Source: Mucilaginibacter arboris (GTDB lineage: Bacteria; Bacteroidota; Bacteroidia; Sphingobacteriales; Sphingobacteriaceae). Taken from it: DNA of 64,000 bases. The notes under the pieces are model-generated. The model was not told the origin of the DNA, did not search any database, and was given only the letters and a program-made list of their open reading frames with translations. The DNA lies in the NCBI RefSeq assembly GCF_009754915.1, contig NZ_WPIK01000001.1, forward strand, positions 248,001 to 312,000. Direction: 5' to 3'. Below are positions 1 through 64,000 of this stretch, in pieces. The number at the start of each line of letters is the position of its first letter. The stretch's first letter is position 1. The position numbers were made by a program, and so were the translations under genes.

Positions 1-1075
1 TCGTTACGATTTAACCGTTCCCTTCGCCCGTTATGTAGTTTCTCATCAAAGTGAAATTACTTTTCCTTTCAAACGCTTTCAAGTGCAACCGGTTTGGCGT
101 GCAGATCGTCCCCAAAAAGGCCGTTACCGCGAGTTTTACCAATGTGATGCCGACGTGGTTGGTTCTGATTCTTTGCTGAACGAAGCTGAATTTATTCTGA
201 TTTATGATGAAGCTTTAAGCAATTTTGGCTTAAAGGATTTTACCATCAAAATTAATAACCGTAAAATTTTATCCGGCATTGCCGAAATTATTGGTAAACC
301 AGAATTGATTGTGGATATGACGGTTGCCATTGATAAATTAGATAAAATTGGTATGGCCGGCGTAAGCAAAGAATTGCTGGAACGCGGTTTTACAGAAGAT
401 GACTTGCAAAAACTTACACCAGTAATTTTATTAGGCGGCGGAAATGATGAAAAAATTGATGCCTTAAAAAAAGTATTGGCAGCTTCTCCAATCGGTTTAA
501 AAGGAATTGAAGAAATCAATACTGTTTTTACCTACCTAAAAAATGCAAGGTTAAAAACAGCAAAACTGGAACTCGATATTACACTTGCCCGCGGTTTAAA
601 CTATTATACCGGTGCAATTTTCGAAGTAAAAACCAACGAAGTAGCCATGGGAAGCATTGGCGGCGGCGGCCGTTACGATGATTTAACCGGAATGTTTGGC
701 TTAAAAGGAATGACCGGAGCCGGAATTTCTTTTGGTGCCGACCGGATTTATGATGTTTTAGAGGAATTAAAGCTTTTCCCGGAGGATGCCACACAAGGCA
801 CACAAGTTTTAATTTGTTGTTTTGATAAGGAGTTTGAAAACTACGGTTTCCAATTAGTGAATCAATTACGGCAGCAGGAAATCCGTGCAGAATTATATCC
901 GCCGGGCGCAAAAATCAAAAAGCAGTTGGATTACGCTAATAATAAAAATATTCCATTTACGATTATGATTGGCAGCGAAGAAATGCAACGCGGCTTGTTA
1001 TCCTTAAAAAACATGCAAACCGGCGAGCAGCGAAAGCTTTTGGTAGAACAGGTTCTGGCTGAATTACAAGCTTAA
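1..1075 (+). CDS. hisS: Histidyl-tRNA synthetase, 5' end missing
   Basis: Charges tRNA-His with histidine in the cytosol. The gene is already open at base 2, where the class II motif RYDLTVPFARY is followed by QVQPVWRADRPQKGRYREFYQ (motif 2 region), so the start lies before the window. Further on are the histidine-site signature RGLNYYTG (most family members have D where this has N) and motif 3, GGGGRYDDL. The last third, from about base 790, fits the C-terminal anticodon-binding domain. The GTG at 83 is internal and is not a start. Identification is secure. Confidence 0.95.
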   Translation, partial: RYDLTVPFARYVVSHQSEITFPFKRFQVQPVWRADRPQKGRYREFYQCDADVVGSDSLLNEAEFILIYDEALSNFGLKDFTIKINNRKILSGIAEIIGKPELIVDMTVAIDKLDKIGMAGVSKELLERGFTEDDLQKLTPVILLGGGNDEKIDALKKVLAASPIGLKGIEEINTVFTYLKNARLKTAKLELDITLARGLNYYTGAIFEVKTNEVAMGSIGGGGRYDDLTGMFGLKGMTGAGISFGADRIYDVLEELKLFPEDATQGTQVLICCFDKEFENYGFQLVNQLRQQEIRAELYPPGAKIKKQLDYANNKNIPFTIMIGSEEMQRGLLSLKNMQTGEQRKLLVEQVLAELQA

Positions 1076-1151
1076 CTATTTTATTATTTCAGCTTTTTTG
1101 CATTTAAGCCGAAGAGAGAAATCTTTATTAAAGAAAAAAAACGCTTTGAAG

Positions 1152-1198
1152 AATGCTTCTTTTATCAACCTAAAAATTAAGGTGATAAAAGAAGCATT
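1152..1198. repeat. Facing inverted pair of the ATGCTTCTTTTA repeat
   Basis: One forward core (1153-1164) and one reverse core (1186-1197) form a perfect 16-bp stem, 1152-1167 with 1183-1198, around a loop containing CCTAAAAATTA. It lies between the convergent ends of hisS and the TonB receptor gene. A run of eight T follows on the minus strand after about nine bases, so it may terminate the receptor transcript. The element at 19369-19420 has the same loop. Confidence 0.85.
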
Positions 1199-1212
1199 AT
1201 GGTTGTGATGGC

Positions 1213-3546
1213 TTATTTTTTAATCTGCAACGGAATATAAACACCAAAAGTAATGTTCCGGCCCATGTTGTAAACGCCTAAAGTTGGATCAGTCTGGTCT
1301 AAACGGCCAGGTTTTAATCTGCTTAAAGCATCGTAATAAGCTTTGTTTAGCAAGTTATTTCCGCTGACAGATAACCTTAAAGGCTGATGTTTGAGCATTA
1401 AGGTTGTACCAATACCAGCATTTAACAAAGTATAACCGCTGGTTGGTGTTTCAAAATCAGGATCGAAACGGTTTTGTGCGAAGTTGTTATCAATCCCAAT
1501 ATAAACATAAGAATCGGTTGTGTGCTTTATTTTAGGTTCAAAACGTAAAGTATTGCGTAGGCTTCCGGCTGGAATAAAAGAAAGCGGCCTGTTTAAACTT
1601 GTGTTTTGCGCGTAAGTATAACCAAACAGGTTTTCAAAATGGATAAACGAAGTTGGATGAATGGTTAAACTTCCTTCAAAACCAGATAAATTAGCATTAA
1701 CTTGCCCGTAACGGTAAACCGGATAAAGCTGTGGATTACCGTTAGCATCATTAACCGTTATGTTATCGCCCTTTTTATTAGCTGCATAAATAAAATCGTG
1801 AATATAGTTTTCGTAAATACCCAGGCTTCCGGTTATCATTTTGCTTTCATATTCCAGCGTTGCATCTACCTGATAGCTTCTTTCCGGTTTTAAGTTAGGG
1901 TTACCAATTTCATATCGATAAGTTCCTTCGTGTACACCATTTGAACCTAATTCTGCCGGGTTAGGCGACCGGAAAGCAGAACCTGCGTTAGCTTTAAAAT
2001 TTAAGTGATCATTAAACTCATGCGTATAACCAAAAGCGCCGCTGATGTTGGAAAAAGTATTGGTAAAAGGAGTAAACCGGGCCACATTGTTTTCGATTAA
2101 TCCGTAACCGTTATTTCTGCGGTAATCGTAGCGTAAACCGGCATTAAAAGTACTTTTTTCCCAGGTTTTTTTTACGTAACCAAAAGCGCCGATGCCATAA
2201 GTATCATAAGCAGGAACCAAAAACTCGGTTCCTTTATTCAGGCTGTTGCCATAATCTCCGCTTAGGCCAAAAACAGGTTGCCAGCCATTGCTTTCATCTA
2301 TATAATATTTCAAATCTGCACTGTAGGTGCTTAAGTCGAAAAATAAAGCAGGATCTGCATTGTCTAGCTCACGTCGCTGGTTTTTCTGGTAACCCAAATC
2401 AACTTTTAACTGTCCGTTGGGCATTATAAAATTACTGTTCCAGCCTATTTTGTAATGGCGGATATCCTGTCTTGGATATTCAATTGTGCGGTTAGTGTAA
2501 TCAGCATCGGTAAAAGCAGTACCGTTTTCCCTTATATAATTACCTTGAGAATTAAATGACGGATCATAAAAACCAATATTGTTTTTAAAGTAAGAAACGT
2601 TAATATTAGAATAGCCCCATTCTTTATTGAGGCCAATCATTCCGCTTAAATTGGTTTCATTATAACCGGAGTTAGGGAAATAACCTGTTGGCGTTTTAAA
2701 AGAATAAGCGTTAGAATAACTGCCGCGTGCACGCCAAACAAATCCGTTTTCGTTGCCGGTCAACATTAAAGAATTGGCGGTTAAACCATTATTGGTAGAA
2801 TAATTGGATACCACTTCGCCTTTAATTTCACCAACAGGTGCAGGCAAGGGTTCTAACAAATTAATTACGCCGCCTAAAGCATCAGAACCATAAAGCAGAG
2901 AAGCTGCACCGCGTAAAACTTCTGCCCGTTCCGGACTAAACTGGTCTATTTCAATCCCATGCTCATCGCCCCATTGCTGCCCTTGCTGTTTTACGCCATC
3001 GCTTAAAGTAACCACGCGGTTAGACCCTAATCCACGGATAACAGGTTTAGAAATAGCTGGTCCGGTTGTAATTTCGGATACGCCGGGAACTTGTTTAGAA
3101 ATGGCATCAATTAAATTAGTAGATGATGGCGCAAGCAACTGCTCGCGGGTTAAGGTTGATACATTGGTGCTGTTTTGCTTGCTGTTTGAACTAACCGCTG
3201 TACCTACAACAACCACTTCGCGCCCTTCGATAACACTTGCTTGCAAGGCAAATATTAATGGCGTGGTAGTAGAAAAATCAATGGTTTGGGTGAGTGTTTT
3301 GTAGCCGATGTAAACAACCTGCACTAAAAATTTTCCTTTTTTAGGTAAATTATTGATAGAAAATTGGCCACTGTTGTTGGTTATAGCCGTAACTTTAAGC
3401 TGAGGGATGGAAATTACAGCGCCTGGCAGCGTTTCTTTAGTTTGAGCATCAATTACTTTTCCGGTTAAAGCAACATCAACAGCAGGGTAAACAGGTAAAA
3501 AAAAGGTAGATAAAAACAGTATTAAGAACGAAAGCTTAAATTTCAT
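1213..3546 (-). CDS. TonB-dependent outer membrane receptor
   Basis: An outer membrane importer energised by TonB, 777 residues. The start chosen (ATG at 3546) opens with a clear signal peptide (MKFKLSFLILFLSTFFLP). A carboxypeptidase-regulatory-like domain follows (about residues 27-110, ALTGKVIDAQTKETLPGA), then a plug with VIRGLGSNRVVTLSDG and LRGAASLLYGSDALGGVINL, then a beta barrel. The plug phrase QQWGDEHGIEID resembles receptors of the ZnuD/metal type. The His/Cys-rich small protein encoded just upstream also suggests a metal substrate, but that is inference. The open frame extends upstream to 3777 without a convincing alternative start. Confidence 0.88.
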   Translation of the reverse strand: MKFKLSFLILFLSTFFLPVYPAVDVALTGKVIDAQTKETLPGAVISIPQLKVTAITNNSGQFSINNLPKKGKFLVQVVYIGYKTLTQTIDFSTTTPLIFALQASVIEGREVVVVGTAVSSNSKQNSTNVSTLTREQLLAPSSTNLIDAISKQVPGVSEITTGPAISKPVIRGLGSNRVVTLSDGVKQQGQQWGDEHGIEIDQFSPERAEVLRGAASLLYGSDALGGVINLLEPLPAPVGEIKGEVVSNYSTNNGLTANSLMLTGNENGFVWRARGSYSNAYSFKTPTGYFPNSGYNETNLSGMIGLNKEWGYSNINVSYFKNNIGFYDPSFNSQGNYIRENGTAFTDADYTNRTIEYPRQDIRHYKIGWNSNFIMPNGQLKVDLGYQKNQRRELDNADPALFFDLSTYSADLKYYIDESNGWQPVFGLSGDYGNSLNKGTEFLVPAYDTYGIGAFGYVKKTWEKSTFNAGLRYDYRRNNGYGLIENNVARFTPFTNTFSNISGAFGYTHEFNDHLNFKANAGSAFRSPNPAELGSNGVHEGTYRYEIGNPNLKPERSYQVDATLEYESKMITGSLGIYENYIHDFIYAANKKGDNITVNDANGNPQLYPVYRYGQVNANLSGFEGSLTIHPTSFIHFENLFGYTYAQNTSLNRPLSFIPAGSLRNTLRFEPKIKHTTDSYVYIGIDNNFAQNRFDPDFETPTSGYTLLNAGIGTTLMLKHQPLRLSVSGNNLLNKAYYDALSRLKPGRLDQTDPTLGVYNMGRNITFGVYIPLQIKK

Positions 3547-3608
3547 GGCATTTAAAGTAAGAGGTGATAGTTTAATGATGATACACCCACGTTCAGGTGC
3601 ACTATTTA

Positions 3609-3938
3609 TCAAACTAAAACCGGCGGGGATAAGCCATCGGCATGAATCAAAGAATTCCCTTTGTAATGATACTGTTTGGAAATATAAATCCGGGCAATAG
3701 CCGTTAAAACAGTACAATAATCTGGCTTTTGCACGCAATTGATGGGTGCATGGTGCATCTGATCGCAGAAAGTACATTTTTCCTGTACAACTGTATGCTT
3801 ATCAGCAGAATGCGGCGAACCAACTATTAAAGTATGATATTTTGAATGATGCTGATGTGCATAAATAATAATCTGCCCTACTACAAAAAAAAGTAGCAGT
3901 AGCCGTGATAAAATTTGATGTACCTTACGCTTATTCAA
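3609..3938 (-). CDS. Small exported His/Cys-rich protein
   Basis: A 109-residue protein with one hydrophobic N-terminal segment (residues 11-27, signal or anchor) followed by a periplasmic part with HQHHSKYH, a CTFCDQMHH motif and two more cysteines. These look like metal ligands. It lies 62 bases upstream of the TonB receptor on the same strand and is probably co-transcribed, so an accessory role in metal handling is plausible. No ATG precedes the hydrophobic segment; the start is taken as TTG at 3938, in the context ATTTTGAATAAG. No characterised family recognised. Confidence 0.6.
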   Translation of the reverse strand: MNKRKVHQILSRLLLLFFVVGQIIIYAHQHHSKYHTLIVGSPHSADKHTVVQEKCTFCDQMHHAPINCVQKPDYCTVLTAIARIYISKQYHYKGNSLIHADGLSPPVLV

Positions 3939-4085
3939 AATATTTAAATCAGTATTTAAGCTGTTTACAAATATCTTTTATTTGAACTAACTTTTATCAA
4001 ATTTATAGCCGAAACATCAATTTATTATAGCTTCTTTCATTAAAAAGCCAATTTATGCTGTAACAATGTAATGACAGGCAATCCA

Positions 4086-4097
4086 ATGCTGTTTTTA
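4086..4097 (+). repeat. Sister form ATGCTGTTTTTA of the interspersed repeat
   Basis: Intergenic copy with TC changed to GT in the core, followed by TCGGCTTAAAATTTTG, which matches the extension seen after the main form. Confidence 0.6.
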
Positions 4098-4114
4098 TCG
4101 GCTTAAAATTTTGC

Positions 4115-4144
4115 CTTGCAACCCTGCATCAAACCTTATATTTG
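4115..4144 (+). promoter_or_regulatory. Possible Bacteroidota-type promoter
   Basis: TATATTTG (4137-4144) fits the -7 consensus TAnnTTTG of the Bacteroidota primary sigma factor, and CTTG (4115-4118) sits 18 bases upstream as a weak -33. The downstream ATG is at 4149, so the transcript would have almost no leader. Confidence 0.35.
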
Positions 4145-4148
4145 CTGT

Positions 4149-4490
4149 ATGACCGCAGCTGAAATAAACACTAAATGGGCCGCTTTGCAAGAACGTATTG
4201 CTCAGGATTTTGATTCGGATGTGCCGGATATCAAAGTCATGCTTTTTCTGATCGGCGTACAGGAATTGGGCAAAGGCCCGCAAAAATTCGGCAAGCGCCA
4301 AAAGGAAGAACTGATGCACATTGCAACTTGTAAATTATTTAGTCAATTAGGTTTTTACGAGCTGGAAGGTTTGGACCAGGATGGCTGGCCGCACTGGAAA
4401 CTGGTAAAAACAATTCCGAACTATACCTTGCTGGAACAGGAAATGGTGATGAAATCTTTGATTATTAATTATTTTGAGGAGGGGATTTGA
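4149..4490 (+). CDS. Conserved hypothetical protein, 113 aa
   Basis: I do not recognise a family. The product is a soluble, mostly helical protein starting MTAAEINTKWAALQERI, with a central segment IKVMLFLIGVQELGKGP and an acidic C-terminus. It has no signal peptide, membrane segment or metal motif. The start at 4149 is preferred over 4116 because the earlier residues (MQPCIKPYICC) look like untranslated leader and a -7 element lies between the two. The gene stands alone on the plus strand, and its stop codon overlaps a heptanucleotide array. Confidence 0.7.
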   Translation: MTAAEINTKWAALQERIAQDFDSDVPDIKVMLFLIGVQELGKGPQKFGKRQKEELMHIATCKLFSQLGFYELEGLDQDGWPHWKLVKTIPNYTLLEQEMVMKSLIINYFEEGI

Positions 4491-4530
4491 GGTGCGAGGT
4501 ATTAGGTGTGGGGTAAGAGGTGCGGGGAGC
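4489..4530 (+). repeat. Degenerate heptanucleotide array, GAGGTNN x6
   Basis: Six seven-base units in register: GAGGTGC, GAGGTAT, TAGGTGT, GGGGTAA, GAGGTGC, GGGGAGC. The GGT centre is kept and the last two bases vary. The array starts on the stop codon of the preceding gene. Confidence 0.75.
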
Positions 4531-4582
4531 GCGAGCGGATTTACCACAAACATGAACTATAACTACAATCTAAATATTATCC

Positions 4583-4594
4583 ATGCTTCTTTTA
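4583..4594 (+). repeat. Interspersed repeat core abutting a start codon
   Basis: Exact core followed by CC and the ATG of the cyclophilin gene at 4597. The core, the CC and the next 11 bases are identical to the copy in front of the amidohydrolase gene at 32602. Confidence 0.85.
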
Positions 4595-4596
4595 CC

Positions 4597-5292
4597 ATGA
4601 AAAAAATTGCCGCTGCTTTTATTTTATTATTAATTACGTGTGTCGTTTTTGCCAAAGCTCCCAAAAACCAATACGTACGGATTAAAACTAATTACGGTGA
4701 ATGTATTATTCGGCTTTATAACGAAACACCTAAACACCGCGATAACTTTATCAAATTAGCCAAACAAGGCTTTTATAACGGAACTTTGTTTCATCGGGTG
4801 ATACAGGATTTTATGATCCAGGGCGGCGACCCGGATTCTAAAAAAGCAAAACCCGGAGAAGCTTTGGGTGATGGAGATGTTGCCTATACCGTTGATGCAG
4901 AATTTCGCGATAGCTTGTTCCATAAAAAAGGTGTGATAGCTGCTGCGCGCGATGATAATCCGAAGAAAGCTTCCAGCGGATGCCAGTTTTACCTGGTTGA
5001 AGGTAAACGTTTTACCGATGAGCAGTTAGACCAAATGGAGCAAACCCGTTTAAAAGGACGAAAAATCCCATTAGCACAACGGGAATGGTATAAATCGGTT
5101 GGAGGCGTACCTCACCTCGACCAAAATTATACCGTTTTTGGCGAAATTGTTACTGGTTTAGATATGGTTGACCGTATTGCAGCTCTAAAAAAAGATGCAA
5201 AAGACCGCCCGCTACAAGATGTACCGATGACAGTTAGTTTACTGAAGAAAAAAGAATGCAAATGGCTGGACAGGATTTTGCAAAAGGGTTGA
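4597..5292 (+). CDS. Exported cyclophilin-type peptidyl-prolyl isomerase
   Basis: Catalyses cis-trans isomerisation of prolyl bonds, here outside the cytoplasm because residues 1-20 (MKKIAAAFILLLITCVVFAK) form a signal peptide. The 231-residue protein carries the cyclophilin signature FHRVIQDFMIQGGDP, with the catalytic Arg in FHRV, and GCQFYLVEG in place of the usual SQFFI block. An insertion of about 30 residues (LDQMEQTRLKGRKIPLAQRE) lies before the conserved LDQNYTVFGEIVTGLDMV. The start at 4597 is chosen for the signal peptide; the longer frame to 4474 runs through the heptanucleotide array. Confidence 0.92.
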   Translation: MKKIAAAFILLLITCVVFAKAPKNQYVRIKTNYGECIIRLYNETPKHRDNFIKLAKQGFYNGTLFHRVIQDFMIQGGDPDSKKAKPGEALGDGDVAYTVDAEFRDSLFHKKGVIAAARDDNPKKASSGCQFYLVEGKRFTDEQLDQMEQTRLKGRKIPLAQREWYKSVGGVPHLDQNYTVFGEIVTGLDMVDRIAALKKDAKDRPLQDVPMTVSLLKKKECKWLDRILQKG

Positions 5293-5320
5293 GGGGTAGG
5301 AGGTGAGAGGTATGAGGTAA
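5293..5320 (+). repeat. Degenerate heptanucleotide array, GAGGTNN x4
   Basis: Units GGGGTAG, GAGGTGA, GAGGTAT and GAGGTAA begin directly after the cyclophilin stop codon. They are the same type as the array at 4489 and complementary in kind to the array at 5354. Confidence 0.75.
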
Positions 5321-5353
5321 GAATACTTATACTTAGCTTTGCCTTTCGCCCTT

Positions 5354-5415
5354 CACCTTTCACCTTTTACCTTTCAGCCCTTCACCTCTAACCTCATACC
5401 TCAAACCTCTCACCC
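5354..5415 (-). repeat. Heptanucleotide array in opposite orientation
   Basis: About nine units of the form YACCTYN (CACCTTT, CACCTTT, TACCTTT, an eight-base unit, CACCTCT, AACCTCA, TACCTCA, AACCTCT, then CACCC) run up to the ATG of the exonuclease gene at 5416. They are the reverse complement of the GAGGTNN units at 5293, so the two arrays can fold on each other. Confidence 0.75.
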
Positions 5416-6186
5416 ATGAAAATCATTACCTATAACGTAAACGGCATCCGTTCTGCCATCAGCAAAAACTGGCTTGCGTGGTTGCAGGCTACCGATGCTG
5501 ATGTAATTTGCTTACAGGAAATTAAAGCCTCGCCCGATGTTTTGCAGAGCGAACTTTTTTTGCTGGAGCAGATGGGTTATCATCATTTTTGGTTTCCTGC
5601 GGAGAAAAAAGGCTACAGCGGCACTGCTGTTTTTACCAAACAAAAACCGTTGCATGTAGAATATGGCTGCGGTATTCCGGATTTTGACCGTGAAGGCCGT
5701 TGCCTGCGGGTAGATTTTGAAGAAGTTTCAGTAATGAGCGTTTACTTTCCATCTGGTTCTTCCGGAGCAGAACGGCAGGCTTTTAAGTTTCGTTTTTTAG
5801 ATGAGTTTGGCGATTACCTGCACAAATTGCAATGGGCTTTCCCAAAACTTGTTGTTTGCGGAGATTACAATATTTGCCATCAGCCAATTGATATTCATAA
5901 CCCGAAATCTAACGCTAATTCTTCCGGTTTTTTACCTGAAGAACGGGAATGGATGGAAAAACTGCTCGAATCTGGCTTTATCGATACTTTCCGGCATTTT
6001 AACAGAGAGCCGCACAATTACACCTGGTGGAGTTTTCGCGCTGGTGCGCGCAGTAAAAACTTAGGCTGGCGTATTGATTATAATTTAGTTACACCTGATT
6101 TAAAACCATATTTAAAACGTGCCGCTATTTTACCCGAAGCTAAACATTCTGATCATTGCCCCGTGTTGCTTGAACTGGAGTTTTAA
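5416..6186 (+). CDS. xth: Exodeoxyribonuclease III / AP endonuclease
   Basis: A DNA base-excision repair enzyme that cuts at abasic sites and removes 3'-blocking groups. The 256-residue length is normal. The EEP-fold motifs are all present: MKIITYNVNGIRSA at the N-terminus, the metal-binding Glu in CLQEIKA, VYFPSGSSGAERQAFK, GDYNICH, the RIDYNLVTP block and the catalytic His in KHSDHCPV. The ATG follows directly on a pyrimidine-rich heptanucleotide array, so its 5' leader is unusual. Confidence 0.95.
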   Translation: MKIITYNVNGIRSAISKNWLAWLQATDADVICLQEIKASPDVLQSELFLLEQMGYHHFWFPAEKKGYSGTAVFTKQKPLHVEYGCGIPDFDREGRCLRVDFEEVSVMSVYFPSGSSGAERQAFKFRFLDEFGDYLHKLQWAFPKLVVCGDYNICHQPIDIHNPKSNANSSGFLPEEREWMEKLLESGFIDTFRHFNREPHNYTWWSFRAGARSKNLGWRIDYNLVTPDLKPYLKRAAILPEAKHSDHCPVLLELEF

Positions 6187-6195
6187 GCTTTTTTC

Positions 6196-6282
6196 TGTCA
6201 TTCCGACGATAGGAGGAACCTTCTTTAATCAAGATGGTTTCATTTTTCTTTGAAGAAAATTTCTCCTATCGTCGGAATGACA
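6196..6282. repeat. Extragenic palindrome with 20-bp arms
   Basis: Arms 6196-6215 and 6263-6282 are perfect reverse complements built on TGTCATTCCGACGATAGGAG, separated by an AT-rich centre. It lies between convergent genes and can act as a bidirectional terminator. The right arm runs into the coding sequence of the cyclo-ligase and supplies its last codons. Confidence 0.85.
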
Positions 6283-6841
6283 AAACACTTTCCGGCGTAA
6301 TACATTGATGCAATTTTACATCCAATACACCTGCATCTTCAATCAAATCAACCGGTTCAAAAAACGATAAGCCGATAAACCGTGTTCCTGCCTCGCATCC
6401 AACTAAAAAACGATCGTAAAAACCACCGCCGTAGCCAACGCGGTTTCCATTTAAATCAAAAGCAAGCAGCGGTACGATGATGATGCTGTTTTTATCGATA
6501 TAAAATTGGTTTCCGCTTACCGGTTCCGGAATGCCGAACTCATTTTCAGTAATAACTAATTGTTCATCATCCATAAAATGACTTAAAGTTTTTAGTTTGA
6601 AATCTGCTTTGGGAAAAACCCTTTTGATCTGTGGATGCTCTTTTTGCAGATGTTTTATCAACAGCCTGGTATCCGGTTCTTTTGTGCGGAGCATCGGCAA
6701 AAAAATATGTACAGCTGTTATTCCCGCAAAATTAAGTTTAGCAAATTGCTGCAACAAAGCCTGGTTTAGGTTTTGATATTCTGTTTCTGGTAGCTGCAAC
6801 CGCTTTCCAAGATATATTTTGCGTAGTCCGTGCTTCTTCAC
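6266..6841 (-). CDS. 5-formyltetrahydrofolate cyclo-ligase
   Basis: Converts 5-formyl-THF to 5,10-methenyl-THF with ATP, in cytosolic one-carbon metabolism. The family signature GYGGGFYDRFL is present near the C-terminus, and LRKIYLGKRLQL matches the usual N-terminal helix. I place the start at GTG 6841, giving 191 residues, the usual size; the frame stays open to an ATG at 6928 that would add a basic 29-residue extension overlapping the divergent gene's leader. The last residues (LSFRR and stop) are encoded inside the palindrome at 6196-6282. A sister-form repeat lies in the gene at 6483-6494. Confidence 0.88.
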   Translation of the reverse strand: MKKHGLRKIYLGKRLQLPETEYQNLNQALLQQFAKLNFAGITAVHIFLPMLRTKEPDTRLLIKHLQKEHPQIKRVFPKADFKLKTLSHFMDDEQLVITENEFGIPEPVSGNQFYIDKNSIIIVPLLAFDLNGNRVGYGGGFYDRFLVGCEAGTRFIGLSFFEPVDLIEDAGVLDVKLHQCITPESVLSFRR

Positions 6842-6926
6842 CTCAATAAAATTGTGCTTAAAGATAGTTGCAAAACGATAATTGCGCCTGTTCCGGTTTT
6901 TTATTTTTATTTTGGAGATTGCTTTC

Positions 6927-6938
6927 ATGCTTCTTTTA
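6927..6938 (+). repeat. Interspersed repeat core overlapping a start codon
   Basis: Exact core whose final A is the first base of the ATG of the M20 peptidase gene. The following bases GGGTAAAAAATTT resemble the repeat's AT-rich extension. Confidence 0.85.
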
Positions 6939-8386
6939 TGGGTAAAAAATTTGCATTCTTTTTATTGACGGTTGTATTGATTCTGGTGCTTATCATCCTG
7001 ATCAAAACTTTCACTTTTAAATCCATACAACCTACTTATCCAACGGCAACAACCCTTGCCGTAAGTGATAGTGCAATTGTCCACCTGCAACAAGGGATCC
7101 GTTTTAAAACAGTTTCTGTTTCTGATCGTGCCAAACCGGATAGCAGTACATTTTTAGCTTTTCATCGTTATCTGGCTAAAACTTATCCGCTGATCCAGCA
7201 AAAATTGCGGTTAGAAACAGTTGCCGGATATTCGTTGGTTTATACCTGGAAAGGCAAAAACCCAGCCTTAAAACCAGTAATTTTAATGGCGCACCAGGAT
7301 GTTGTTCCGGTAGAAAAAGCAAGTTTACCGCAATGGAAAGTTGATCCTTTTGGCGGGACAATCAAAGACGGAAAACTTTGGGGACGAGGTTCTGCGGATG
7401 ATAAAATAAGTCTGTTTGCTTTATTAGAGGCAACGGAAAAGCTGTTGCAGGAAAACAGGCAGCCGGAACGTACCATTTATTTTGTTTTTGGGCACGATGA
7501 AGAAGCCGGCGGCAAAGGCGTAAAAGCAGTTGCGGCGTTATTTAAAACCAGAGGGATTAAAGCAGATTGGGTTTTGGATGAAGGCGGAGAAATCACCAAA
7601 AAAGAAATCCCGGGTTTGCAGGGAAAACCGGTTGCACTGATCGGCACATCCGAAAAAGGCTATTTATCAATCGACTTAAAAGTAAATATTGAAGGCGGAC
7701 ACTCGTCCATGCCAAAAACCGAAACGGCAATTGATGTATTGGTAAATGCGGTACAGAAACTTCGGTCTAAACCTTTTCCGGCCAGTTTTGCTGGTTCTAC
7801 CGGCGATTTTTTTAATTATTTAGGCCCGGAAATGCCTTTTACTTCTAAAATGGCTATTGCTAACCAATGGCTTTTTAAACCGCTGCTATTTAAAATTTAT
7901 GAAAAATCTGCTGGTGGAAATGCGCTCATCCGTACTACTATTGCGCCTACTATCTTACAGGCTGGCGTAAAAGATAATGTGATACCAACTTCGGCAAGTG
8001 CCACTATTAATTTCAGGCTATTGCCCGGAACTTCTATTGATGCTGTTTTTAGGCATGTAAAAGAAGCAATTAATGATAATCGCGTTCAATTGATTAAAAA
8101 AGATGCTTTTGCAGAGGAAGCATCGGGCTTAACTTCAACACAAAGTGAAGGTTTTAAACAGTTGGAAAAAGCAGTGGTAGAAAGCTATCCAGGCACTATG
8201 ATTGCACCTTATTTAACGGTTGGCGCAACAGATTCGAGGCAAATGGCCGGTATTTCAAATTGTATTTTACGTTTTGCCCCTGTAACTGACCTGAAAGGTA
8301 TGCACGGTTTGAACGAACATATTGGCGTGGATGAGTATAAAAAAGCGATTGGTTTTTATTATCGTTTAATGAAGGACTTGAAATAA
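6938..8386 (+). CDS. M20 family metallopeptidase, membrane-anchored
   Basis: A zinc-dependent carboxypeptidase or aminoacylase of the M20 family (PM20D1/CPS1-like, judged from motifs), 482 residues. After a hydrophobic N-terminal segment (FAFFLLTVVLILVLIILI, residues 5-22) come the metal motifs MAHQDVVPV, GRGSADDKIS, GHDEEAGG and the late His in MHGLNEHIG. The dimerisation lid (about 230-350) contains IEGGHSSMPK. The N-terminal anchor places the active domain in the periplasm. The start at 6938 is preferred because the hydrophobic anchor begins there. The true substrate cannot be read from sequence. Confidence 0.9.
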   Translation: MGKKFAFFLLTVVLILVLIILIKTFTFKSIQPTYPTATTLAVSDSAIVHLQQGIRFKTVSVSDRAKPDSSTFLAFHRYLAKTYPLIQQKLRLETVAGYSLVYTWKGKNPALKPVILMAHQDVVPVEKASLPQWKVDPFGGTIKDGKLWGRGSADDKISLFALLEATEKLLQENRQPERTIYFVFGHDEEAGGKGVKAVAALFKTRGIKADWVLDEGGEITKKEIPGLQGKPVALIGTSEKGYLSIDLKVNIEGGHSSMPKTETAIDVLVNAVQKLRSKPFPASFAGSTGDFFNYLGPEMPFTSKMAIANQWLFKPLLFKIYEKSAGGNALIRTTIAPTILQAGVKDNVIPTSASATINFRLLPGTSIDAVFRHVKEAINDNRVQLIKKDAFAEEASGLTSTQSEGFKQLEKAVVESYPGTMIAPYLTVGATDSRQMAGISNCILRFAPVTDLKGMHGLNEHIGVDEYKKAIGFYYRLMKDLK

Positions 8387-8394
8387 AAAAGGTG

Positions 8395-8486
8395 GTTTGT
8401 CATGCTGAATTTATTTCAGCATCTCTCGGGAAATGTTCTTTATACTAATCCTGAGGGAATCCCGAAACAAGTTCGGGATGACAAAC
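8395..8486. repeat. Nested extragenic palindrome
   Basis: Outer arms GTTTGTCAT (8395-8403) and ATGACAAAC (8478-8486) enclose two small perfect hairpins, ATGCTGAA/TTCAGCAT (8402-8409, 8415-8422) and ATCCCGAA/TTCGGGAT (8459-8466, 8472-8479). It lies between convergent genes. Its outer TGTCAT end is shared with the palindrome at 6196. Confidence 0.75.
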
Positions 8487-8513
8487 TCTAACAAAACCCC
8501 AATTTTATACCGA

Positions 8514-8525
8514 TAAAAGAAGCAT
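8514..8525 (-). repeat. Interspersed repeat core just after efp
   Basis: Read on the minus strand, the core begins two bases after the efp stop codon and is followed by TCGGTATAAAATTGG, a full match to the extension. Confidence 0.85.
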
Positions 8526-8527
8526 GA

Positions 8528-9088
8528 TTACTTTACACGTTCTACATAACTGCCGGTTGCCGTATCCACTTTTACTTTATCACCTAAATTAATAAATAAT
8601 GGCACTTTAATTTCGGCCCCGGTCTCAACCGTTGCACTTTTCAAAGCACCGGTTGAAGTATCGCCTTTAACAGCAGGTTCGGTATAAGTAATTTCCAACT
8701 CTGCTGATGCGGGCGCTTTGGCCATAATCGGTTCATCGCTTTCAAAAGCTACAATTACGTTGGCGCCTTCTTTTAAAAATTTAACAGAATTACCGAACAA
8801 AAATTTTGGTATGTTAAACTGCTCGTAAGTGGTGTTGTCCATCACTACCAAATCGTTGCCATCTTCGTATAAATACTGGTAATCACTGGTTTCTACACGG
8901 GCAATTTCTACTTCTTCATCCGTACGGAAACGGTATTCTACTAATTTTCCTGTTTTAACATTGCGCATACGCGCCTGGTAAAAAGCGCGCAAGTTGCCGG
9001 GTGTACGGTGGATAAACTCTTCTACCTGTATCAGTTCGCCGTTAAAACGCAGGATATTACCATTTTTTATATCAGATGCCTTAGCCAT
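8528..9088 (-). CDS. efp: Translation elongation factor P
   Basis: Relieves ribosome stalling at proline stretches. The 186-residue length and three-domain layout are normal, with the KOW-like N-terminal domain and the C-terminal OB domain ending VDTATGSYVERVK. The loop that normally carries a modifiable Lys (PGKG) reads P30-G31-N32-L33-R34, so the canonical residue is Asn. It is the last gene of the lipid A gene run, 84 bases after the ABC ATPase. I take the ATG at 9088, which opens with MAKASDIKNGNILRFNGEL. Confidence 0.95.
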   Translation of the reverse strand: MAKASDIKNGNILRFNGELIQVEEFIHRTPGNLRAFYQARMRNVKTGKLVEYRFRTDEEVEIARVETSDYQYLYEDGNDLVVMDNTTYEQFNIPKFLFGNSVKFLKEGANVIVAFESDEPIMAKAPASAELEITYTEPAVKGDTSTGALKSATVETGAEIKVPLFINLGDKVKVDTATGSYVERVK

Positions 9089-9172
9089 AATCAGTTTTAT
9101 TTGAGAGCCGCAAAATTAGCAATCGGGCGGAAAGAAACAAAAGCTTTAATTGCTGTTCCCATATTTTGATAT

Positions 9173-9832
9173 TTAGAAGGCAGATTTTATAGTGGTAAAA
9201 ACAGTATCAGACTTTTTCTTGTAATCCAAAATATTCAATTGGTCCCGGCAGAAACTGTATTCGTGTTCCTGGTTGGAACAGATAATGGTTAGGCGGCTTG
9301 CAGCAAATTTTTCCACTAATTGCAAGTACCAGTCAATTCCCTGCGTATCTAAGTTTGCGGTTGGTTCATCCAGCATTAACAAAGGTGTATCTGCACAAAA
9401 AGCAAGGGCTAATTTAACACGTTGCTTCATCCCGGAAGAAAAATAGCGGATTAATTTGTTTTTACTGCTTTCCATTTGCAGCAGTTCTATAATTTTATGT
9501 CGGTCTAACCCACTTAAATAAGTTTTAAACTGAAAATGGAAATCGATCATTTCGCTTAAGCTAAATTCTTCAATTAGTTCGAGGTAAGGGGCAGCTAAGC
9601 TTACGTGCTGGTAAACCTGTTCAACCTCTACTTTTTTTTGCTGATAAAAGAAGCATACACTGCCAGCCGAAGGTGATAAACTTCCATTTAGTATTTGAAG
9701 TAACGTAGATTTACCTGAACCATTAATCCCTAAAATGGCGTAGCTATGCGGCGAGGAAAAAGTATAATTAATGTTCCTGAAAATCCAGTCTCTGTTAAAA
9801 CGTCGGCCCAGGTTTTCAAGAATGATTTGCAT
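9173..9832 (-). CDS. ABC transporter ATP-binding protein
   Basis: A single nucleotide-binding domain of 219 residues without membrane segments, so it must pair with an unseen permease. Walker A is GINGSGKST (about 35-43), the signature is YFSSGMKQR, and Walker B is LLMLDEPTANLD. The H-loop position reads CSNQEHE, so a catalytic His is not obvious. The nearest look-alikes are CcmA-type heme-exporter ATPases. It follows lpxA by 16 bases and is probably part of that operon. An exact interspersed repeat core lies inside at 9645-9656, encoding VCFFYQQ between beta strands near residue 65, a tolerant position. Confidence 0.88.
   Translation of the reverse strand: MQIILENLGRRFNRDWIFRNINYTFSSPHSYAILGINGSGKSTLLQILNGSLSPSAGSVCFFYQQKKVEVEQVYQHVSLAAPYLELIEEFSLSEMIDFHFQFKTYLSGLDRHKIIELLQMESSKNKLIRYFSSGMKQRVKLALAFCADTPLLMLDEPTANLDTQGIDWYLQLVEKFAASRLTIICSNQEHEYSFCRDQLNILDYKKKSDTVFTTIKSAF
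9645..9656 (-). repeat. Interspersed repeat core inside a coding sequence
   Basis: Exact core in the ABC ATPase gene, read in a frame giving CFFY, followed by TCAGCAAAAAAAAG. Confidence 0.8.
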
Positions 9833-9848
9833 GAATGGCTATTGGTCT

Positions 9849-10640
9849 TTAAAAAGAGGAAGGGTTACCAAACCCTTTCATAATGCCACGGTTGGAGTTC
9901 CGGATAAAATCCAGTATTTCATCTCGTATTTCTGTTGGTTGCCGTTCTGCTTCGATCATGTAAAGTGCATTGCTCAAGTTATGCTTTTTTACAAAAATGG
10001 TACGGTAAATATCCTGGATTTCGTTGATCTGATCGGAGGAATAGCCTCTCCGGCGTAAACCAACAGAATTGATACCAACATAAGATAAAGGTTCGCGGGC
10101 AGCTTTAACATAAGGCGGAACATCTTTTCGCACCAAAGAACCACCAGTAACAAAAGCATGCGCACCAATATGGCAAAACTGATGTACCGCAACCATGCCA
10201 GCCAACACAACATAATCATCAATAGTTACGTGGCCTGCTAATGTTGTGTTATTGGAGAAGATGCAATTATTACCGATCTGGCAATCGTGGCCAACGTGGC
10301 AATAAGCCATAATCAGACAATTGTTTCCTACACTTGTTTTCCAGCGATCTTTGGTGCCTCTGTTAATAGTTGCACATTCACGGATGGTCGTATTATCACC
10401 AATTTCTACCGTCGTTTTTTCGCCTGCAAATTTCAGGTCCTGCGGAATAGCAGAAATAACGGCACCCGGAAAAATACGGCAGTTTTTACCAATACGCGCA
10501 CCATCCATAATGGTTACGTTAGATCCAATCCACGTACCTTCGCCAATTTCCACATCTCCGTAAATGGTAACGAAAGGCTCAATCACCACATCAGCAGCGA
10601 TTTTTGCTTCGGGATGAATGTATGCTAAAGGCTGGGTCAT
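9849..10640 (-). CDS. lpxA: UDP-N-acetylglucosamine O-acyltransferase
   Basis: First step of lipid A synthesis: transfers a hydroxyacyl chain from ACP to UDP-GlcNAc. The 263-residue protein is a left-handed beta helix of hexapeptide repeats (IGEGTWIGSNVTI, IGKNCRIFPGAVI and so on) with the catalytic-His block YCHVGHDCQIGNN and the conserved GLRRRGYS before the helical C-terminus. Its ATG overlaps the end of lpxC-fabZ by four bases, so the two are translationally coupled. Confidence 0.96.
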   Translation of the reverse strand: MTQPLAYIHPEAKIAADVVIEPFVTIYGDVEIGEGTWIGSNVTIMDGARIGKNCRIFPGAVISAIPQDLKFAGEKTTVEIGDNTTIRECATINRGTKDRWKTSVGNNCLIMAYCHVGHDCQIGNNCIFSNNTTLAGHVTIDDYVVLAGMVAVHQFCHIGAHAFVTGGSLVRKDVPPYVKAAREPLSYVGINSVGLRRRGYSSDQINEIQDIYRTIFVKKHNLSNALYMIEAERQPTEIRDEILDFIRNSNRGIMKGFGNPSSF

Positions 10641-12037
10641 GCGTTTTTGTATCTAACAATTTGCGCCATTAGTTCGGCTTCTACCACAATTTTTTCTCCT
10701 ACAAATCCAATCCCTTTCATTTGTGCGATGCCGCGGCGGATAGGTGCCAGCAGGTCACAACGGAAAACGAGTGTATCACCTGGTAAAACTTTATCTTTAA
10801 AACGCGCATTTTCTATCTTTAAAAACAGTGTTAACCAATTTTCAGGATCAGGAACGGTATTCAATACTAAAATTCCTCCCGTTTGTGCCATGGCTTCAAT
10901 CTGCAATACGCCCGGCATAACAGGTGCACCCGGAAAATGGCCTGCAAAAAAAGGCTCGTTCATGGTAACTGCTTTTACACCGACCACATGGGTTTTTGTA
11001 AGCTCCATGATTTTATCGATCAATAACATAGGCGGCCGGTGCGGCAGTATGTTCATGATCTGTACTGTATCGTAAACCGGTTTTGCATTCGGGTTATAAT
11101 AATGGTAGTTCTTTTTGTTCCGCTCTTTTTTGATCAGCGTTTTTATTTTTTTAGCGAAAGCGATGTTAGCAGCATGGCCCGGACGGGCAGCCATAATATG
11201 GCCTTTTAACGGCACGCCTACTAATGCCAGATCGCCAATCATATCCAGCAATTTGTGCCTTGCCGGTTCATTCTGGTGCCTTAATTCTATATTATTTAAG
11301 ATGCCTTGCGGGGCAACATTAATATCTTTCCGGTTAAACAGTGTAGCTAAATGTTGCAGTTCTTCCTGGTTTACATCGCGGTCAACCACAACAATAGCAT
11401 TATTAATATCGCCGCCTTTAATCAGGTTATGCTTTAACAGCATTTCCAATTCATGCAAAAAACAAAAGGTGCGGCAGGATGCAATTTCGCGCCTAAACTC
11501 AGAAATGGTAGAAATACTGGCATGCTGACTGCCCAGGACAGGCGAATTATAATCAACCATACAGGTAAAACGATAATCATCAAGCGGCATAGCTACCATA
11601 TCTACTTTACGGTCAGGTTCAGAATAATGGATGTTATATGGAATACTAAAATATTCACGGTCGGCTTCCTGCTCTTTAAAGCCTGCTTCAACCAAGGCAT
11701 CTACATATTGCAGGGAACTACCATCCATAATTGGTGTTTCCGGTCCGTCTAAATCAATAAGCACATTATCCAACTCTAAACCAACCAGCGAAGCAAGTAC
11801 ATGCTCAACCGTATTTACAGATGCCCCATCCTGGCTGATGGTTGTACCGCGGGAAGTATCGGTAACGTTATCTACATCCGCATCAATAATAGGCTGGCCT
11901 TCAATATCAATCCTTCTGAACTTAAATCCGTGGTTTTCCGGAGCCGGACGAAAAGTGAGCGTTACTTTTTCACCGGTATGTAATCCTGTTCCTGAAACAG
12001 AAACCGCAGCTTTAATTGTTCTTTGTTTTACATTCAT
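10637..12037 (-). CDS. LpxC-FabZ fusion: deacetylase and hydroxyacyl-ACP dehydratase
   Basis: A bifunctional enzyme of 466 residues. The N-terminal part (about 1-300) is LpxC, the zinc deacetylase committing to lipid A, with SGTGLHTGEKVTLTF, the zinc His in VEHVLASL and HKLLDMIGDLALVG. The C-terminal part (about 315-466) is FabZ, a fatty acid dehydratase, with LPHRPPMLLIDK and the active-site GHFPGAPVMPGVLQIEAMAQ. The fusion is standard in Bacteroidota and lets one transcript balance lipid A and phospholipid supply. The ATG at 12037 is preferred over an upstream TTG. Confidence 0.96.
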   Translation of the reverse strand: MNVKQRTIKAAVSVSGTGLHTGEKVTLTFRPAPENHGFKFRRIDIEGQPIIDADVDNVTDTSRGTTISQDGASVNTVEHVLASLVGLELDNVLIDLDGPETPIMDGSSLQYVDALVEAGFKEQEADREYFSIPYNIHYSEPDRKVDMVAMPLDDYRFTCMVDYNSPVLGSQHASISTISEFRREIASCRTFCFLHELEMLLKHNLIKGGDINNAIVVVDRDVNQEELQHLATLFNRKDINVAPQGILNNIELRHQNEPARHKLLDMIGDLALVGVPLKGHIMAARPGHAANIAFAKKIKTLIKKERNKKNYHYYNPNAKPVYDTVQIMNILPHRPPMLLIDKIMELTKTHVVGVKAVTMNEPFFAGHFPGAPVMPGVLQIEAMAQTGGILVLNTVPDPENWLTLFLKIENARFKDKVLPGDTLVFRCDLLAPIRRGIAQMKGIGFVGEKIVVEAELMAQIVRYKNA

Positions 12038-12056
12038 AATTATCAAGTCGTTATTG

Positions 12057-13118
12057 CTAAGGTTTCAGATCATGTTGTACAGAAACGTGTTGCAATTCGG
12101 TCAGTTTTTTTTCCAGCTCCTTAATTTTTTTTTCTATTTCGGGCAAACGGTTTACCATTACTTGTGAGCGCATGTGCTCCTGATAATGAGTAGCAGGCGC
12201 GCCTGCCCATTTCTTATTTTCTTCGTTAATTGATCTGCTGATGCCAGATTTTGCCTGCACTTGCGAACCTTTGGCCACACTAATATGGCCTACCACGCCA
12301 ACTTGTCCGCCTAAAATTACATTTTCACCAATTTTTGTACTGCCCGAAATACCGGTTTGTGCTGCTACAACAGTATTGCAGCCAATTTCTACATTATGTG
12401 CAATCTGGATAAGGTTATCCAGCTTAACTCCTTTTCGGATAATGGTTGAACCCATAGTAGCGCGGTCAATGGTTGTATTTGCGCCAATCTCTACATCATC
12501 TTCAATAATTACATTACCAATCTGGCTAATTTTCTGATAACTGCCATCACCTTGCGGGGCAAAGCCAAAACCATCGCCACCAACAATTACACCTGAATGA
12601 ACAATGACATTATTACCAATAATACAGTCAAAATAAATTTTTACACCGGCAAACAAAGTAACATTGCTGCCAAGTTGTACATCATCAGCCAGATAAGAAT
12701 TTGGGTAGATGCGGCAATTGTTGCCAATTTTAACATTTGGGCCGATGTAAGTAAAAGCGCCGATGTAAACATCCTGGCCAATTTGTGCAGAGGGATGAAT
12801 AAAACAAGGCTGCTCAATACCGGCTTTTGCTAATTTACTCTGGTTATATTTTTCGAGCAACACAGAAATAGCAATGTAGGGGTTCTCTACACGGATAAGG
12901 GTAGTGTTTATAGGTTCTGCTAAAAGCTGATCGTTATTAACAATAACAACCGAAGCTTTGGTGGTGTATAAGAACTGCTCGTATTTAGGATTGGCTAAAA
13001 AAGACAAACAACCTTCTTCTGCTTCTTCTATTTTTGCTAACTGATTAACCGTTACTTCAGGCTTACCTTCAACAGTTCCATTTAACAATAAGCTGAGTTC
13101 AAGTGCGGTAAATTGCAT
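12057..13118 (-). CDS. lpxD: UDP-3-O-acylglucosamine N-acyltransferase
   Basis: Third step of lipid A synthesis: adds the N-linked hydroxyacyl chain. The 353 residues comprise an N-terminal uridine-binding domain (MQFTALELSLLLNG to about 100), a hexapeptide beta helix with the GDGFGFAP loop and catalytic His region IQIAHNVEIG, and a C-terminal coiled coil (EIEKKIKELEKKLTEL) for trimerisation. The ATG at 13118 is chosen because the family begins MQFTA at this point. It lies 19 bases upstream of lpxC-fabZ. Confidence 0.96.
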   Translation of the reverse strand: MQFTALELSLLLNGTVEGKPEVTVNQLAKIEEAEEGCLSFLANPKYEQFLYTTKASVVIVNNDQLLAEPINTTLIRVENPYIAISVLLEKYNQSKLAKAGIEQPCFIHPSAQIGQDVYIGAFTYIGPNVKIGNNCRIYPNSYLADDVQLGSNVTLFAGVKIYFDCIIGNNVIVHSGVIVGGDGFGFAPQGDGSYQKISQIGNVIIEDDVEIGANTTIDRATMGSTIIRKGVKLDNLIQIAHNVEIGCNTVVAAQTGISGSTKIGENVILGGQVGVVGHISVAKGSQVQAKSGISRSINEENKKWAGAPATHYQEHMRSQVMVNRLPEIEKKIKELEKKLTELQHVSVQHDLKP

Positions 13119-13180
13119 CGGGACAAATTTAATTCTAAATATCAAAGCAGCAAATTATAAACCAGCTGCAATAAGTATTG

Positions 13181-14407
13181 TTACAAACCTTTAATTACAC
13201 ATAAAACATATTTTATCACCCGTTTAGATAACGAAATAAGGTTTGAATTATCGCTGGCATCGGCAATGTCCTGCACTTCACCATTTTTAAGTAAAATCCT
13301 GATATTCTCGTCACCAACCTTATAAGCATCATTTACTATACGATCTGTAAAAACATAATAACCGGCTTCTTCTTCGTCTATTAGACCGAGTTTTTCTTTT
13401 ACCAGTTGCTTTAATTCTACCGTTTGGTCTATTGCCGGCGGTATGTTGGTTATTTCTACGCGATACAAATTACGGCTAATAAAACGTTTGCAGAGGTCAG
13501 ACAAGATAAAGTCTGAATGGTTTACCCAAACTTTTACGGCTGATAAAATATCTGTATCATCCAGGTTAATAAACGCATCTAAATGCCGTGCATCCATTAC
13601 GAATGCTTCTTTTAGCACACTTTTATTTAGGAAATGCGCCAATGCAGGTGTCGCAAATAAATCTGCACCGCTTAAAGCCAGTTCGCGGCTCCGTTCTAAA
13701 ATTTTAACCAGCAGCATTTCGGCAGCAATAACAGTTTTATGCAGATAAACCTGCCAGTACATTAATCTACGCGCAATCAGAAATTTTTCTACGGAGTAAA
13801 TGCCTTTTTCTTCCACTACAATATGATCATCCCGGACGTTTAGCATTTTAAGGATCCGGTCAAAACTGATCACACCTTCAGAAACGCCGGTAAAAAAACT
13901 ATCACGGTTCAGGTAATCCATCCGGTCGATATCCAACTGCCCCGAAACCAACTGATGTAAAAAATGCTTCGGATAAGTATCATTAAAAATAGCAATTGCC
14001 ATTTCCAGTTGCCCGTTAAACTCTTTGTTCAATCGGTCCATTAATAATCTGGAAATCATTTCGTGCGATACTCCTTTTACCAGGGTATTTTCAAGTGCAT
14101 GCGAAAACGGCCCGTGGCCAATATCATGCAATAAAATAGCGATTTCTACGCCTTCTTCTTCCTCAGCCGAAATTTCAACGCCTTTGCTGCGCAAGGTTTC
14201 TACCGCAAGTCCCATTAAATGTAGGGCGCCAAGTGCATGATGAAAACGGGTATGCAACGCACCGGGATAAACCAAATGTGTCATCCCCAATTGTTTGATG
14301 TAGCGCAACCGCTGAAAATAATGGTGCTCTACCAGATCAAAAATCAGGTCGGTTGGTATAGTGATAAATCCGTAAACCGGATCATTAATGATTTTCTTTT
14401 TATTCAA
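13181..14407 (-). CDS. HD-domain phosphohydrolase
   Basis: A cytosolic metal-dependent phosphohydrolase of 408 residues, similar in layout to dGTPase-like HD proteins. Metal ligands are visible in TRFHHALGALHL, the HD pair in ILLHDIGHGPFSHALE, and the late Asp in LDIDRMDYLNRDS. The substrate is unknown. The N-terminal block KKIINDPVYGFI is conserved in the family and requires a TTG start at 14407, in the context ATTTTGAATAAA. It precedes lpxD by 62 bases and may head the lipid A operon. An exact repeat core lies inside at 13603-13614 (VLKEAF). Confidence 0.88.
   Translation of the reverse strand: MNKKKIINDPVYGFITIPTDLIFDLVEHHYFQRLRYIKQLGMTHLVYPGALHTRFHHALGALHLMGLAVETLRSKGVEISAEEEEGVEIAILLHDIGHGPFSHALENTLVKGVSHEMISRLLMDRLNKEFNGQLEMAIAIFNDTYPKHFLHQLVSGQLDIDRMDYLNRDSFFTGVSEGVISFDRILKMLNVRDDHIVVEEKGIYSVEKFLIARRLMYWQVYLHKTVIAAEMLLVKILERSRELALSGADLFATPALAHFLNKSVLKEAFVMDARHLDAFINLDDTDILSAVKVWVNHSDFILSDLCKRFISRNLYRVEITNIPPAIDQTVELKQLVKEKLGLIDEEEAGYYVFTDRIVNDAYKVGDENIRILLKNGEVQDIADASDNSNLISLSKRVIKYVLCVIKGL
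13603..13614 (+). repeat. Interspersed repeat core inside a coding sequence
   Basis: Exact core within the HD hydrolase gene, antisense to it; the complement is translated as LKEAF. Confidence 0.75.
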
Positions 14408-14412
14408 AATTA

Positions 14413-14424
14413 ATGCTTCTTTAA
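14413..14424 (+). repeat. Repeat core with one mismatch before the HD gene
   Basis: ATGCTTCTTTAA, five bases upstream of the HD hydrolase start codon, in antisense orientation to that gene. Confidence 0.5.
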
Positions 14425-14547
14425 AAAACGCCTTTAAAGTAAAACTAAAATACCGCTTTCCTGCTTTGTGTTAAATTTTGTTAAGTTTATACAGCTGAAG
14501 CAACAAAACGTTGCCTACAGGGTTTAATTTTTTAAACAAATACTAAA

Positions 14548-16101
14548 ATGCAGGATACTACTATATTATGGGCCGATGATGAGATTGACTTTCTGAAACC
14601 ACATATATTATTTTTAAACGAAAAAGGTTACACGATTAAAACTGCAACTAATGGCGCAGATGCGGTTGATATTTTCAAAAACAACAATATTGATTTAGTT
14701 TTTCTGGACGAAAATATGCCGGGCATGACCGGTTTAGAAACGCTGACTGAAATTAAAAACATTAATGCAGATGTACCTATTGTAATGATTACCAAAAGTG
14801 AAGAAGAACACTTGATGGAAGATGCAATTGGTTCTAAAATTGATGATTACCTGATTAAGCCGGTTAACCCGAAGCAAATTTTGCTTACCATTAAAAAACT
14901 GACCGAAAACAAGCGTTTGGTTACGGCTAAAACCACAATGGCTTACCAGCAGGATTTCCGCACGCTTGGAATGAGTTTGAACGATAACCTGAGTTACCAG
15001 GAATGGGTTGATGTTTATAAGAAACTAATTTATTGGGAACTCGAGCTGGAAAAACTGGAAGATGCAGGTATGCACGATATCCTGACTTTGCAAAAGGCAG
15101 AAGCAAACACACAATTTTCCAAATTCATTGAAAAAAATTATTTGAAATGGATAAAGGAACAGGATTCGGCACCAATGCTTTCACATCAATTATTTAAAAA
15201 GAAGGTTTTTCCGCAGCTAAATCCTACTTCGCCCACTTTTTTTATTTTGATAGATAATTTACGTTATGACCAATATCGCATCATTCACCCAATCATTTCA
15301 GAATATTTTCGTCTGGAAGAAGAAGATACTTACTTCAGTATTTTGCCAACAGCAACGCAATATGCGCGTAATGCCATTTTTGCCGGTTTAATGCCACTGG
15401 ATATGGAAAAACGCTTTCCGGAAATGTGGCAGAACGATGAAGATGAAGGCGGCAAAAACTTGTTTGAAGAGCAGTTTCTGGCCGATCAGCTTAAAAGGAC
15501 ACTACGCAGAGACTGTAAGTTTTCTTATCATAAAATTTTAAATATTGATGAAGGCCGTGCATTAAACGATTCCATCAGCAACCTGATGCAAAACGAACTG
15601 AATGTGGTTGTTTACAACTTTGTAGATATGCTTTCGCATGCACGTACAGATATGCAAATGATACGCGAACTGGCCAGCGGAGATGCCGCCTACCGCTCAT
15701 TAACGCTTTCCTGGTTTGAGCATTCCCCTTTGTTTGACTTGTTGAAATTTCTGGCGCAAAAACAGGTAAAAGTGGTTATCACAACCGATCATGGAACAAT
15801 CCGTGTAAAAAACCCAAGCAAGATTATTGGCGACAGAAACACGAATACCAACCTGCGTTACAAACAAGGCAAAAATTTAAATTACAATGCCAAAGAAGTA
15901 TTTCACATCCGCAACCCGCATGATGCCATGCTGCCGAAACTACATGTAAGTTCCAGCTTTGTGTTTGCCAAGGAAGATAAATACTTCGTTTACCCGAACA
16001 ATTTTAACCACTTTGTTAACTTTTATAACGAAACTTTCCAGCATGGAGGTATTTCTATGGAAGAAATGATTGTGCCAATTGCTACTTACGGACCGAGGTA
16101 G
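14548..16101 (+). CDS. porX: PorX-type response regulator with PglZ domain
   Basis: Regulator of the type IX secretion system. Residues 1-125 form a receiver domain with the acidic pair D10/D11, phospho-acceptor D54 in LVFLDENMPG and the conserved Lys in LIKPVNP. After a helical linker, residues from about 215 form a PglZ domain of the alkaline phosphatase superfamily, with metal motifs ILIDNLRYDQ and VITTDHGTI. In characterised PorX proteins this domain hydrolyses oligonucleotides and PorX works with sensor PorY and sigma factor SigP. No PorY gene is in the window. The 517-residue length is typical. Confidence 0.94.
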   Translation: MQDTTILWADDEIDFLKPHILFLNEKGYTIKTATNGADAVDIFKNNNIDLVFLDENMPGMTGLETLTEIKNINADVPIVMITKSEEEHLMEDAIGSKIDDYLIKPVNPKQILLTIKKLTENKRLVTAKTTMAYQQDFRTLGMSLNDNLSYQEWVDVYKKLIYWELELEKLEDAGMHDILTLQKAEANTQFSKFIEKNYLKWIKEQDSAPMLSHQLFKKKVFPQLNPTSPTFFILIDNLRYDQYRIIHPIISEYFRLEEEDTYFSILPTATQYARNAIFAGLMPLDMEKRFPEMWQNDEDEGGKNLFEEQFLADQLKRTLRRDCKFSYHKILNIDEGRALNDSISNLMQNELNVVVYNFVDMLSHARTDMQMIRELASGDAAYRSLTLSWFEHSPLFDLLKFLAQKQVKVVITTDHGTIRVKNPSKIIGDRNTNTNLRYKQGKNLNYNAKEVFHIRNPHDAMLPKLHVSSSFVFAKEDKYFVYPNNFNHFVNFYNETFQHGGISMEEMIVPIATYGPR

Positions 16102-16102
16102 A

Positions 16103-16114
16103 ATGCTTCTTTTA
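16103..16114 (+). repeat. Interspersed repeat core just after porX
   Basis: Exact core starting one base after the porX stop codon, in the sense direction. Confidence 0.8.
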
Positions 16115-16126
16115 CAATACTTTTTT

Positions 16127-16134
16127 TATATTTG
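16127..16134 (+). promoter_or_regulatory. Possible -7 element for the toxin-antitoxin pair
   Basis: TATATTTG fits TAnnTTTG and ends three bases before the antitoxin ATG at 16138, which would make a leaderless transcript. No clear -33 element is visible. Confidence 0.3.
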
Positions 16135-16137
16135 ATC

Positions 16138-16302
16138 ATGGTTACGATTTTAAATAAGGATAGCGATCTGACTGAAATCAAGAAGGCAATTGCAAAGCGA
16201 AAAGTCAAAAAATATTTTGATGCAAAAAAATTTTGTGGTGCTTTAAAATTTGAAGAAGACGGATTGAAAATTCAACAGCAACTCAGGAATGAGTGGGAAT
16301 AA
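16138..16302 (+). CDS. Antitoxin-like small protein next to a PIN toxin
   Basis: A 54-residue protein beginning MVTILNKDSDLTEIKKAI, with a basic helix (AIAKRKVKKYFDAKKF) and an acidic/amphipathic tail ending QQQLRNEWE. Size, charge pattern and position, overlapping the PIN-domain gene by 14 bases, identify it as the cognate antitoxin; the tail would block the toxin active site. No DNA-binding fold can be assigned by eye. Confidence 0.75.
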   Translation: MVTILNKDSDLTEIKKAIAKRKVKKYFDAKKFCGALKFEEDGLKIQQQLRNEWE

Positions 16303-16660
16303 GGTTTTCTTAGATACTAATACTTGTATATACCTTCTGAATGGAAATAAAATTTTAGCCGACTTTTTACAAGGGCAGGAAATTTTTATTTCCATTATCA
16401 GTGAGATAGAATTGTTTGCATATAAAGGAAATGATTCAAATTCTACAGAAATTCTGAACAATTTTATTCAATCTATAGATGTGATTGATTTAGATCAAAC
16501 TATTAAAAGTATTACTATCGAAATAAGAAAAACTTTTAGACTAAAACTTCCTGATAGTATTATTGCGGCTTCGGCTATTTCAAATAATTTACCTTTTATT
16601 ACTGCTGATAAAGCCTTTACGACTGTTAAAGAACTGGATTTAATTTTATTTGAAATATAG
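16289..16660 (+). CDS. PIN-domain toxin, VapC family
   Basis: A 123-residue ribonuclease toxin. The acidic PIN residues are visible: D9 in VFLDTNTCIYLL, Glu in IISEIELFAYKG, Asp in LKLPDSIIAASAI and Asp in FITADKAF. VapC toxins usually cut tRNA or rRNA and are held inactive by the antitoxin encoded by the overlapping upstream gene. The 3' end overlaps the open frame of tsaE, so the module fits tightly between porX and tsaE. Confidence 0.88.
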   Translation: MSGNKVFLDTNTCIYLLNGNKILADFLQGQEIFISIISEIELFAYKGNDSNSTEILNNFIQSIDVIDLDQTIKSITIEIRKTFRLKLPDSIIAASAISNNLPFITADKAFTTVKELDLILFEI

Positions 16661-16664
16661 TAAA

Positions 16665-17081
16665 GTGACTACTTTTATTTATACTGAAAAAGAAATAGAA
16701 AATGCTGTGGATTTTCTATTGTCCAGAGTTCAAAACCAAAAAATCCTACTCTTTTACGGCGAGATGGGTGCCGGGAAAACTACTTTTATCAAAGCTTTTT
16801 GTGCTGCTTTAGTCGTTACAGACACCGTTTCAAGCCCGACTTTTTCTATCGTAAATGAATATGAGTACCCCGAAGGTATAGTTTATCATTTTGACTTTTA
16901 TCGCCTTAAAAACCAAGCCGAAGCTTTAGATATTGGTGTAGAAGAATATTTCTATTCCGGCAATTACTGTTTGATCGAATGGCCGGAAAAAATACCAGAT
17001 TTATTACCCGAAAATTCTCTTAAAATTTTGGTTGAAGTACAGCCCGATCAACAGCGAAAATTAACAATAGCGAAAATTTAA
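16665..17081 (+). CDS. tsaE: tRNA threonylcarbamoyladenosine ATPase
   Basis: Part of the TsaB/D/E complex that makes t6A37 on ANN-decoding tRNAs. The product has Walker A GEMGAGKTTFIKAF, the family signature SSPTFSIVNEY, VYHFDFYRLK and CLIEWPEKIPDLLPEN. The normal size is about 140 residues. Two starts are possible: GTG at 16665 (138 residues, chosen) or TTG at 16650, which would overlap the toxin gene. The upstream neighbour is a toxin-antitoxin pair, so this gene may depend on their transcript. Confidence 0.92.
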   Translation: MTTFIYTEKEIENAVDFLLSRVQNQKILLFYGEMGAGKTTFIKAFCAALVVTDTVSSPTFSIVNEYEYPEGIVYHFDFYRLKNQAEALDIGVEEYFYSGNYCLIEWPEKIPDLLPENSLKILVEVQPDQQRKLTIAKI

Positions 17082-17094
17082 TCTCATTTCGGCT

Positions 17095-17102
17095 TATATT
17101 TG
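17095..17102 (+). promoter_or_regulatory. Possible -7 element upstream of alanine dehydrogenase
   Basis: TATATTTG matches TAnnTTTG and lies 32 bases before the ATG at 17134. No TTTG-like -33 is visible at the expected spacing. Confidence 0.3.
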
Positions 17103-17133
17103 CTTAATTTCAGCAACCGCAAATAGAAACAAT

Positions 17134-18360
17134 ATGAGTTCAGGCACTTTAAGTGGTTTTTCAGATGTCGCCAAACAGGCAATGATGCAGCCGCAGGAAT
17201 CGATGCTGGAAGTAAGGAACAAAAAAAACAAGCTTTACATCGGCATTCCCAAAGAAACTTCTTTTCAAGAAAACCGCATTGCCATTACGCCGCTTTCGGT
17301 AGCAACATTGGTAAACAATGGCCACACTGTAATTTTAGAATCAAACGCCGGGCTTGCAGCTAATTTTACAGATAATAATTACAGCGAGCAAGGCGCACAG
17401 ATTGTGTACGATGCCAAACAGGTTTACCAGGCAGATATTATCCTGAAAATTGCCCCGCCCACTTTGGCCGAGATTGAGCTGATGAAGATGAACCAGACTC
17501 TGATCTCTACGCTGCAAACTACAACCATTAAGCCGGAGTATTTACACGCCCTCATCAACAAAAAAATAACAGCACTTTGTTTTGAGGATTTGCAGGATGA
17601 AGGCGGTTCTTTAAGTGTGGTACGTGCCATGAGCGAAATTGTTGGCGCTACTTCTATCCTGATTGCAGCTGAATATTTAAGCAACGTTTTTAACGGAAAA
17701 GGCTTGATGCTTGGCGGCATTACCGGTGTTCCGCCAACAGAAATTGTGATTTTAGGCGCCGGAACTGTAGGAGAATATGCCGCACGCACAGCTTTGGCCT
17801 TGGGTGCACAGGTAAAAGTTTTTGATCCTTCTATTTATAAACTCCGCCGTTTGCAAAATAATATTGGCAGCCGCGTTTTTACTTCGGTTATCCAGCCAAT
17901 TGTGTTGGAAAAAGCCATTACTACTTGCGATGTTGCTATCGGCGCGATGCGTGCAAATGCTGGCCGCAGCCCTTGTTTGGTAACCGAGGAAACGGTAAGC
18001 CAGATGAAACCAAACTCTGTTATTATTGATGTGAGCATCGACCAGGGCGGGTGTTTTGAAACTTCGGAAGTAACCAACCACACCAATCCGGTTTTCCGAA
18101 AATATGATGTAATCCATTATTGCGTACCCAACATTGCCTCCCGCGTAGCGAGAACAGCAACTTATGCCCTTACTAATATTTTTGCCCCTATTTTATTGGA
18201 CATTGGCGAACACGGCGGTTTAAAAAATGTGATTTGGGAAAAAGCAGGCGTACGCAATGCCGTTTACATTTACCAGGGGCATTTAACCAGTCAGTATTTG
18301 TCTGAACGCTTTAATATCCCCAGCAAAGACCTTGACCTGCTAATCGTTTCTAACCGGTAA
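17134..18360 (+). CDS. ald: Alanine dehydrogenase
   Basis: NAD-dependent interconversion of L-alanine and pyruvate with ammonia. The catalytic region IGIPKETSFQENRIAITPLSV lies near residue 30, the Rossmann motif VILGAGTVGEYAA near 207, and the C-terminal domain carries HYCVPNIASRVARTAT. At 408 residues it is about 35 longer than the classic enzyme, mostly from an N-terminal extension (MSSGTLSGFSDVAKQAMMQP). The single-gene context gives no further hint. Confidence 0.92.
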   Translation: MSSGTLSGFSDVAKQAMMQPQESMLEVRNKKNKLYIGIPKETSFQENRIAITPLSVATLVNNGHTVILESNAGLAANFTDNNYSEQGAQIVYDAKQVYQADIILKIAPPTLAEIELMKMNQTLISTLQTTTIKPEYLHALINKKITALCFEDLQDEGGSLSVVRAMSEIVGATSILIAAEYLSNVFNGKGLMLGGITGVPPTEIVILGAGTVGEYAARTALALGAQVKVFDPSIYKLRRLQNNIGSRVFTSVIQPIVLEKAITTCDVAIGAMRANAGRSPCLVTEETVSQMKPNSVIIDVSIDQGGCFETSEVTNHTNPVFRKYDVIHYCVPNIASRVARTATYALTNIFAPILLDIGEHGGLKNVIWEKAGVRNAVYIYQGHLTSQYLSERFNIPSKDLDLLIVSNR

Positions 18361-18379
18361 AAGCAGCGGTTAATTAAAT

Positions 18380-18391
18380 ATGCTGTTTTTA
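18380..18391 (+). repeat. Sister form ATGCTGTTTTTA after ald
   Basis: Intergenic copy 19 bases past the ald stop codon, followed by CCGAATAAAAACACC. Confidence 0.55.
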
Positions 18392-18408
18392 CCGAATAAA
18401 AACACCAA

Positions 18409-19365
18409 ATGAAAAAATACTTCGCTTTAAAATATTTTAAAAGAACCGGCAAAATTTTAATAGCCACTTTTAATGGCTTTACTAACGACAAAGGTTTAAA
18501 ACTAAGTGCTTCGCTTGCCTATTATACTGTTTTTGCCTTAGCGCCACTGCTGATGCTGGTGATTTCATTGATCAGCACTTTTTTGGGGCCGGATGCCGTT
18601 CAAAATAACATCTATCCGCAAATTAAATCTTATGTAGGTAGCAGTGCTGCATCTCAGATTCAGGAAATGATCAAGAGCGTATCACTTTCCGGAAAAACCG
18701 GCATTGCTATTTTTACCAGTGTAATTACCTTAATTATTGGTGCAACCAGTATTTTTTTAGAAATCCAGGATTCCATCAATATGATCTGGTGCGTAAGGGC
18801 AAAACCGAAAAAAGGCTGGGTTAAGATGTTGACCAACAGGCTGATTTCTTTTTCGATGATTATCAGCTTAGGATTTTTGCTCCTGGTTTCCCTGATTGTT
18901 AACGCTTTGGTTTTGGCATTAAGCACACACATAACGCGGTATTTCCCCGAAATTACCATCCAGCTATTTAACCTCATTAATATTGGCATTACTTATATTG
19001 TAATTGCAGTGCTTTTCGGAATTATTTTTAAGTTTTTGCCTGATGTTAAAATTGCCTGGCGCGATGTTCGTACCGGTGCTTTTTTTACCTCCCTTTTATT
19101 TATGCTGGGAAAGTATCTGATTGGCGTTTACATCCAGACGACGGGAACAGGCTCTACTTATGGCGCTGCCGGTTCATTAATCGTAATTTTGGTTTGGATT
19201 TACTACACATCAGCCATTTTATATTTTGGGGCCGAATTTACCCGCGTTTATGCAGAAGCTTACGGAGATAAGATTGAACCTGCAGAATACGCCGTACACG
19301 TTGAACAAAAAGAAATTGAGCGTGATGTTAAAGTGCTGCCGCCGCAACATCATTTAGAAGAATAA
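18409..19365 (+). CDS. YihY/BrkB family inner membrane protein
   Basis: A 318-residue integral membrane protein with about six hydrophobic helices (for example APLLMLVISLISTFLG and LIVILVWIYYTSAILYFGAEF) and a charged cytoplasmic tail rich in Glu and His. The N-terminal DKGLKLSASLAYYTVFALAP block is diagnostic of the family. Family members were once named ribonuclease BN in error, and their transport substrate is not established. The stop codon is three bases before a perfect 20-bp hairpin of the interspersed repeat. Confidence 0.9.
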   Translation: MKKYFALKYFKRTGKILIATFNGFTNDKGLKLSASLAYYTVFALAPLLMLVISLISTFLGPDAVQNNIYPQIKSYVGSSAASQIQEMIKSVSLSGKTGIAIFTSVITLIIGATSIFLEIQDSINMIWCVRAKPKKGWVKMLTNRLISFSMIISLGFLLLVSLIVNALVLALSTHITRYFPEITIQLFNLINIGITYIVIAVLFGIIFKFLPDVKIAWRDVRTGAFFTSLLFMLGKYLIGVYIQTTGTGSTYGAAGSLIVILVWIYYTSAILYFGAEFTRVYAEAYGDKIEPAEYAVHVEQKEIERDVKVLPPQHHLEE

Positions 19366-19368
19366 TGT

Positions 19369-19420
19369 GCCAATGCTTCTTTTATCACCTAAAAATTAGT
19401 GTGATAAAAGAAGCATTGGC
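19369..19420. repeat. Facing inverted pair of the interspersed repeat, 20-bp stem
   Basis: Cores at 19373-19384 and 19405-19416 extend to a perfect 20-bp stem, 19369-19388 with 19401-19420, loop CTAAAAATTAGT. It follows the YihY stop codon and could end that transcript. No T run follows, unlike a classical intrinsic terminator. Confidence 0.88.
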
Positions 19421-19527
19421 AAGTTACAATTCTACAAATCTTACTTCGGTTTCTTCGGTCCTAAGTTTAACAGATTACCGCGAAAAAACCCTCATCGCAT
19501 TGCAACTGCTTGATGAAAAACAGCTGC

Positions 19528-19539
19528 TAAAAGAAGCAT
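19528..19539 (-). repeat. Interspersed repeat core, reverse orientation
   Basis: Exact core 111 bases after the hairpin, with a poor extension (GCAGCTGTTTTTC). Confidence 0.7.
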
Positions 19540-19657
19540 TAAATTACTATCTGCGGAGATAAAATGAAAGCATAGTCCAGTCTAAAGAAATAATAATATC
19601 TTAGAAGCACCAATTACGATTGTTATAAACCATTTTCATAAAAACTTAAATAACCTG

Positions 19658-21151
19658 ATGAATAAACCCACCTTCTTGTTAGCGTTCTTATTCCTGGCTT
19701 TTATAAGAAATTTAGCTGCTGCCCAAACTCATGATATAGCTTATTACACTAAAAATGCACCGTTTAAAATGCCTGATGTACCAGGACCGGTTATTCCAAA
19801 CCAAACCTTTTCTATTACAGCTTATGGTGCAGTAAGCGATGGCAAAACATTAAATACACAAGCAATAGCCAAAGCGATAGATGCCTGCTCTAAAGCTGGT
19901 GGTGGCCATGTAATTATTCCTGCGGGAAATTGGCAAACCGGACCGATCGAAATGAAAAGTAATTTAGACTTGCATGTAGAAAAAGGTGCAAACGTAATTT
20001 TCACTACAGATCATACACAGTACCCTATGATGGCAGAATCTAAAAACAGTTATACTGTTACGCCGCCAATCTGGGGGAATAAACTGGAAAATGTTTCTAT
20101 TACGGGTGAAGGTTCTTTTGATGGCAACGGCCAAACCTGGCGGCCCCTAAAAAAAGGAAAAGTTAGCGCAGCAGAATGGCAAAGTGTTGTTGCTTCCGGA
20201 GGAGTTTTAAGCGCTGATGGTAAAATCTGGTGGCCAAGCAGGGATGCTTTAAACGGAGAGGCTTATTTAAAACAACTGAAAAACAAGCAAAACGTAACAG
20301 CAGAAGATTACCTGCCAGCACGGGATTATCTGCGGCCAAAAATGGTAGTAATTAACAATACCAAAAACCTGATGATTGACGGGCCAACATTTAAAAACTC
20401 GCCGATGTTTGTCATCAACCCAAAAGGAATTACCAATTTAATTATCCGTAATACCAAAGTTCATAATGATTACTCGGCACAAAATGGTGATGGTATCGAC
20501 ATCAGCGCCAGCAAAAACGTGGTAATTTACAGAACAACCGTTAGTGTCGGCGATGATGGTATTTGCATGAAATCGAGCGGGAATGGTGATGAAAACAACG
20601 CAGCTTTGGAAAACGTATTGATTGCAGAATGTACGGTTTTACAAGGACATGGCGGTTTTGTTATCGGCAGCAATACGGATGGCGGCATGAAAAATATTTA
20701 CGTAACCAACTGTAATTTCTTTGGAACGGATATTGGCATCCGGGTTAAAAGCAATGCTGGCCGTGGCGGTCCGGTACATGCTGTTTTTATCGACCAAATT
20801 TCGATGAGCAAAATTATTAACGAAGCTGTTTTGTTTGATACCTATTACGAAGATGTACCGGCCGGAAAAGAAAAAGGTGCAGAAAGAACGGTGAATGATA
20901 AAGTGCCGGATTTCCATGATTTCCACATCAGCAACATTATTTGTAAAGGTGCCAGAACAGCTATGTTTTTTAGAGGGTTACCAGCTATGCCGGTACATGA
21001 TATTTACTTTGAAAATGTAAACATTGAAGCAGAAGAAGGCGTAGTTGCCAAAAGCATTAAGGATATTACATTTAAAAATGTGAAGTTGGTTACAGCTAAA
21101 AAACCAGCAATTGCAGCAGCAGATTTAAAGTTTATAAAAGTAACAGACTAA
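19658..21151 (+). CDS. Glycoside hydrolase family 28 (polygalacturonase-like)
   Basis: An exported pectin-degrading hydrolase, 497 residues. A signal peptide (about 1-22, ending AAAQ) is followed by ITAYGAVSDGKTLNTQAI, the usual entry to a right-handed beta helix. The GH28 active-site blocks are present in order: NGDGIDIS, GDDGICMKSS with the paired Asp, GHGGFVIGS and GIRVKS. There are no SusC/SusD genes beside it, so it is not in a visible polysaccharide utilisation locus. It may act in the periplasm on rhamnogalacturonan or galacturonan oligomers; the exact bond is unknown. Confidence 0.92.
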   Translation: MNKPTFLLAFLFLAFIRNLAAAQTHDIAYYTKNAPFKMPDVPGPVIPNQTFSITAYGAVSDGKTLNTQAIAKAIDACSKAGGGHVIIPAGNWQTGPIEMKSNLDLHVEKGANVIFTTDHTQYPMMAESKNSYTVTPPIWGNKLENVSITGEGSFDGNGQTWRPLKKGKVSAAEWQSVVASGGVLSADGKIWWPSRDALNGEAYLKQLKNKQNVTAEDYLPARDYLRPKMVVINNTKNLMIDGPTFKNSPMFVINPKGITNLIIRNTKVHNDYSAQNGDGIDISASKNVVIYRTTVSVGDDGICMKSSGNGDENNAALENVLIAECTVLQGHGGFVIGSNTDGGMKNIYVTNCNFFGTDIGIRVKSNAGRGGPVHAVFIDQISMSKIINEAVLFDTYYEDVPAGKEKGAERTVNDKVPDFHDFHISNIICKGARTAMFFRGLPAMPVHDIYFENVNIEAEEGVVAKSIKDITFKNVKLVTAKKPAIAAADLKFIKVTD

Positions 21152-21169
21152 AAATTTACGATCAGGGCA

Positions 21170-21181
21170 ATGCTTCTTTTA
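21170..21181 (+). repeat. Interspersed repeat core after GH28
   Basis: Exact core 18 bases after the stop codon, sense orientation, followed by TCACCCCAAAATATG. This matches the half-site of the hairpins at 1152 and 19369. Confidence 0.8.
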
Positions 21182-21332
21182 TCACCCCAAAATATGAATT
21201 ATGGCTGCTTATAATACAAATATTATGGCAATATTAATATATATTAACAGCTTAAATATAAGTAATTTTCGCTTCAACTAAACCTTTCGCTAATTTTTCG
21301 GTTTCATCTATTATAAAAAAGAAACCAAAATT

Positions 21333-21506
21333 TTGAAAAAGCCTAATTTAAAAATGTTTGCCATGGGATTGTTAGCTATGGCAGCAGTTTCCAGCTGTTC
21401 TGTTCATACACGGGAATATAACCGAAGGCCGCCAAGGCATGATCGCCATCATGATGATCACCGTGACGGAGATCACAGAGATGAGCATGATTATCGCAAT
21501 TATTAA
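21333..21506 (+). CDS. Small His/Asp-rich lipoprotein
   Basis: A 57-residue product with an N-terminal hydrophobic segment (MFAMGLLAMAAVSSC) ending in a lipobox Cys at residue 22, then a mature part made almost only of His, Asp, Arg and Tyr (RHDRHHDDHRDGDHRDEHDY). It could bind metal at the membrane. The start is TTG 21333 (KKPNLKMFAM) or ATG 21354. No family recognised. It lies 25 bases upstream of another tiny exported protein and both may share a transcript. Confidence 0.6.
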   Translation: MKKPNLKMFAMGLLAMAAVSSCSVHTREYNRRPPRHDRHHDDHRDGDHRDEHDYRNY

Positions 21507-21531
21507 TTAACAATCTAATCCTAAAAATCTT

Positions 21532-21717
21532 ATGAAATTCCTAAAAGTAATTGTTATCGCATTAATTACTGTTTTTGCTTTTAACAATGCCGAAGCACAA
21601 ATTCGTGTTAAAGTAGGCGATAACCCCCGCCGCCATCGTAAAGTTGTTGTTGTAGAAAGACGTACTCATCATGTACCGCATCACAGGTATGTGGTGGTAA
21701 AACGTTATCATCACTAA
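21532..21717 (+). CDS. Small exported basic peptide
   Basis: A 61-residue product: signal peptide MKFLKVIVIALITVFAFNNA ending AEAQ, then a mature segment of about 38 residues rich in Arg, His and Val (RRHRKVVVVERRTHHVPHHR). The positive charge contrasts with the acidic residues in the lipoprotein encoded just upstream. A strong intrinsic terminator follows. Function unknown. Confidence 0.65.
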   Translation: MKFLKVIVIALITVFAFNNAEAQIRVKVGDNPRRHRKVVVVERRTHHVPHHRYVVVKRYHH

Positions 21718-21742
21718 GATTAATACAAAGTACCCTACAAAA

Positions 21743-21774
21743 AATGCCATCAGAAAATGCTGATGGCATTTTTT
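21743..21774 (+). terminator. Intrinsic terminator
   Basis: Perfect 11-bp stem AATGCCATCAG/CTGATGGCATT (21743-21753, 21760-21770) with a run of six T. It ends the small-peptide transcript. Confidence 0.9.
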
Positions 21775-21780
21775 ATATGG

Positions 21781-21792
21781 TAAAAGAAGCAT
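21781..21792 (-). repeat. Interspersed repeat core just after the glycosyltransferase gene
   Basis: On the minus strand the exact core starts four bases after the stop codon and is followed by CCATATAAAAAATGCC. Confidence 0.85.
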
Positions 21793-21796
21793 GGCT

Positions 21797-22657
21797 TTAT
21801 CCGTTATAAATCCTTTTTATTTTCCTGTTAAATTTTTCTATTGCAAAATCCACCTTATTTAAATAACTGGTTTGGGCTTTTAATGCAATTGCAGAACAAG
21901 TATTTCCATCAGCAGGCATTAGCCTTAGTTGTTTAATATGTGTCCGGAAATAATAAACCAGATGGACAGCAACAGTATCGGCATCCGTTTTAAGGGCAAA
22001 ATCAGCCATAATAACCTGGTTAGGATTAAAATAACTGATCCTCTTACTTTTAGCCGCCAGAAAACTCCAGATGGTTTGCTCTAACCAGGGAATACCTTTT
22101 TTTATGCCTTTACTAATAACTGCATCATTAATTAACTGTTCAATAAAACTCAGGTTAAACAAATTATGCGGGAAATAAAATATACCAGAGTTAACGTTAG
22201 GAAAAACCGGTATCTTAATTTTAAGTAAATCAATAGGCGTAAAAGAATAAGCATTCTGATTATCGTACATAAATACTGGTGTTTCGTCCAGTTCTGGCAG
22301 CACAAACTTTTTCAGAAAGTAAATATCACTATCAATGTAAAGCACGTCCTGGTTATCATACAACATAATATCAAATAATTTCTGGGCATAATTTGTACTG
22401 TTTCTATAGTGGTTACAGGCCGGATAATCCGCCAGCATTGTTTGAAGTTTTCTGTCCCTTTCTCCCTTTCTGATAACAACACTGTTTTTTAAGCTGGATA
22501 ATAACCGTTCCTCATCTGCTGGTGTAATCGAACCATCTTCAAAAATTTCCAGGCAAATTTCATCACATGAATGCTTTAGAAAACTTTGCAAACACTCGAT
22601 AGAAAAATCTAAATTATTATGCCCTAAAAGGGTTTTACAATGTATAGGTTTTACCAT
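21797..22657 (-). CDS. Glycosyltransferase-like protein
   Basis: A 286-residue cytosolic protein with a GT-A-like pattern: the metal-binding DxD in DVLYIDSDIYFL (about 103-114), NVNSGIFYF and a late IPWLEQTIWSF block resembling family 8 or stealth-type transferases. There is no membrane segment. It has no neighbouring glycan genes, so donor and acceptor are unknown. Start at the ATG of MVKPIHCKTLLGHN. Confidence 0.7.
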   Translation of the reverse strand: MVKPIHCKTLLGHNNLDFSIECLQSFLKHSCDEICLEIFEDGSITPADEERLLSSLKNSVVIRKGERDRKLQTMLADYPACNHYRNSTNYAQKLFDIMLYDNQDVLYIDSDIYFLKKFVLPELDETPVFMYDNQNAYSFTPIDLLKIKIPVFPNVNSGIFYFPHNLFNLSFIEQLINDAVISKGIKKGIPWLEQTIWSFLAAKSKRISYFNPNQVIMADFALKTDADTVAVHLVYYFRTHIKQLRLMPADGNTCSAIALKAQTSYLNKVDFAIEKFNRKIKRIYNG

Positions 22658-22860
22658 AAGCCAAATTCAAATTTTAGCAAAATCTTTAGTTTGAGGTTTA
22701 GTAACAGAACTGGTTATCTAAAGTATAAATTTAATACTGGTAAAAAAAGCAATTGAACATTAGCATTAGTTAGATAAGAATTTTAAAAAAGCCAGTTTAT
22801 TAAAATACGGTTTTACTTTTTGGAAGTTTCAGAAAACGGGGGAACAAATTTTTACCCGGT

Positions 22861-22872
22861 AAAAGAAGCATC
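22861..22872 (-). repeat. Interspersed repeat core upstream of DUF4175 gene
   Basis: Exact core with extension CCGGGTAAAAATTTG, antisense to the gene that begins at 22930. Confidence 0.85.
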
Positions 22873-22929
22873 AACAATAATTAACCACAGCCTTTTGGGT
22901 ACAGCTTATTATTTTTATTTTTGGTTGAT

Positions 22930-25900
22930 ATGATGCAGTCTGGTAATAACTACGATTTACTGCTAACCAAAATGGATGAATTCATCCGGAAGTATTACTT
23001 AAACAAGTTGCTTCGTGGATTGATCTTTTTGGGCGCTGCGCTATTTTTTAGTTATCTGGTTATTACTTTTTCTGAGTATTACGGCCATTTCAACACTTCT
23101 TTCCGCTCGCTTATTTTTTACGGCTTTATCCTGTTAAACCTTTCACTTTTTTGCTGGCTGGTTGCGCCGTCTTTGCTGGCTTATTTTCGTTTAGGGAAAT
23201 TGATTTCGCACGACCAGGCAGCAGAAATTATTGGCCGATATTTTCAAAACGTGCAGGATAAACTGCTCAATACACTTCAGCTAAAAAAAATTGCGGACCA
23301 AAATCCGGAAAGAAAATTGCTGATCGAAGCCAGTATCAACCAAAAAATAGCAGAATTAAAACCAGTTACTTTTTCGGCTGCTGTAAAAATCAACGAAAAT
23401 AAACGTTTTTTAAAGTGGGCTTTAATTCCGCTGTCATTAATTATAATGGTTGCTTTGGTTGCACCGTCGATTATTCATGACGGAACGGAACGTATCATCA
23501 AACACAACCAGTATTTTGCACCAAAAGCTCCTTTTAGCTGGCATATTTTAAATAGATCGCTTTCCGTTGTTCAGGGCCAGGACTTTAAATTGAACCTAAA
23601 ATTAACCGGCAACGAATTTCCGGAAAGTGTTTACTTAGAAACCGGCAAAAACAGTTTTAGGCTGGACAAAGAAAACTTAAGCTCTTTTTACCATACTTTT
23701 TCTAACATTCAGCAAAATATCCGTTTTCGTTTAGTTGGAAATGATTTTTCTTCAGAAGAATTTGAAATCAAAGTCAACCCAAAACCATCTTTACTGCATT
23801 TGGATGCACGCTTGGTTTATCCTTCTTATCTCCATAAACCTGCTGAAAATATTAATAATGCTGGTGATTTAACTTTACCGGAAGGAACAGTTGTACAATG
23901 GGAACTGCATACAGAAAATGCAAGCGAAGTCCAGTTTTCGCTCAATCAAAAAACAACTTTAATTACTGCGGATAATGACATATTTAAACACCAGGAAAAG
24001 TTGTTAAAATCTGGTTCTTATGCAGTAAAGCCAATCAACCATTTTGTTTCTTCTGCTGATTCTGCTACTTACCGTATTTCCGTTATTCCAGATTTGCCGC
24101 CGGTAATTGCTGTGGAGCAAAAAGCAGATTCTGTCAGTTCTAAAGCACATTATTTTACCGGAAAAATCCAGGATGATTATGGCTTCTCGTCTTTAACTTT
24201 TCATTATTCGGTCCGTAATCCGGCTTCTCCGCAAAAAAATAAATCTTACAGTTTGCCTGTTAAAGCTGATTTGCATCAAACATCTTCCACGTTCTTCTAT
24301 TTTTGGTCGATAAAAGAAGTATCGTTAAATCCCGGAGACGAGCTGGTTTATTATTTTGATGTTGCGGATAATGATGGCGTAAACGGGGCAAAACACAGTA
24401 GAACGCCAGAGCAAACTTTACATATTCCAACAGAAACAGAACAGAATAAAACTTTGGATGCAGGCACGCAATCGGTAAAAAATAAAATGCAATCAGCCAT
24501 TAAACTTTCTGCGGAAGTTGAGCGCGATGCACAAAAATTAAACAGGTTATTGCTGGATAAAAAAACGCTTTCTTTTGATGAGAAAAAGCAGGTAGCAGAT
24601 TTGCTGCAAAAACGCCATGAACTGGAAGATTTGGTAAAGGATATGCAAAAGGAAAACGAGCAGAATTTGTACAACCGCCAGGAAACCAAACAACAAAACC
24701 AGGATATTTTAGAAAAACAGAAACAGATCAACGATTTGTTTAAAAACGTGCTGGACGAAAAAACCAAAGAACTGCTGAAAAACCTGGAACAAATGCTTCA
24801 GGAAAACCAAAAGGATGAAACGCGCGAAGATGTGGGTAAAATGCAGATGGACAATAAATCCCTGCAAAAAGAGCTTGACCGGATGCTGGAACTGTACAAA
24901 CAACTGGAGTTTGACCAGAAGCTGAACGAGAGCATTAACCAGTTGGATAAATTAGCTGAAAAGCAACAGGCTTTAGCAGAAAAGAGTGCCCAAACGAAGC
25001 AAGATGCCAATCAGCTTAAGCAGGAACAGGGAGCGATTAAAAAAGATTTTCAGGATTTAGAGAAATCTTTAAAAGAGCTGGAACAGAAAAACGAAGCTTT
25101 GGACAACAAGAACAATTTTGAAACGCCCAAAGCCGAACAGCAGGAAGCCGAACAGCAAATGGACAAGGGCGAGGAAAACCTAAGCAAAAACAACAAACAA
25201 AAAGCTTCGCAGGCACAGCAGCAGGCAGCATCAGCCATGCAGAAAATGAGCAGCAAAATGAAGCAGATGCAGCAGCAGGGCGAAGAGCAGGAATTGCAAC
25301 TGAACGTACAACAGCTTCGGGCAATTTTAAAAAACCTGGTTACAAGTTCTTTTAACCAGGAAAAAGTAATGCAGGTTTTTAAGCAATTAAATGCTTCCGA
25401 CCCGGATTATGTAAACCAAACGCAGCAGCAGCAAAACATAAAAGATAACCTAAAAACAGTAGAAGATAGTTTATTTGCTTTAAGCAAGCGTGTCCCGCAA
25501 ATTGAATCTACCGTAAACAAAGAAATTACAGCGATTAATACCAACATCGATCAGGCAATTGCCAACTTAGGTGAACGACGGACCGCAGAAGCAAACCGTA
25601 ACCAGCAATTTGCCATGACATCTATGAACAACTTAGCCTTAATGTTAAATGAAGTGCTGGACCAGTTGCAAAATGCCATGAAAAATGCAAAACCGGGAAG
25701 CGGTAAACAAAAGCAGCCTTCTATACAGCAACTGAGCCAGATGCAGCAGGAACTGAACAAAAATATGCAGAAAGCACGCCAGCAAATGCAGCAGCAGGGC
25801 AACCAGGGACAGCCAGGCCAACAAAAAAACGGGATGAGCGAGCAGATGGCAAAAATGGCCCGGCAGCAGGAAATGATACGCCGGGCATTACAGAATATTA

Positions 25901-26262
25901 ACCAGCAAGAAAACAAAGACGGTAAAAGCGGGTTAGGTAATCTTGGTGATATTACGAAACAAATGGAACAAAGTGAAACCGATCTCGTAAATAAGAAAAT
26001 TGAAACGGAAACGTTAATCAGACAACAGAAGATACAAACAAGGTTGTTAGAAGCTGAAAAGGCAGAACAGGAACGGGAACAAGACCAAAAGCGGGAAAGC
26101 CAGGCTGGCAAAAACACTGCTCCAGGTTATCAGAAGGCATTGCAGGGCTATCAGCAGATAAAAAATAAGCAAACAGAACAGCTTATTACCATACCTCCGG
26201 ATGTAAATCTGTTTTATAAATCGAAAATAAAGACTTACTTTAACGAAATTAACCGCAAATAA
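22930..26262 (+). CDS. DUF4175-like large membrane protein with Gln-rich coiled coil
   Basis: A 1110-residue protein. Three hydrophobic helices near the N-terminus (about 33-52, 59-82 and 165-183) anchor it. A beta-rich extracytoplasmic region follows to about 510. The rest is a very long coiled coil loaded with Gln, Lys and Glu (for example QQQNIKDNLKTVEDSL and MQQELNKNMQKARQQMQQQ). The layout matches DUF4175-type proteins of Bacteroidota, whose role is unknown. The start is ATG 22930, not the TTG at 22921. The anti-sigma kinase gene begins two bases after the stop, suggesting an operon with it and ybeY. Confidence 0.85.
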   Translation: MMQSGNNYDLLLTKMDEFIRKYYLNKLLRGLIFLGAALFFSYLVITFSEYYGHFNTSFRSLIFYGFILLNLSLFCWLVAPSLLAYFRLGKLISHDQAAEIIGRYFQNVQDKLLNTLQLKKIADQNPERKLLIEASINQKIAELKPVTFSAAVKINENKRFLKWALIPLSLIIMVALVAPSIIHDGTERIIKHNQYFAPKAPFSWHILNRSLSVVQGQDFKLNLKLTGNEFPESVYLETGKNSFRLDKENLSSFYHTFSNIQQNIRFRLVGNDFSSEEFEIKVNPKPSLLHLDARLVYPSYLHKPAENINNAGDLTLPEGTVVQWELHTENASEVQFSLNQKTTLITADNDIFKHQEKLLKSGSYAVKPINHFVSSADSATYRISVIPDLPPVIAVEQKADSVSSKAHYFTGKIQDDYGFSSLTFHYSVRNPASPQKNKSYSLPVKADLHQTSSTFFYFWSIKEVSLNPGDELVYYFDVADNDGVNGAKHSRTPEQTLHIPTETEQNKTLDAGTQSVKNKMQSAIKLSAEVERDAQKLNRLLLDKKTLSFDEKKQVADLLQKRHELEDLVKDMQKENEQNLYNRQETKQQNQDILEKQKQINDLFKNVLDEKTKELLKNLEQMLQENQKDETREDVGKMQMDNKSLQKELDRMLELYKQLEFDQKLNESINQLDKLAEKQQALAEKSAQTKQDANQLKQEQGAIKKDFQDLEKSLKELEQKNEALDNKNNFETPKAEQQEAEQQMDKGEENLSKNNKQKASQAQQQAASAMQKMSSKMKQMQQQGEEQELQLNVQQLRAILKNLVTSSFNQEKVMQVFKQLNASDPDYVNQTQQQQNIKDNLKTVEDSLFALSKRVPQIESTVNKEITAINTNIDQAIANLGERRTAEANRNQQFAMTSMNNLALMLNEVLDQLQNAMKNAKPGSGKQKQPSIQQLSQMQQELNKNMQKARQQMQQQGNQGQPGQQKNGMSEQMAKMARQQEMIRRALQNINQQENKDGKSGLGNLGDITKQMEQSETDLVNKKIETETLIRQQKIQTRLLEAEKAEQEREQDQKRESQAGKNTAPGYQKALQGYQQIKNKQTEQLITIPPDVNLFYKSKIKTYFNEINRK

Positions 26263-26264
26263 TA

Positions 26265-26693
26265 ATGGTGCAACCAGTAAAAGTATCAGACGGCGAATTA
26301 TACACGCTTCAGCTTCCTTCAACTATGGAGAGCATTTCCCGCTTAGAAAACCTGGTTGAAGAAATCTCAGAACGCTATCATGTTAGTGAAGATACTTTTG
26401 CTAATATGATGACTTGCTTAAACGAAGCGTTGATTAATGCAATTGTGCATGGCAACCAGTCTGATCCGAATAAAAAAGTATATATTAATGCAGAAGTTAC
26501 CGATAGTAAAAAAATTGTTTGGACGGTAGCTGATGAAGGGCCGGGCTTTGATTATAATAATATACCTGATCCGACTGCCCCGGAAAACTTAGAAAAATTA
26601 ACCGGGCGTGGTGTTTTTATTATTAAACATCTGGCAGATCAGTTTATTTTTAATGCACGCGGAAATGAAGTTGAACTGCACTTCAAAATTTAA
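26265..26693 (+). CDS. Serine-kinase-type anti-sigma factor (HATPase)
   Basis: A 142-residue single-domain GHKL ATPase of the RsbW/SpoIIAB type. The N box is CLNEALINAIVHGNQ, the G1 box VADEGPGFDY, and the G2 region LTGRGVFIIKHLAD. Such proteins bind a sigma factor or phosphorylate an anti-anti-sigma protein; no partner is encoded nearby. It sits between the DUF4175 gene and ybeY with gaps of two and five bases, a tight operon. Confidence 0.88.
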   Translation: MVQPVKVSDGELYTLQLPSTMESISRLENLVEEISERYHVSEDTFANMMTCLNEALINAIVHGNQSDPNKKVYINAEVTDSKKIVWTVADEGPGFDYNNIPDPTAPENLEKLTGRGVFIIKHLADQFIFNARGNEVELHFKI

Positions 26694-26698
26694 GCATT

Positions 26699-27136
26699 TT
26701 GGCTAAAATTAATTTTTTTGAAGAAGAGATTGATTTCAAATTAAAAAACAAAAAGAATTTACGCAACTGGATCGAACAAACTATTGTTGCAGAAAATCAT
26801 ATTTTAAAAGAAATTAACTTCATCTTTTGTTCCGATAAGTATCTGCTGAAAATCAACCAGGATTATTTACAGCATGATACTTATACAGACATTATTACTT
26901 TCGATAATTCTGAAACAAAAAAAGAAATTGCAGGCGATATTTTTATATCGGTAGAAAGAGTAGCAGAAAACGCTTCAACTTATCAAATTACAACTTTAGA
27001 TGAACTTTATCGTGTACTAATCCACGGTACCCTGCATTTATTGGGTTATAAGGATAAATCTGCTAAAGACAAAAAACTAATGACAGATAAAGAAAACTTT
27101 TATCTGGCCAGCATGGTTAATAACAACCAGAAATAA
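26699..27136 (+). CDS. ybeY: Endoribonuclease / rRNA maturation factor YbeY
   Basis: A single-strand endoribonuclease needed for 16S rRNA 3' end maturation and ribosome quality control. The 145-residue protein has DIITFDNSE and the metal motif HGTLHLLGYKDK. The usual third His ligand (HGxxHLxGxDH) is replaced, as the segment reads GYKDKSAKD. The only start in frame is TTG 26699, five bases after the anti-sigma gene. Confidence 0.9.
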   Translation: MAKINFFEEEIDFKLKNKKNLRNWIEQTIVAENHILKEINFIFCSDKYLLKINQDYLQHDTYTDIITFDNSETKKEIAGDIFISVERVAENASTYQITTLDELYRVLIHGTLHLLGYKDKSAKDKKLMTDKENFYLASMVNNNQK

Positions 27137-27168
27137 GGCTATATTTACTTAATCTTAGTTTTAAAAAA

Positions 27169-27681
27169 ATGATAAAATCACTTGCTATTATCCTTGCTTT
27201 AGTTTTTACTGCCCCTAATTCTGTTTATGAATTTAAGCTAAAAACAATAGATGGTAAAAACTTTAACCTTGCTGCATATAAAGGTAAAAAGCTGCTTATT
27301 GTTAATACGGCGTCTAAATGCGGTTTTACGCCACAATATGCAGAACTCCAAAAATTATCGGACCAGTACAAAGACAAAGTTGTGGTGATTGGTTTTCCGG
27401 CCAATAATTTTGGCGGACAAGAACCCGGAGCAAACCCTGCAATTAAAGAATTTTGCCAGAAAAATTATGGCGTTACTTTCCCTTTAAGCGAAAAAATTAG
27501 TGTTAAAGGCGATGACATCAGTCCGTTGTTTAAATACCTGACTACAACAGAAAACCCTGATTTTACGGGTGATATCCAATGGAATTTTGAGAAGTTTCTG
27601 ATTGATGAAAACGGAAAATTGATCCATCGTTATCGGTCAAGTGTAAAACCACTATCAACCGAAATTACAAGCCAACTATAA
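27169..27681 (+). CDS. Glutathione peroxidase family protein, exported
   Basis: A thiol peroxidase of the thioredoxin fold, 170 residues. A short hydrophobic N-terminus (MIKSLAIILALVFTAPNS) suggests export. The catalytic set is present: Cys in NTASKCGFTPQY, Gln in NNFGGQEPG, and Trp-Asn in IQWNFEKFL. In bacteria without glutathione such enzymes use thioredoxin. Confidence 0.92.
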   Translation: MIKSLAIILALVFTAPNSVYEFKLKTIDGKNFNLAAYKGKKLLIVNTASKCGFTPQYAELQKLSDQYKDKVVVIGFPANNFGGQEPGANPAIKEFCQKNYGVTFPLSEKISVKGDDISPLFKYLTTTENPDFTGDIQWNFEKFLIDENGKLIHRYRSSVKPLSTEITSQL

Positions 27682-27692
27682 AAAAGGTTGCT

Positions 27693-27728
27693 AAAAAGAG
27701 CTTTCTTACATCAAGGAAGCCCTTTTTT
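27693..27728. terminator. Bidirectional intrinsic terminator
   Basis: Stem AAAAAGAGCTTTCTT with AAGGAAGCCCTTTTT (two wobble or mismatch positions) between the convergent peroxidase and aat genes, with A and T runs on either side. Confidence 0.8.
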
Positions 27729-28354
27729 TATACAAGAAATTTCTGATATTTTTTTCTGCTGATCATTTCGGCACCTAAAGATTCCAGGTGTTCCGTATAC
27801 ATTTGGCAGTCAATCAACTCATACTCTTTTTGCTGGCACAATGCAATAAGTGCTGCTTTAGAAGCATTGCTAACTTTACTGAACATGCTTTCCCCGCAAA
27901 AAATTCGGTTAACTTCCACGCCATATAAGCCACCCACTAACTCCTCTTTTTCCCATACTTCTATTGAATGTGCTTTGCCAATATTGTGCAGTTTAAGATA
28001 GGCTTTTTCCATATCATTAGTAATCCAGGTACCTCTTTGGCCATCACGAACTACACGGGCACAAGCACGGATTACCGCTGCAAAATCCAGGTTAAATGTA
28101 ACTTTAAACTGTCCGGACCGCAGCACTTTACGCATACTTTTTGATATTTTTAACTTATACGGATAAAGCACAAAACGTTCATTTGGCGAATACCATAAAA
28201 TGGGTTGCTTGTTGCTGTACCAGGGGAAAATGCCTTGTGCATAAGCATTCTGTAACCGCTCTACGGATAAATCTCCGCCAATGGCCAGCAACCCGTCCGG
28301 TTCCGCCAATTCCGGATCAGGGAAAACAGGCTTTTTATCTAACTGAAAAATCAT
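27728..28354 (-). CDS. aat: Leucyl/phenylalanyl-tRNA-protein transferase
   Basis: Transfers Leu or Phe from tRNA to N-terminal Lys or Arg, marking proteins for ClpAP by the N-end rule. The 208-residue protein contains FPDPELAEPDGLLAIGGDLS, GIFPWY, PILWYSPNERFVLYP, GTWITNDMEKAYLKLH, AHSIEVWE, LVGGLYGV and FCGESMFS. All are family signatures and the length is usual. Confidence 0.96.
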   Translation of the reverse strand: MIFQLDKKPVFPDPELAEPDGLLAIGGDLSVERLQNAYAQGIFPWYSNKQPILWYSPNERFVLYPYKLKISKSMRKVLRSGQFKVTFNLDFAAVIRACARVVRDGQRGTWITNDMEKAYLKLHNIGKAHSIEVWEKEELVGGLYGVEVNRIFCGESMFSKVSNASKAALIALCQQKEYELIDCQMYTEHLESLGAEMISRKKYQKFLV

Positions 28355-28503
28355 GAATTATTCTTACAGCAACGTTAATCTTTATTTTACGAAATCTGCC
28401 TTCGTACTTAATTATTGCTTATCCATCCATACCGTATAAACACTAAAAATATTCTTACTTCTTTTAAACGGTTATTGTTTTGCCTCTAACTATCTGTTTA
28501 AAT

Positions 28504-28515
28504 AATGCTTCTTTT
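28504..28515 (+). repeat. Interspersed repeat core upstream of DUF1800 gene
   Basis: Exact core followed by ATAACCTAAAATTCAG and then GTTAT, which looks like a decayed version of the hairpin element at 1152 (ATAACC facing GTTAT). Confidence 0.75.
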
Positions 28516-28592
28516 AATAACCTAAAATTCAGTTTGTTATCTGATTAAACTTTCTGAAATTTGATAGGTCATATCTATCTAAATTTAAGCCA

Positions 28593-29972
28593 ATGAACAA
28601 TTTCAAGCAAATTAAACATTTGTATGCACGCGCCGCATTTGGTATTCGCTTTGAAGATCTGCACGACCATGAACACTGGTCGGTAAAAAAGGCTGTAAAA
28701 AAACTGTTTAAAGCATCAGAAGTTAATGAGCCGCTGCTTGCAATTGACGAAAACATTGATTTGCGTTATCGCTTAAACCAAATGGAGGAAACGCGAAAGC
28801 AAATCCAGCAAGACCGAAATCAGCAGGAAAAAAAATTAAATACGGCCTGGATTGAAAGGATGGGCACAACTGATGCCCAATTGCGCGAAAAGCTCACCTT
28901 GTTCTGGCATAACCATTTTGCCTGCAACATTGGCAATTCGTTATATGCGCAGCAGTTGAACAATGTAGAACGCAAAAACGCACTCGGCAATTTTAAAACA
29001 TTAGTGCTGGAAGTTTCTAAAACGCCTGCCATGCTGCAATTTTTAAATAATCAGCAAAACCAGAAAGGCCATCCGAATGAAAACTTTGCCCGGGAATTGA
29101 TGGAGCTTTTTACTTTAGGCAGAGGCAATTATACCGAAGATGACATTAAACAATCGGCCCGTGCTTTTACCGGCTGGGCTTTTGACCGAAATGGAGAATT
29201 TACTTTCCGGCCAAGAGTACATGATGAAGGCGAAAAAACCTTTTTTGGTAAAACCGCTAATTTTTGCGGAGAAGATATTATTGATACTATTCTTGCCCGA
29301 AAAGAATGTGCTTCTTTTATCAGCAAAAAATTGTACCGCTATCTGGTAAACGATACGATAGACGAAAACCACGTAAAACAAATGGCAGACGTTTTTTACA
29401 ATTCTAATTATGAAATTAAGCCGCTTTTAGAATATATTTTTACAGCTGACTGGTTTTATGAAGATAAAAACATAGGCAACCTTATCAAATCACCGGTAGA
29501 ATTGCTGGTTGGCCTAAACCGGCAGTTTTATATCAGCTATCAAAATCCGGATGTGTTAATACAGTTTCAGCGTGCCCTTGGCCAGTTACTTTTCAGGCCG
29601 CCAAATGTTGCCGGTTGGGCGGGCGGTAGAAATTGGATAGATAGTTCATCCTTAATGTATCGCATGAAAATCCCTTCTATTATATTAAATGCCGGTTTAA
29701 TTGAGTTTGAAGGAAAAGCAAATCCGGAAGATGAAGCATATCTGGCAGCAACACGCAAACAGCAATTAAACGTAATTAAACGCGTACAGGCACAACCAGA
29801 CTGGACTAAGTTTATGGCCGATATCCCTAAAAATACTTCAAACGATGAAATTGCCCGTTTTATGCTTGAACCGGTTGCTAATAATCTGGAGATAAAAGAA
29901 GCAAGCCAGATTAATGATATTAAAACTTTAGTGATACAATTGGTTTCCACGCCTGAATATCAGCTTTGTTAA
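28593..29972 (+). CDS. DUF1800 protein
   Basis: A 459-residue protein of the DUF1800 family: AAFGIRFEDL near the N-terminus, LTLFWHNHFACNIGN, NENFARELMELFTLG and DDIKQSARAFTGW are characteristic. No signal peptide is evident. DUF1800 genes are usually followed by a DUF1501 gene, as here 34 bases on, and the pair is thought to act together at the cell envelope; the activity is unknown. Confidence 0.92.
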   Translation: MNNFKQIKHLYARAAFGIRFEDLHDHEHWSVKKAVKKLFKASEVNEPLLAIDENIDLRYRLNQMEETRKQIQQDRNQQEKKLNTAWIERMGTTDAQLREKLTLFWHNHFACNIGNSLYAQQLNNVERKNALGNFKTLVLEVSKTPAMLQFLNNQQNQKGHPNENFARELMELFTLGRGNYTEDDIKQSARAFTGWAFDRNGEFTFRPRVHDEGEKTFFGKTANFCGEDIIDTILARKECASFISKKLYRYLVNDTIDENHVKQMADVFYNSNYEIKPLLEYIFTADWFYEDKNIGNLIKSPVELLVGLNRQFYISYQNPDVLIQFQRALGQLLFRPPNVAGWAGGRNWIDSSSLMYRMKIPSIILNAGLIEFEGKANPEDEAYLAATRKQQLNVIKRVQAQPDWTKFMADIPKNTSNDEIARFMLEPVANNLEIKEASQINDIKTLVIQLVSTPEYQLC

Positions 29973-30006
29973 ATCCTCATCCCTCAACTTCGTTAAAAAG
30001 AAAATC

Positions 30007-31203
30007 ATGAAAAGAAGAGATTTTTTAAGAAATACAGCCTTGGTTTCCGGCGCATATCTTATCCCGGCTTTCCTGAAACCTTTTGAGGCTTTGGCCATGA
30101 ATGATTTAACCGGCTTTAAAAATCTGGTTATCATTCAGCTTTCGGGCGGCAATGATGGTTTAAACACGGTTATTCCTTACGGAAACGATGTATATTACCA
30201 GAAACGGAAAACGATTGCTGTCAATCCAACTGATTTGATTAAGCTGGATGATATGCAAGGCCTCAACCCAAACCTGGCAGCATTAAAAGAGCTTTACGAT
30301 CAGGGCTGGATGAGCATTATTAATTCTGTTGGCTATCCAAACCCAGATCGTTCGCATTTCAGGTCTATGGACATCTGGCAAACTGGCAGCGAGGCAAATC
30401 AGTTTCTTTCTACCGGATGGATTGGCCGTTATTTAGATTCTAATTGCCAGACTTGTAAAAATCCTTATACAGCTATTGAGGTTGATGACACCTTATCTTT
30501 AGCCATGAAAGGGCTTACCAAAAAAGGAATTGCAGTACAAGACCCGAACAAGTTGTTTCAAACCACGCGCGAACCATTTTTTAAAGATATGGTGCACGCG
30601 CATCAGGATCATTTAAATGAAGATAATTTGGGTTATCTGTATAAAACGATGATCGAAACTTATTCTTCAGCAGATTATATCCAGAAAACAGCAAAAACAT
30701 ACCAGGTTAAAGCAGATTATCCGGCAACGGGATTAGGCAATCAACTTAAAACTGTTTCAAAATTTATCAATTCTGGTTTGCAAACGCGTGTTTATTATGT
30801 TTCTTTAAGCGGTTTTGATACGCATACCGGCCAGCAGGCACAACAAGGCCGGCAGTTAAAAATTTATGCAGATGCTGTTGCTGCTTTTATCAAAGATTTA
30901 AAGCAAACCGATAAACTGGATGATACTTTGGTAATGACTTTTTCTGAATTTGGCCGCCGTGTAGAACAAAATGCAAGCAATGGAACAGACCATGGAACAG
31001 CAAATAATGTATTGATTTACGGAGGAAAACTAAAGAAAGCGGGCATTTACAATCCTGCGCCTGATCTGGTTAATTTAAACCAGGGCGATTTGCAATATCA
31101 GGTAGATTTTCGGGATGTGTATGCTACGGTTTTAGATAAATGGCTGGATGTAAACAACAGCCAGATTTTAAACAAGCAGTTTGCAGGATTGGACTTTGTG
31201 TAG
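30007..31203 (+). CDS. DUF1501 protein with Tat signal
   Basis: A 398-residue protein with an N-terminal twin-arginine-like signal (MKRRDFLRNTALVSGAYLIP), so probably exported folded. The DUF1501 fold belongs to the alkaline phosphatase/sulfatase superfamily: LVIIQLSGGNDGLNT (metal-binding Asp), DRSHFRSMDIWQTG, SGFDTHTGQ, FSEFGRRVEQN and GTDHGTANNV are seen. It forms a unit with the upstream DUF1800 gene. Confidence 0.93.
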   Translation: MKRRDFLRNTALVSGAYLIPAFLKPFEALAMNDLTGFKNLVIIQLSGGNDGLNTVIPYGNDVYYQKRKTIAVNPTDLIKLDDMQGLNPNLAALKELYDQGWMSIINSVGYPNPDRSHFRSMDIWQTGSEANQFLSTGWIGRYLDSNCQTCKNPYTAIEVDDTLSLAMKGLTKKGIAVQDPNKLFQTTREPFFKDMVHAHQDHLNEDNLGYLYKTMIETYSSADYIQKTAKTYQVKADYPATGLGNQLKTVSKFINSGLQTRVYYVSLSGFDTHTGQQAQQGRQLKIYADAVAAFIKDLKQTDKLDDTLVMTFSEFGRRVEQNASNGTDHGTANNVLIYGGKLKKAGIYNPAPDLVNLNQGDLQYQVDFRDVYATVLDKWLDVNNSQILNKQFAGLDFV

Positions 31204-31207
31204 CTGA

Positions 31208-31219
31208 ATGCTTCTTTTA
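31208..31219 (+). repeat. Interspersed repeat core after DUF1501 gene
   Basis: Exact core four bases past the stop codon, sense orientation, followed by CCGCATAAAAAAAGG, which runs into an ordinary terminator. Confidence 0.85.
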
Positions 31220-31224
31220 CCGCA

Positions 31225-31262
31225 TAAAAAAAGGTGCTTTCAAAATCGGAAGCACCTTTTTT
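31225..31262. terminator. Intrinsic terminator
   Basis: Stem AAAGGTGCTT/AAGCACCTTT with flanking A and T runs, between the convergent DUF1501 and amidohydrolase genes. Confidence 0.9.
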
Positions 31263-31279
31263 AGTAAATGTAATTTCTG

Positions 31280-32602
31280 TTACAACTTAGTTTCTAACCC
31301 ATATTTGCCCGAAAACTTTTTGTAAAGCTGTTTATGCAGGTTATCCAGGTTAATTGTACGGCCTTGTATATATTCATCTGTTACATCCAACCCTAACATA
31401 TCCAAAGCATCACCTTTAGAAACAAATAGGTTTGCATCTTTACCAACTTCCAACGTTCCGGTTGTTTTATCAATCCCTAAAATTCTGGCATTATTTAAAG
31501 TGATCATGGATAAAGCCTGCTCTTTGGTTAAACCGTAACCAACTGCTTCGCCTGCCTCAAATGGTAAATTTCGCTGTCTCCAGAAACCAATACCTGTTAA
31601 TCCATATAAAACACCTGCTTCCTGCAGCAAATGTGGCAGTTTGTAAGGTAAGTAAACATCATCTTCATCCTTATCCGGCAAGGTTTGCGTTTCTTTAATA
31701 ATAACAGGAATGTTGTTTTGCTTTAAATCATCGGCCACTAAATAAGATTCTTTACCACCAACAATTACAGCAGAAAGATTAAATTTTTTGGCAAAACTTA
31801 CTGCTTGCTCAATCTCTTTAGCGCCATCAGCATTGATAAACAGCTTTTTAGTTCCGTTAAATAAACCTCGCATAGCTTCAAACCGAATGTTGTTTACTTT
31901 ATGATGGGTTTCGGCAGCATAACCTTGCGCTTCAGTAAATAAACTGTTAAGATTATCAATTGATTTTTGTGCAAGCTCTGCTGGCGATTCCTGTGTTTGA
32001 CCAGCTAAAGCAAAAGCAGCCCTTCGGCCTCTGCCAGTGGCACGGGCAACAGGCCAGGTTAAATGAATACCAATATCTTTTTTATAAGCTGCATCTTCCC
32101 AGTTCCATCCATCAAGCATCATTACAGATGACTGACCAGATATAGTACCTCCTTCCGGAGTTGGCTGAGCCAGCAAAATACCGTTTGAACGAACGGTAGG
32201 TATAACTTTGGAATCGGTATTAAAAGCAATTAACGAACGTACATGCGGATTCAGATCACCAGTTTCTGTATCATCTACTGTTCCTCGCGCACCTTCTTCA
32301 ATTTCCACCAAACCTAAAGTTGTAATCGGGCAGATAAAACCAGGATACAATTGTTTACCAGAAGCATCAACCACGGTAGCGCCGGTTATATTAGGGGCAG
32401 CACCTTCGCCTACCGCTGTAATTTTTCCTTTATTAAAAGCAATATAACCATTATTGATAACCGTACCGTTACCTACATGGATAGTAGCACCGGTGATAAC
32501 GATGGGCCCTGATTGTGGTTTGGCAGGCACGATATTAGCCTGGCCAAAAGTGAGGACTGTACTAAAAAGCAATCCTCCAAAACTTAATAATATTTTTTTC
32601 AT
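31280..32602 (-). CDS. Exported amidohydrolase-family protein lacking HxH
   Basis: A 440-residue protein with signal peptide MKKILLSFGGLLFSTVLTFG and an amidohydrolase layout (ITGATIHVGNGTVI, a metal-site region, and GTLEVGKDANLFV at the end). At the usual metal-binding HxH position it reads YPGFICPITTLGLVEIEEG, so the two His ligands are absent. It lies 21 bases downstream of a larger relative and is probably co-transcribed. It may be a non-catalytic partner. The start ATG sits inside a copy of the interspersed repeat. Confidence 0.85.
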   Translation of the reverse strand: MKKILLSFGGLLFSTVLTFGQANIVPAKPQSGPIVITGATIHVGNGTVINNGYIAFNKGKITAVGEGAAPNITGATVVDASGKQLYPGFICPITTLGLVEIEEGARGTVDDTETGDLNPHVRSLIAFNTDSKVIPTVRSNGILLAQPTPEGGTISGQSSVMMLDGWNWEDAAYKKDIGIHLTWPVARATGRGRRAAFALAGQTQESPAELAQKSIDNLNSLFTEAQGYAAETHHKVNNIRFEAMRGLFNGTKKLFINADGAKEIEQAVSFAKKFNLSAVIVGGKESYLVADDLKQNNIPVIIKETQTLPDKDEDDVYLPYKLPHLLQEAGVLYGLTGIGFWRQRNLPFEAGEAVGYGLTKEQALSMITLNNARILGIDKTTGTLEVGKDANLFVSKGDALDMLGLDVTDEYIQGRTINLDNLHKQLYKKFSGKYGLETKL

Positions 32603-32604
32603 GG

Positions 32605-32616
32605 TAAAAGAAGCAT
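32605..32616 (-). repeat. Interspersed repeat core abutting a start codon
   Basis: On the minus strand the exact core is followed by CC and the ATG at 32602. The whole 25-base stretch matches that at 4583. Confidence 0.85.
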
Positions 32617-32623
32617 TTAGGAA

Positions 32624-35600
32624 TTACTTTTTATTTTGATTATTCTGGGCTGATTGCTGCTTAACATCCGTTGCCGTTTTTAGCCAACCATTGTATTCAT
32701 CCGCTACTACGTAAGCACTTTCGTCAATATCGTCACAGGTGTATAGTTGCCGGCGGCGCGGAGGGCCTACTCTTTGTGTTGAAGCACCGGCATTTTTAGC
32801 CTGAAGCATTTTTTGAATAATTCGGCCTTCATCCGCTTTCATTGCTTTTTGGCGATCAGCGTCTTTTGAATAATCCCAGTAAGGTACACCATCAATATAA
32901 GTTTTTTCGGCTACCGCATAAATAGAAAGCGGATCAGCAGACCAAACAACTAAATCAGCATCTTTTCCTGGCCTGATGCTACCTACACGGCCATCAATAT
33001 GAAGCATCTTAGCCGGATTAAGGGTAACCAGCTTTAAAGCTTCTTCTTCGCTCATTTTACCGTACGTTACTGATTTGCCTGCTTCCTGGTTTAAACGGCG
33101 GGCCATTTCTGCATCATCAGAGTTAATAGCAACGGTTAGGCCTTCTGAATGCATAATATTTGCATTATAAGGAATAGCGTCCTGCACTTCCATTTTATAA
33201 GCCCACCAATCAGAAAAAGTTGAAGCTGCAATATTACGCGCTTTCATTTTGTCGGCCACTTTATAACCTTCTAAAATGTGCGTAAAAGTGTTGATTTTGA
33301 AATGCATTGAATCTGCAACATGCATCAGCATATTAATTTCTGATTGTACATAAGAGTGGCAGGTAATATGACGGGTATCATCTAAAATTTCTACCAGTGC
33401 ATCTAATTCTAAATCCCGCCTAACATTGTTTCCTTTTACTGCACGCGCTGCTTTATATTCTTTTGCGCGGGTAAAAGCATCTATATAAACCTGCTCAACA
33501 CCCATGCGCGTTTGCGGGAAACGTGTGTTAGCATCGCCAAACTGCTGCGGACGGTTACTTTGTTTTACGTTTTCGCCCAAGGCAAATTTGATAAATTGTG
33601 GTGCATTTTCAAATTTCAATTGTTCTGGAGTTACGCCCCAGCGATGTTTAATGATATAATTTTGGCCTCCAATAGGATTAGCCGAACCATGAAGGATTTG
33701 TGACGTAGTAACCCCACCAGCTAACTGACGATACAATTGAATATCGGTTGCATCCAGAACATCACCAATGCGAACTTCTGAAGTAACCGCCTGAGTAGCT
33801 TCATTTATACTGCCGATAGCTGCAATATGAGAGTGTTCATCAATAATTCCTGGTGAAATGTGTTTTCCTGTTGCATCAATTACTTTTGCATTTCCGGCTG
33901 AAAGGTTTTTACCTACTGCTTTTATCTTGCCATTTTCAATAAGTACATCAGCATTTTTTAAGATGCCATCTTTTTCGTTGGTCCAAACAGTTGCGTTTTT
34001 GAACAATACATTTTCGGTTTTCGGCACTTCTGTAAATCCAAAAGCCGCAAACGGATAAACAACTGGCCCGACAGGAGAAGCAGGGCGGGATGCATTAGGC
34101 GTATTACCGCCACGGGCAAACGGATTACCGTTAGCAGGTGCAGCACCACTTCGGGTAGCTGTCCACCTAAAAGAAGTTCCATCTGGTGTTATGCCTGTAC
34201 CGTTTAAAGTTATTGGCGATGTGGATGCAATATAACCGCTAAGGCGGACAACGCCGGCAGGCTGATTGCGGGAATTATAATAAACGCTTACTAAATCGCC
34301 AGTGCGTGTAATGGTTCCGGTTGTACGTAAACTATCAGCACCAGAAGTTGTAATATTAACAGTATAAGTGCTGGGAGTACCGCTTATACTTAAATTAATG
34401 TTTGATAAAACATTACTGTTAAAAGTATAAGTTCCGCGCAGGTCTGTTACGTCCATTTTGTTTACCACAAACTGGCGGCCTTCTATCCAATTCTCATAAA
34501 TAATATTTTCGGGCTTAAAAAGGCCATCAGAGGTAATGATAAAATTTGCCATTTTGCCTTTTGCAAGCGTACCTATCTTATCAGCAACGCCGAGCATTTC
34601 TGCAGGGGTTTGTGTTAGTGCTTTTAAGGCTTGCTTTTCTGTAAGGCCATAATTGATGGCAGTTCTTAGATTAGTCCAAAAATCACGAGAATTAGTCAAA
34701 CCATTAGACGTTATGGCAAAACGGATTCCTGCTTTTTCCAAAGCGCCAGGGTTAGTCGGAGCCAGTTCCCAGCCTTTTAACTGTTCGTAACTGATATTGC
34801 GGGCATCTAAAGGATCCTCAACATCATAAGGGGCCGGGAAAGTAAGCGGAATGATAAAACTACGACCGGTAGCTTTTACAGCCGCAATGTTTTGGTATTC
34901 ATCACCATCACTTTTTAAAATGTATTGTTTACCAAATTCTCTGGCAATTTTATCAGCCCGATAAATGCTTTGTAAATCAGTTACTTCAAAAAGCTGGGGC
35001 AGGGTTTGTGTGCGGTTAAATTCAGCAAGTGAAATATTGTACTCTTCCTTTTGGTTTTTATACCATTGTGCATCTAAATAAGTTTGACGGAGCAATGCAA
35101 TAACACCCATTAAAGATGAAGGATAGTTAGTAGCTGCTGTGCCTTTGCTAAAAGAATAATTAGCAGCGGCTTGGTCGTTCAGCATTACTTCATTATCACG
35201 TTCGTTTCCTAAACTTACTACAGCCGAAGTTCCTCGCACAATGCCATCCTGCACTAAAGTTTGCACTGCACCAAAGCCATTTCGTTTATATTCTTCTGCA
35301 CGGGTAGCATTTACATGAAATAATGTTTTGGCATTTACATCTGCACGGATAGCTTCATTCCAACCGAAAGCACCAGGTTTTGTAGATACCGGTACAGAAG
35401 CACGTGCAGCACCAAAACCAGCAGCACCAAAAGCCTGTCGTGGTGCTTCAGGTAAACCATAAGTAGAAAAGGCATCTACCAAACCCGGATAAATGTATTT
35501 TCCTTTTAGGTCAACAGTAATATATCCTTTAGGTACACTAATTCCCTGGCCTACCGCTTCAATCAGTCGGTCTTTAACCAATAAAGTACCATTGGCAATG

Positions 35601-35749
35601 GTTTGATCTGGGTTAACAACAATAGTTGCGTTAGTAAAAGCATATTGCCCCGGCCTAATATCCCATGCGCCGTTAACAGGAAAGGTTTCCTGGGCACTGG
35701 AATGGTTAAAAATGGCTAAAGCAAAACAAAAAAGTAAGATTTTTTTCAT
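32624..35749 (-). CDS. Exported tandem amidohydrolase
   Basis: A 1041-residue protein with a signal peptide (MKKILLFCFALAIFNHSSAQ). It has two amidohydrolase units: an N-terminal one (about 30-430) where the metal site reads YPGLVDAFSTYGL and lacks HxH, and a C-terminal one (about 580-1000) with intact SPGIIDEHSHIAA, HITCHSYVQ, THILEGYKVADK and AINSDDAEMARRL. A beta-rich insert of about 130 residues lies between them. The active half resembles imidazolonepropionase-like enzymes. The substrate is unknown; export suggests nutrient or peptide scavenging. Confidence 0.88.
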   Translation of the reverse strand: MKKILLFCFALAIFNHSSAQETFPVNGAWDIRPGQYAFTNATIVVNPDQTIANGTLLVKDRLIEAVGQGISVPKGYITVDLKGKYIYPGLVDAFSTYGLPEAPRQAFGAAGFGAARASVPVSTKPGAFGWNEAIRADVNAKTLFHVNATRAEEYKRNGFGAVQTLVQDGIVRGTSAVVSLGNERDNEVMLNDQAAANYSFSKGTAATNYPSSLMGVIALLRQTYLDAQWYKNQKEEYNISLAEFNRTQTLPQLFEVTDLQSIYRADKIAREFGKQYILKSDGDEYQNIAAVKATGRSFIIPLTFPAPYDVEDPLDARNISYEQLKGWELAPTNPGALEKAGIRFAITSNGLTNSRDFWTNLRTAINYGLTEKQALKALTQTPAEMLGVADKIGTLAKGKMANFIITSDGLFKPENIIYENWIEGRQFVVNKMDVTDLRGTYTFNSNVLSNINLSISGTPSTYTVNITTSGADSLRTTGTITRTGDLVSVYYNSRNQPAGVVRLSGYIASTSPITLNGTGITPDGTSFRWTATRSGAAPANGNPFARGGNTPNASRPASPVGPVVYPFAAFGFTEVPKTENVLFKNATVWTNEKDGILKNADVLIENGKIKAVGKNLSAGNAKVIDATGKHISPGIIDEHSHIAAIGSINEATQAVTSEVRIGDVLDATDIQLYRQLAGGVTTSQILHGSANPIGGQNYIIKHRWGVTPEQLKFENAPQFIKFALGENVKQSNRPQQFGDANTRFPQTRMGVEQVYIDAFTRAKEYKAARAVKGNNVRRDLELDALVEILDDTRHITCHSYVQSEINMLMHVADSMHFKINTFTHILEGYKVADKMKARNIAASTFSDWWAYKMEVQDAIPYNANIMHSEGLTVAINSDDAEMARRLNQEAGKSVTYGKMSEEEALKLVTLNPAKMLHIDGRVGSIRPGKDADLVVWSADPLSIYAVAEKTYIDGVPYWDYSKDADRQKAMKADEGRIIQKMLQAKNAGASTQRVGPPRRRQLYTCDDIDESAYVVADEYNGWLKTATDVKQQSAQNNQNKK

Positions 35750-35884
35750 TCTGTTGATGGTTTTTCAATAAATGTATTAATTCCATCCAAAAAAAATTAA
35801 TTTATGCTTATGATTAGTGTAATTGTTACAAAAAGAGCCAAATTACTGCCCTATTAAATAAGCTGTATATTCGCAAAAAACTTA

Positions 35885-35896
35885 ATACTTCTTTTA
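35885..35896 (+). repeat. Repeat core with one mismatch overlapping a start codon
   Basis: ATACTTCTTTTA, whose last A begins the ATG of the next gene, the same geometry as at 6927. Confidence 0.6.
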
Positions 35897-36336
35897 TGTA
35901 CCCTTTTTTTAAATATTTACATTCCGGATTTCGTTACATTGTACTTATTTTAGTTGTAGCAGCTATTATTCAGGCACTTTTAGGATGGTTGGGCAAAAAA
36001 ACTTATACGGAAAGCAATCGTAAACTGAATCTTTTTGCGCTGATCTCGGCACATACACAACTGCTTATTGGTTTGGTTTTGTACTTTTTAAGTCCGCTTG
36101 TCCAATTTTCCAATGCAACAATGAAAGATGCGACAGCACGTTACTGGACAGTAGAACATCTTACCATGATGATCATTGCAATTGTATTGATTACTGTTGG
36201 TTACTCACGTTCTAAAAAGATTTTATTGCCAGAAAAGAAGCATGCTAACATTTTCATTTTCTATCTTTTAGCCGCCATAATTGTAATTGTTACACTTGTT
36301 TTGAGCCATCGGGGCGTACTTGGAATGTCAGTCTGA
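35896..36336 (+). CDS. Four-helix membrane protein with conserved His, cytochrome b-like
   Basis: A 146-residue inner membrane protein with four hydrophobic helices (about 12-30, 45-68, 88-108 and 118-140). His residues sit near helix ends (YLHSGFRY, ISAHTQLLIG, WTVEHLTMM), a pattern consistent with heme b or quinone binding, and similar Bacteroidota proteins are labelled cytochrome B. It is upstream of the trp leader but separated by 57 bases and probably independent. Function not established. Confidence 0.75.
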   Translation: MYPFFKYLHSGFRYIVLILVVAAIIQALLGWLGKKTYTESNRKLNLFALISAHTQLLIGLVLYFLSPLVQFSNATMKDATARYWTVEHLTMMIIAIVLITVGYSRSKKILLPEKKHANIFIFYLLAAIIVIVTLVLSHRGVLGMSV

Positions 36337-36393
36337 AAAATATTTTTCTAAAAAAATTTGCAGGTTCATTTTTATTTCTAATTTTGTTAAACA

Positions 36394-36462
36394 ATGATGA
36401 ATCAAAACCATAATAACAACTGGCAAAGTCTTCCTAAAAGGAAAGCCGGATGGTGTTTTTGA
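36394..36462 (+). CDS. trp operon leader peptide
   Basis: A 22-codon frame, MMNQNHNNNWQSL and then PKRKAGWCF, with Trp codons at positions 10 and 20. It lies upstream of trpE and is followed by an intrinsic terminator ending nine bases before the trpE start. This is the layout of ribosome-mediated attenuation: stalling at Trp codons when charged tRNA-Trp is low would prevent terminator formation. GCCGG within codons 18-19 (36445-36449) is complementary to CCGGC in the terminator arm (36500-36504), so an antiterminator is possible. Confidence 0.8.
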   Translation: MMNQNHNNNWQSLPKRKAGWCF

Positions 36463-36496
36463 TTTTTCCTACCTAATCAACTATAAACCTGATATG

Positions 36497-36527
36497 AACC
36501 CGGCCGTAAACACGAGCCGGGTTTTTT
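36497..36527 (+). terminator. trp attenuator terminator
   Basis: Stem AACCCGGC/GCCGGGTT (36497-36504, 36516-36523) with an 11-base loop and a run of six T, between the leader peptide and trpE on the coding strand. Confidence 0.88.
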
Positions 36528-36536
36528 AATATTACA

Positions 36537-37940
36537 ATGAAATATAAATTAACCTCTACTTACAAAAAACTTTTAGCTGATACAGCCACTCCTGTAAGCA
36601 TCTATTTAAAGTTGCGCGATGTATTTCCAAACAGCTTATTGCTGGAAAGTTCTGATTACCATAGCCGCGAAAACAGCATGAGCTACATCTGCTGCGAACC
36701 GATAGCCGGAATGATTCTTCAGGCTGGAAAATTGGTAAACCAGTTTCCGGATGGCAAGCAACAGGAGTTTGAGGCAGGAACATTTGATCTGGTTACGCAT
36801 ATAGAAGCGTTTCTGGAACTGTTTGAAACCAATGCCGTTCCTTTAAAAATTATTTCAAATGGTTTGTTTGGTTATTTTTCTCATGAAATTGTAGAGCATT
36901 TTGAAACCATCAAACTAAAAAAAGAAGATGATTACCGTGGCATTCCGGAAATGCAATACTACGTTTACCGGTATATTATCGCGGTCGATCATTTTAAAAA
37001 TGAACTGTGCATTTTCGAGAACCAGGCAGAAAACGACCCGAAACCATCCGGGTTGAAAAAAATCCAATATCTCATCCAGAACAAAAACTTCCCCGAATAT
37101 CATTTTAATTTAAAGGGGGAAGAAAGCTCGAATTTAAGAAATGAAGAATTTATAGCTATTGTTGAGAAAATGCAGCAGCATATCCTGCGCGGTGATGTTT
37201 TCCAGATTGTACCTTCCAGGGCCTTTAGCCAGCAATTTCAGGGCGACGAATTTAATGTTTACCGCGCCTTGCGTTCCATCAACCCTTCGCCGTATTTGTT
37301 TTATTTTGATTATGGCAGTTTTAAAATTTTCGGTTCCTCTCCCGAAGCACAAATCACCATTAAAAACAGAACTGCAACGATTTACCCAATTGCCGGAACA
37401 TTTAAGCGGACTGGCGATGACGAAAAAGATGCGCAATTAGCAAGAGCTTTAGAAAGCGACCCGAAAGAATCTGCAGAACACGTTATGCTGGTAGATCTGG
37501 CACGAAATGATTTAAGCCGCCATTGTACTAACGTAGAAGTGCAGGCTTTTAAAGAAGTTCAGTATTACTCTCATTTAATCCATTTAGTTTCACGTGTTAG
37601 CGGTAAAATTAAACCTGGCATTCCTTCTTTTAAAGTTGTTGCAGATACTTATCCGGCGGGCACTTTAAGTGGTGCACCAAAATACCGCGCTATGGAATTG
37701 ATTGATGCCTACGAGAAAGGCAAAAGAAGTTTTTACAGCGGCGCAATTGGTTTTTTAGGTTTTAACGGCGATTTTAACCATGCCATTATTATCCGCTCTT
37801 TTTTAAGCAAAGCAAATGTGTTACATTACCAGGCCGGTGCCGGAATTGTTGCTGATTCTGTTCCGGTAAGCGAATTAAACGAAGTAAACAATAAAGTTGC
37901 TGCTTTGCGAAAAGCATTGGAAACAGCTACAGAAATTTAA
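36537..37940 (+). CDS. trpE: Anthranilate synthase component I
   Basis: Makes anthranilate from chorismate using ammonia from TrpG. The 467-residue protein has the N-terminal feedback region with LLESSDYHSRENSMSYI (the LLES motif of Trp inhibition), and the chorismate-binding core with DVFQIVPSRAF, YPIAGTFKRTGDDEKD, LVDLARNDLSRHC, YPAGTLSGAPKYRAMELID and AGAGIVADS. First gene of trpE-trpG-trpC, under the attenuator just upstream. Confidence 0.97.
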   Translation: MKYKLTSTYKKLLADTATPVSIYLKLRDVFPNSLLLESSDYHSRENSMSYICCEPIAGMILQAGKLVNQFPDGKQQEFEAGTFDLVTHIEAFLELFETNAVPLKIISNGLFGYFSHEIVEHFETIKLKKEDDYRGIPEMQYYVYRYIIAVDHFKNELCIFENQAENDPKPSGLKKIQYLIQNKNFPEYHFNLKGEESSNLRNEEFIAIVEKMQQHILRGDVFQIVPSRAFSQQFQGDEFNVYRALRSINPSPYLFYFDYGSFKIFGSSPEAQITIKNRTATIYPIAGTFKRTGDDEKDAQLARALESDPKESAEHVMLVDLARNDLSRHCTNVEVQAFKEVQYYSHLIHLVSRVSGKIKPGIPSFKVVADTYPAGTLSGAPKYRAMELIDAYEKGKRSFYSGAIGFLGFNGDFNHAIIIRSFLSKANVLHYQAGAGIVADSVPVSELNEVNNKVAALRKALETATEI

Positions 37941-37944
37941 CCGA

Positions 37945-37956
37945 TAAAAGAAGCAT
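37945..37956 (-). repeat. Interspersed repeat core between trpE and trpG
   Basis: Exact core filling almost the whole 17-base gap between the two genes, ending one base before the trpG ATG, in antisense orientation. The extension runs back over the trpE stop codon. Confidence 0.85.
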
Positions 37957-37957
37957 C

Positions 37958-38587
37958 ATGAGCAATCCGGAAATATTAATCATTGATAATTACGATTCTT
38001 TTACTTACAACTTAGTTCATTTAGTGAATGAGCTTGGATTGGAATGCGAAGTTTGGCGCAACGATCAGTTTAAGCTGGAAGATGTTGCTGCTTTTGATAA
38101 GATTATTTTATCGCCTGGACCGGGTATTCCGTCGGAAGCTGGTTTATTGTTAAAAGTGATCGAAACCTATGCACCAACAAAAAGCATGTTTGGCGTTTGT
38201 TTAGGACAGCAGGCAATTGCCGAAGTTTTTGGCGGAGAATTATATAATTTAAACCGTCCAATGCATGGTTTATCAACACCAATAAAAGTTACGGACATAG
38301 AAGAAAAACTTTTCTCCGGATTGCCGGAAACGTTTAACGTTGGCCGTTATCATTCCTGGGTTGTATCAGAAAAAGGTTTGCCGGAAGAAATATTAATCAC
38401 TGCAATTGATGAAAAAGATAACTCTATAATGGCCCTGCGGCATAAAAAGTATGATGTTCGTGGCGTTCAATTCCATCCAGAATCTGTGTTAACAGAACAC
38501 GGAAAAAAAATGATGCACAATTGGCTAATGGGAACGGAAACGAAAGCTGATCCGGAATTAGTAGCTAATCATTTTATAAAACTATAA
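37958..38587 (+). CDS. trpG: Anthranilate synthase component II (glutamine amidotransferase)
   Basis: Supplies ammonia from glutamine to TrpE. The class I amidotransferase triad is visible: Cys in GVCLGQQAI, and His and Glu in QFHPESVLT. The oxyanion region reads LSPGPGIPSEAG. The 209 residues are slightly longer than usual, with a short C-terminal tail. It may also serve folate synthesis as PabA. Confidence 0.96.
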   Translation: MSNPEILIIDNYDSFTYNLVHLVNELGLECEVWRNDQFKLEDVAAFDKIILSPGPGIPSEAGLLLKVIETYAPTKSMFGVCLGQQAIAEVFGGELYNLNRPMHGLSTPIKVTDIEEKLFSGLPETFNVGRYHSWVVSEKGLPEEILITAIDEKDNSIMALRHKKYDVRGVQFHPESVLTEHGKKMMHNWLMGTETKADPELVANHFIKL

Positions 38588-38612
38588 GCCATTTTACGCG
38601 TAGATATTTATA

Positions 38613-39398
38613 ATGATAACTATTTTAGACCGAATTGTTGCCCGAAAAAAGGTAGAAGTACAGGCTTCAAAAAGCAAAACTTCTTACATAAAACTGGAAG
38701 AATCAGAGTATTTTAGCCGCAAGCCTTATTCTTTCCGCGAGTTTTTGCTCGATCCTACCAAAAGCGGAATTATTGCAGAATTTAAACGAAAATCGCCATC
38801 AAAAGGAATTATTAACGATCGGGCAAAAGTTAAAAATGTAACGCAAGCTTATGCAGCAGCAGGCGCTTCGGCATTGTCTGTTTTAACAGATCGTGCTTTT
38901 TTTATGGGTAAAAAAAGCGATTTGATACAAGCACGAAAAGCTAATCAAATCCCGGTTTTGAGGAAAGATTTTATGATTGATGAATATCAGGTTATCGAAG
39001 CAAAAGCGCTTGGAGCAGATATAATTTTGCTGATTGCAGCGATTTTATCTCCGCAGGAAATCAAAAAAATGGCAGAACTGGCCAAAAGTTTAGGCTTAAA
39101 TGTTTTGCTGGAAGTACATAATCTGGAAGAACTGGAAAGAAGTTTAGATCAAAACTTAGATGCAATCGGCGTAAATAACCGCAACCTGGCAGATTTTACC
39201 GTTTCGGTTGATACTTCTTTTACCCTGATAAAATCTATACCGGCAGAGTTTTTGAAGGTTTCGGAAAGCGCAATTTCTGATCCGGAAACTATCCGTCAGT
39301 TAAAAGAAGCTGGTTTTAACGGCTTTCTGATTGGTGAGAATTTTATGAAAGAAGCTGATCCGGGAGCAGCAATGAAGGAATTTGTTGGGAAGATTTAA
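38613..39398 (+). CDS. trpC: Indole-3-glycerol phosphate synthase
   Basis: Ring closure of CdRP to indole-3-glycerol phosphate, a TIM-barrel enzyme of 261 residues. Catalytic motifs are IIAEFKRKSPSKG, LRKDFMIDEYQV, ADIILLIAAIL, LLEVHNLEELE, GVNNRNL and SESAISDPETI. trpD, which acts between TrpEG and this step, is not encoded before it, nor are trpF, trpB or trpA found after it within the window. Confidence 0.96.
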   Translation: MITILDRIVARKKVEVQASKSKTSYIKLEESEYFSRKPYSFREFLLDPTKSGIIAEFKRKSPSKGIINDRAKVKNVTQAYAAAGASALSVLTDRAFFMGKKSDLIQARKANQIPVLRKDFMIDEYQVIEAKALGADIILLIAAILSPQEIKKMAELAKSLGLNVLLEVHNLEELERSLDQNLDAIGVNNRNLADFTVSVDTSFTLIKSIPAEFLKVSESAISDPETIRQLKEAGFNGFLIGENFMKEADPGAAMKEFVGKI

Positions 39399-39415
39399 AG
39401 GAGCTTTAATGGCTT

Positions 39416-39769
39416 TTATTCAATCTCGATGATGTTAACATCGGATTCTGCTAACATTTTTATTGCAGCATCAATATAATTTCTTAAAAAATGCCACAAT
39501 GTTCGATTATCACAATTGCCAATTTTAAGATTTATTAATTTAGGCGGAGATCCTAAGCGAGTAACAATTTCAGTAAAATCAGCATCTTTAGAAACTATAA
39601 TAACTTTTCCTTGTGCTTTTGCTTTTTGATAAATAGCAAGATCGGTCATACTTTGAAACCCAAGGATAAAAGACGACTTGACGATTAATCCTGTATGTTC
39701 CGCCATCCACTTGGCAATAATTGGAGAAATTTGAACATCCAGCCATATCTCCCAACATTCAGGAAGCAT
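39416..39769 (-). CDS. DUF5615 PIN-like toxin
   Basis: A 117-residue protein with the DUF5615 pattern: EIWLDVQISPIIAKWM at the N-terminus, DLAIYQKAKAQGKVIIVSKDADF in the middle (Asp residues typical of a Mut7-C/PIN-like RNase) and an NCDNRTLWHFL block. Its start lies within the 3' end of the DUF433 gene (11-base overlap), the usual order of this toxin-antitoxin type. It sits 18 bases from the trpC stop codon, in convergent orientation. Confidence 0.85.
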   Translation of the reverse strand: MLPECWEIWLDVQISPIIAKWMAEHTGLIVKSSFILGFQSMTDLAIYQKAKAQGKVIIVSKDADFTEIVTRLGSPPKLINLKIGNCDNRTLWHFLRNYIDAAIKMLAESDVNIIEIE

Positions 39770-39998
39770 GGATAATCACTGTATTTTTTATCTTAAAGGA
39801 AGCGTATAAAAGTGCTGCTTTAATATCCTCTTTTTCCAGGATAGGATGTTGTTCTAAGATTTCACTTTCTGATAAACCAGAAGACAATAATTCAAGCACA
39901 TCACTTACTGGAAAGCGCATACCTCTGATTGTTGGTTTGCCGCCCATTAAACCTGGAATTAATGTAATCCGATCAAGAAGTTTGAGATTAGTTAGCAT
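39759..39998 (-). CDS. DUF433 antitoxin
   Basis: A 79-residue protein with the DUF433 core DRITLIPGLMGGKPTIRG, FPVSDVLELLSSGLSE and a C-terminal helix. These small winged-helix-like proteins pair with DUF5615 toxins and are expected to bind both toxin and promoter. The start at 39998 (MLTNLKLLDRI) is preferred to a longer frame from 40031. Confidence 0.85.
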   Translation of the reverse strand: MLTNLKLLDRITLIPGLMGGKPTIRGMRFPVSDVLELLSSGLSESEILEQHPILEKEDIKAALLYASFKIKNTVIIHAS

Positions 39999-40110
39999 AG
40001 TTAAAGATAATACAAATTGACTACTGAACAATTGTCATATAAAAAATAACTAACTAATATATTTAGTTGATTTTGCAGACTTGGCACTTCAATTGCCACT
40101 GATAATTAGA

Positions 40111-41301
40111 ATGAAACCAAAATTTTATGATACTGCTATTAAGCAGGAAAAGGCTGTTTTAGTAGGTATTATTACACCGCACCAAACGGAAGAACAAGAG
40201 CGCGAATATTTGCAAGAACTCGAATTTCTGGTAGATACAGCAGGCGGTGCAACCGTAAAAACTTTCACTCAAAAAATGCAACGGCCAGAACGTGCTACAT
40301 TTGTAGGAACAGGGAAACTGGAAGAAATAAAAGCTTATGTGGCAGCAGAAGAGATTGATACGGTAGTTTTTGATGATGAATTGTCACCTTCTCAATTACG
40401 GAATATTGAAAACGAATTACAGGTAAAAATTTTAGACCGGAACAATTTAATCCTGGATATTTTTGCCAGCCGCGCACAAACGGCACAAGCAAAGGCGCAG
40501 GTAGAACTGGCACAATTACAATACTTGTTACCGCGATTAACCCGTTTATGGACTCACTTGGAGCGGCAAAAAGGCGGTATTGGTATGCGTGGCCCGGGCG
40601 AAAGCCAAATCGAAACAGACAGGCGTTTGATTTTGAATAAAATATCTCTCCTGAAAGAAAAACTGAAACACATTGACAGGCAAAACGAAACACAGCGTAA
40701 AAACCGTGTTGAATTAGTTCGGGTTGCGTTGGTTGGTTATACCAACGTTGGGAAATCGACCATTATGAATATGATTTCCAAATCGGATGTTTTTGCAGAG
40801 AATAAACTATTTGCAACCTTGGATACAACGGTAAGAAAAGTCGTAATTGAAAATTTGCCTTTTTTATTGTCTGATACTGTTGGATTTATCCGAAAATTGC
40901 CTCATGATTTAGTTGAGTGTTTTAAATCGACGTTAGATGAAGTTCGTGAAGCGGATGTTTTAATTCATGTGGTTGATATTTCGCATCCAAATTTTGAAGA
41001 TCAGATTCATACTGTAACAGAAACTTTAAAAGATTTAGGCGCTATCGATAAAAAAATCATTACTGTTTTTAACAAGATCGATGCTTATCATCCAAAGTCT
41101 ATCAATCCGGAAGAACCGGAACCGGAAACAGCAACTACTTTAGAAGAATTTGAACAAAGCTGGATGGGCAGAAATAATAGTCCGGCAATATTTATCTCGG
41201 CACTTAAAAAAGAAAACCTGGATGATTTCAGGAAACTGTTATACGATCAGGTAAAAGCTATTCATACCGAACGTTACCCGTATGACCAATTATTGTATTA
41301 G
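40111..41301 (+). CDS. hflX: GTPase HflX
   Basis: A ribosome-associated GTPase that splits or rescues stalled 70S ribosomes under stress. The 396-residue protein has the HflX N-terminal domain (VDTAGGATVKTFTQ, DRNNLILDIFASRAQT), the Gly-rich linker KGGIGMRGPGESQIETDRR, and the G domain with G1 GYTNVGKST, G3 DTVGFIRKLP and G4 NKID. The ATG at 40111 gives the normal length; the frame is open to a TTG at 40081. Confidence 0.95.
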   Translation: MKPKFYDTAIKQEKAVLVGIITPHQTEEQEREYLQELEFLVDTAGGATVKTFTQKMQRPERATFVGTGKLEEIKAYVAAEEIDTVVFDDELSPSQLRNIENELQVKILDRNNLILDIFASRAQTAQAKAQVELAQLQYLLPRLTRLWTHLERQKGGIGMRGPGESQIETDRRLILNKISLLKEKLKHIDRQNETQRKNRVELVRVALVGYTNVGKSTIMNMISKSDVFAENKLFATLDTTVRKVVIENLPFLLSDTVGFIRKLPHDLVECFKSTLDEVREADVLIHVVDISHPNFEDQIHTVTETLKDLGAIDKKIITVFNKIDAYHPKSINPEEPEPETATTLEEFEQSWMGRNNSPAIFISALKKENLDDFRKLLYDQVKAIHTERYPYDQLLY

Positions 41302-41309
41302 CAAACCGA

Positions 41310-41321
41310 ATGCTGTTTTTA
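41310..41321 (+). repeat. Sister form ATGCTGTTTTTA after hflX
   Basis: Copy starting eight bases past the hflX stop codon, in the sense direction, followed by TGGCATAAAAC. Confidence 0.55.
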
Positions 41322-41405
41322 TGGCATAAAACTTATTAAAGCAATAATTGCCAATAACAAAGCGGGAAAAAGTAAGGCTTGCATTAACAAAATATCATGT
41401 ATCAT
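41319..41405 (-). CDS. Possible 28-aa single-helix membrane peptide
   Basis: The minus strand of the 159-base gap between hflX and rbfA encodes MIHDILLMQALLFPALLLAI followed by IALISFMP and a stop. Almost all residues are hydrophobic, as in small membrane subunits. Its stop codon falls on the sister-form repeat. No family recognised; a chance AT-rich frame is possible. Confidence 0.3.
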   Translation of the reverse strand: MIHDILLMQALLFPALLLAIIALISFMP

Positions 41406-41460
41406 TTATACCTGATATTTCGTTACTTTATAAATCCTAGCCCGTAAATACATTTATATT

Positions 41461-41823
41461 ATGGAATCTAAAAGACAACAAAAGTTTGCCGGAGTTATCC
41501 AACAAGACCTGGCAGCTATTTTTCAACGGGAAGGAATGAATTTTCTGCCCAATACTTTAATTACGATTACCAAAGTACGTACTACACCAGATCTGGCTAT
41601 TGCGCGCGTTTTTTTAAGCTTTTTTAATACGGCAAACGCAGAACAGGCTTTACAAACGATTAAGCTGCACGCTTCAGAAATCAGATACAAACTTGGCCGA
41701 CAAATAAAAGACCAGGTACGCGTGATCCCGCAATTGGAGTTTTTTGTGGATGATACCAGCGATTACGTAAACCGTATGGATAAAATTTTCGATAAAATCC
41801 ACAAAGACGAAAACGAACAGTAA
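41461..41823 (+). CDS. rbfA: Ribosome-binding factor A
   Basis: A 30S maturation factor with a single KH-like domain, 120 residues. Typical features are the start ESKRQQKFAGVIQQDLA, the strand ITITKVRTTPDLAIARVFLSFF, and the C-terminal RVIPQLEFFVDDTSDYVNRM. Followed six bases later by a LytM peptidase gene. Confidence 0.95.
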   Translation: MESKRQQKFAGVIQQDLAAIFQREGMNFLPNTLITITKVRTTPDLAIARVFLSFFNTANAEQALQTIKLHASEIRYKLGRQIKDQVRVIPQLEFFVDDTSDYVNRMDKIFDKIHKDENEQ

Positions 41824-41829
41824 GTATTT

Positions 41830-42534
41830 ATGCTGCTAAAAAAGCATCAGCAGTTTGCCGGTCTCCTGCAAAAACACGGGCAGGAGATTGGTAAAGTGGT
41901 TGATTTCAATCCCGCAAAAGACCGTTTATTCCCTTTTGATTTTACAGCTTCCAACACTGCTTTAAGCGCAGAAACCGTTGCTGATACAAACACTTTTTCA
42001 GATTATGTAACCTCCACTTTACAGCAAAACCATTGTCGTTATGGCATTGGCGGTTATTTTGAACATCGTACTTTGTATGCAAGAAGCACTCATTTTAATA
42101 CTTCGGATGAAGCGCGCCGGCTACATTTGGGCATAGATATTTGGGCAGAAGCAGGCACGCCGGTATATGCTTCTTTTACCGGCAAAATTCATAGTTATGC
42201 TGATAATGATCATTTTGGAGATTACGGCCCGACTATTATTTTAGAACATAACTTTTATGGTTTAACGTTTTTTGCGCTTTACGGACATTTAAACCGGGAA
42301 GCGCTGAAAGGATTATATCCGGGGAAACTCATTCAAAAAAATGAAGAAATAGCCAGGTTTGGTACTTCGGAAGAAAACGGAAGCTGGCCGCCGCATCTGC
42401 ATTATCAGTTGATGTTTGATATGGAAGGAAATGAAGGCGATTATCCTGGCGTGTGCAAATTATCCGAGAAAGAAAAATATCTGCAGAATACTCCTGATCC
42501 GAACTTAATTCTTCGCTTTCCGGTACAACGATAA
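41830..42534 (+). CDS. M23 (LytM-type) peptidase
   Basis: A 234-residue protein with a LytM zinc peptidase core: HLGIDIWAEAGTPVYA (His and Asp ligands), FALYGHL and PHLHYQLMFD (last His ligand). Such enzymes cut peptidoglycan cross-links. No signal peptide is visible, which is odd for a cell wall hydrolase; related Bacteroidota proteins without a signal may act on other peptides. An exact repeat core lies inside (42167-42178), encoding part of YASFTGK near the active-site strand. Confidence 0.85.
   Translation: MLLKKHQQFAGLLQKHGQEIGKVVDFNPAKDRLFPFDFTASNTALSAETVADTNTFSDYVTSTLQQNHCRYGIGGYFEHRTLYARSTHFNTSDEARRLHLGIDIWAEAGTPVYASFTGKIHSYADNDHFGDYGPTIILEHNFYGLTFFALYGHLNREALKGLYPGKLIQKNEEIARFGTSEENGSWPPHLHYQLMFDMEGNEGDYPGVCKLSEKEKYLQNTPDPNLILRFPVQR
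42167..42178 (+). repeat. Interspersed repeat core inside a coding sequence
   Basis: Exact core in the LytM peptidase gene, followed by CCGGCAAAATTC, a good match to the extension despite being coding. Confidence 0.8.
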
Positions 42535-42576
42535 TCCGACTTTTTCGTTATCCTATTTCATTTAGAATTCAAAATC

Positions 42577-43239
42577 ATGTTGTATCTTTTTATATTTTTT
42601 CAAACCCTTCTTACTGCCTTTACTTCGCAAGATCAGCCTCAATTTAAAGGCGGGCAAAACGCTTTGAACAGCTTCTTGTCGCAAAATTTGATTTATCCTG
42701 ATTTTTCTAAGCAGAATTGTATCTCTGGCACTGTACAAATCAGCTTTAACATCAACCAAAACAACAAACCTGTAAATGTTAAAGTACAAAAAGGTTTTGG
42801 TATTGATTTGGATGATGAAGCCGTTCGCCTGGTAAAATTAACGGCAGGGAAATGGGTTTTGCCTCCAAACCACGATAGTAATACTACTTTAATTTTGCCT
42901 GTCCATTTTAACTTAAATCAATATAACTGCGGTAACAGAACGCAGGCCGACATGGAACAGGCAATTGCTGCCTACAAAGCACGCGAAGCATTGGTTGATG
43001 CAGTTACCAATTATTACGAAAACAAGTACGCAGGACAAGCAGATACATCGAAAGAACCAGAAATACTGGCTTTAAAAAAGCAGTTGGGCCTTGATGATGA
43101 TTATGCAGATGAAGTAGTAAACCAGGCCAATCAAAAATTAAAACAAGGCGACCGTGAAGGTGCTTGCAAAGATTGGAAGTTTGTACGCAACATTGGCAGC
43201 AATAAAGCCGATGCATATTTAGCCAGATACTGTAAATAA
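42577..43239 (+). CDS. Exported TonB-domain protein
   Basis: A 220-residue protein with a short signal peptide (MLYLFIFFQTLLTAFTSQ). Residues 20-110 form a TonB C-terminal-like domain (FKGGQNALNSFLSQNLIYPD, GTVQISFNINQNNKPVNVKV, DDEAVRLVKLTAGKW). It lacks the transmembrane anchor and Pro-rich spacer of a true TonB. The C-terminal half is helical with a Sel1/TPR-like end (QKLKQGDREGACKDWKF). Role unknown. Confidence 0.75.
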   Translation: MLYLFIFFQTLLTAFTSQDQPQFKGGQNALNSFLSQNLIYPDFSKQNCISGTVQISFNINQNNKPVNVKVQKGFGIDLDDEAVRLVKLTAGKWVLPPNHDSNTTLILPVHFNLNQYNCGNRTQADMEQAIAAYKAREALVDAVTNYYENKYAGQADTSKEPEILALKKQLGLDDDYADEVVNQANQKLKQGDREGACKDWKFVRNIGSNKADAYLARYCK

Positions 43240-43275
43240 GATTTTGGGAAGGGGAAGGGTACCAATTTATAGTGC

Positions 43276-43287
43276 TAAAAGAAGCAT
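43276..43287 (-). repeat. Interspersed repeat core, reverse orientation
   Basis: Exact core 36 bases after the TonB-domain gene, antisense to it, with extension GCACTATAAATTGG. Confidence 0.8.
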
Positions 43288-43359
43288 TCCATTCCGCTTA
43301 GAAGTTTTGTTTCGATAAATAACAGCGGCAAAACGTCCGGTCTTTCCAACTTCCTTTAA

Positions 43360-43371
43360 ATGCTTCTTTTA
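43360..43371 (+). repeat. Interspersed repeat core with full extension
   Basis: Exact core followed by CCGGCATAAAATTG, one of the best matches to the full consensus. Together with 43276 it forms an outward-facing pair. Confidence 0.85.
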
Positions 43372-43397
43372 CCGGCATAAAATTGTTGTTATACAGC

Positions 43398-43425
43398 AAA
43401 GCCCCTGATGGGCAGGGGCTTTTAC
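43398..43425. terminator. Intrinsic terminator, probably bidirectional
   Basis: Perfect 10-bp stem AAAGCCCCTG/CAGGGGCTTT with a five-base loop and short T runs. It can end transcripts of the plus-strand TonB-domain gene and the minus-strand tRNA. Confidence 0.85.
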
Positions 43426-43457
43426 TAACCAATTATAAACCTAAATTATGAGAAGGG

Positions 43458-43569
43458 CTGTAGGAGAAGGGGTCGAACCTTCACGAAGTGGTTATCATGT
43501 TGCCATGGTTTCCCATAATCTTCGCCACCGGGACAAGGAGGTGTGTCTGCCAAATTTCACCATCCTACA
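43458..43569 (-). tRNA. Atypical long class II tRNA, apparent anticodon GUC
   Basis: A 112-nt cloverleaf-like gene. The acceptor stem TGTAGGA/TCCTACA pairs fully; the D arm (GTG/CAC with AAATTTGGCAGA loop) is of tRNA-Leu type; the T arm GAAGG-TTCGACC-CCTTC is regular. The anticodon arm CCTCC-TTGTCCC-GGTGG has one T-T mismatch and would present GUC (Asp) with C at position 37, which is normally a purine. The variable region is about 41 nt, with a CGAAG/CTTCG stem and an inner ATGG-GAAA-CCAT hairpin. No CCA is encoded. It could be a divergent functional tRNA or a tRNA-like relic. Confidence 0.65.
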
Positions 43570-43724
43570 AGTTGTTTGTTAAGCAATTTAAAGAACGCCT
43601 TTTTTCTGATTGCTTGATACAAATTTAAGGCATGATTCAATTCCTTGCAAATATTTCAATGAAATATTTTTATTTTTATCTAAATTTAAATTATACTTGT
43701 TGAACGTTACATATTTTTAAATTT

Positions 43725-44201
43725 ATGCATCAGAAAAAAGCACAAAATTCAGAAATTGATAATCTGGATATTCAGATTTTATCTATCCTGATGAAAAACG
43801 CAACTACGCCTTATACCGAAATTGCTAAAGAATTAATTGTTTCCGGCGGAACAATACACGTCAGGATGAAAAAATTAGAAGATTTAGGCATTATTAAAGG
43901 GGCAAACCTGGAAATTAACCCGCAAAAGCTTGGTTATGATGTTTGCGCTTTTTTAGGCATTTTTCTGGAAAAAGGTTCGCAGTACAACAATGCCGTTAAA
44001 CAATTAAAAACGGTAAACGAAATTGTAGAACTGCATTACACAACCGGAAGCTGGAGTATTTTTGCAAAAATTATTTGCCGGGACACTACGCATTTAAGAG
44101 AAATTTTGAATGAGCAAATCCAAAGCGTAGAAGGCATACAGCGTACTGAAACTTTCATTTCACTGGAAGAAAGCATTAAGAGGCAAATTACGTTAGATTA
44201 A
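43725..44201 (+). CDS. Lrp/AsnC family transcriptional regulator
   Basis: A 158-residue regulator: winged helix-turn-helix at the N-terminus (IDNLDIQILSILMKNATTPY, TEIAKELIVSGGTIHVRMKKLEDLGII) and a C-terminal RAM domain (VCAFLGIFLEKGSQY, VELHYTTGSWSIFAKI) that binds amino acids and forms octamers. It is preceded by an AT-rich 155-base spacer and probably has its own promoter. Target genes are unknown. Confidence 0.93.
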   Translation: MHQKKAQNSEIDNLDIQILSILMKNATTPYTEIAKELIVSGGTIHVRMKKLEDLGIIKGANLEINPQKLGYDVCAFLGIFLEKGSQYNNAVKQLKTVNEIVELHYTTGSWSIFAKIICRDTTHLREILNEQIQSVEGIQRTETFISLEESIKRQITLD

Positions 44202-44309
44202 AAAGTTAATTTTTTTTATTCTAAACCTTATATAATTTATCTATAATCCGTATTAGCTTTATAATTTACAAACTATTAAACCTAAAGCAGATTATCAGTT
44301 AAATATATT

Positions 44310-44750
44310 ATGAAATTTATTAAATACTATTTTTCCGACTCAACAAGAAAGGATTTCTGGGGAGCTATAACAACCAAAGTAATTAAGTGGACGGGAAGCA
44401 CGGCCGGAATTATGACAGCCAACGGTTTAATGCTGCTATGGCTGGTTTATGGCTACTTTAAGCATTATTCTGAAAACTCACAGATGATCTTAAATACTGG
44501 CACTTCTATTATTACCTTTATTATGTTGTTTCTCATTCAAAAAGGCCAAAACAAAGCTGATAAAGCCACACAATTGAAACTGGACGAAATTATTTATGCC
44601 TTGGAAACCGGAAACAACAAAAGATTAGGGATTGAAAAACTAACCGAAGAAGAATTAGACCAGATAAAAGAAGAATATAACCTCGACGAAGAAGACAATG
44701 ATGAAGCAAAAGAAGAGGAAGAAATAAAAAAGGACGAAGTAAAAATTTAA
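44310..44750 (+). CDS. Low-affinity iron permease-like membrane protein
   Basis: A 146-residue protein with two hydrophobic helices (about 31-51 and 63-79) and the family phrase ILNTGTSIITFIMLFLIQKG followed by KATQLKLDEIIYALETGNN. The C-terminal 40 residues are strongly acidic (EEDNDEAKEEEEIKKDE). The Fet4-type name is inherited from yeast homologues; in bacteria the transport role is unproven. Confidence 0.8.
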   Translation: MKFIKYYFSDSTRKDFWGAITTKVIKWTGSTAGIMTANGLMLLWLVYGYFKHYSENSQMILNTGTSIITFIMLFLIQKGQNKADKATQLKLDEIIYALETGNNKRLGIEKLTEEELDQIKEEYNLDEEDNDEAKEEEEIKKDEVKI

Positions 44751-44808
44751 AGCCCTATCTGAATTTTTAACAGATACGGCCTTAAACTGATGCTCTTTAA
44801 AAAATAAC

Positions 44809-46452
44809 TTACTTTTTCCGTTCGCCTTTCATTACAGAAGCTGCTTTAAGTGCCTCTAAAGCATTAACCACACCGCCAGATTTACTTAACGTAGTAAAAT
44901 CCACTTTTTCTTTACTTCCCGGTTTAAGCACTTGCATGCCTTGCAAAGGTTTAGCCGAAGCTATAATAACTTCTTTCAGTTGCTTTGCACTCAGGGTGGG
45001 ATAATACTCCAAAACCAAAGCTGCAATTCCGGCTGTAATCGGCGAAGCAAAGCTGGTCCCGTCTGCTGTATTAAACTCTGCATCTTTATCAATAGAAGTT
45101 ACTTTTACACCTGGCGCAAAAACATCTACATTTTTTTTGCCATAATTGCTGAAACTGGCAGCAAGGGTTTCATCATTTAAAGAACCGGAAGCGCCAACAC
45201 TAATTACATTATCAACCGTAGAGCCGTCTAAAAAAGTATCATTCGGAAATTCTGGTTTTACATCTACATCCTGGTTATCGTTACCGGATGCCTGTACCAG
45301 CAGCACATCTTTTTCGGCAGCATATTTCATGGCATCATCCACCCATTTTTTATGCGGTGATATTTTTTTACCAAAGCTCATGTTTACTACTTTCGCGCCA
45401 TTATCTACAGCATAACGGATGGCATTGGCAATATCTTTATCATACTCATCTCCGTTTGGTACTGCTTTTATCGCCATAATTCTTACGTTATCGGCAATAC
45501 CATCAATACCATAACCATTGTTGCGGACAGCACCAATTAAACCGGCAACGCCCGTTCCATGAGAAGCATCTTCAAACTTTAACTGATTGTTGCCATATTT
45601 TTTATCGTTGATATCATTCGGGTTATCGCCTACTACCCGTTTTCGTGCTTCCAGGTCCGGGTTAACATCATTGTTCAGCTTAGTGATATATTCATTTAGC
45701 TCCGTAATGGTTTTGGTATCTGTTTTGCCGCTTTCGCCATCCTGCAAAATCAAGCCCCAAATGTATTTGCTTTTGATAAGCGTATCATTTTTAGCTTCTA
45801 ATTTAGTAAGATCGCTTTTAGTGAAAGATTGGCTAGCTTTTAAACTTAATGACTTTTTAATAAAAGCATCTGTAGTAACTAAAGCATTCATTAACGGAGT
45901 AAGCTGATCAAGCTCTGCTTGTGATTTACTTACCGTAGAATCGCGAATGCCTTTAACTTTAAGCCAGTAAGCATATTCTGCTTTATCTTTTGCGGCAGCA
46001 GTGGCAGTAACAGTTGCGTACTTATCTTTAAGCCGGTAATATTCGCGTACTTCTTCCGTGGTTTCGTTTACATCACATTTGTTGTTTGGGCCGCCTAAAA
46101 AATTCCAGCCGTGTATATCGTCTGTATAACCATTGTTATCATCGTCTTTGCCATTGCCTGCTTTTTCTTTTGTATTTACCCATAAAATAGGCTGCAGGTC
46201 TTTTTGTAAAGTATCAACCCCGCTGTCTATAGTAGCAACAATAACAGTCTTGCTTTTTTTACCCTTTAAAAAATCGTATGCCTGGTTTAGGCTTACCCCA
46301 AAATAGCCGTCTTTTTTCAAATCCAATGTATGCCAGTTTTTAGGAAGATCAGCGGGAAGTTTGGCCGGGACCTGCTGCGCTACAGCCACTGTATAGTTTA
46401 TAGCAAATAATGCAACTGCGGCAACTACAGTTGTTTTCAAATTAATTTTCAT
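44809..46452 (-). CDS. Exported S8 subtilisin-like protease
   Basis: A 547-residue secreted serine protease with signal peptide (MKINLKTTVVAAVALFAINY to about 25). Catalytic residues are Asp in VIVATIDSGVDT (about 78), His in EDASHGTGVAGLIG (about 298) and Ser in ADGTSFASPITAG (about 475). A long insertion of about 170 residues lies between the Asp and His motifs (TVTATAAAKDKAEYAYW onwards). There is no type IX sorting domain at the C-terminus, so it is probably periplasmic or outer membrane associated. Confidence 0.92.
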   Translation of the reverse strand: MKINLKTTVVAAVALFAINYTVAVAQQVPAKLPADLPKNWHTLDLKKDGYFGVSLNQAYDFLKGKKSKTVIVATIDSGVDTLQKDLQPILWVNTKEKAGNGKDDDNNGYTDDIHGWNFLGGPNNKCDVNETTEEVREYYRLKDKYATVTATAAAKDKAEYAYWLKVKGIRDSTVSKSQAELDQLTPLMNALVTTDAFIKKSLSLKASQSFTKSDLTKLEAKNDTLIKSKYIWGLILQDGESGKTDTKTITELNEYITKLNNDVNPDLEARKRVVGDNPNDINDKKYGNNQLKFEDASHGTGVAGLIGAVRNNGYGIDGIADNVRIMAIKAVPNGDEYDKDIANAIRYAVDNGAKVVNMSFGKKISPHKKWVDDAMKYAAEKDVLLVQASGNDNQDVDVKPEFPNDTFLDGSTVDNVISVGASGSLNDETLAASFSNYGKKNVDVFAPGVKVTSIDKDAEFNTADGTSFASPITAGIAALVLEYYPTLSAKQLKEVIIASAKPLQGMQVLKPGSKEKVDFTTLSKSGGVVNALEALKAASVMKGERKK

Positions 46453-46838
46453 GAATATGTTATGTAGAATATTAGATTTATCACTTCAGCCGGTTTTACA
46501 TTTACCGGCTTAAAACAATTATTTCACCCCGGAGAAACAGGTACAGGACATGGATTATGTTATACTAAAAAAGCTTTTTATAACGTTTTGATTATTTATA
46601 CTTCATTAACAGGGACAATTAATTAAAAATGCTTTTTTGTACTTTTGTCAAAGCTACAATTTTAGGCAAATAAAAACAGTGTCTTGTTGATTATGACTGA
46701 AAATTGAAGTACAACGAACAGTTGTTGTAACGAAACAAAAATCCTTTTCAGTATAGCTTTGTTTAAAATATAATTTAATTAATGTTAATTAGTACTGAAA
46801 ATAAAAATAACAGCTACTTGTTCTGCTAATAAAATTGA
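46453..46838. other. 386-bp intergenic region
   Basis: AT-rich spacer between divergent subtilase and TPR genes. TACTTTTG at 46640-46647 fits the -7 consensus TAnnTTTG for the plus strand but has no clear -33. A weak repeat-like ATGCTTTTTTG is at 46629. No frame longer than a few codons is credible. Confidence 0.5.
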
Positions 46839-48245
46839 ATGGAAGAAGAATTTGATTACAATTTCTCTGAGGATCCCCGGTTTTCTGTAGAACGATATGA
46901 GGAAATGATCCGCAACCATGATCAGTATTTTTTTGATGCCCAGGTATTTGAAAATATTATTGATTATTATATTGAAAAAAACGATCCTGTAAAAGCACTT
47001 CAGGTAGTTGGCTATGCCCGAAGCCAGCATCCTTTTGCCGCCGTATTCCTGATTAAACAAGCCCAGCTTTTTATAGTAACCAACCAGGTAGCCGATGCTT
47101 TTGCCATACTGGAAAAAGCTGAAAGCCTGGAACCATCCGAGGCTGATATTTATATTATCCGCGGTAATTTATACGAAAGCCTGGAAAGGCACGAAGAAGC
47201 GCTGGAAAACTACGAGAAAGCTTTACCCCTGGCAGAAGAAACGGATGATATTTTACTGCACATTGCTTTTGTTTATCAAAGCAAAGGGGAATATGACAGC
47301 GCTATAACTTACCTGAAACTTTGCCTGGAACAAAACATGGAAAACCAGGACGCTTTATACGAACTGGCATTTTGCTATGATGTGATGGACCGGCAGCACG
47401 AAAGCGTGCAGTTTTACGAGCAGTATATTGATAAAGAACCTTACAGTTATGCTGCCTGGTATAATTTAGGCAATGCTTTTACCAAACTCGGCCTGTTTGA
47501 AAAAGCTATTGATGCTTATGATTATGCTATCCTGATTAATGAAAGCTTTACTTATGCTTATTTTAACAAAGGAAACGCACTGATTAACCTGGATAAATTT
47601 GCCGAGGCGATTGAAGTGTATAAACAAACACTGGAGTACGAATCTGCCAGCGCAGATACTTATTGTTCTATTGGCGAGTGTTACGAAAAGCTGGAACGCA
47701 TGGACGAGGCCCGTGCTTATTACAAAAAAGCTGTTCGGAAAGATGCTAAAATGGGCGATGCCTGGTTTGGTATAGGTGTTACGCTTGATTTTGAAGAACG
47801 CTATTTTGAGGCAATGCGTTATTATAAAAGAGCTTTGGAGTTAGACAATAATAATGCAGACTACTGGTTTGCCATTGCTGATGCTAACTATAAATTAGGC
47901 AACTTGCCGGAATCGGAAGAAGCTTATGCCAAAGTAATTGAACTGAACCCATTAGATGTAGATGCCTGGCTTGATTATTCTTCTATCCTTTATGAACAGT
48001 ACAAAATAACCGCAGCTATTGAAACCATTGCCGAAGCCATTAAAAATAATCCTGACGCTGCAGAGCTGTTTTACCGCATGGTTGCTTACCTTTTTGCAAA
48101 GGGCGAATACAACGAAGCTTTAAAATATCTGGAAACAGCTTTAACTACTGACCCGGAGAAGCATTACATTTTGTTTGAATACCTGCCGCAGCTTCAGGAA
48201 AATAAAGCTATTGTTGATATTATCAATAGGTTTTACCGGATTTGA
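46839..48245 (+). CDS. TPR-repeat protein
   Basis: A 468-residue soluble protein made of about eleven tetratricopeptide repeats from residue 60 onward (for example AWYNLGNAFTKLGLFEKAID, DAWFGIGVTLDFEERYFEAM, DYWFAIADANYKLGNLPESE). The N-terminal 30 residues are acidic (MEEEFDYNFSEDPRFSVERY). It is a protein-interaction scaffold with no catalytic domain. A strong terminator follows, so it is monocistronic. Confidence 0.9.
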   Translation: MEEEFDYNFSEDPRFSVERYEEMIRNHDQYFFDAQVFENIIDYYIEKNDPVKALQVVGYARSQHPFAAVFLIKQAQLFIVTNQVADAFAILEKAESLEPSEADIYIIRGNLYESLERHEEALENYEKALPLAEETDDILLHIAFVYQSKGEYDSAITYLKLCLEQNMENQDALYELAFCYDVMDRQHESVQFYEQYIDKEPYSYAAWYNLGNAFTKLGLFEKAIDAYDYAILINESFTYAYFNKGNALINLDKFAEAIEVYKQTLEYESASADTYCSIGECYEKLERMDEARAYYKKAVRKDAKMGDAWFGIGVTLDFEERYFEAMRYYKRALELDNNNADYWFAIADANYKLGNLPESEEAYAKVIELNPLDVDAWLDYSSILYEQYKITAAIETIAEAIKNNPDAAELFYRMVAYLFAKGEYNEALKYLETALTTDPEKHYILFEYLPQLQENKAIVDIINRFYRI

Positions 48246-48316
48246 AAGGATTTCAGTCCTTGTTTGTGCTTTCAAAACAAGAAGTTTTGGTTTTTTTTTA
48301 CATTTGACCCATCAGG

Positions 48317-48340
48317 AAAACCAGCTTAAAGCTGGTTTTT
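48317..48340 (+). terminator. Intrinsic terminator
   Basis: Perfect 10-bp stem AAAACCAGCT/AGCTGGTTTT with a TAA loop and T run, 72 bases after the TPR gene. Confidence 0.9.
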
Positions 48341-48358
48341 AATTAATACTGTATTCCA

Positions 48359-49120
48359 ATGAACTATTTTCTAAGTAATATTCCTGAACGTACACAAAAA
48401 CCCAGGTCATCCGGTTTTACAATGGTAATGGATAAAGGCCTTAGTTTAAGGCAGGTTGAGGACTTTCTGGAAGTATCCGGCCAATACACAGATATTGTAA
48501 AATTGGGCTGGGCAACTTCTTATGTTACATCTAATCTTACCGAAAAACTGAAACTGTACCGCGATGCAGGCATTCCTGTTTATTTTGGCGGTACTTTGTT
48601 TGAAGCCTTTATTATCCGCGGCCAGTTTGACGATTACCGCCGTACCCTGGATAAATATCAGATGGATTACGCCGAAGTTTCTGATGGTTCTATCACTATT
48701 GACCATGACGAGAAGTGTAATTACATTAAAGAATTAAGCAAGCAGGTAACGGTAATTTCGGAAGTAGGGTCCAAAGACGTAGAGAAAATTTTTGCCCCGT
48801 ATAAATGGATCAGGCTGATGAACGCTGAATTAGAAGCTGGTTCCTGGAAAGTAATTGCCGAAGCCCGCGAAAGCGGAAACGTGGGTATTTACCGCGATTC
48901 GGGAGAGGTTAGGCAAGGTTTGGTTGATGAAATACTCACACAAATCCCTGAAGAAAAAATTATCTGGGAAGCACCGCAAAAAGCACAGCAGGTTTGGTTT
49001 ATTAAACTGATTGGTGCTAATGTAAACTTAGGAAATATTGCACCGGCAGAAGTTATTCCGTTAGAAACGATCAGGCTTGGCTTACGCAGTGATACATTTG
49101 ATTTTTTCTTAAATCAATAA
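48359..49120 (+). CDS. Phosphosulfolactate synthase family protein
   Basis: A 253-residue TIM-barrel protein matching the ComA family, which adds sulfite to phosphoenolpyruvate to give phosphosulfolactate. Family features seen: GFTMVMDKGLSLRQVEDFL, VKLGWATSYV, GIPVYFGGTLFEAF, EVSDGSITI, VISEVGSKD and IWEAPQKAQQVWFIKLIGANVNLGNI. In methanogens this begins coenzyme M synthesis; in Bacteroidota that role is unlikely, and a link to sulfonates or sulfonolipids is possible. aroE follows 55 bases later. Confidence 0.85.
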   Translation: MNYFLSNIPERTQKPRSSGFTMVMDKGLSLRQVEDFLEVSGQYTDIVKLGWATSYVTSNLTEKLKLYRDAGIPVYFGGTLFEAFIIRGQFDDYRRTLDKYQMDYAEVSDGSITIDHDEKCNYIKELSKQVTVISEVGSKDVEKIFAPYKWIRLMNAELEAGSWKVIAEARESGNVGIYRDSGEVRQGLVDEILTQIPEEKIIWEAPQKAQQVWFIKLIGANVNLGNIAPAEVIPLETIRLGLRSDTFDFFLNQ

Positions 49121-49175
49121 TCCTGTTAAGCTGTTCAACTATCACCCGGTTAAACGGTACATATTTAAAAAAGCC

Positions 49176-49973
49176 ATGAAAAAATTCGGACTGATAGGTT
49201 ATCCTTTAACACATTCTTTTTCTAAAAAATATTTTACAGAAAAATTTGCACGGGAAGATATTGAAGATAATTCTTATGAGCTTTTTGAATTGGAAAACTT
49301 AAGTAACTTCCCAGAGTTTATCAAGGCTAATCCTGATCTGTGCGGATTAAATGTAACGATACCACATAAAATAGGTGCTGTATTTTACATGAACTGGATG
49401 GATGATGAAGCAAAAAAAGTAGAAGCCATTAATTGCATCAAAATCATCACAGAAAGTGCGATTGAAGCTGCTTTTTCTGGCGAAGTGGGCTTTGTAGGGC
49501 AGGATTTTAGGCTGGAAGGGTACAATACCGACATTTATGGATTTGAACATTCCCTCAAGCCGTTGCTTAAATCTCAGCATAATAAAGCCTTGGTTTTAGG
49601 AAATGGCGGTGCAAGCAGGGCAGTAAGGTATGTATTAAAAAAACTCCGAATCCCTTTTCAGGTAGTATCACGCAGGCCAAAAGGAAACCATTTGCTTTAT
49701 CAAAATGTAACACCGGAATTAATTAAAACCAGTAAACTAATTATCAATACTACCCCGCTGGGGACCGCTCCTGACCTAACCGCTTTCCCACCTATTCCTT
49801 ATGGGAATATTACCGATCAGCATTTACTGTATGACCTGATTTATAACCCGGAAAAAACCGTGTTTTTGCAAAAAGGCGAGGCGCAGGGCGCAACTATAAA
49901 AAATGGTTATGAGATGCTTGTTTTACAGGCAGAAAAATCATGGGAAATCTGGAATAAAAAAGCAATTTTATGA
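49176..49973 (+). CDS. aroE: Shikimate dehydrogenase
   Basis: NADP-dependent reduction of 3-dehydroshikimate. The 265-residue protein has the substrate-binding GYPLTHSFSKKYF, the catalytic-Lys loop LNVTIPHKIGAV, the nucleotide-binding LVLGNGGASRAVRYVL and IINTTPLGT. A short acidic insertion (AIEAAFSGEVGFVGQDFRLE) precedes the conserved GYNTDIYGF. The stop overlaps the gldD start by four bases. Confidence 0.96.
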   Translation: MKKFGLIGYPLTHSFSKKYFTEKFAREDIEDNSYELFELENLSNFPEFIKANPDLCGLNVTIPHKIGAVFYMNWMDDEAKKVEAINCIKIITESAIEAAFSGEVGFVGQDFRLEGYNTDIYGFEHSLKPLLKSQHNKALVLGNGGASRAVRYVLKKLRIPFQVVSRRPKGNHLLYQNVTPELIKTSKLIINTTPLGTAPDLTAFPPIPYGNITDQHLLYDLIYNPEKTVFLQKGEAQGATIKNGYEMLVLQAEKSWEIWNKKAIL

Positions 49974-50560
49974 GTAAAAAGTGCTGGCTGGCTTTGTTTT
50001 GTTCCGGATTGTCCCTGCTGATTTCCTGTAGCAATAGCCATGATTTTACGCCTAAACCACGCGGCTTTTTCCGCATTATTTTTCCTGAAAAAAAATATCA
50101 GGCTTATACCGGCAATTGTCCGTTTACTTTTTCCTATCCGGTTTATGCCAGTATCGAACCTGATAAAAACAAAAATGCCCAGCCCTGCTGGTTTAACCTT
50201 GAATTTCCTCAGTTTAAAGGAACACTGCACCTAAGTTATATGCCGGTAACTTCTAAAAAAGTATTTAACGAACTGATTGAAGATGCCCATACTTTCGCCT
50301 TTAAACATACCGTAAAAGCAACTGCCATTGATGAAGCCACCATTGCTTATCCAGATCGTAAAATGTATGGCATTTATTACCGGATTGACGGCAACGCAGC
50401 CTCATCGGTGCAATTTTATTTAACAGACAGCAGTAAGAATTATTTGCGCGGCGCTTTGTATTTTAATGAAATCCCTCGTCAGGATTCTATTAAACCTGTT
50501 TTAGATTTTGTTAAGCAGGATATAGATGTCATGATCAAAAGCCTGCGCTGGAAAAATTAA
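49970..50560 (+). CDS. gldD: Gliding motility lipoprotein
   Basis: A 196-residue lipoprotein: signal WLALFCSGLSLLISCSNS with a lipobox Cys at 20, then the GldD signature FTPKPRGFFRIIFPEKKYQAY and a globular domain ending LDFVKQDIDVMIKSLRWKN. GldD is needed for gliding and type IX secretion-related function in Flavobacterium and is kept in many non-gliding Bacteroidota. Translationally coupled to aroE by ATGA overlap. Confidence 0.92.
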   Translation: MSKKCWLALFCSGLSLLISCSNSHDFTPKPRGFFRIIFPEKKYQAYTGNCPFTFSYPVYASIEPDKNKNAQPCWFNLEFPQFKGTLHLSYMPVTSKKVFNELIEDAHTFAFKHTVKATAIDEATIAYPDRKMYGIYYRIDGNAASSVQFYLTDSSKNYLRGALYFNEIPRQDSIKPVLDFVKQDIDVMIKSLRWKN

Positions 50561-50562
50561 CA

Positions 50563-50574
50563 ATGCTTCTTTTA
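50563..50574 (+). repeat. Interspersed repeat core just after gldD
   Basis: Exact core starting two bases after the stop codon, sense orientation. The extension CCGTATAAAAATTGATAAAAGTATT looks like a hairpin element whose second half has lost a few bases. Lies between convergent gldD and terC. Confidence 0.85.
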
Positions 50575-50600
50575 CCGTATAAAAATTGATAAAAGTATTT

Positions 50601-51413
50601 TTAGCTTTTATCTAATACCTTTTCTGCATCTTCTGTTATCTCCAGTTTAATTGCATGTTTTTTAGGAAAATTAAACAGCAAAGAAGTAATTACCGGAACC
50701 AGAAATACGGCAACCGTAAATAAAGAAATAAACAGATCGGCTTTTTTGCCTTCCATTATTTCTGAAAATAATGATACCGGATAAAAGTGTGTGTAAATAG
50801 AAGCTGTCAGTTTAAATCCAAGTACGCCAATCACAACAAAAGCAACTGTTTCTAAAAAAGTAAACTTTTCCATCAGCTTAACAAAACCTTGTGCAACAAA
50901 ACGCATTGCCAAAATACCGATAAAAACACCCGTATAAATCAGGAATACATGTTTTGTAAAAGCAACAGCAGCAAAAACATTATCAATAGAAAAAGCCAGG
51001 TCCATCACTTCCACCAAAGCTACGGTTGCCCAGAATGTGCCAACCAATCCAACGGTAGAACGATAAATCCAGTTTTCATTTTTATTAACGGTTTCCTCTT
51101 CGCCACTTTCATCACCTTTCCCTTTAAAAAAATCAAAAGCCAGATACAATAAATACAAGCCGCCCAAAGGTTTTAACCACCATATTTTAACTAACCAGGC
51201 AGCAAGGAACAAACAGATACCGCGAAAAACATAAGCGCCTAAAATACCATAACGTAACGCTCTGCTTCTTTGTTCTTTTGGCAAATCGATTACCATTGTT
51301 GCCAAAACGGCTGCATTATCTACAGAAAGCAGGCTTTCGATCACAATCAAATTTAAGATGATCAGCAAGCCTGCCTGAATGTCTTCGCCTAATAACTGAT
51401 GTAAAATATCCAT
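50601..51413 (-). CDS. TerC family membrane protein
   Basis: A 270-residue integral membrane protein with about seven helices. TerC features: NLIVIESLLSVDNAAVLATMV near the N-terminus and VMDLAFSIDNVFAAVAFT in the middle, each with an SxDN motif of membrane acidic residues. TerC proteins have been linked to tellurite resistance and to manganese export. It is the last gene of the Ter-type cluster, 66 bases after the unknown protein gene. Confidence 0.92.
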   Translation of the reverse strand: MDILHQLLGEDIQAGLLIILNLIVIESLLSVDNAAVLATMVIDLPKEQRSRALRYGILGAYVFRGICLFLAAWLVKIWWLKPLGGLYLLYLAFDFFKGKGDESGEEETVNKNENWIYRSTVGLVGTFWATVALVEVMDLAFSIDNVFAAVAFTKHVFLIYTGVFIGILAMRFVAQGFVKLMEKFTFLETVAFVVIGVLGFKLTASIYTHFYPVSLFSEIMEGKKADLFISLFTVAVFLVPVITSLLFNFPKKHAIKLEITEDAEKVLDKS

Positions 51414-51431
51414 ATTGATTTATTAATTGCA

Positions 51432-51443
51432 ATGCTTCTTTTA
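51432..51443 (+). repeat. Interspersed repeat core upstream of terC
   Basis: Exact core 18 bases upstream of the terC start codon, antisense to it. The extension is poor (CGACTACTTTTTTG). Confidence 0.75.
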
Positions 51444-51479
51444 CGACTACTTTTTTGTGTTTTTGTTACTCGTAAGATA

Positions 51480-52442
51480 TTAAATCATATCTGTATTCAG
51501 CATCGTTTTTAAAATATTGGCCTGTGCATCGTAATTGCCAATATTCTGCAAAAAGCTAATGTCTGTTAATTTTCTATAATTTTCTGCAAGCAATGTTTTA
51601 ATTTCCTGCGGAAGATAAGTTTTTGTTACGTTAATGCTGCTTTGCAACTGATCGTTCTTATCTTTTAGTTCCTGAATCATTTTTTCTTTATTAGAAACGT
51701 TGTTGGCATGGCTGATATTTTCAATTTTTGCAAAATCACAAAAAAGAAACAAGTTTTTAGCCGGATAAAACAGAAAGTAACGGTCTTCATTTACAAACTT
51801 ATAAACTTCGACAATTGAATTTCCAGCTTTTAATCCGCAGAAAAACTCTGTTTTAAAATCGTATTTACACAGCAAACCCAGCAGCTTTTTCTGGATAACT
51901 GCATAAGCGTTGGTGTAAACGTCAGACGGATTATAGTGCGTTAATTCATTCAATAATTCTGGCGGAACATCATCATAAAAATCCTGCGAAAACTTCGAAC
52001 TAAAGCTGTTGATGTTTTTAGAAAACGGATATTCATCTACATTGTCTGATAACAACTGGTACAACCGTCTTAACGAAATATTGATTTTTAACGCCTGTTT
52101 CTGCTGGTCAAGTTTATAGCTTTTCTCCGTATAAAAAGAGTTGGAAAGCTTTTCTTCCAGCTCTTTGTTCAGTTGCATTTCATCAAAAAGCAGGCTTACA
52201 TTTTTTTCGTTGTTCTTTTTGATCTTCTTTAAAAGCTCGATCAAACTTGCCGTGTATTGCAGATGGAACAGTTCGAGGTTATTGGCATCCAGCTCCGGGT
52301 TCTGCTCGAACATTTGATGAATTACCTGACTGCGCAGGTAAATCTTATAAAGTATTTCTTCCCCAAAAAAAGCAGCAAGCAATTGTAATTTACTGATGAT
52401 CCGTTTAGATTCATTAAATATATTTTGCAGATGCCCGTCCAT
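51480..52442 (-). CDS. Uncharacterised protein of the Ter cluster, 320 aa
   Basis: I do not recognise a family. The product is a soluble, largely helical protein (MDGHLQNIFNESKRIISKLQ; LIELLKKIKKNNEKNVSLLF) with a small beta-rich segment at about 200-240 (NSIVEVYKFVNEDRYFLFYP) and a coiled coil near 255-275. There is no signal peptide, membrane segment or catalytic motif. It starts 10 bases after the TelA gene, so it is co-transcribed and likely works with the Ter proteins. Confidence 0.8.
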   Translation of the reverse strand: MDGHLQNIFNESKRIISKLQLLAAFFGEEILYKIYLRSQVIHQMFEQNPELDANNLELFHLQYTASLIELLKKIKKNNEKNVSLLFDEMQLNKELEEKLSNSFYTEKSYKLDQQKQALKINISLRRLYQLLSDNVDEYPFSKNINSFSSKFSQDFYDDVPPELLNELTHYNPSDVYTNAYAVIQKKLLGLLCKYDFKTEFFCGLKAGNSIVEVYKFVNEDRYFLFYPAKNLFLFCDFAKIENISHANNVSNKEKMIQELKDKNDQLQSSINVTKTYLPQEIKTLLAENYRKLTDISFLQNIGNYDAQANILKTMLNTDMI

Positions 52443-52452
52443 TCATACAAAA

Positions 52453-53556
52453 TTACTTAATACTGGTTACATTTTTCTTTAACTCGGTTTCTAAACTTTG
52501 TAATTCAGTATTTAACGCTTTTCGGTTCTGCGTTCCTTCGTCGTGGATGCGTTTTACTTCGTTTAACGTTTCAATTAATGATTGCGTAGTTCTTTTCAAA
52601 GTTTCGATAGAAACTACTGTTTTTTCATTTTCGCGTGCAACATCAATACTGTTTTGCTTTAACAGTTCTGCATTTTTTTGCAAGATGGTATTCGTGGTGT
52701 CCGAAATCTTTTTCTGAACTTCTACATGCTGCTTTTGCCGGTGTAAAGCTACAGCAATTGTCAATTGATTTTTCCAGACAGGAATTGTTGTGGAGATAAT
52801 CGACTGCGCTTTTTCTGCAATAGAAGTATTGTTGTTTTGAACAACCCGAATTTGCGCCAGCGATTGCAGCATAATAAAACGAACTACCTTTAAATCGGCC
52901 AAACGCTTATCTAAACGGTTTACAAAGTCGCGCAGATCTGCAATTTCGTAATCCTGGTAATCACCAGGATTTGCATCCATTTGCGCCAGCTTTTCGCTTA
53001 GTTCATTGAACTTTAACTGACCGGAAATAATCAGTTCTTCCATTTGTTTGATGTACGAAACGTTGCTATCAAACATGGTTTGCAGCGAGCTGTTATCTTT
53101 GATCGAATTTAAACGGCCGGCTTTAATTTTATTGGTGATTTTATCGATGTTGTTAACAACAGTATCGTATTTCTGAAAAAGCTTTTGCGTATCAACCACA
53201 ATTTTTTTCAGGAAAGGAATTTTAGACAAGATGCTTTTAAAACCGCTTTGTTCCAGTTCATCTACATCAATATAATTCAGTTCCGAAAGCAGATCGGTAA
53301 TTAAAGTACCAACTTCACCAGAATTATAAGTACGGACCGAAGTTAAAAACGCGTTACTGTATTTCTCCATCGAGTTCTGCACTTCCACGCCGTAATTCAA
53401 AATAGAATTAACATCAGCCGGATTAATGGTTTTGCTGATTTCGCTTAGCTTCTGCTCGTCTTCAGGCGTAATTTTAGATAAATCAACATTGCCTTCTTTA
53501 TCTAACTTAACAGAAGGAACAATTTGAGTATTTTGATTAACCGGATTGGTTTCCAT
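52453..53556 (-). CDS. TelA/toxic anion resistance family protein
   Basis: A 367-residue helical protein of the TelA (YceH/KlaA-like) family: FLKKIVVDTQKLFQKYDTV, IKQMEELIISGQLKFNELSE, LADLKVVRFIMLQSLAQIRV, NNNTSIAEKAQSIISTTIPVWKNQ in sequence, then a C-terminal coiled coil. Associated with tellurite and colicin resistance as part of Ter systems. The ATG at 53556 (METNPVNQNTQ) is chosen; the longer frame to 53634 starts at a TTG inside a repeat copy. Confidence 0.88.
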   Translation of the reverse strand: METNPVNQNTQIVPSVKLDKEGNVDLSKITPEDEQKLSEISKTINPADVNSILNYGVEVQNSMEKYSNAFLTSVRTYNSGEVGTLITDLLSELNYIDVDELEQSGFKSILSKIPFLKKIVVDTQKLFQKYDTVVNNIDKITNKIKAGRLNSIKDNSSLQTMFDSNVSYIKQMEELIISGQLKFNELSEKLAQMDANPGDYQDYEIADLRDFVNRLDKRLADLKVVRFIMLQSLAQIRVVQNNNTSIAEKAQSIISTTIPVWKNQLTIAVALHRQKQHVEVQKKISDTTNTILQKNAELLKQNSIDVARENEKTVVSIETLKRTTQSLIETLNEVKRIHDEGTQNRKALNTELQSLETELKKNVTSIK

Positions 53557-53615
53557 TGTTGTTTTTAAATTTTGACTGAATTTAACTACCGATGTTACAA
53601 TTTGCGTTTTTACAG

Positions 53616-53627
53616 ATGCTTCTTTTA
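53616..53627 (+). repeat. Interspersed repeat core between TelA and TerD genes
   Basis: Exact core with strong extension CCGGCAAAAAATTG, 59 bases upstream of the TelA start codon and antisense to it. Confidence 0.85.
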
Positions 53628-53657
53628 CCGGCAAAAAATTGTTATTCCCTGTGAGGG

Positions 53658-54272
53658 TTACAAATACTGGTTCATTACAGTAGTGATGGTTTCCGGCAAT
53701 TTTTTATCTTTTGTCGGTTCGCCAATGGCGTTAAATTTCCACTCGTTGTTTCTTTTGTAGAAAACGCCCATCACCATAGAAACGTAACCAGAAAAACCGG
53801 AGTTATGCGCAATATCATAAGTGGCAAAAACTTCTTTAACCATTTTTGGCGTTCCTTCATAAATGCGGATAGAAGCAAACGGGATTTTACCAAAATCGTG
53901 GCCGCGAAAACTGTTCAGTACAAAAGCAACATGCTCTATATTGCTGTTTAACAAAGAAAAGTCGAGTGTGATTACTTCATTGTCCAGTCCGTCATCGCCA
54001 TCAATATCTCCGGTTAAATCATCTCCGCTGTGTTTTACTGATCCGTTTTTTGATTGCAGGTTGCCAAAGTAAATGGTTTCCTGTAGTTTTTTTGATGCAT
54101 CAAACAAAGCACAGCTTGCATCTAAATCCACTGCTTCTTTTGTAGTACCAAATCCGAAGAAACCCTTTTTTTCTATTGCGCCCCAGTTAATGCCTACGCA
54201 AATGTTTTGCAACTTGCTGCCATTGCTTTTTTCCAGGTTGATGCGTTGTCCCTTTTGAAGATTAATTGCCAT
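53658..54272 (-). CDS. TerD family calcium-binding stress protein
   Basis: A 204-residue TerD-domain protein starting MAINLQKGQRINLEKSNGSK. The calcium site GDDLTGDIDGDDGLDNEVI is present, as are VDLDASCALFD and VFATYDIAHNSGF. TerD proteins are cytosolic Ca-binding proteins linked to tellurite, phage and peroxide stress. It is the second of two tandem paralogues, four bases after the first. Confidence 0.93.
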   Translation of the reverse strand: MAINLQKGQRINLEKSNGSKLQNICVGINWGAIEKKGFFGFGTTKEAVDLDASCALFDASKKLQETIYFGNLQSKNGSVKHSGDDLTGDIDGDDGLDNEVITLDFSLLNSNIEHVAFVLNSFRGHDFGKIPFASIRIYEGTPKMVKEVFATYDIAHNSGFSGYVSMVMGVFYKRNNEWKFNAIGEPTKDKKLPETITTVMNQYL

Positions 54273-54276
54273 AATG

Positions 54277-54831
54277 TTAATTGTATTTGTTTAAATAATC
54301 CTGCAAACCGCCTTTCATGCCAACACCAACGGCTTCAAATTTCCATTTGCCTTCGCGTTTGTAAATGCGGCCAAATTCTACGGCTGTTTCAATCGAAAAA
54401 TCCTCCTCCAGCTCGTATTTCAATAACTCTGCATTACTAACACTATCAAAAATACGCACAAAAGAGTTTTTAACCTGACCAAAATTTTGCCTGCGGCTTG
54501 CGGCTTCGTGTATGGTTACCACTACGCAAATTTCTGTTGCACGCGCATCTACTTTAGCCAGGTCGATCTTAATTTGTTCGTCATCACCATCGCCATCGCC
54601 GGTTAAATTATCGCCGGTATGTTCTGCACCGCCATCGGGAGATTGCAGGTTGTTGTAGAAAACAAAATGCTCATCCGATAGCAGTTTTTTATTTTCTCCC
54701 AAAATAAAAACAGAAGCATCCAGATCAAAGCTGGCCCCTGTTGCAGAGCTGTTGGTATCCCAGCCCAAGCCAATGGTAAACTTAGGCGCGTTAATATTTT
54801 CCCTTTGTCCTTTTTGCAGATTAATTGCCAT
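54277..54831 (-). CDS. TerD family calcium-binding stress protein
   Basis: A 184-residue paralogue of the next gene, with the same start MAINLQKGQRENINAP, DLDASVFILGENKKL, and calcium loop GDNLTGDGDGDDEQI. It resembles TerE/TerD by length and by FGRIYKREGKWKFEAVG near the end. The gene begins inside the last codons of the phosphoribosyltransferase-like gene (11-base overlap). Confidence 0.93.
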   Translation of the reverse strand: MAINLQKGQRENINAPKFTIGLGWDTNSSATGASFDLDASVFILGENKKLLSDEHFVFYNNLQSPDGGAEHTGDNLTGDGDGDDEQIKIDLAKVDARATEICVVVTIHEAASRRQNFGQVKNSFVRIFDSVSNAELLKYELEEDFSIETAVEFGRIYKREGKWKFEAVGVGMKGGLQDYLNKYN

Positions 54832-55657
54832 GTTGTAATTGTTTTTTTGTGTTGAGGTACTGTTTTATATAGTTCAAATTTACACTATAACTTTCCATTA
54901 AATGATAACTGTTGCCCAGTGCCATATTGTAAAGATGCGTAATAAAAGCATCGGTTTGGGTTTGAATGAAAACAGAAAAACTATTGTGTTCGTAATTTAA
55001 CAGGTATTTTACCAAACGGGTATTGATACAAAAATGATTGCTGTTGATGATCTTATCCAGATCAAAAATAGATTTTACCGAATGATAGTTTAAGTAATTT
55101 TCAAATTTAGGATGAATGCTTTTGTTCACTAATTCTGCGAAATACAACATTTGTATTTCATTTTGCAGATCGTATTCCTTAACCATTTTCAAGATCATCC
55201 GTTCGTGGCTGCCGGTAATTTTTATATCATCTAAAAACAGCAATGTTTTTCCTGCAAGAAACGCTTTATCAATATGAAAAGAATCTTTGCTGATTAAGTT
55301 GATCCTTTCTTCTGCATTTAATTCGCCGTAATCTTCTTTATAAGTAATGGTACGATGAACTTTTGCTTCCTGCACAACCGGAAAATTATGTTCTGCCAGC
55401 CATTGGTTCAACTGATACACAAAATAGTTTTTCATGGCAAAAGTAGCAGTCGGAATAAAAGAATACGGACTGGAAATAACTACGATTTGCTGATGAATTG
55501 GATTAACACGAAGTTTTTCAAAAAAACCATTAGCCAAATTAGTTCCGAAAGTTTTTGCAACTGCTTCGTCTCCAAATTTAAAACGGCTGTAATCATCCGC
55601 AGAAAATCCGAAACTATGCGTATTGCTGATCTGATGTAAAGCGTAAGTAGATAACAT
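54821..55657 (-). CDS. Phosphoribosyltransferase-like protein of the Ter cluster
   Basis: A 278-residue cytosolic protein. The segment LLFLDDIKITGSHERMILKM (about 148-167) resembles the PRPP-binding loop of type I phosphoribosyltransferases, and IVVISSPYSFIPTATFAMKN the beta-strand before it. Such enzymes accompany TerD genes with HAD phosphatases in predicted nucleoside-like metabolite pathways. Its start codon overlaps the HAD stop codon as TAATG, and its end overlaps the first TerD gene. Confidence 0.75.
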   Translation of the reverse strand: MLSTYALHQISNTHSFGFSADDYSRFKFGDEAVAKTFGTNLANGFFEKLRVNPIHQQIVVISSPYSFIPTATFAMKNYFVYQLNQWLAEHNFPVVQEAKVHRTITYKEDYGELNAEERINLISKDSFHIDKAFLAGKTLLFLDDIKITGSHERMILKMVKEYDLQNEIQMLYFAELVNKSIHPKFENYLNYHSVKSIFDLDKIINSNHFCINTRLVKYLLNYEHNSFSVFIQTQTDAFITHLYNMALGNSYHLMESYSVNLNYIKQYLNTKKQLQHGN

Positions 55658-56355
55658 TAGTTAATTAAACTTGAAATACATTGATCGTTTGAATTGATAA
55701 GCAAACTTTGGATTCCAACTGCACATGCTCCTTTTACATCTGCTTTTTCATTATCGCCAATATGAATGATTTTGTTGAGACTGACGTTTTCTGTTTTCCT
55801 GATTATAGCAATGTGGTTTAGCATCAATTTAAAAAAATCAGGGTTAGGTTTAGACATTCCTGTTTCATCCGAATACAACTGGAAATCAAAATAATGAGCT
55901 AAGTTAAGTTCCTTTAATACTTTACGCAAAGTTTTTCCGCTGATAAAACCCGTATTGCTTAAAATACTTGCGGTGCTTTTTCCGGTTTTGCAAATTTGCT
56001 CTAACACGCTCATCGTTTGGTTGCAATATACCAAAGGCAAATGTTTAAACAGCAGGTTTTCCATTTCCGTTTCAAGTAAGTTCAGGTCTATTTCACCGAA
56101 AGGAAATTTGCTGTTGTTAATCAAACTGATCACCATTAAATACATTTCATCAGCATCGATATTTTTACCTGTTTTTTCATTAACTGCATTTACCATTAAA
56201 TCAACCTGACGAAAAATTAAAGCTATTTCTTCTAAAGTTTTATGTTGAAAATTGAAATGCTGATGAAAAAACTTTGTCCTTTCCTGCTTAAATAACGGAT
56301 TGGAACGGATAAGCGTTAACCAAAGATCAAACGAATAATGCTGATATTTAGGCAT
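55657..56355 (-). CDS. HAD-superfamily hydrolase of the Ter cluster
   Basis: A 232-residue phosphatase-like protein. Motif I reads FDLWLTLIRS (nucleophile Asp, with Trp where phosphatases usually have the second Asp), motif II STASILSNTGFIS, motif III K in SKPNPDFF, and motif IV IIHIGDNEKADVKGA. A helical cap lies at about 20-110. The Trp at motif I is also found in some haloacid dehalogenase-like members. Probably first gene of the operon. Confidence 0.88.
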   Translation of the reverse strand: MPKYQHYSFDLWLTLIRSNPLFKQERTKFFHQHFNFQHKTLEEIALIFRQVDLMVNAVNEKTGKNIDADEMYLMVISLINNSKFPFGEIDLNLLETEMENLLFKHLPLVYCNQTMSVLEQICKTGKSTASILSNTGFISGKTLRKVLKELNLAHYFDFQLYSDETGMSKPNPDFFKLMLNHIAIIRKTENVSLNKIIHIGDNEKADVKGACAVGIQSLLINSNDQCISSLIN

Positions 56356-56369
56356 AGATTTTTATAGGA

Positions 56370-56381
56370 TAAAAGAAGCAT
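56370..56381 (-). repeat. Interspersed repeat core upstream of the HAD gene
   Basis: Exact core, sense to the HAD gene, extension TCCTATAAAAATC, ending 14 bases before the start codon at 56355. Confidence 0.85.
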
Positions 56382-56449
56382 CGTTTTGTTACAGTTCACT
56401 TCATTATTTGACCTTTAAAATATTTGGCTAAAAAGAAAGCTAAATCTTC

Positions 56450-56470
56450 GCGGTAACGGACCATTACCGC
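56450..56470. repeat. Small perfect palindrome GCGGTAA/TTACCGC
   Basis: Seven-base arms around a CGGACCA centre in the gap upstream of the Ter cluster. It could be an operator for the HAD-to-TerC operon or a small hairpin; it lacks a T run. Confidence 0.4.
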
Positions 56471-56477
56471 CTAAACA

Positions 56478-56509
56478 AAACAGCTTTCAAATTTCTTTGA
56501 AAGCTGTTT
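56478..56509 (-). terminator. Intrinsic terminator of the pyruvate oxidase gene
   Basis: Perfect 14-bp stem (56478-56491 with 56496-56509) with a four-base loop, followed on the minus strand by TTTTGTTT. It lies 54 bases after the stop codon at 56563. Confidence 0.85.
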
Positions 56510-56545
56510 ATTCTAAATCTAATTTAAACAGAAATAAATATATGC

Positions 56546-56557
56546 TAAAAGAAGTAT
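56546..56557 (-). repeat. Repeat core with one mismatch just after the poxB-like gene
   Basis: ATACTTCTTTTA on the minus strand, five bases after the stop codon, sense orientation. Confidence 0.6.
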
Positions 56558-56562
56558 TTGCT

Positions 56563-58302
56563 TTAAATTACCTCTTTAATATGTTTATAATTAGATTTGA
56601 TGGTATCCCAAACATCGCCCATTTGTCCGTTTAGTATTAATTTAGACATTGCTAACGACATCCCTTTCATTTGTTCAAACTCTACTTTTGGCGGCATAGC
56701 CAGCGCATTGGGATCGGTCATTACATCTAATAGTACAGGGCCATCGTATAACAAAGCATCACGCAGTGCACTTTCTACCTGATCGGGATCATTAACTTTA
56801 ATCCCTCTGATACCCATTGCTTCTGCCACCAAGGCAAAATCCGGGTTTTGCATATCGGTTTGCCAGTCTGGTAAACCGCCAACTTCCATTTCCAGCTTTA
56901 CCATACCTAAAGAACGATTGTTAAATACAATAATTTTGATGGGAAGTTTGTATTGTTTAATTGTAGCCAGATCGCCAAGCAGCATAGAAATACCGCCATC
57001 ACCAGCCATAGCAATTACTTGCCTGTCCGGACAGGAAAGCGCCGCACCAATAGCATGCGGCATTGCATTGGCCATAGAACCATGATTGAAAGAACCGATC
57101 ATGGTCCGTTTACCCGTACCGTGTATATAACGCGCGCCCCAAACGCAGCACATGCCTGTATCAACCGTAAAAATAGCATTATCGTTAGCCAAGCGGTCTA
57201 AAGTATCGGCTACAAACTCCGGGTGAATATTCTCCTTAACGCCAGGATCGTTTACATAAGTTGCCAGGTTATCCTTAACATGAGCATACAATTTTAGCTG
57301 AGTTTGCAAAAAGCTATCATCCGTTTTTTGTGGGATAAGCGGCAATAAAGCTTGCAGTGTATCTTCAATTTTTCCGTATAAACCCATATCTACTTTAGCA
57401 CGGCGGCCAATGCGTTCTGGTTTAATATCAACTTGTACAATATCACATTCTGTTGGCAAAAATTGTTCGTATGGAAAATCTGTACCCAAAAGCATCAGCA
57501 AATCTGATTCGTGCATGCTGTGATAAGCTGATGGTAAACCAAGCAAACCAGTCATACCGATTTCATTCGGATTATCATGCTGCATACTCATTTTACCACG
57601 GAAAGAATAGCCAACTGTTGCATGTACCCGCTTAGATAATTCTACCACTTCATCATGTGCATTGGCACAGCCTATTCCACAAAAAATAGTAATTTTTTCA
57701 TGCGAATTGATTAAGCTTGCCAGGTTTTGCAAATCGCGCTCTGACGGACGGATTAACGGATCAGAAAAATAATTTTTAGTAGAACTTGGTATTTCTACAG
57801 CATCCATCTTTGTTAAATCTCCTGGCAAACCTACCACAGAAACGCCTTTTTTACCTACTGCATGTTGAATACCTGCTTGTAACATGCGCGGCAATTGGGC
57901 CGGCGTTGTTGCTATTTGATTGTAATAGCTACAATCTGCAAATAACTTTAGGGTGTTAGTTTCCTGAAAATATTCGGTACCAAATTCATGCGTAGCAACA
58001 GTTGAAGCAATAGCGATAACTGGTGCACCCGAACGGTGTGCGTCGTACAATCCGTTTATCAAATGCACATGGCCGGGACCGCTACTTCCGGCACAACAAG
58101 CAATACCAAGCAATTGAGCCTCAGCAGCAGCAGCGTAGGCGCCTGCTTCTTCGTGCCGTACATGTATCCATTGAATTTTGTTATCGCTACGGCGTACAGC
58201 ATCATTCACCTCGTTTAAACTGTCGCCCGTAACAGCATAAATCCTTTTCACATCTGCTGCTATCAGCATTTCCACCAGTTGTTCTGCAACATTTTTTGCC
58301 AT
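56563..58302 (-). CDS. poxB: Thiamine-diphosphate pyruvate oxidase/dehydrogenase (PoxB-like)
   Basis: A 579-residue ThDP enzyme, closest in layout to pyruvate:quinone oxidoreductase, which converts pyruvate to acetate and CO2. Features: the ThDP-activating Glu in WIHVRHEEAGAYAAAAEA, the central FAD-binding-like domain (about 190-330), and the ThDP motif MAGDGGISMLLGDLATIKQY with NNRSLGMVKLE. The C-terminus ends DTIKSNYKHIKEVI. It stands alone, with its own terminator, and has a long 5' region. Confidence 0.88.
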   Translation of the reverse strand: MAKNVAEQLVEMLIAADVKRIYAVTGDSLNEVNDAVRRSDNKIQWIHVRHEEAGAYAAAAEAQLLGIACCAGSSGPGHVHLINGLYDAHRSGAPVIAIASTVATHEFGTEYFQETNTLKLFADCSYYNQIATTPAQLPRMLQAGIQHAVGKKGVSVVGLPGDLTKMDAVEIPSSTKNYFSDPLIRPSERDLQNLASLINSHEKITIFCGIGCANAHDEVVELSKRVHATVGYSFRGKMSMQHDNPNEIGMTGLLGLPSAYHSMHESDLLMLLGTDFPYEQFLPTECDIVQVDIKPERIGRRAKVDMGLYGKIEDTLQALLPLIPQKTDDSFLQTQLKLYAHVKDNLATYVNDPGVKENIHPEFVADTLDRLANDNAIFTVDTGMCCVWGARYIHGTGKRTMIGSFNHGSMANAMPHAIGAALSCPDRQVIAMAGDGGISMLLGDLATIKQYKLPIKIIVFNNRSLGMVKLEMEVGGLPDWQTDMQNPDFALVAEAMGIRGIKVNDPDQVESALRDALLYDGPVLLDVMTDPNALAMPPKVEFEQMKGMSLAMSKLILNGQMGDVWDTIKSNYKHIKEVI

Positions 58303-58887
58303 GATAAAAGTTTTTTAAATCATAACTTCTTAAACAACCATTGGTTTTATCAGATGAAACATTGTTAACCTATAAATAACTGCTTTCGGTTAAATTATAA
58401 CCCAGGTTTTACTTGTACCTATACTATGATTAAATTCTCAACCTTATGGCTTAAAAGCATTTGATCTGAAAAGCATTAAATGCTTCTTTTAGCCTGGTAA
58501 TTATTGTTATCTATTCTGTTTGAAGAATGTGATAAAATATACTACTGTTTTTACAGGATAAAAGAAGCATACAACTTTTGCTAAACAAAACCTGTTACGA
58601 TGTAACACAATCATCTAATAACCTCTCTTAATACATTTATAATACAAACAAGAAGCCAGCCTTTTCTTATCAACTGTTATTATTAATTATTAATAAAGTT
58701 GGAATATTAAAAGTATTTATCGACTTTAGAATTGCCGTTTCCACAACTGCCCTACTTGCCGATTATAAACCAATCTTAGCAGTATATATAAAAATTGATC
58801 TAAAGCTTAACAGGGACCTGAGTAGTTTTCTGTTCGTATAAGCTCTTATTGTAACTAATTAAGTATCCATACTTTAAACAATGCAAT
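58303..58887. other. 585-bp intergenic region between divergent genes
   Basis: AT-rich spacer upstream of both the PoxB-like gene (minus) and the acyltransferase gene (plus). It holds an inward-facing pair of repeat cores (58480, 58559). No credible gene, tRNA or riboswitch was seen; promoters for both genes should be here but no convincing TAnnTTTG pair stands out. Confidence 0.6.
58480..58570. repeat. Facing inverted pair of the interspersed repeat, wide loop
   Basis: Forward core 58480-58491 and reverse core 58559-58570. The arms extend to 17 bp with one mismatch (58480-58496, 58554-58570) through CCTG/CAGG, around a 57-base centre. Third instance of the facing arrangement. Confidence 0.75.
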
Positions 58888-59979
58888 ATGGCAAAAGGTA
58901 CAGCTACTTCCAACCGGATAATATCTCCTCCTAAATATATTCCGGTTATTAATTCATTAAGGGGGTTGGCTTCCGTAACCGTTTGCATTTTTCACCTTGT
59001 TTGCCTGCCATTAAATTTTCTGGAACATACTTTAATATTCGAAATTGCTCCTTATGGTAAATTAGGTGTACAGGTATTTTTTGTAATAACCGGAGTAGTT
59101 ATACCAATAGCACTTATTAAAGGAAAATATAACTATTCTTTATTTAGTAAATTTATGTTAAAGCGGATTGTAAGGATAGAACCCCCATACTTATTTTCCA
59201 TATTAACCGCTATTTCATTTATCCTCTTAAGAAATCACTTCTTAGCAAAAGCACCACATGATATTCCAACAGTTAAAAATTTACTTCTGCATCTGGGTTA
59301 TTTAATACCGTTTTTTAAAGATCAGCATTGGTTTATAATCGTTTTTTGGACGATGGCTGTCGAGTTCCAGTTTTACCTGTTAATCAGTTTACTTTTCCCC
59401 TTATTGTCAAACCATAACCTTATTGTAAGATTGATTAGTTATATTACTGTTTTTGGAGCAGCCCTTATTTTTACAAATGGAGAATTTGTGCCTGTATGGC
59501 TGCCCATTTTTATGATCGGTATTATTTATGCAAATTTCCTTTTTGCAAAAATTAACCTCTTAGAGTTTAGCATTGTATTAATGGTTTCAATAGGTTTTGG
59601 TTATTTCCTTCATGGCGTTGCAATTACCTTTATTTCGGTATGTACACTTGGCATTATCCACTTCTTTTCCAATTACCAAAACAAACTGGGTAATTTCTTT
59701 GGAAATATTTCCTACTCTCTTTATTTAACGCATACTATATTCGGATCAGCCATTGCTAACTTTTTTGTTCCGCATGTTTCCAACCTATATGAAAAGTTGT
59801 TGGTTGTTTTGTTAAGCTTTATGGTTAGTGTATTATCTGCTTATGTTTTTTATCTGTTGATAGAAAAACCTTCTCAGAAATATGCTTCTAAAATTCCGCT
59901 TAAAACTAAACCTAAAGAAGTGGATGCGCTGGAAGAATTAACGGAAAAAGAATTTATGGTGAGAAGCAGTTTGGGTTGA
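58888..59979 (+). CDS. Acyltransferase 3 family membrane protein
   Basis: A 363-residue integral membrane O-acyltransferase (OafA/YrhL type). The catalytic His region INSLRGLASVTVCIFHLVCL opens the domain, followed by about ten helices, with RIEPPYLFSILTAI and FWTMAVEFQFYLLISLLF (family RxxP and Glu motifs) and YSLYLTHTIFG near the end. Such proteins acetylate surface polysaccharides, peptidoglycan or lipids. The substrate is unknown. Confidence 0.9.
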   Translation: MAKGTATSNRIISPPKYIPVINSLRGLASVTVCIFHLVCLPLNFLEHTLIFEIAPYGKLGVQVFFVITGVVIPIALIKGKYNYSLFSKFMLKRIVRIEPPYLFSILTAISFILLRNHFLAKAPHDIPTVKNLLLHLGYLIPFFKDQHWFIIVFWTMAVEFQFYLLISLLFPLLSNHNLIVRLISYITVFGAALIFTNGEFVPVWLPIFMIGIIYANFLFAKINLLEFSIVLMVSIGFGYFLHGVAITFISVCTLGIIHFFSNYQNKLGNFFGNISYSLYLTHTIFGSAIANFFVPHVSNLYEKLLVVLLSFMVSVLSAYVFYLLIEKPSQKYASKIPLKTKPKEVDALEELTEKEFMVRSSLG

Positions 59980-60025
59980 ATAAAATACCCTGCTTCTAAA
60001 TATTTTAAGCTATTAACTTAATTTA

Positions 60026-60058
60026 AAAACGCAACCTGTTTAACAAGCTGCGTTTTTT
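60026..60058. terminator. Intrinsic terminator shared by convergent genes
   Basis: Stem AAAACGCA/TGCGTTTT with a T run on both strands, between the acyltransferase gene and the minus-strand tRNA-Arg. Confidence 0.8.
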
Positions 60059-60061
60059 TAG

Positions 60062-60133
60062 TGGTCCCGACGAGAATCGAACTCATATCTAAAGTTTAGG
60101 AAACTTCTATTCTATCCGTTGAACTACGGGACC
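60062..60133 (-). tRNA. tRNA-Arg (CCU)
   Basis: A 72-nt cloverleaf: acceptor GGTCCCG/CGGGACC, D arm GTTCAACGGATAGAAT, anticodon loop TTCCTAA giving CCU (reads AGG), and T loop TTCGATT. CCA is not encoded. Ten bases downstream of the metG stop codon on the same strand. Confidence 0.93.
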
Positions 60134-60143
60134 ATTTGTAAAA

Positions 60144-62246
60144 TTACCGGATTACGCTACCGTTGGTAAATGCTTCCGATGGTGTTGCAAAACTAAGTTT
60201 TCCTTCGGGATTTTCAGCCATTAAAATCATTCCTTGTGATAAAATTCCTTTAATTTCCCGTGGTTCCAGGTTTATTAGAATGCTTACCTGTTTGCCGATG
60301 ATGGCTTCTGGTTCAAAATATTCTGCAATGCCAGAAACAACAGTCCGCTGATCTAAACCCGTATCGATGCTTAGTTTAAGGAGTTTTTTTGTTTTGGCTA
60401 CTTTTTCGGCAGCTAAAATTGTTCCGACACGGACATCTAAAGCTGCAAATTGCTCAAAGGTGATATTTGGTTTAGCTTCAATCAAAGGCAGCTTTACCTG
60501 TTCGTTTTCCATTTTAGTATTTAATAGTTTTTGTATTTGTGCCTGAATCGGCCCATCTTCAATTTTTTCAAATAACAATTTGGCTTCGTTCAATATATGC
60601 CCTTCCGGAAGTAAGTTAATGTTTCCTGCTTCCTTCCAATGTTGCGGCATAAGATTTAGCATGGTAAACAAAGCATCGGCACTATTTGGTAGAAATGGCT
60701 GAGATAGAATTGCCAAATTTGCTGCCAATTGTAAGCCAATGTTTAATACGGTTTGTACCCGTTCCGGGTCTGTTTTAATTAATTTCCACGGTTCTTCATC
60801 TGCCAGATATTTGTTGCCTAAACGGGCTAAGTTCATAAATTCACTTAATGCTTCCCGAAAACGGTAGTTTTCTAAAGCATAACCTATTTTTTCCGGAAAT
60901 TCTTTCAGTTGTTCTGCTACTTCCTGGTCTTGTTGAGATAAAACGCCAACCGGCATCGCTTTTCCACCAAAATATTTATGCGATAAAACAAGCACCCGGT
61001 TAATAAAGTTGCCATAAATAGCAACCAGTTCGTTGTTGTTACGCGCCTGAAAATCTTTCCAGGTAAAATCATTGTCCTTTGTTTCGGGAGCAGCAGAAGT
61101 CAGTACATAACGTAACACATCCTGTTTCCCGGGGAAATCTTTTAGAAACTCCGGCAACCAAACCGCCCAATTCCTGGATGTAGAAATTTTATCTCCTTCT
61201 AAATTTAAAAATTCGTTTGCAGGAACCTGATCGGCCAAAGTATAACCGCCATGCGCCATCAGCATTGCCGGAAAAATAATGCAATGGAAAACGATATTAT
61301 CTTTCCCGATAAAATGTACTAATTTGGTTTCTTCGGATTTCCAGTAATCTTCCCACGATGCTTCTTTTACCGGTATATTTTTGAGGTAATATTCTTTTTT
61401 CTTTTCTTCGGATAAATCCGCATTCAGTAAATCTTTGGTAGCCGAAATATAACCGATTGGTGCATCAAACCAAACGTATAAAACTTTACCATCTGCACCT
61501 TCTACCGGAACTTTTACGCCCCATTCCAGATCACGTGTCATGGCACGCGGCTGCAAACCTCCGTTTAACCAGGATTTACACTGGCCAAAAACCGTTGTCC
61601 GCCAGTCTTTTTGATGGCTTTCTACATAAGTTTCAATTTCTGGTTGCATTTTATCCAGCGGCAAAAACCAGTTAGTGGTTTTACGTAAAACTGGCGCCTT
61701 TCCGGATAAAGTAGAGTGCGGATTGATCAGATCGGTCGGGTTTAAAGAAGTTCCGCATTTTTCGCACTGATCACCATAAGCATTTTCGTTGCCGCAAACC
61801 GGACAAGTTCCTACAATGTAACGGTCGGCCAGAAACTGCTGTGCGCTTTCATCAAAATATTGCTCGGTCGATTCTTCGGTAAAAACACCTTTATCATACA
61901 AATTCCTGAAAAAACCAGCAGCCGTTTCATGGTGCGTTTGCGAAGATGTACGGTGATAAATATTGAAAGAAATACCAAAATCGCGGAAAGAATCACCAAT
62001 AATTTTGTGGTATTTATCTACTACTTCCTGTGGTGTAACGCCTTCTTTACGTGCTTTTAAGGTGATTGGAACGCCGTGTTCATCAGAGCCACAAACAAAA
62101 ATAACGTCTTTTTCTTTCAGGCGAAGGTAACGCACATACGTATCTGCTGGTACATATACGCCGGCTAAATGGCCAATGTGTACTGGCCCGTTAGTATAAG
62201 GTAAAGCTGCGGTAACAGTATATCTTTTAATCTGATGATCTTCCAA
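60144..62246 (-). CDS. metG: Methionyl-tRNA synthetase
   Basis: Charges initiator and elongator tRNA-Met. The 700-residue protein has the HIGH motif in [14 protein letters not shown], a zinc knuckle [18 protein letters not shown] (about 145-162), the KMSKS-like [10 protein letters not shown], and a C-terminal tRNA-binding domain ([16 protein letters not shown]; about 595-700) that dimerises. No ATG precedes the conserved [11 protein letters not shown]; the start is TTG 62246, with an in-frame stop just upstream. An exact repeat core in the gene at 61358-61369 encodes PVKEAS. Confidence 0.96.
61358..61369 (+). repeat. Interspersed repeat core inside metG
   Basis: Exact core with extension CCGGTATATTTTTG, antisense to metG. 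The translated stretch [11 protein letters not shown] lies in a variable loop before [10 protein letters not shown]. Confidence 0.8.
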
Positions 62247-62324
62247 AGTATTTGCGGGAATGTTTTAATTTGCAAAGATAAGCCAATTTGTCTGCTCTTA
62301 AAATCTGTTTAAATAATATCGACG

Positions 62325-63221
62325 ATGATCCAGCCTCCTTATTTAAAAATTGGCGATAAAGTTGCCATTACTTGTCCGGCCAAAAAATTGCTGCAGCCCA
62401 TGACGGATGCGGTTGCACTTTTGGAATCCTGGGGACTAAAAGTTGTTTTAGGTGAAACCGTAAATGCTTCTTATAACCAATTTGCGGGAGAGGATGCTTT
62501 ACGGGCTGCAGATTTACAAGGCTTTATTAAAGACGATAGCATCAAAGCTATTTTTGCTGCCCGCGGCGGATACGGTACGATCCGGATGATTGATGATGTA
62601 GATTTTTCATCGATAAAAGAAGCACCAAAATGGATCATCGGTTTTAGCGATATTACCGTCTTGCATGCACACGTTTTTGCTGCTTTCGGTTTGCAAAGTA
62701 TCCACGGACAAATGCCGCTAACCATTCCGGATGGAACGGCAGAATCTTTGCAAACACTCAGAAAAGCTTTGTTTGGAGAAGATGTCGGTTATCAATTCTC
62801 CGCAGAAAAACTAAACCGAATGGGCGAAGCGCAAGGAATTTTAGTTGGCGGAAATTTGGCTTTGCTTATTGCTGTTTCGGGTTCTGTTTCTGATTTTGTT
62901 TATAGCGGAAAGATTTTGTTTATAGAAGATGTGGGCGAATATTTGTATTCCATCGACAGAATGATGCGGACTTTAAAACGGGCCGGAAAGCTAAAAAACC
63001 TGGCAGGTTTAATGGTTGGCAGCTTTACAGAGTTGAAAGATAACGAAACACCATTCGGGCAAACAGCGGAAGAAATTATTTTTGAAACAGTAAAAGAATA
63101 CGATTACCCGGTTTGCTTTAATTTTCCGGCCGGACATATTTCGAATAATCAAGCTTTGATCCTGGGAAAAACACTAAATTTAACTGTGCAAAAAGAGCAT
63201 ACAACTGCAAAATATTTATAA
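62325..63221 (+). CDS. LD-carboxypeptidase (S66 family)
   Basis: Removes the terminal D-Ala from tetrapeptides in murein recycling. The 298-residue protein has PYLKIGDKVAITCPAK at the start, AARGGYGTIRMIDDVD, the nucleophile Ser in IIGFSDITVLHA, the catalytic Glu in ILFIEDVGEYLYSIDRMM, and the last His in FPAGHISNNQALILG. Cytosolic, no signal peptide. Followed one base later by DoxX. Confidence 0.93.
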   Translation: MIQPPYLKIGDKVAITCPAKKLLQPMTDAVALLESWGLKVVLGETVNASYNQFAGEDALRAADLQGFIKDDSIKAIFAARGGYGTIRMIDDVDFSSIKEAPKWIIGFSDITVLHAHVFAAFGLQSIHGQMPLTIPDGTAESLQTLRKALFGEDVGYQFSAEKLNRMGEAQGILVGGNLALLIAVSGSVSDFVYSGKILFIEDVGEYLYSIDRMMRTLKRAGKLKNLAGLMVGSFTELKDNETPFGQTAEEIIFETVKEYDYPVCFNFPAGHISNNQALILGKTLNLTVQKEHTTAKYL

Positions 63222-63222
63222 C

Positions 63223-63630
63223 ATGGCAATTTTTGAGAATTTAGTAAAGTATAAAAACCTCGGGCTTTTGATTATCCGTTTGGGTCTGGGCGTTATGTTT
63301 ATTTATCATGGTGTGCCTAAACTTGCAGGCGGACCAGAACATTGGGAAAAAATAGGCGGTTCCATGAATGTTATTGGTATTAATTTCGCACCGGCCTTTT
63401 GGGGTTTCATGGCTGCCATTACCGAAACTTTCGGCGGTTTATTGTTAATCATCGGCTTGGTTTTCCGTCCGGTTTGTTTGCTGCTGTTTATCAATTTGAT
63501 TATCGCTGCTTTAACGCATTTCAGCAAAGGCGGAGGTTTAGAAAGTGCGGCACATGCTATTGAAGATGCCATTATGTTTTTAGGATTGTTTTTTATAGGC
63601 CCTGGCATTTATAGCATTGATAAAAAATGA
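63223..63630 (+). CDS. DoxX family membrane protein
   Basis: A 135-residue inner membrane protein with four helices and the DoxX features LLIIRLGLGVMFIYHGVPKL, ITETFGGLLLIIGLVFRP and EDAIMFLGLFFIGPGIYSID. Possibly linked to redox or quinone chemistry; role not defined. The stop codon overlaps the ATG of the next gene, indicating an operon with its neighbours. Confidence 0.9.
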   Translation: MAIFENLVKYKNLGLLIIRLGLGVMFIYHGVPKLAGGPEHWEKIGGSMNVIGINFAPAFWGFMAAITETFGGLLLIIGLVFRPVCLLLFINLIIAALTHFSKGGGLESAAHAIEDAIMFLGLFFIGPGIYSIDKK

Positions 63631-64000
63631 ACGGTAAGCGGCTGCTATTTATCTTATTACTAATAAGTTTAAAAGTTAGCGGCCAGAATAACTATGCCTT
63701 AAAAGGTGATTATGCAGATGCTGTAAACTTAAATATCCATCAAAAATATACTTTTCCTGCTTCTGCAAAAGGTTTTGGTAAAATTCAGGAATATCCGATA
63801 AATAAAGCACGTTCACGCTATCTTTTTGAAAAGGAAAGGAACACTTGCTGGTTTAGTTTAAGTGTAGAAAATGATGGTTTTCTCACTTTTGATATTATCC
63901 CGTTTTCTGCAAGCGATGATTACGACTGGATGCTTTTTAAAGAAATTACAATTGGTTCTGGCAACAGCAGGATTGATTATAACAAACCTATACGTACCAA
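63627..64000 (+). CDS. Exported protein, 3' end missing
   Basis: The frame begins with an ATGA overlap with DoxX and stays open to the window edge (124 codons seen). The start MNGKRLLFILLLISLKVSGQ is a signal peptide. The mature part reads CWFSLSVENDGFLTFDIIPF and DDYDWMLFKEI, a beta-rich pattern found in large exported Bacteroidota proteins with C-terminal OmpA-like or sorting domains. The family cannot be fixed without the rest. Confidence 0.75.
   Translation, partial: MNGKRLLFILLLISLKVSGQNNYALKGDYADAVNLNIHQKYTFPASAKGFGKIQEYPINKARSRYLFEKERNTCWFSLSVENDGFLTFDIIPFSASDDYDWMLFKEITIGSGNSRIDYNKPIRT

Follow-up and report, generated by a model that had tools for sequence, protein, structure and literature searches.

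In Escherichia coli the trpL leader has two tandem Trp codons and its AUG lies after a Shine-Dalgarno leader, and ribosome-mediated attenuation of this type needs a ribosome close behind the polymerase. The leader described here lies upstream of trpE in the 64,000-nucleotide stretch of Mucilaginibacter arboris DNA that was analysed (the window). It resembles trpL in its Trp leader peptide and in its predicted, mutually exclusive pairings 1:2, 2:3 and 3:4, but differs in having one conserved Trp codon rather than two in tandem and a start codon very close to where the RNA is predicted to begin rather than after a Shine-Dalgarno leader. The general scheme of exclusive attenuator pairings has been set out together with the trpLE(G) system of Sinorhizobium meliloti, which is like the present locus in that its leader RNA starts at the trpL AUG and its trp genes are split over operons, and unlike it in being experimentally based and in having a leader RNA that acts in trans on trpDC mRNA (PMC7298713).

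Within Bacteroidetes, the Bacteroid-trp RNA (RF01692) was listed in 2010 as probably cis-regulatory (Weinberg 2010, PMC2864571), a 2019 paper describes it as an E. coli-like structured leader before the Flavobacterium psychrophilum trp operon (PMC6414381), and a paper of 2021 gives strong indications of leader-peptide attenuation ahead of amino-acid biosynthesis operons in the same species (PMC9723704). These F. psychrophilum attenuators share with our locus the leader-peptide type within Bacteroidetes, with a Bacteroid-Trp RNA before the trp operon, but they belong to another family, and the relevant parts of the two papers hold no sequence-level account of the trpE type described here (PMC9723704, PMC6414381). 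The 29 RF01692 matches retrieved from a phylum sample likewise have a terminator, and Trp occurs as doublets or triplets in their leaders, but their strand 2 and terminator sequences differ from those of the window, which has GCCGG/CCGGC. An earlier reading of the window from its letters (the sequence-only reading) had called the mechanism best known from Proteobacteria, which is fair, but RF01692 and leader-peptide attenuation in Flavobacterium had already been reported. Trp attenuators in Bacteroidetes are not new, and from the open-licence literature that we searched we claim no first report. A comparative study of bacterial attenuation by Lopatovskaya and others (2010) may already list such leaders. 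Set against this background, there is little doubt that the feature is a true trp attenuator; its kind is ordinary, and a few of its particulars are informative.

The leader locus

The features of the locus are collected in Table 1. The leader frame, its Trp codons 10 and 20, the small hairpin, GCCGG and CCGGC, and the terminator before trpE are all present in the letters and at the coordinates that the sequence-only reading had given. Its possible pause hairpin exists as a small helix and had been drawn too short, as the outer helix encloses it in a 1:2 hairpin of about 73 nt. The RNA from 36391 to 36530 has a computed folding energy of -37 kcal/mol, with a z of -3.96 relative to 200 dinucleotide shuffles, and nine bases separate the T run of the terminator from the trpE ATG. 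Terminator 3:4 is absent from the output of a simple terminator scan, probably because of the scan's loop limit of 8 and a bulge in the stem.

Table 1. Features of the trpE leader locus, in window coordinates
Feature	Position	Strand	Remarks
Predicted Bacteroidota sigma-A promoter	36357..36386	+	TTTG 36357-36360; -7 box TAATTTTG 36379-36386
Leader peptide frame MMNQNHNNNWQSLPKRKAGWCF	36394..36462	+	22 codons plus stop; ATG 36394, TGA 36460-36462
Trp codons in leader frame	codon 10, 36421-36423; codon 20, 36451-36453	+	from the sequence
Hairpin 1:2	36396..36468	+	strand 1 36396-36424, strand 2 36445-36468; from fold and covariation
Outer helix of 1:2	36399-36407/36457-36465	+	
Inner helix of 1:2, CTGGC/GCCGG	36420-36424/36445-36449	+	
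Small hairpin elements	GGC 36422-36424; GCC 36445-36447	+	TTCC/GGAA inside; from the sequence
GCCGG, strand 2	36445..36449	+	can pair with CCGGC 36500-36504 (antiterminator 2:3)
CCGGC	36500-36504	+	5′ arm of terminator
Linker AATCAACTATAAACC	36475..36489	+	predicted upper part of antiterminator, with U-rich part of strand 2
Intrinsic terminator 3:4	36496..36527	+	stem 36496-36524, T run 36522-36527
trpE, anthranilate synthase component I	36537..37940	+	best NCBIfam match TIGR00564, 423 bits, below cut-off of 517.7
trpG, glutamine amidotransferase	37958..38587	+	TIGR00566 above cut-off
trpC, indole-3-glycerol phosphate synthase	38613..39398	+	NF001377 above cut-off; final trp gene of cluster

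A further short frame, MNPAVNTSRVF (36494-36529), crosses the terminator in the window; its ATG is present in both same-genus relatives and absent in several other relatives.

Conservation across the family and class

A TrpE search of the family gave a match in 297 of 301 genomes; among the weaker ones, with E of about 1e-35 to 1e-52, some are probably paralogues. We studied 70 trpE upstream regions, namely the window's own, the 29 best-scoring relatives and 40 picked for genus spread, a non-random sample in which 27 of 70 come from one genus (g14) and which spans 13 of 25 genera (g1, g2, g3, g6, g11, g12, g13, g14, g18, g20, g21, g22 and g25). The genera outside it are g4, g5, g7, g8, g9, g10, g15, g16, g17, g19, g23 and g24; a g16 locus from the class search (L147) also has a Trp leader. 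The same layout of leader frame, GC hairpin, T run and trpE is found in all 70 regions, so that the leader frame and terminator, on whose conservation in close relatives the sequence-only reading had staked its claim, are both kept. Leader frames are 14 to 28 codons long, and the first Trp, counted from the outermost start, stands at codon 8 in 9 loci, codon 10 in 50 and codon 11 in 11.

The hairpin could instead terminate transcription of the upstream gene (35896-36336) or attenuate to a fixed degree, the frame beside it having arisen by chance, and it does have the form of an ordinary intrinsic terminator. It lies, however, about 160 bases past the upstream gene and directly before trpE, and the frame, the Trp position and the 1:2 pairing are conserved over 13 genera. 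A composite scan for a promoter box, a short frame having Trp at one of codons 7-13 and a GC hairpin with T run returned this site alone in the window, and the combination occurred in none of 20 first-order Markov sequences of 64 kb; with the promoter box left out, the scan gave one extra window site (31377, minus strand) against 0.3 per control. We regard this explanation as most improbable.

With a threshold of E <= 0.01, a model (R1) built from an alignment of 30 leaders (A1, below) had a match in 106 of 121 genomes of the family, although many of the weak matches may be plain terminators. The best 16 all lie directly 5′ of a TrpE-search match, 6 of these 16 genomes having supplied sequences to the model, and one match precedes a pheA-like gene (G040). 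The trpE type can thus be modelled. RF01692 misses the window's copy, and annotation resting on RF01692 will likewise miss that copy.

Outside the family, the 25 best-scoring trpE loci of the class were read. A short frame containing Trp precedes trpE in 21 of them; its Trp codons are in tandem or nearly so in 18, and it has a single Trp in three, all of one family. No Trp frame lies upstream of trpE in L163 and no clear leader in L168, where only about 150 bases are available, and the upstream regions of L156 and L169 run off the contig. The distance from promoter to start is more variable in this sample than in the family, exceeding 15 nt in some loci. The three loci with a single Trp (L148, L151 and L153) place it at codon 4, in MKLWQ..., and make a second case of a one-Trp leader.

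Predicted alternative pairings of the leader RNA

Alignment A1 comprises three leaders of the window's genus and 27 of g14. Its 1:2 hairpin plus terminator has 82.2% of cells paired, a covariation of 0.212 against 0.122 +/- 0.008 when shuffled (reached by 0 of 500), and both-sided changes in 13 of 30 pairs; the best slid copy scores 0.129, a control that favours this structure as it was taken from the fold of a member (L014). With RNAalifold, the A1 consensus retains the terminator and the inner helix of 1:2 and lacks the outer one. Pairing 2:3 shows conservation in A1, at 83% of cells, with covariation at the shuffled level (0.042 vs 0.043). A second alignment, A2, comprises 24 leaders from seven further genera, the remaining 16 of the 70 falling outside both alignments, and its helices were picked from the folds of L048 (1:2) and L063 (2:3). 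Here both pairings covary: 1:2 scores 0.213 against 0.119 shuffled (0/500; slid copies at most 0.157) and 2:3 scores 0.123 against 0.068 (0/500; slid copies at most 0.059). Counts of both-sided changes in A2 are not above those of shuffles, 359 (1:2) and 475 (2:3) of 500 reaching them. The covarying stems for which the sequence-only reading had suggested looking are therefore present for 1:2 and the terminator in A1 and for 1:2 and 2:3 in A2, but are not detectable for 2:3 in the window's own group.

Duplex energies were compared with shuffles over all 70 leaders, the terminator of L043, used in these and the swap tests, being assigned by hand. The mean z is -1.49 for 1:2 (p <= 0.05 in 28/70) and -1.97 for 2:3 (p <= 0.05 in 36/70). 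Own strands beat those of other genera by 3.3 (1:2) and 3.1 (2:3) kcal/mol on average, an advantage missing for 1:2 in g13 and g22 and for 2:3 in g1, and among swaps between genera they rank in the top 5% for 14/70 (1:2) and 7/70 (2:3). For the window's genus, the 1:2 helix has z of -3.2, -2.1 and -2.4 in its three genomes, while 2:3 gives p of 0.335, 0.175 and 0.13 against shuffles and pairs no better than with the strands of other genera. The five-base pairing GCCGG/CCGGC taken alone reaches p <= 0.05 against composition shuffles in 12/70, a count made with a wrong, automatically assigned terminator for L043, and we rejected it as stand-alone evidence since a pairing of this length fails to outscore shuffles in most leaders. 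Taken together, the alignments and energies support 1:2 widely and 2:3 in several genera, whereas in the window's genus 2:3 is suggested by conservation alone.

The linker AATCAACTATAAACC is near-invariant in the window's group. Its predicted pairing with strand 2 is conserved in A1 without covariation, and the counterpart of this pairing covaries in A2. The linker seems to be conserved beyond the need of its weak predicted pairing with strand 2, and a further role is possible.

Predicted promoter and position of the leader start

A -7-like box, NNNNTTTG, stands 4 to 13 nt 5′ of the outermost leader start in all 70 trpE loci and has the form TAnnTTTG in 62 of them. In F. psychrophilum the -7 box occupies -12 to -5 relative to the start site (PMC9723704), and box spacings of 4-5 nt were used in F. 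johnsoniae (PMC6847099). From these published Flavobacterium spacings we predict that transcription starts at about 36391, some 3 nt 5′ of the leader ATG; the same spacings, applied to the box distances, predict untranslated leaders of about 0-9 nt across the 70 trpE loci. For comparison, leaderless mRNAs make up 5.5% of those mapped in F. psychrophilum, with a median leader of 24 nt (PMC9723704), about 3.7% of leaders are under 10 nt in Bacteroides thetaiotaomicron (PMC7366714), and 87% are over 10 nt in F. johnsoniae (PMC6847099).

As a control on LEADERLESSNESS we turned to the his leaders of the family, and found a TTTG box no more than 13 nt from the start in 3/30 as against 70/70 for trpE. 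No TTTG box occurs within 40 nt in 13/29 his loci, and hence the distance there is not necessarily long. With 3/30 for the his leaders, we reject the idea that leaderless initiation is general among the amino-acid attenuators of the family, and the near-leaderless layout is therefore at most a trp-specific trait, or merely the geometry of these hairpins.

Trp codons and the leaders before trpD

Codons 10 and 11 of the window leader are TGG CAA and the next Trp follows ten codons later; throughout the window's genus TGG CAA or TGG CGG gives one Trp at this place. Near codon 10, each of the remaining 67 leaders of the family carries a Trp doublet, a triplet or TGG-N-TGG, a set reduced in the window to Trp10. 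Tandem Trp codons, which are common in trp attenuators and not strictly defining for them, are absent from the window leader. The sequence-only reading had described a two-Trp leader, with codons 10 and 20; taken to mean two control codons, this is not supported. We correct it to one control codon and reject Trp20 as a second, because codon 20 is not conserved within the genus (TGG in two of the three genomes and TAG in one) and starts one base after GCCGG, within strand 2, where a stalled ribosome would be expected to cover strand 2 and to favour termination. Trp10, which lies inside hairpin 1:2, is likely to be the only control codon.

RF01692 matches above cut-off in 27/296 phylum genomes, under stricter filters that lose weak matches, and in 12/101 family genomes, four of them above cut-off. 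All eight retrieved family loci have a Trp-triplet leader of a sequence type unlike the trpE leader; a TrpD-like start lies just downstream of the match in L035, L037, L038 and L039, and the matches in G017, G039 and G052 adjoin trpD matches. Judged by these neighbours, the family matches with a downstream gene examined belong to a putative second attenuator, before trpD. A trpD match was found in 50/61 family genomes, and 30 trpD loci were read, 26 of which have a Trp leader before trpD, all outside the window's genus. In that genus no Trp leader precedes trpD in 3/3 genomes (L110, the window's own genome, contig C56; L115; L116), two of the three keeping a terminator hairpin. In L143 the contig ends about 190 bases before trpD and no leader lies in that stretch; the overlapping end of a second contig from that genome (L033) carries a Trp leader. 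In the window's genome trpD and trpB lie on a contig other than that of trpE-G-C. The trpE leader RNA acting in trans on trpD was considered and rejected, the pairing giving p of 0.62, 0.49 and 0.50 against shuffles in the three genus genomes.

The trpE attenuator may have decayed or may barely respond, having lost second and third Trp codons, its leader in this genus mainly setting a constant read-through; that only Trp10 is conserved within the genus and that the sister trpD attenuator is without a Trp leader there both fit such decay. Yet the frame, the 1:2 helix and the terminator are all kept in the three genus genomes, and single-Trp leaders occur elsewhere in the class, so that we consider decay unlikely, although a single conserved Trp codon could be a weak sensor. 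With its trp set split between two attenuators, and the Trp leader of one of them missing in a single genus, the family offers a natural experiment, on a small scale, in the tuning and loss of switches.

Proposed model and other possible sensors

We propose, with high confidence, that a classical ribosome-mediated transcription attenuator controls trpE-G-C in response to charged tRNA-Trp. This core of the sequence-only reading is strongly supported by conservation and covariation, in contrast to a role of both Trp codons in control. RNA polymerase would start about 3 nt before the leader AUG, with the leader then translated almost from the 5′ end of the transcript. When Trp-tRNA is ample, the ribosome would pass Trp10, reach the stop codon and cover strand 2, allowing the terminator 3:4 to form ahead of trpE. 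When Trp-tRNA is scarce, the ribosome, which we infer to be the sensor, would stall at Trp10 within strand 1, and strand 2, with its GCCGG and U-rich segment, would then pair with the linker and the terminator's 5′ arm. Providing this 2:3 pairing forms, transcription would run on into trpE.

The same terminator might be governed by some other tryptophan sensor, such as a T-box, a site for a TRAP-like protein or a TnaC-like arrest of the nascent peptide, and TnaC likewise has a single key Trp codon. The peptide apart from Trp varies widely between genera, however, unlike an arrest peptide. No T-box scores above the Rfam threshold in the window or appears among 18 weak matches over the leader, and only a tRNA reaches its gathering score in the whole window. 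The amino-acid leader families give only a weak His_leader match (13.8 vs 49 bits). On the Rfam matches and the variable peptide we hold another sensor to be highly improbable. The 18 matches themselves (E 0.004-10; RcsR1, anti-hemB, His_leader and others) fall far below gathering scores and were rejected, those over the hairpin resembling generic terminator matches. RF01692 itself gives no match in the window at the gathering threshold (49 bits), none over the leader at E <= 10, and none in the window's own genome at E <= 0.001.

If the attenuator is read correctly, ribosome-mediated attenuation is widespread before trpE in a family of a phylum without Shine-Dalgarno sequences, and the element offers a handle on whether translation is coupled to transcription in this phylum. 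A wider reading, which we put forward tentatively and regard as less likely than not, is that it is specifically the trp attenuators of these bacteria that use ribosome loading at the extreme 5′ end of the RNA for the timing between ribosome and polymerase, that two such switches, differing in sequence type, run the split trp genes of the family, and that the window's genus has dismantled one of these and pared the other to a single sensing codon.

Other amino-acid leaders

Phe-rich frames precede pheA-like genes in 14/30 loci (L213-L242) by a loose criterion and are too mixed to use; several resemble AYWFFGYFYFxSKSRD, and those of L225, L236 and L241 look like chance frames. Attenuators of his genes look general in the family, a His-rich leader frame being found before hisG in 30/30 family loci (L183-L212), among them that of the window's own genome, MKKYFIYLHHHHHSTQV (L210, contig C83).
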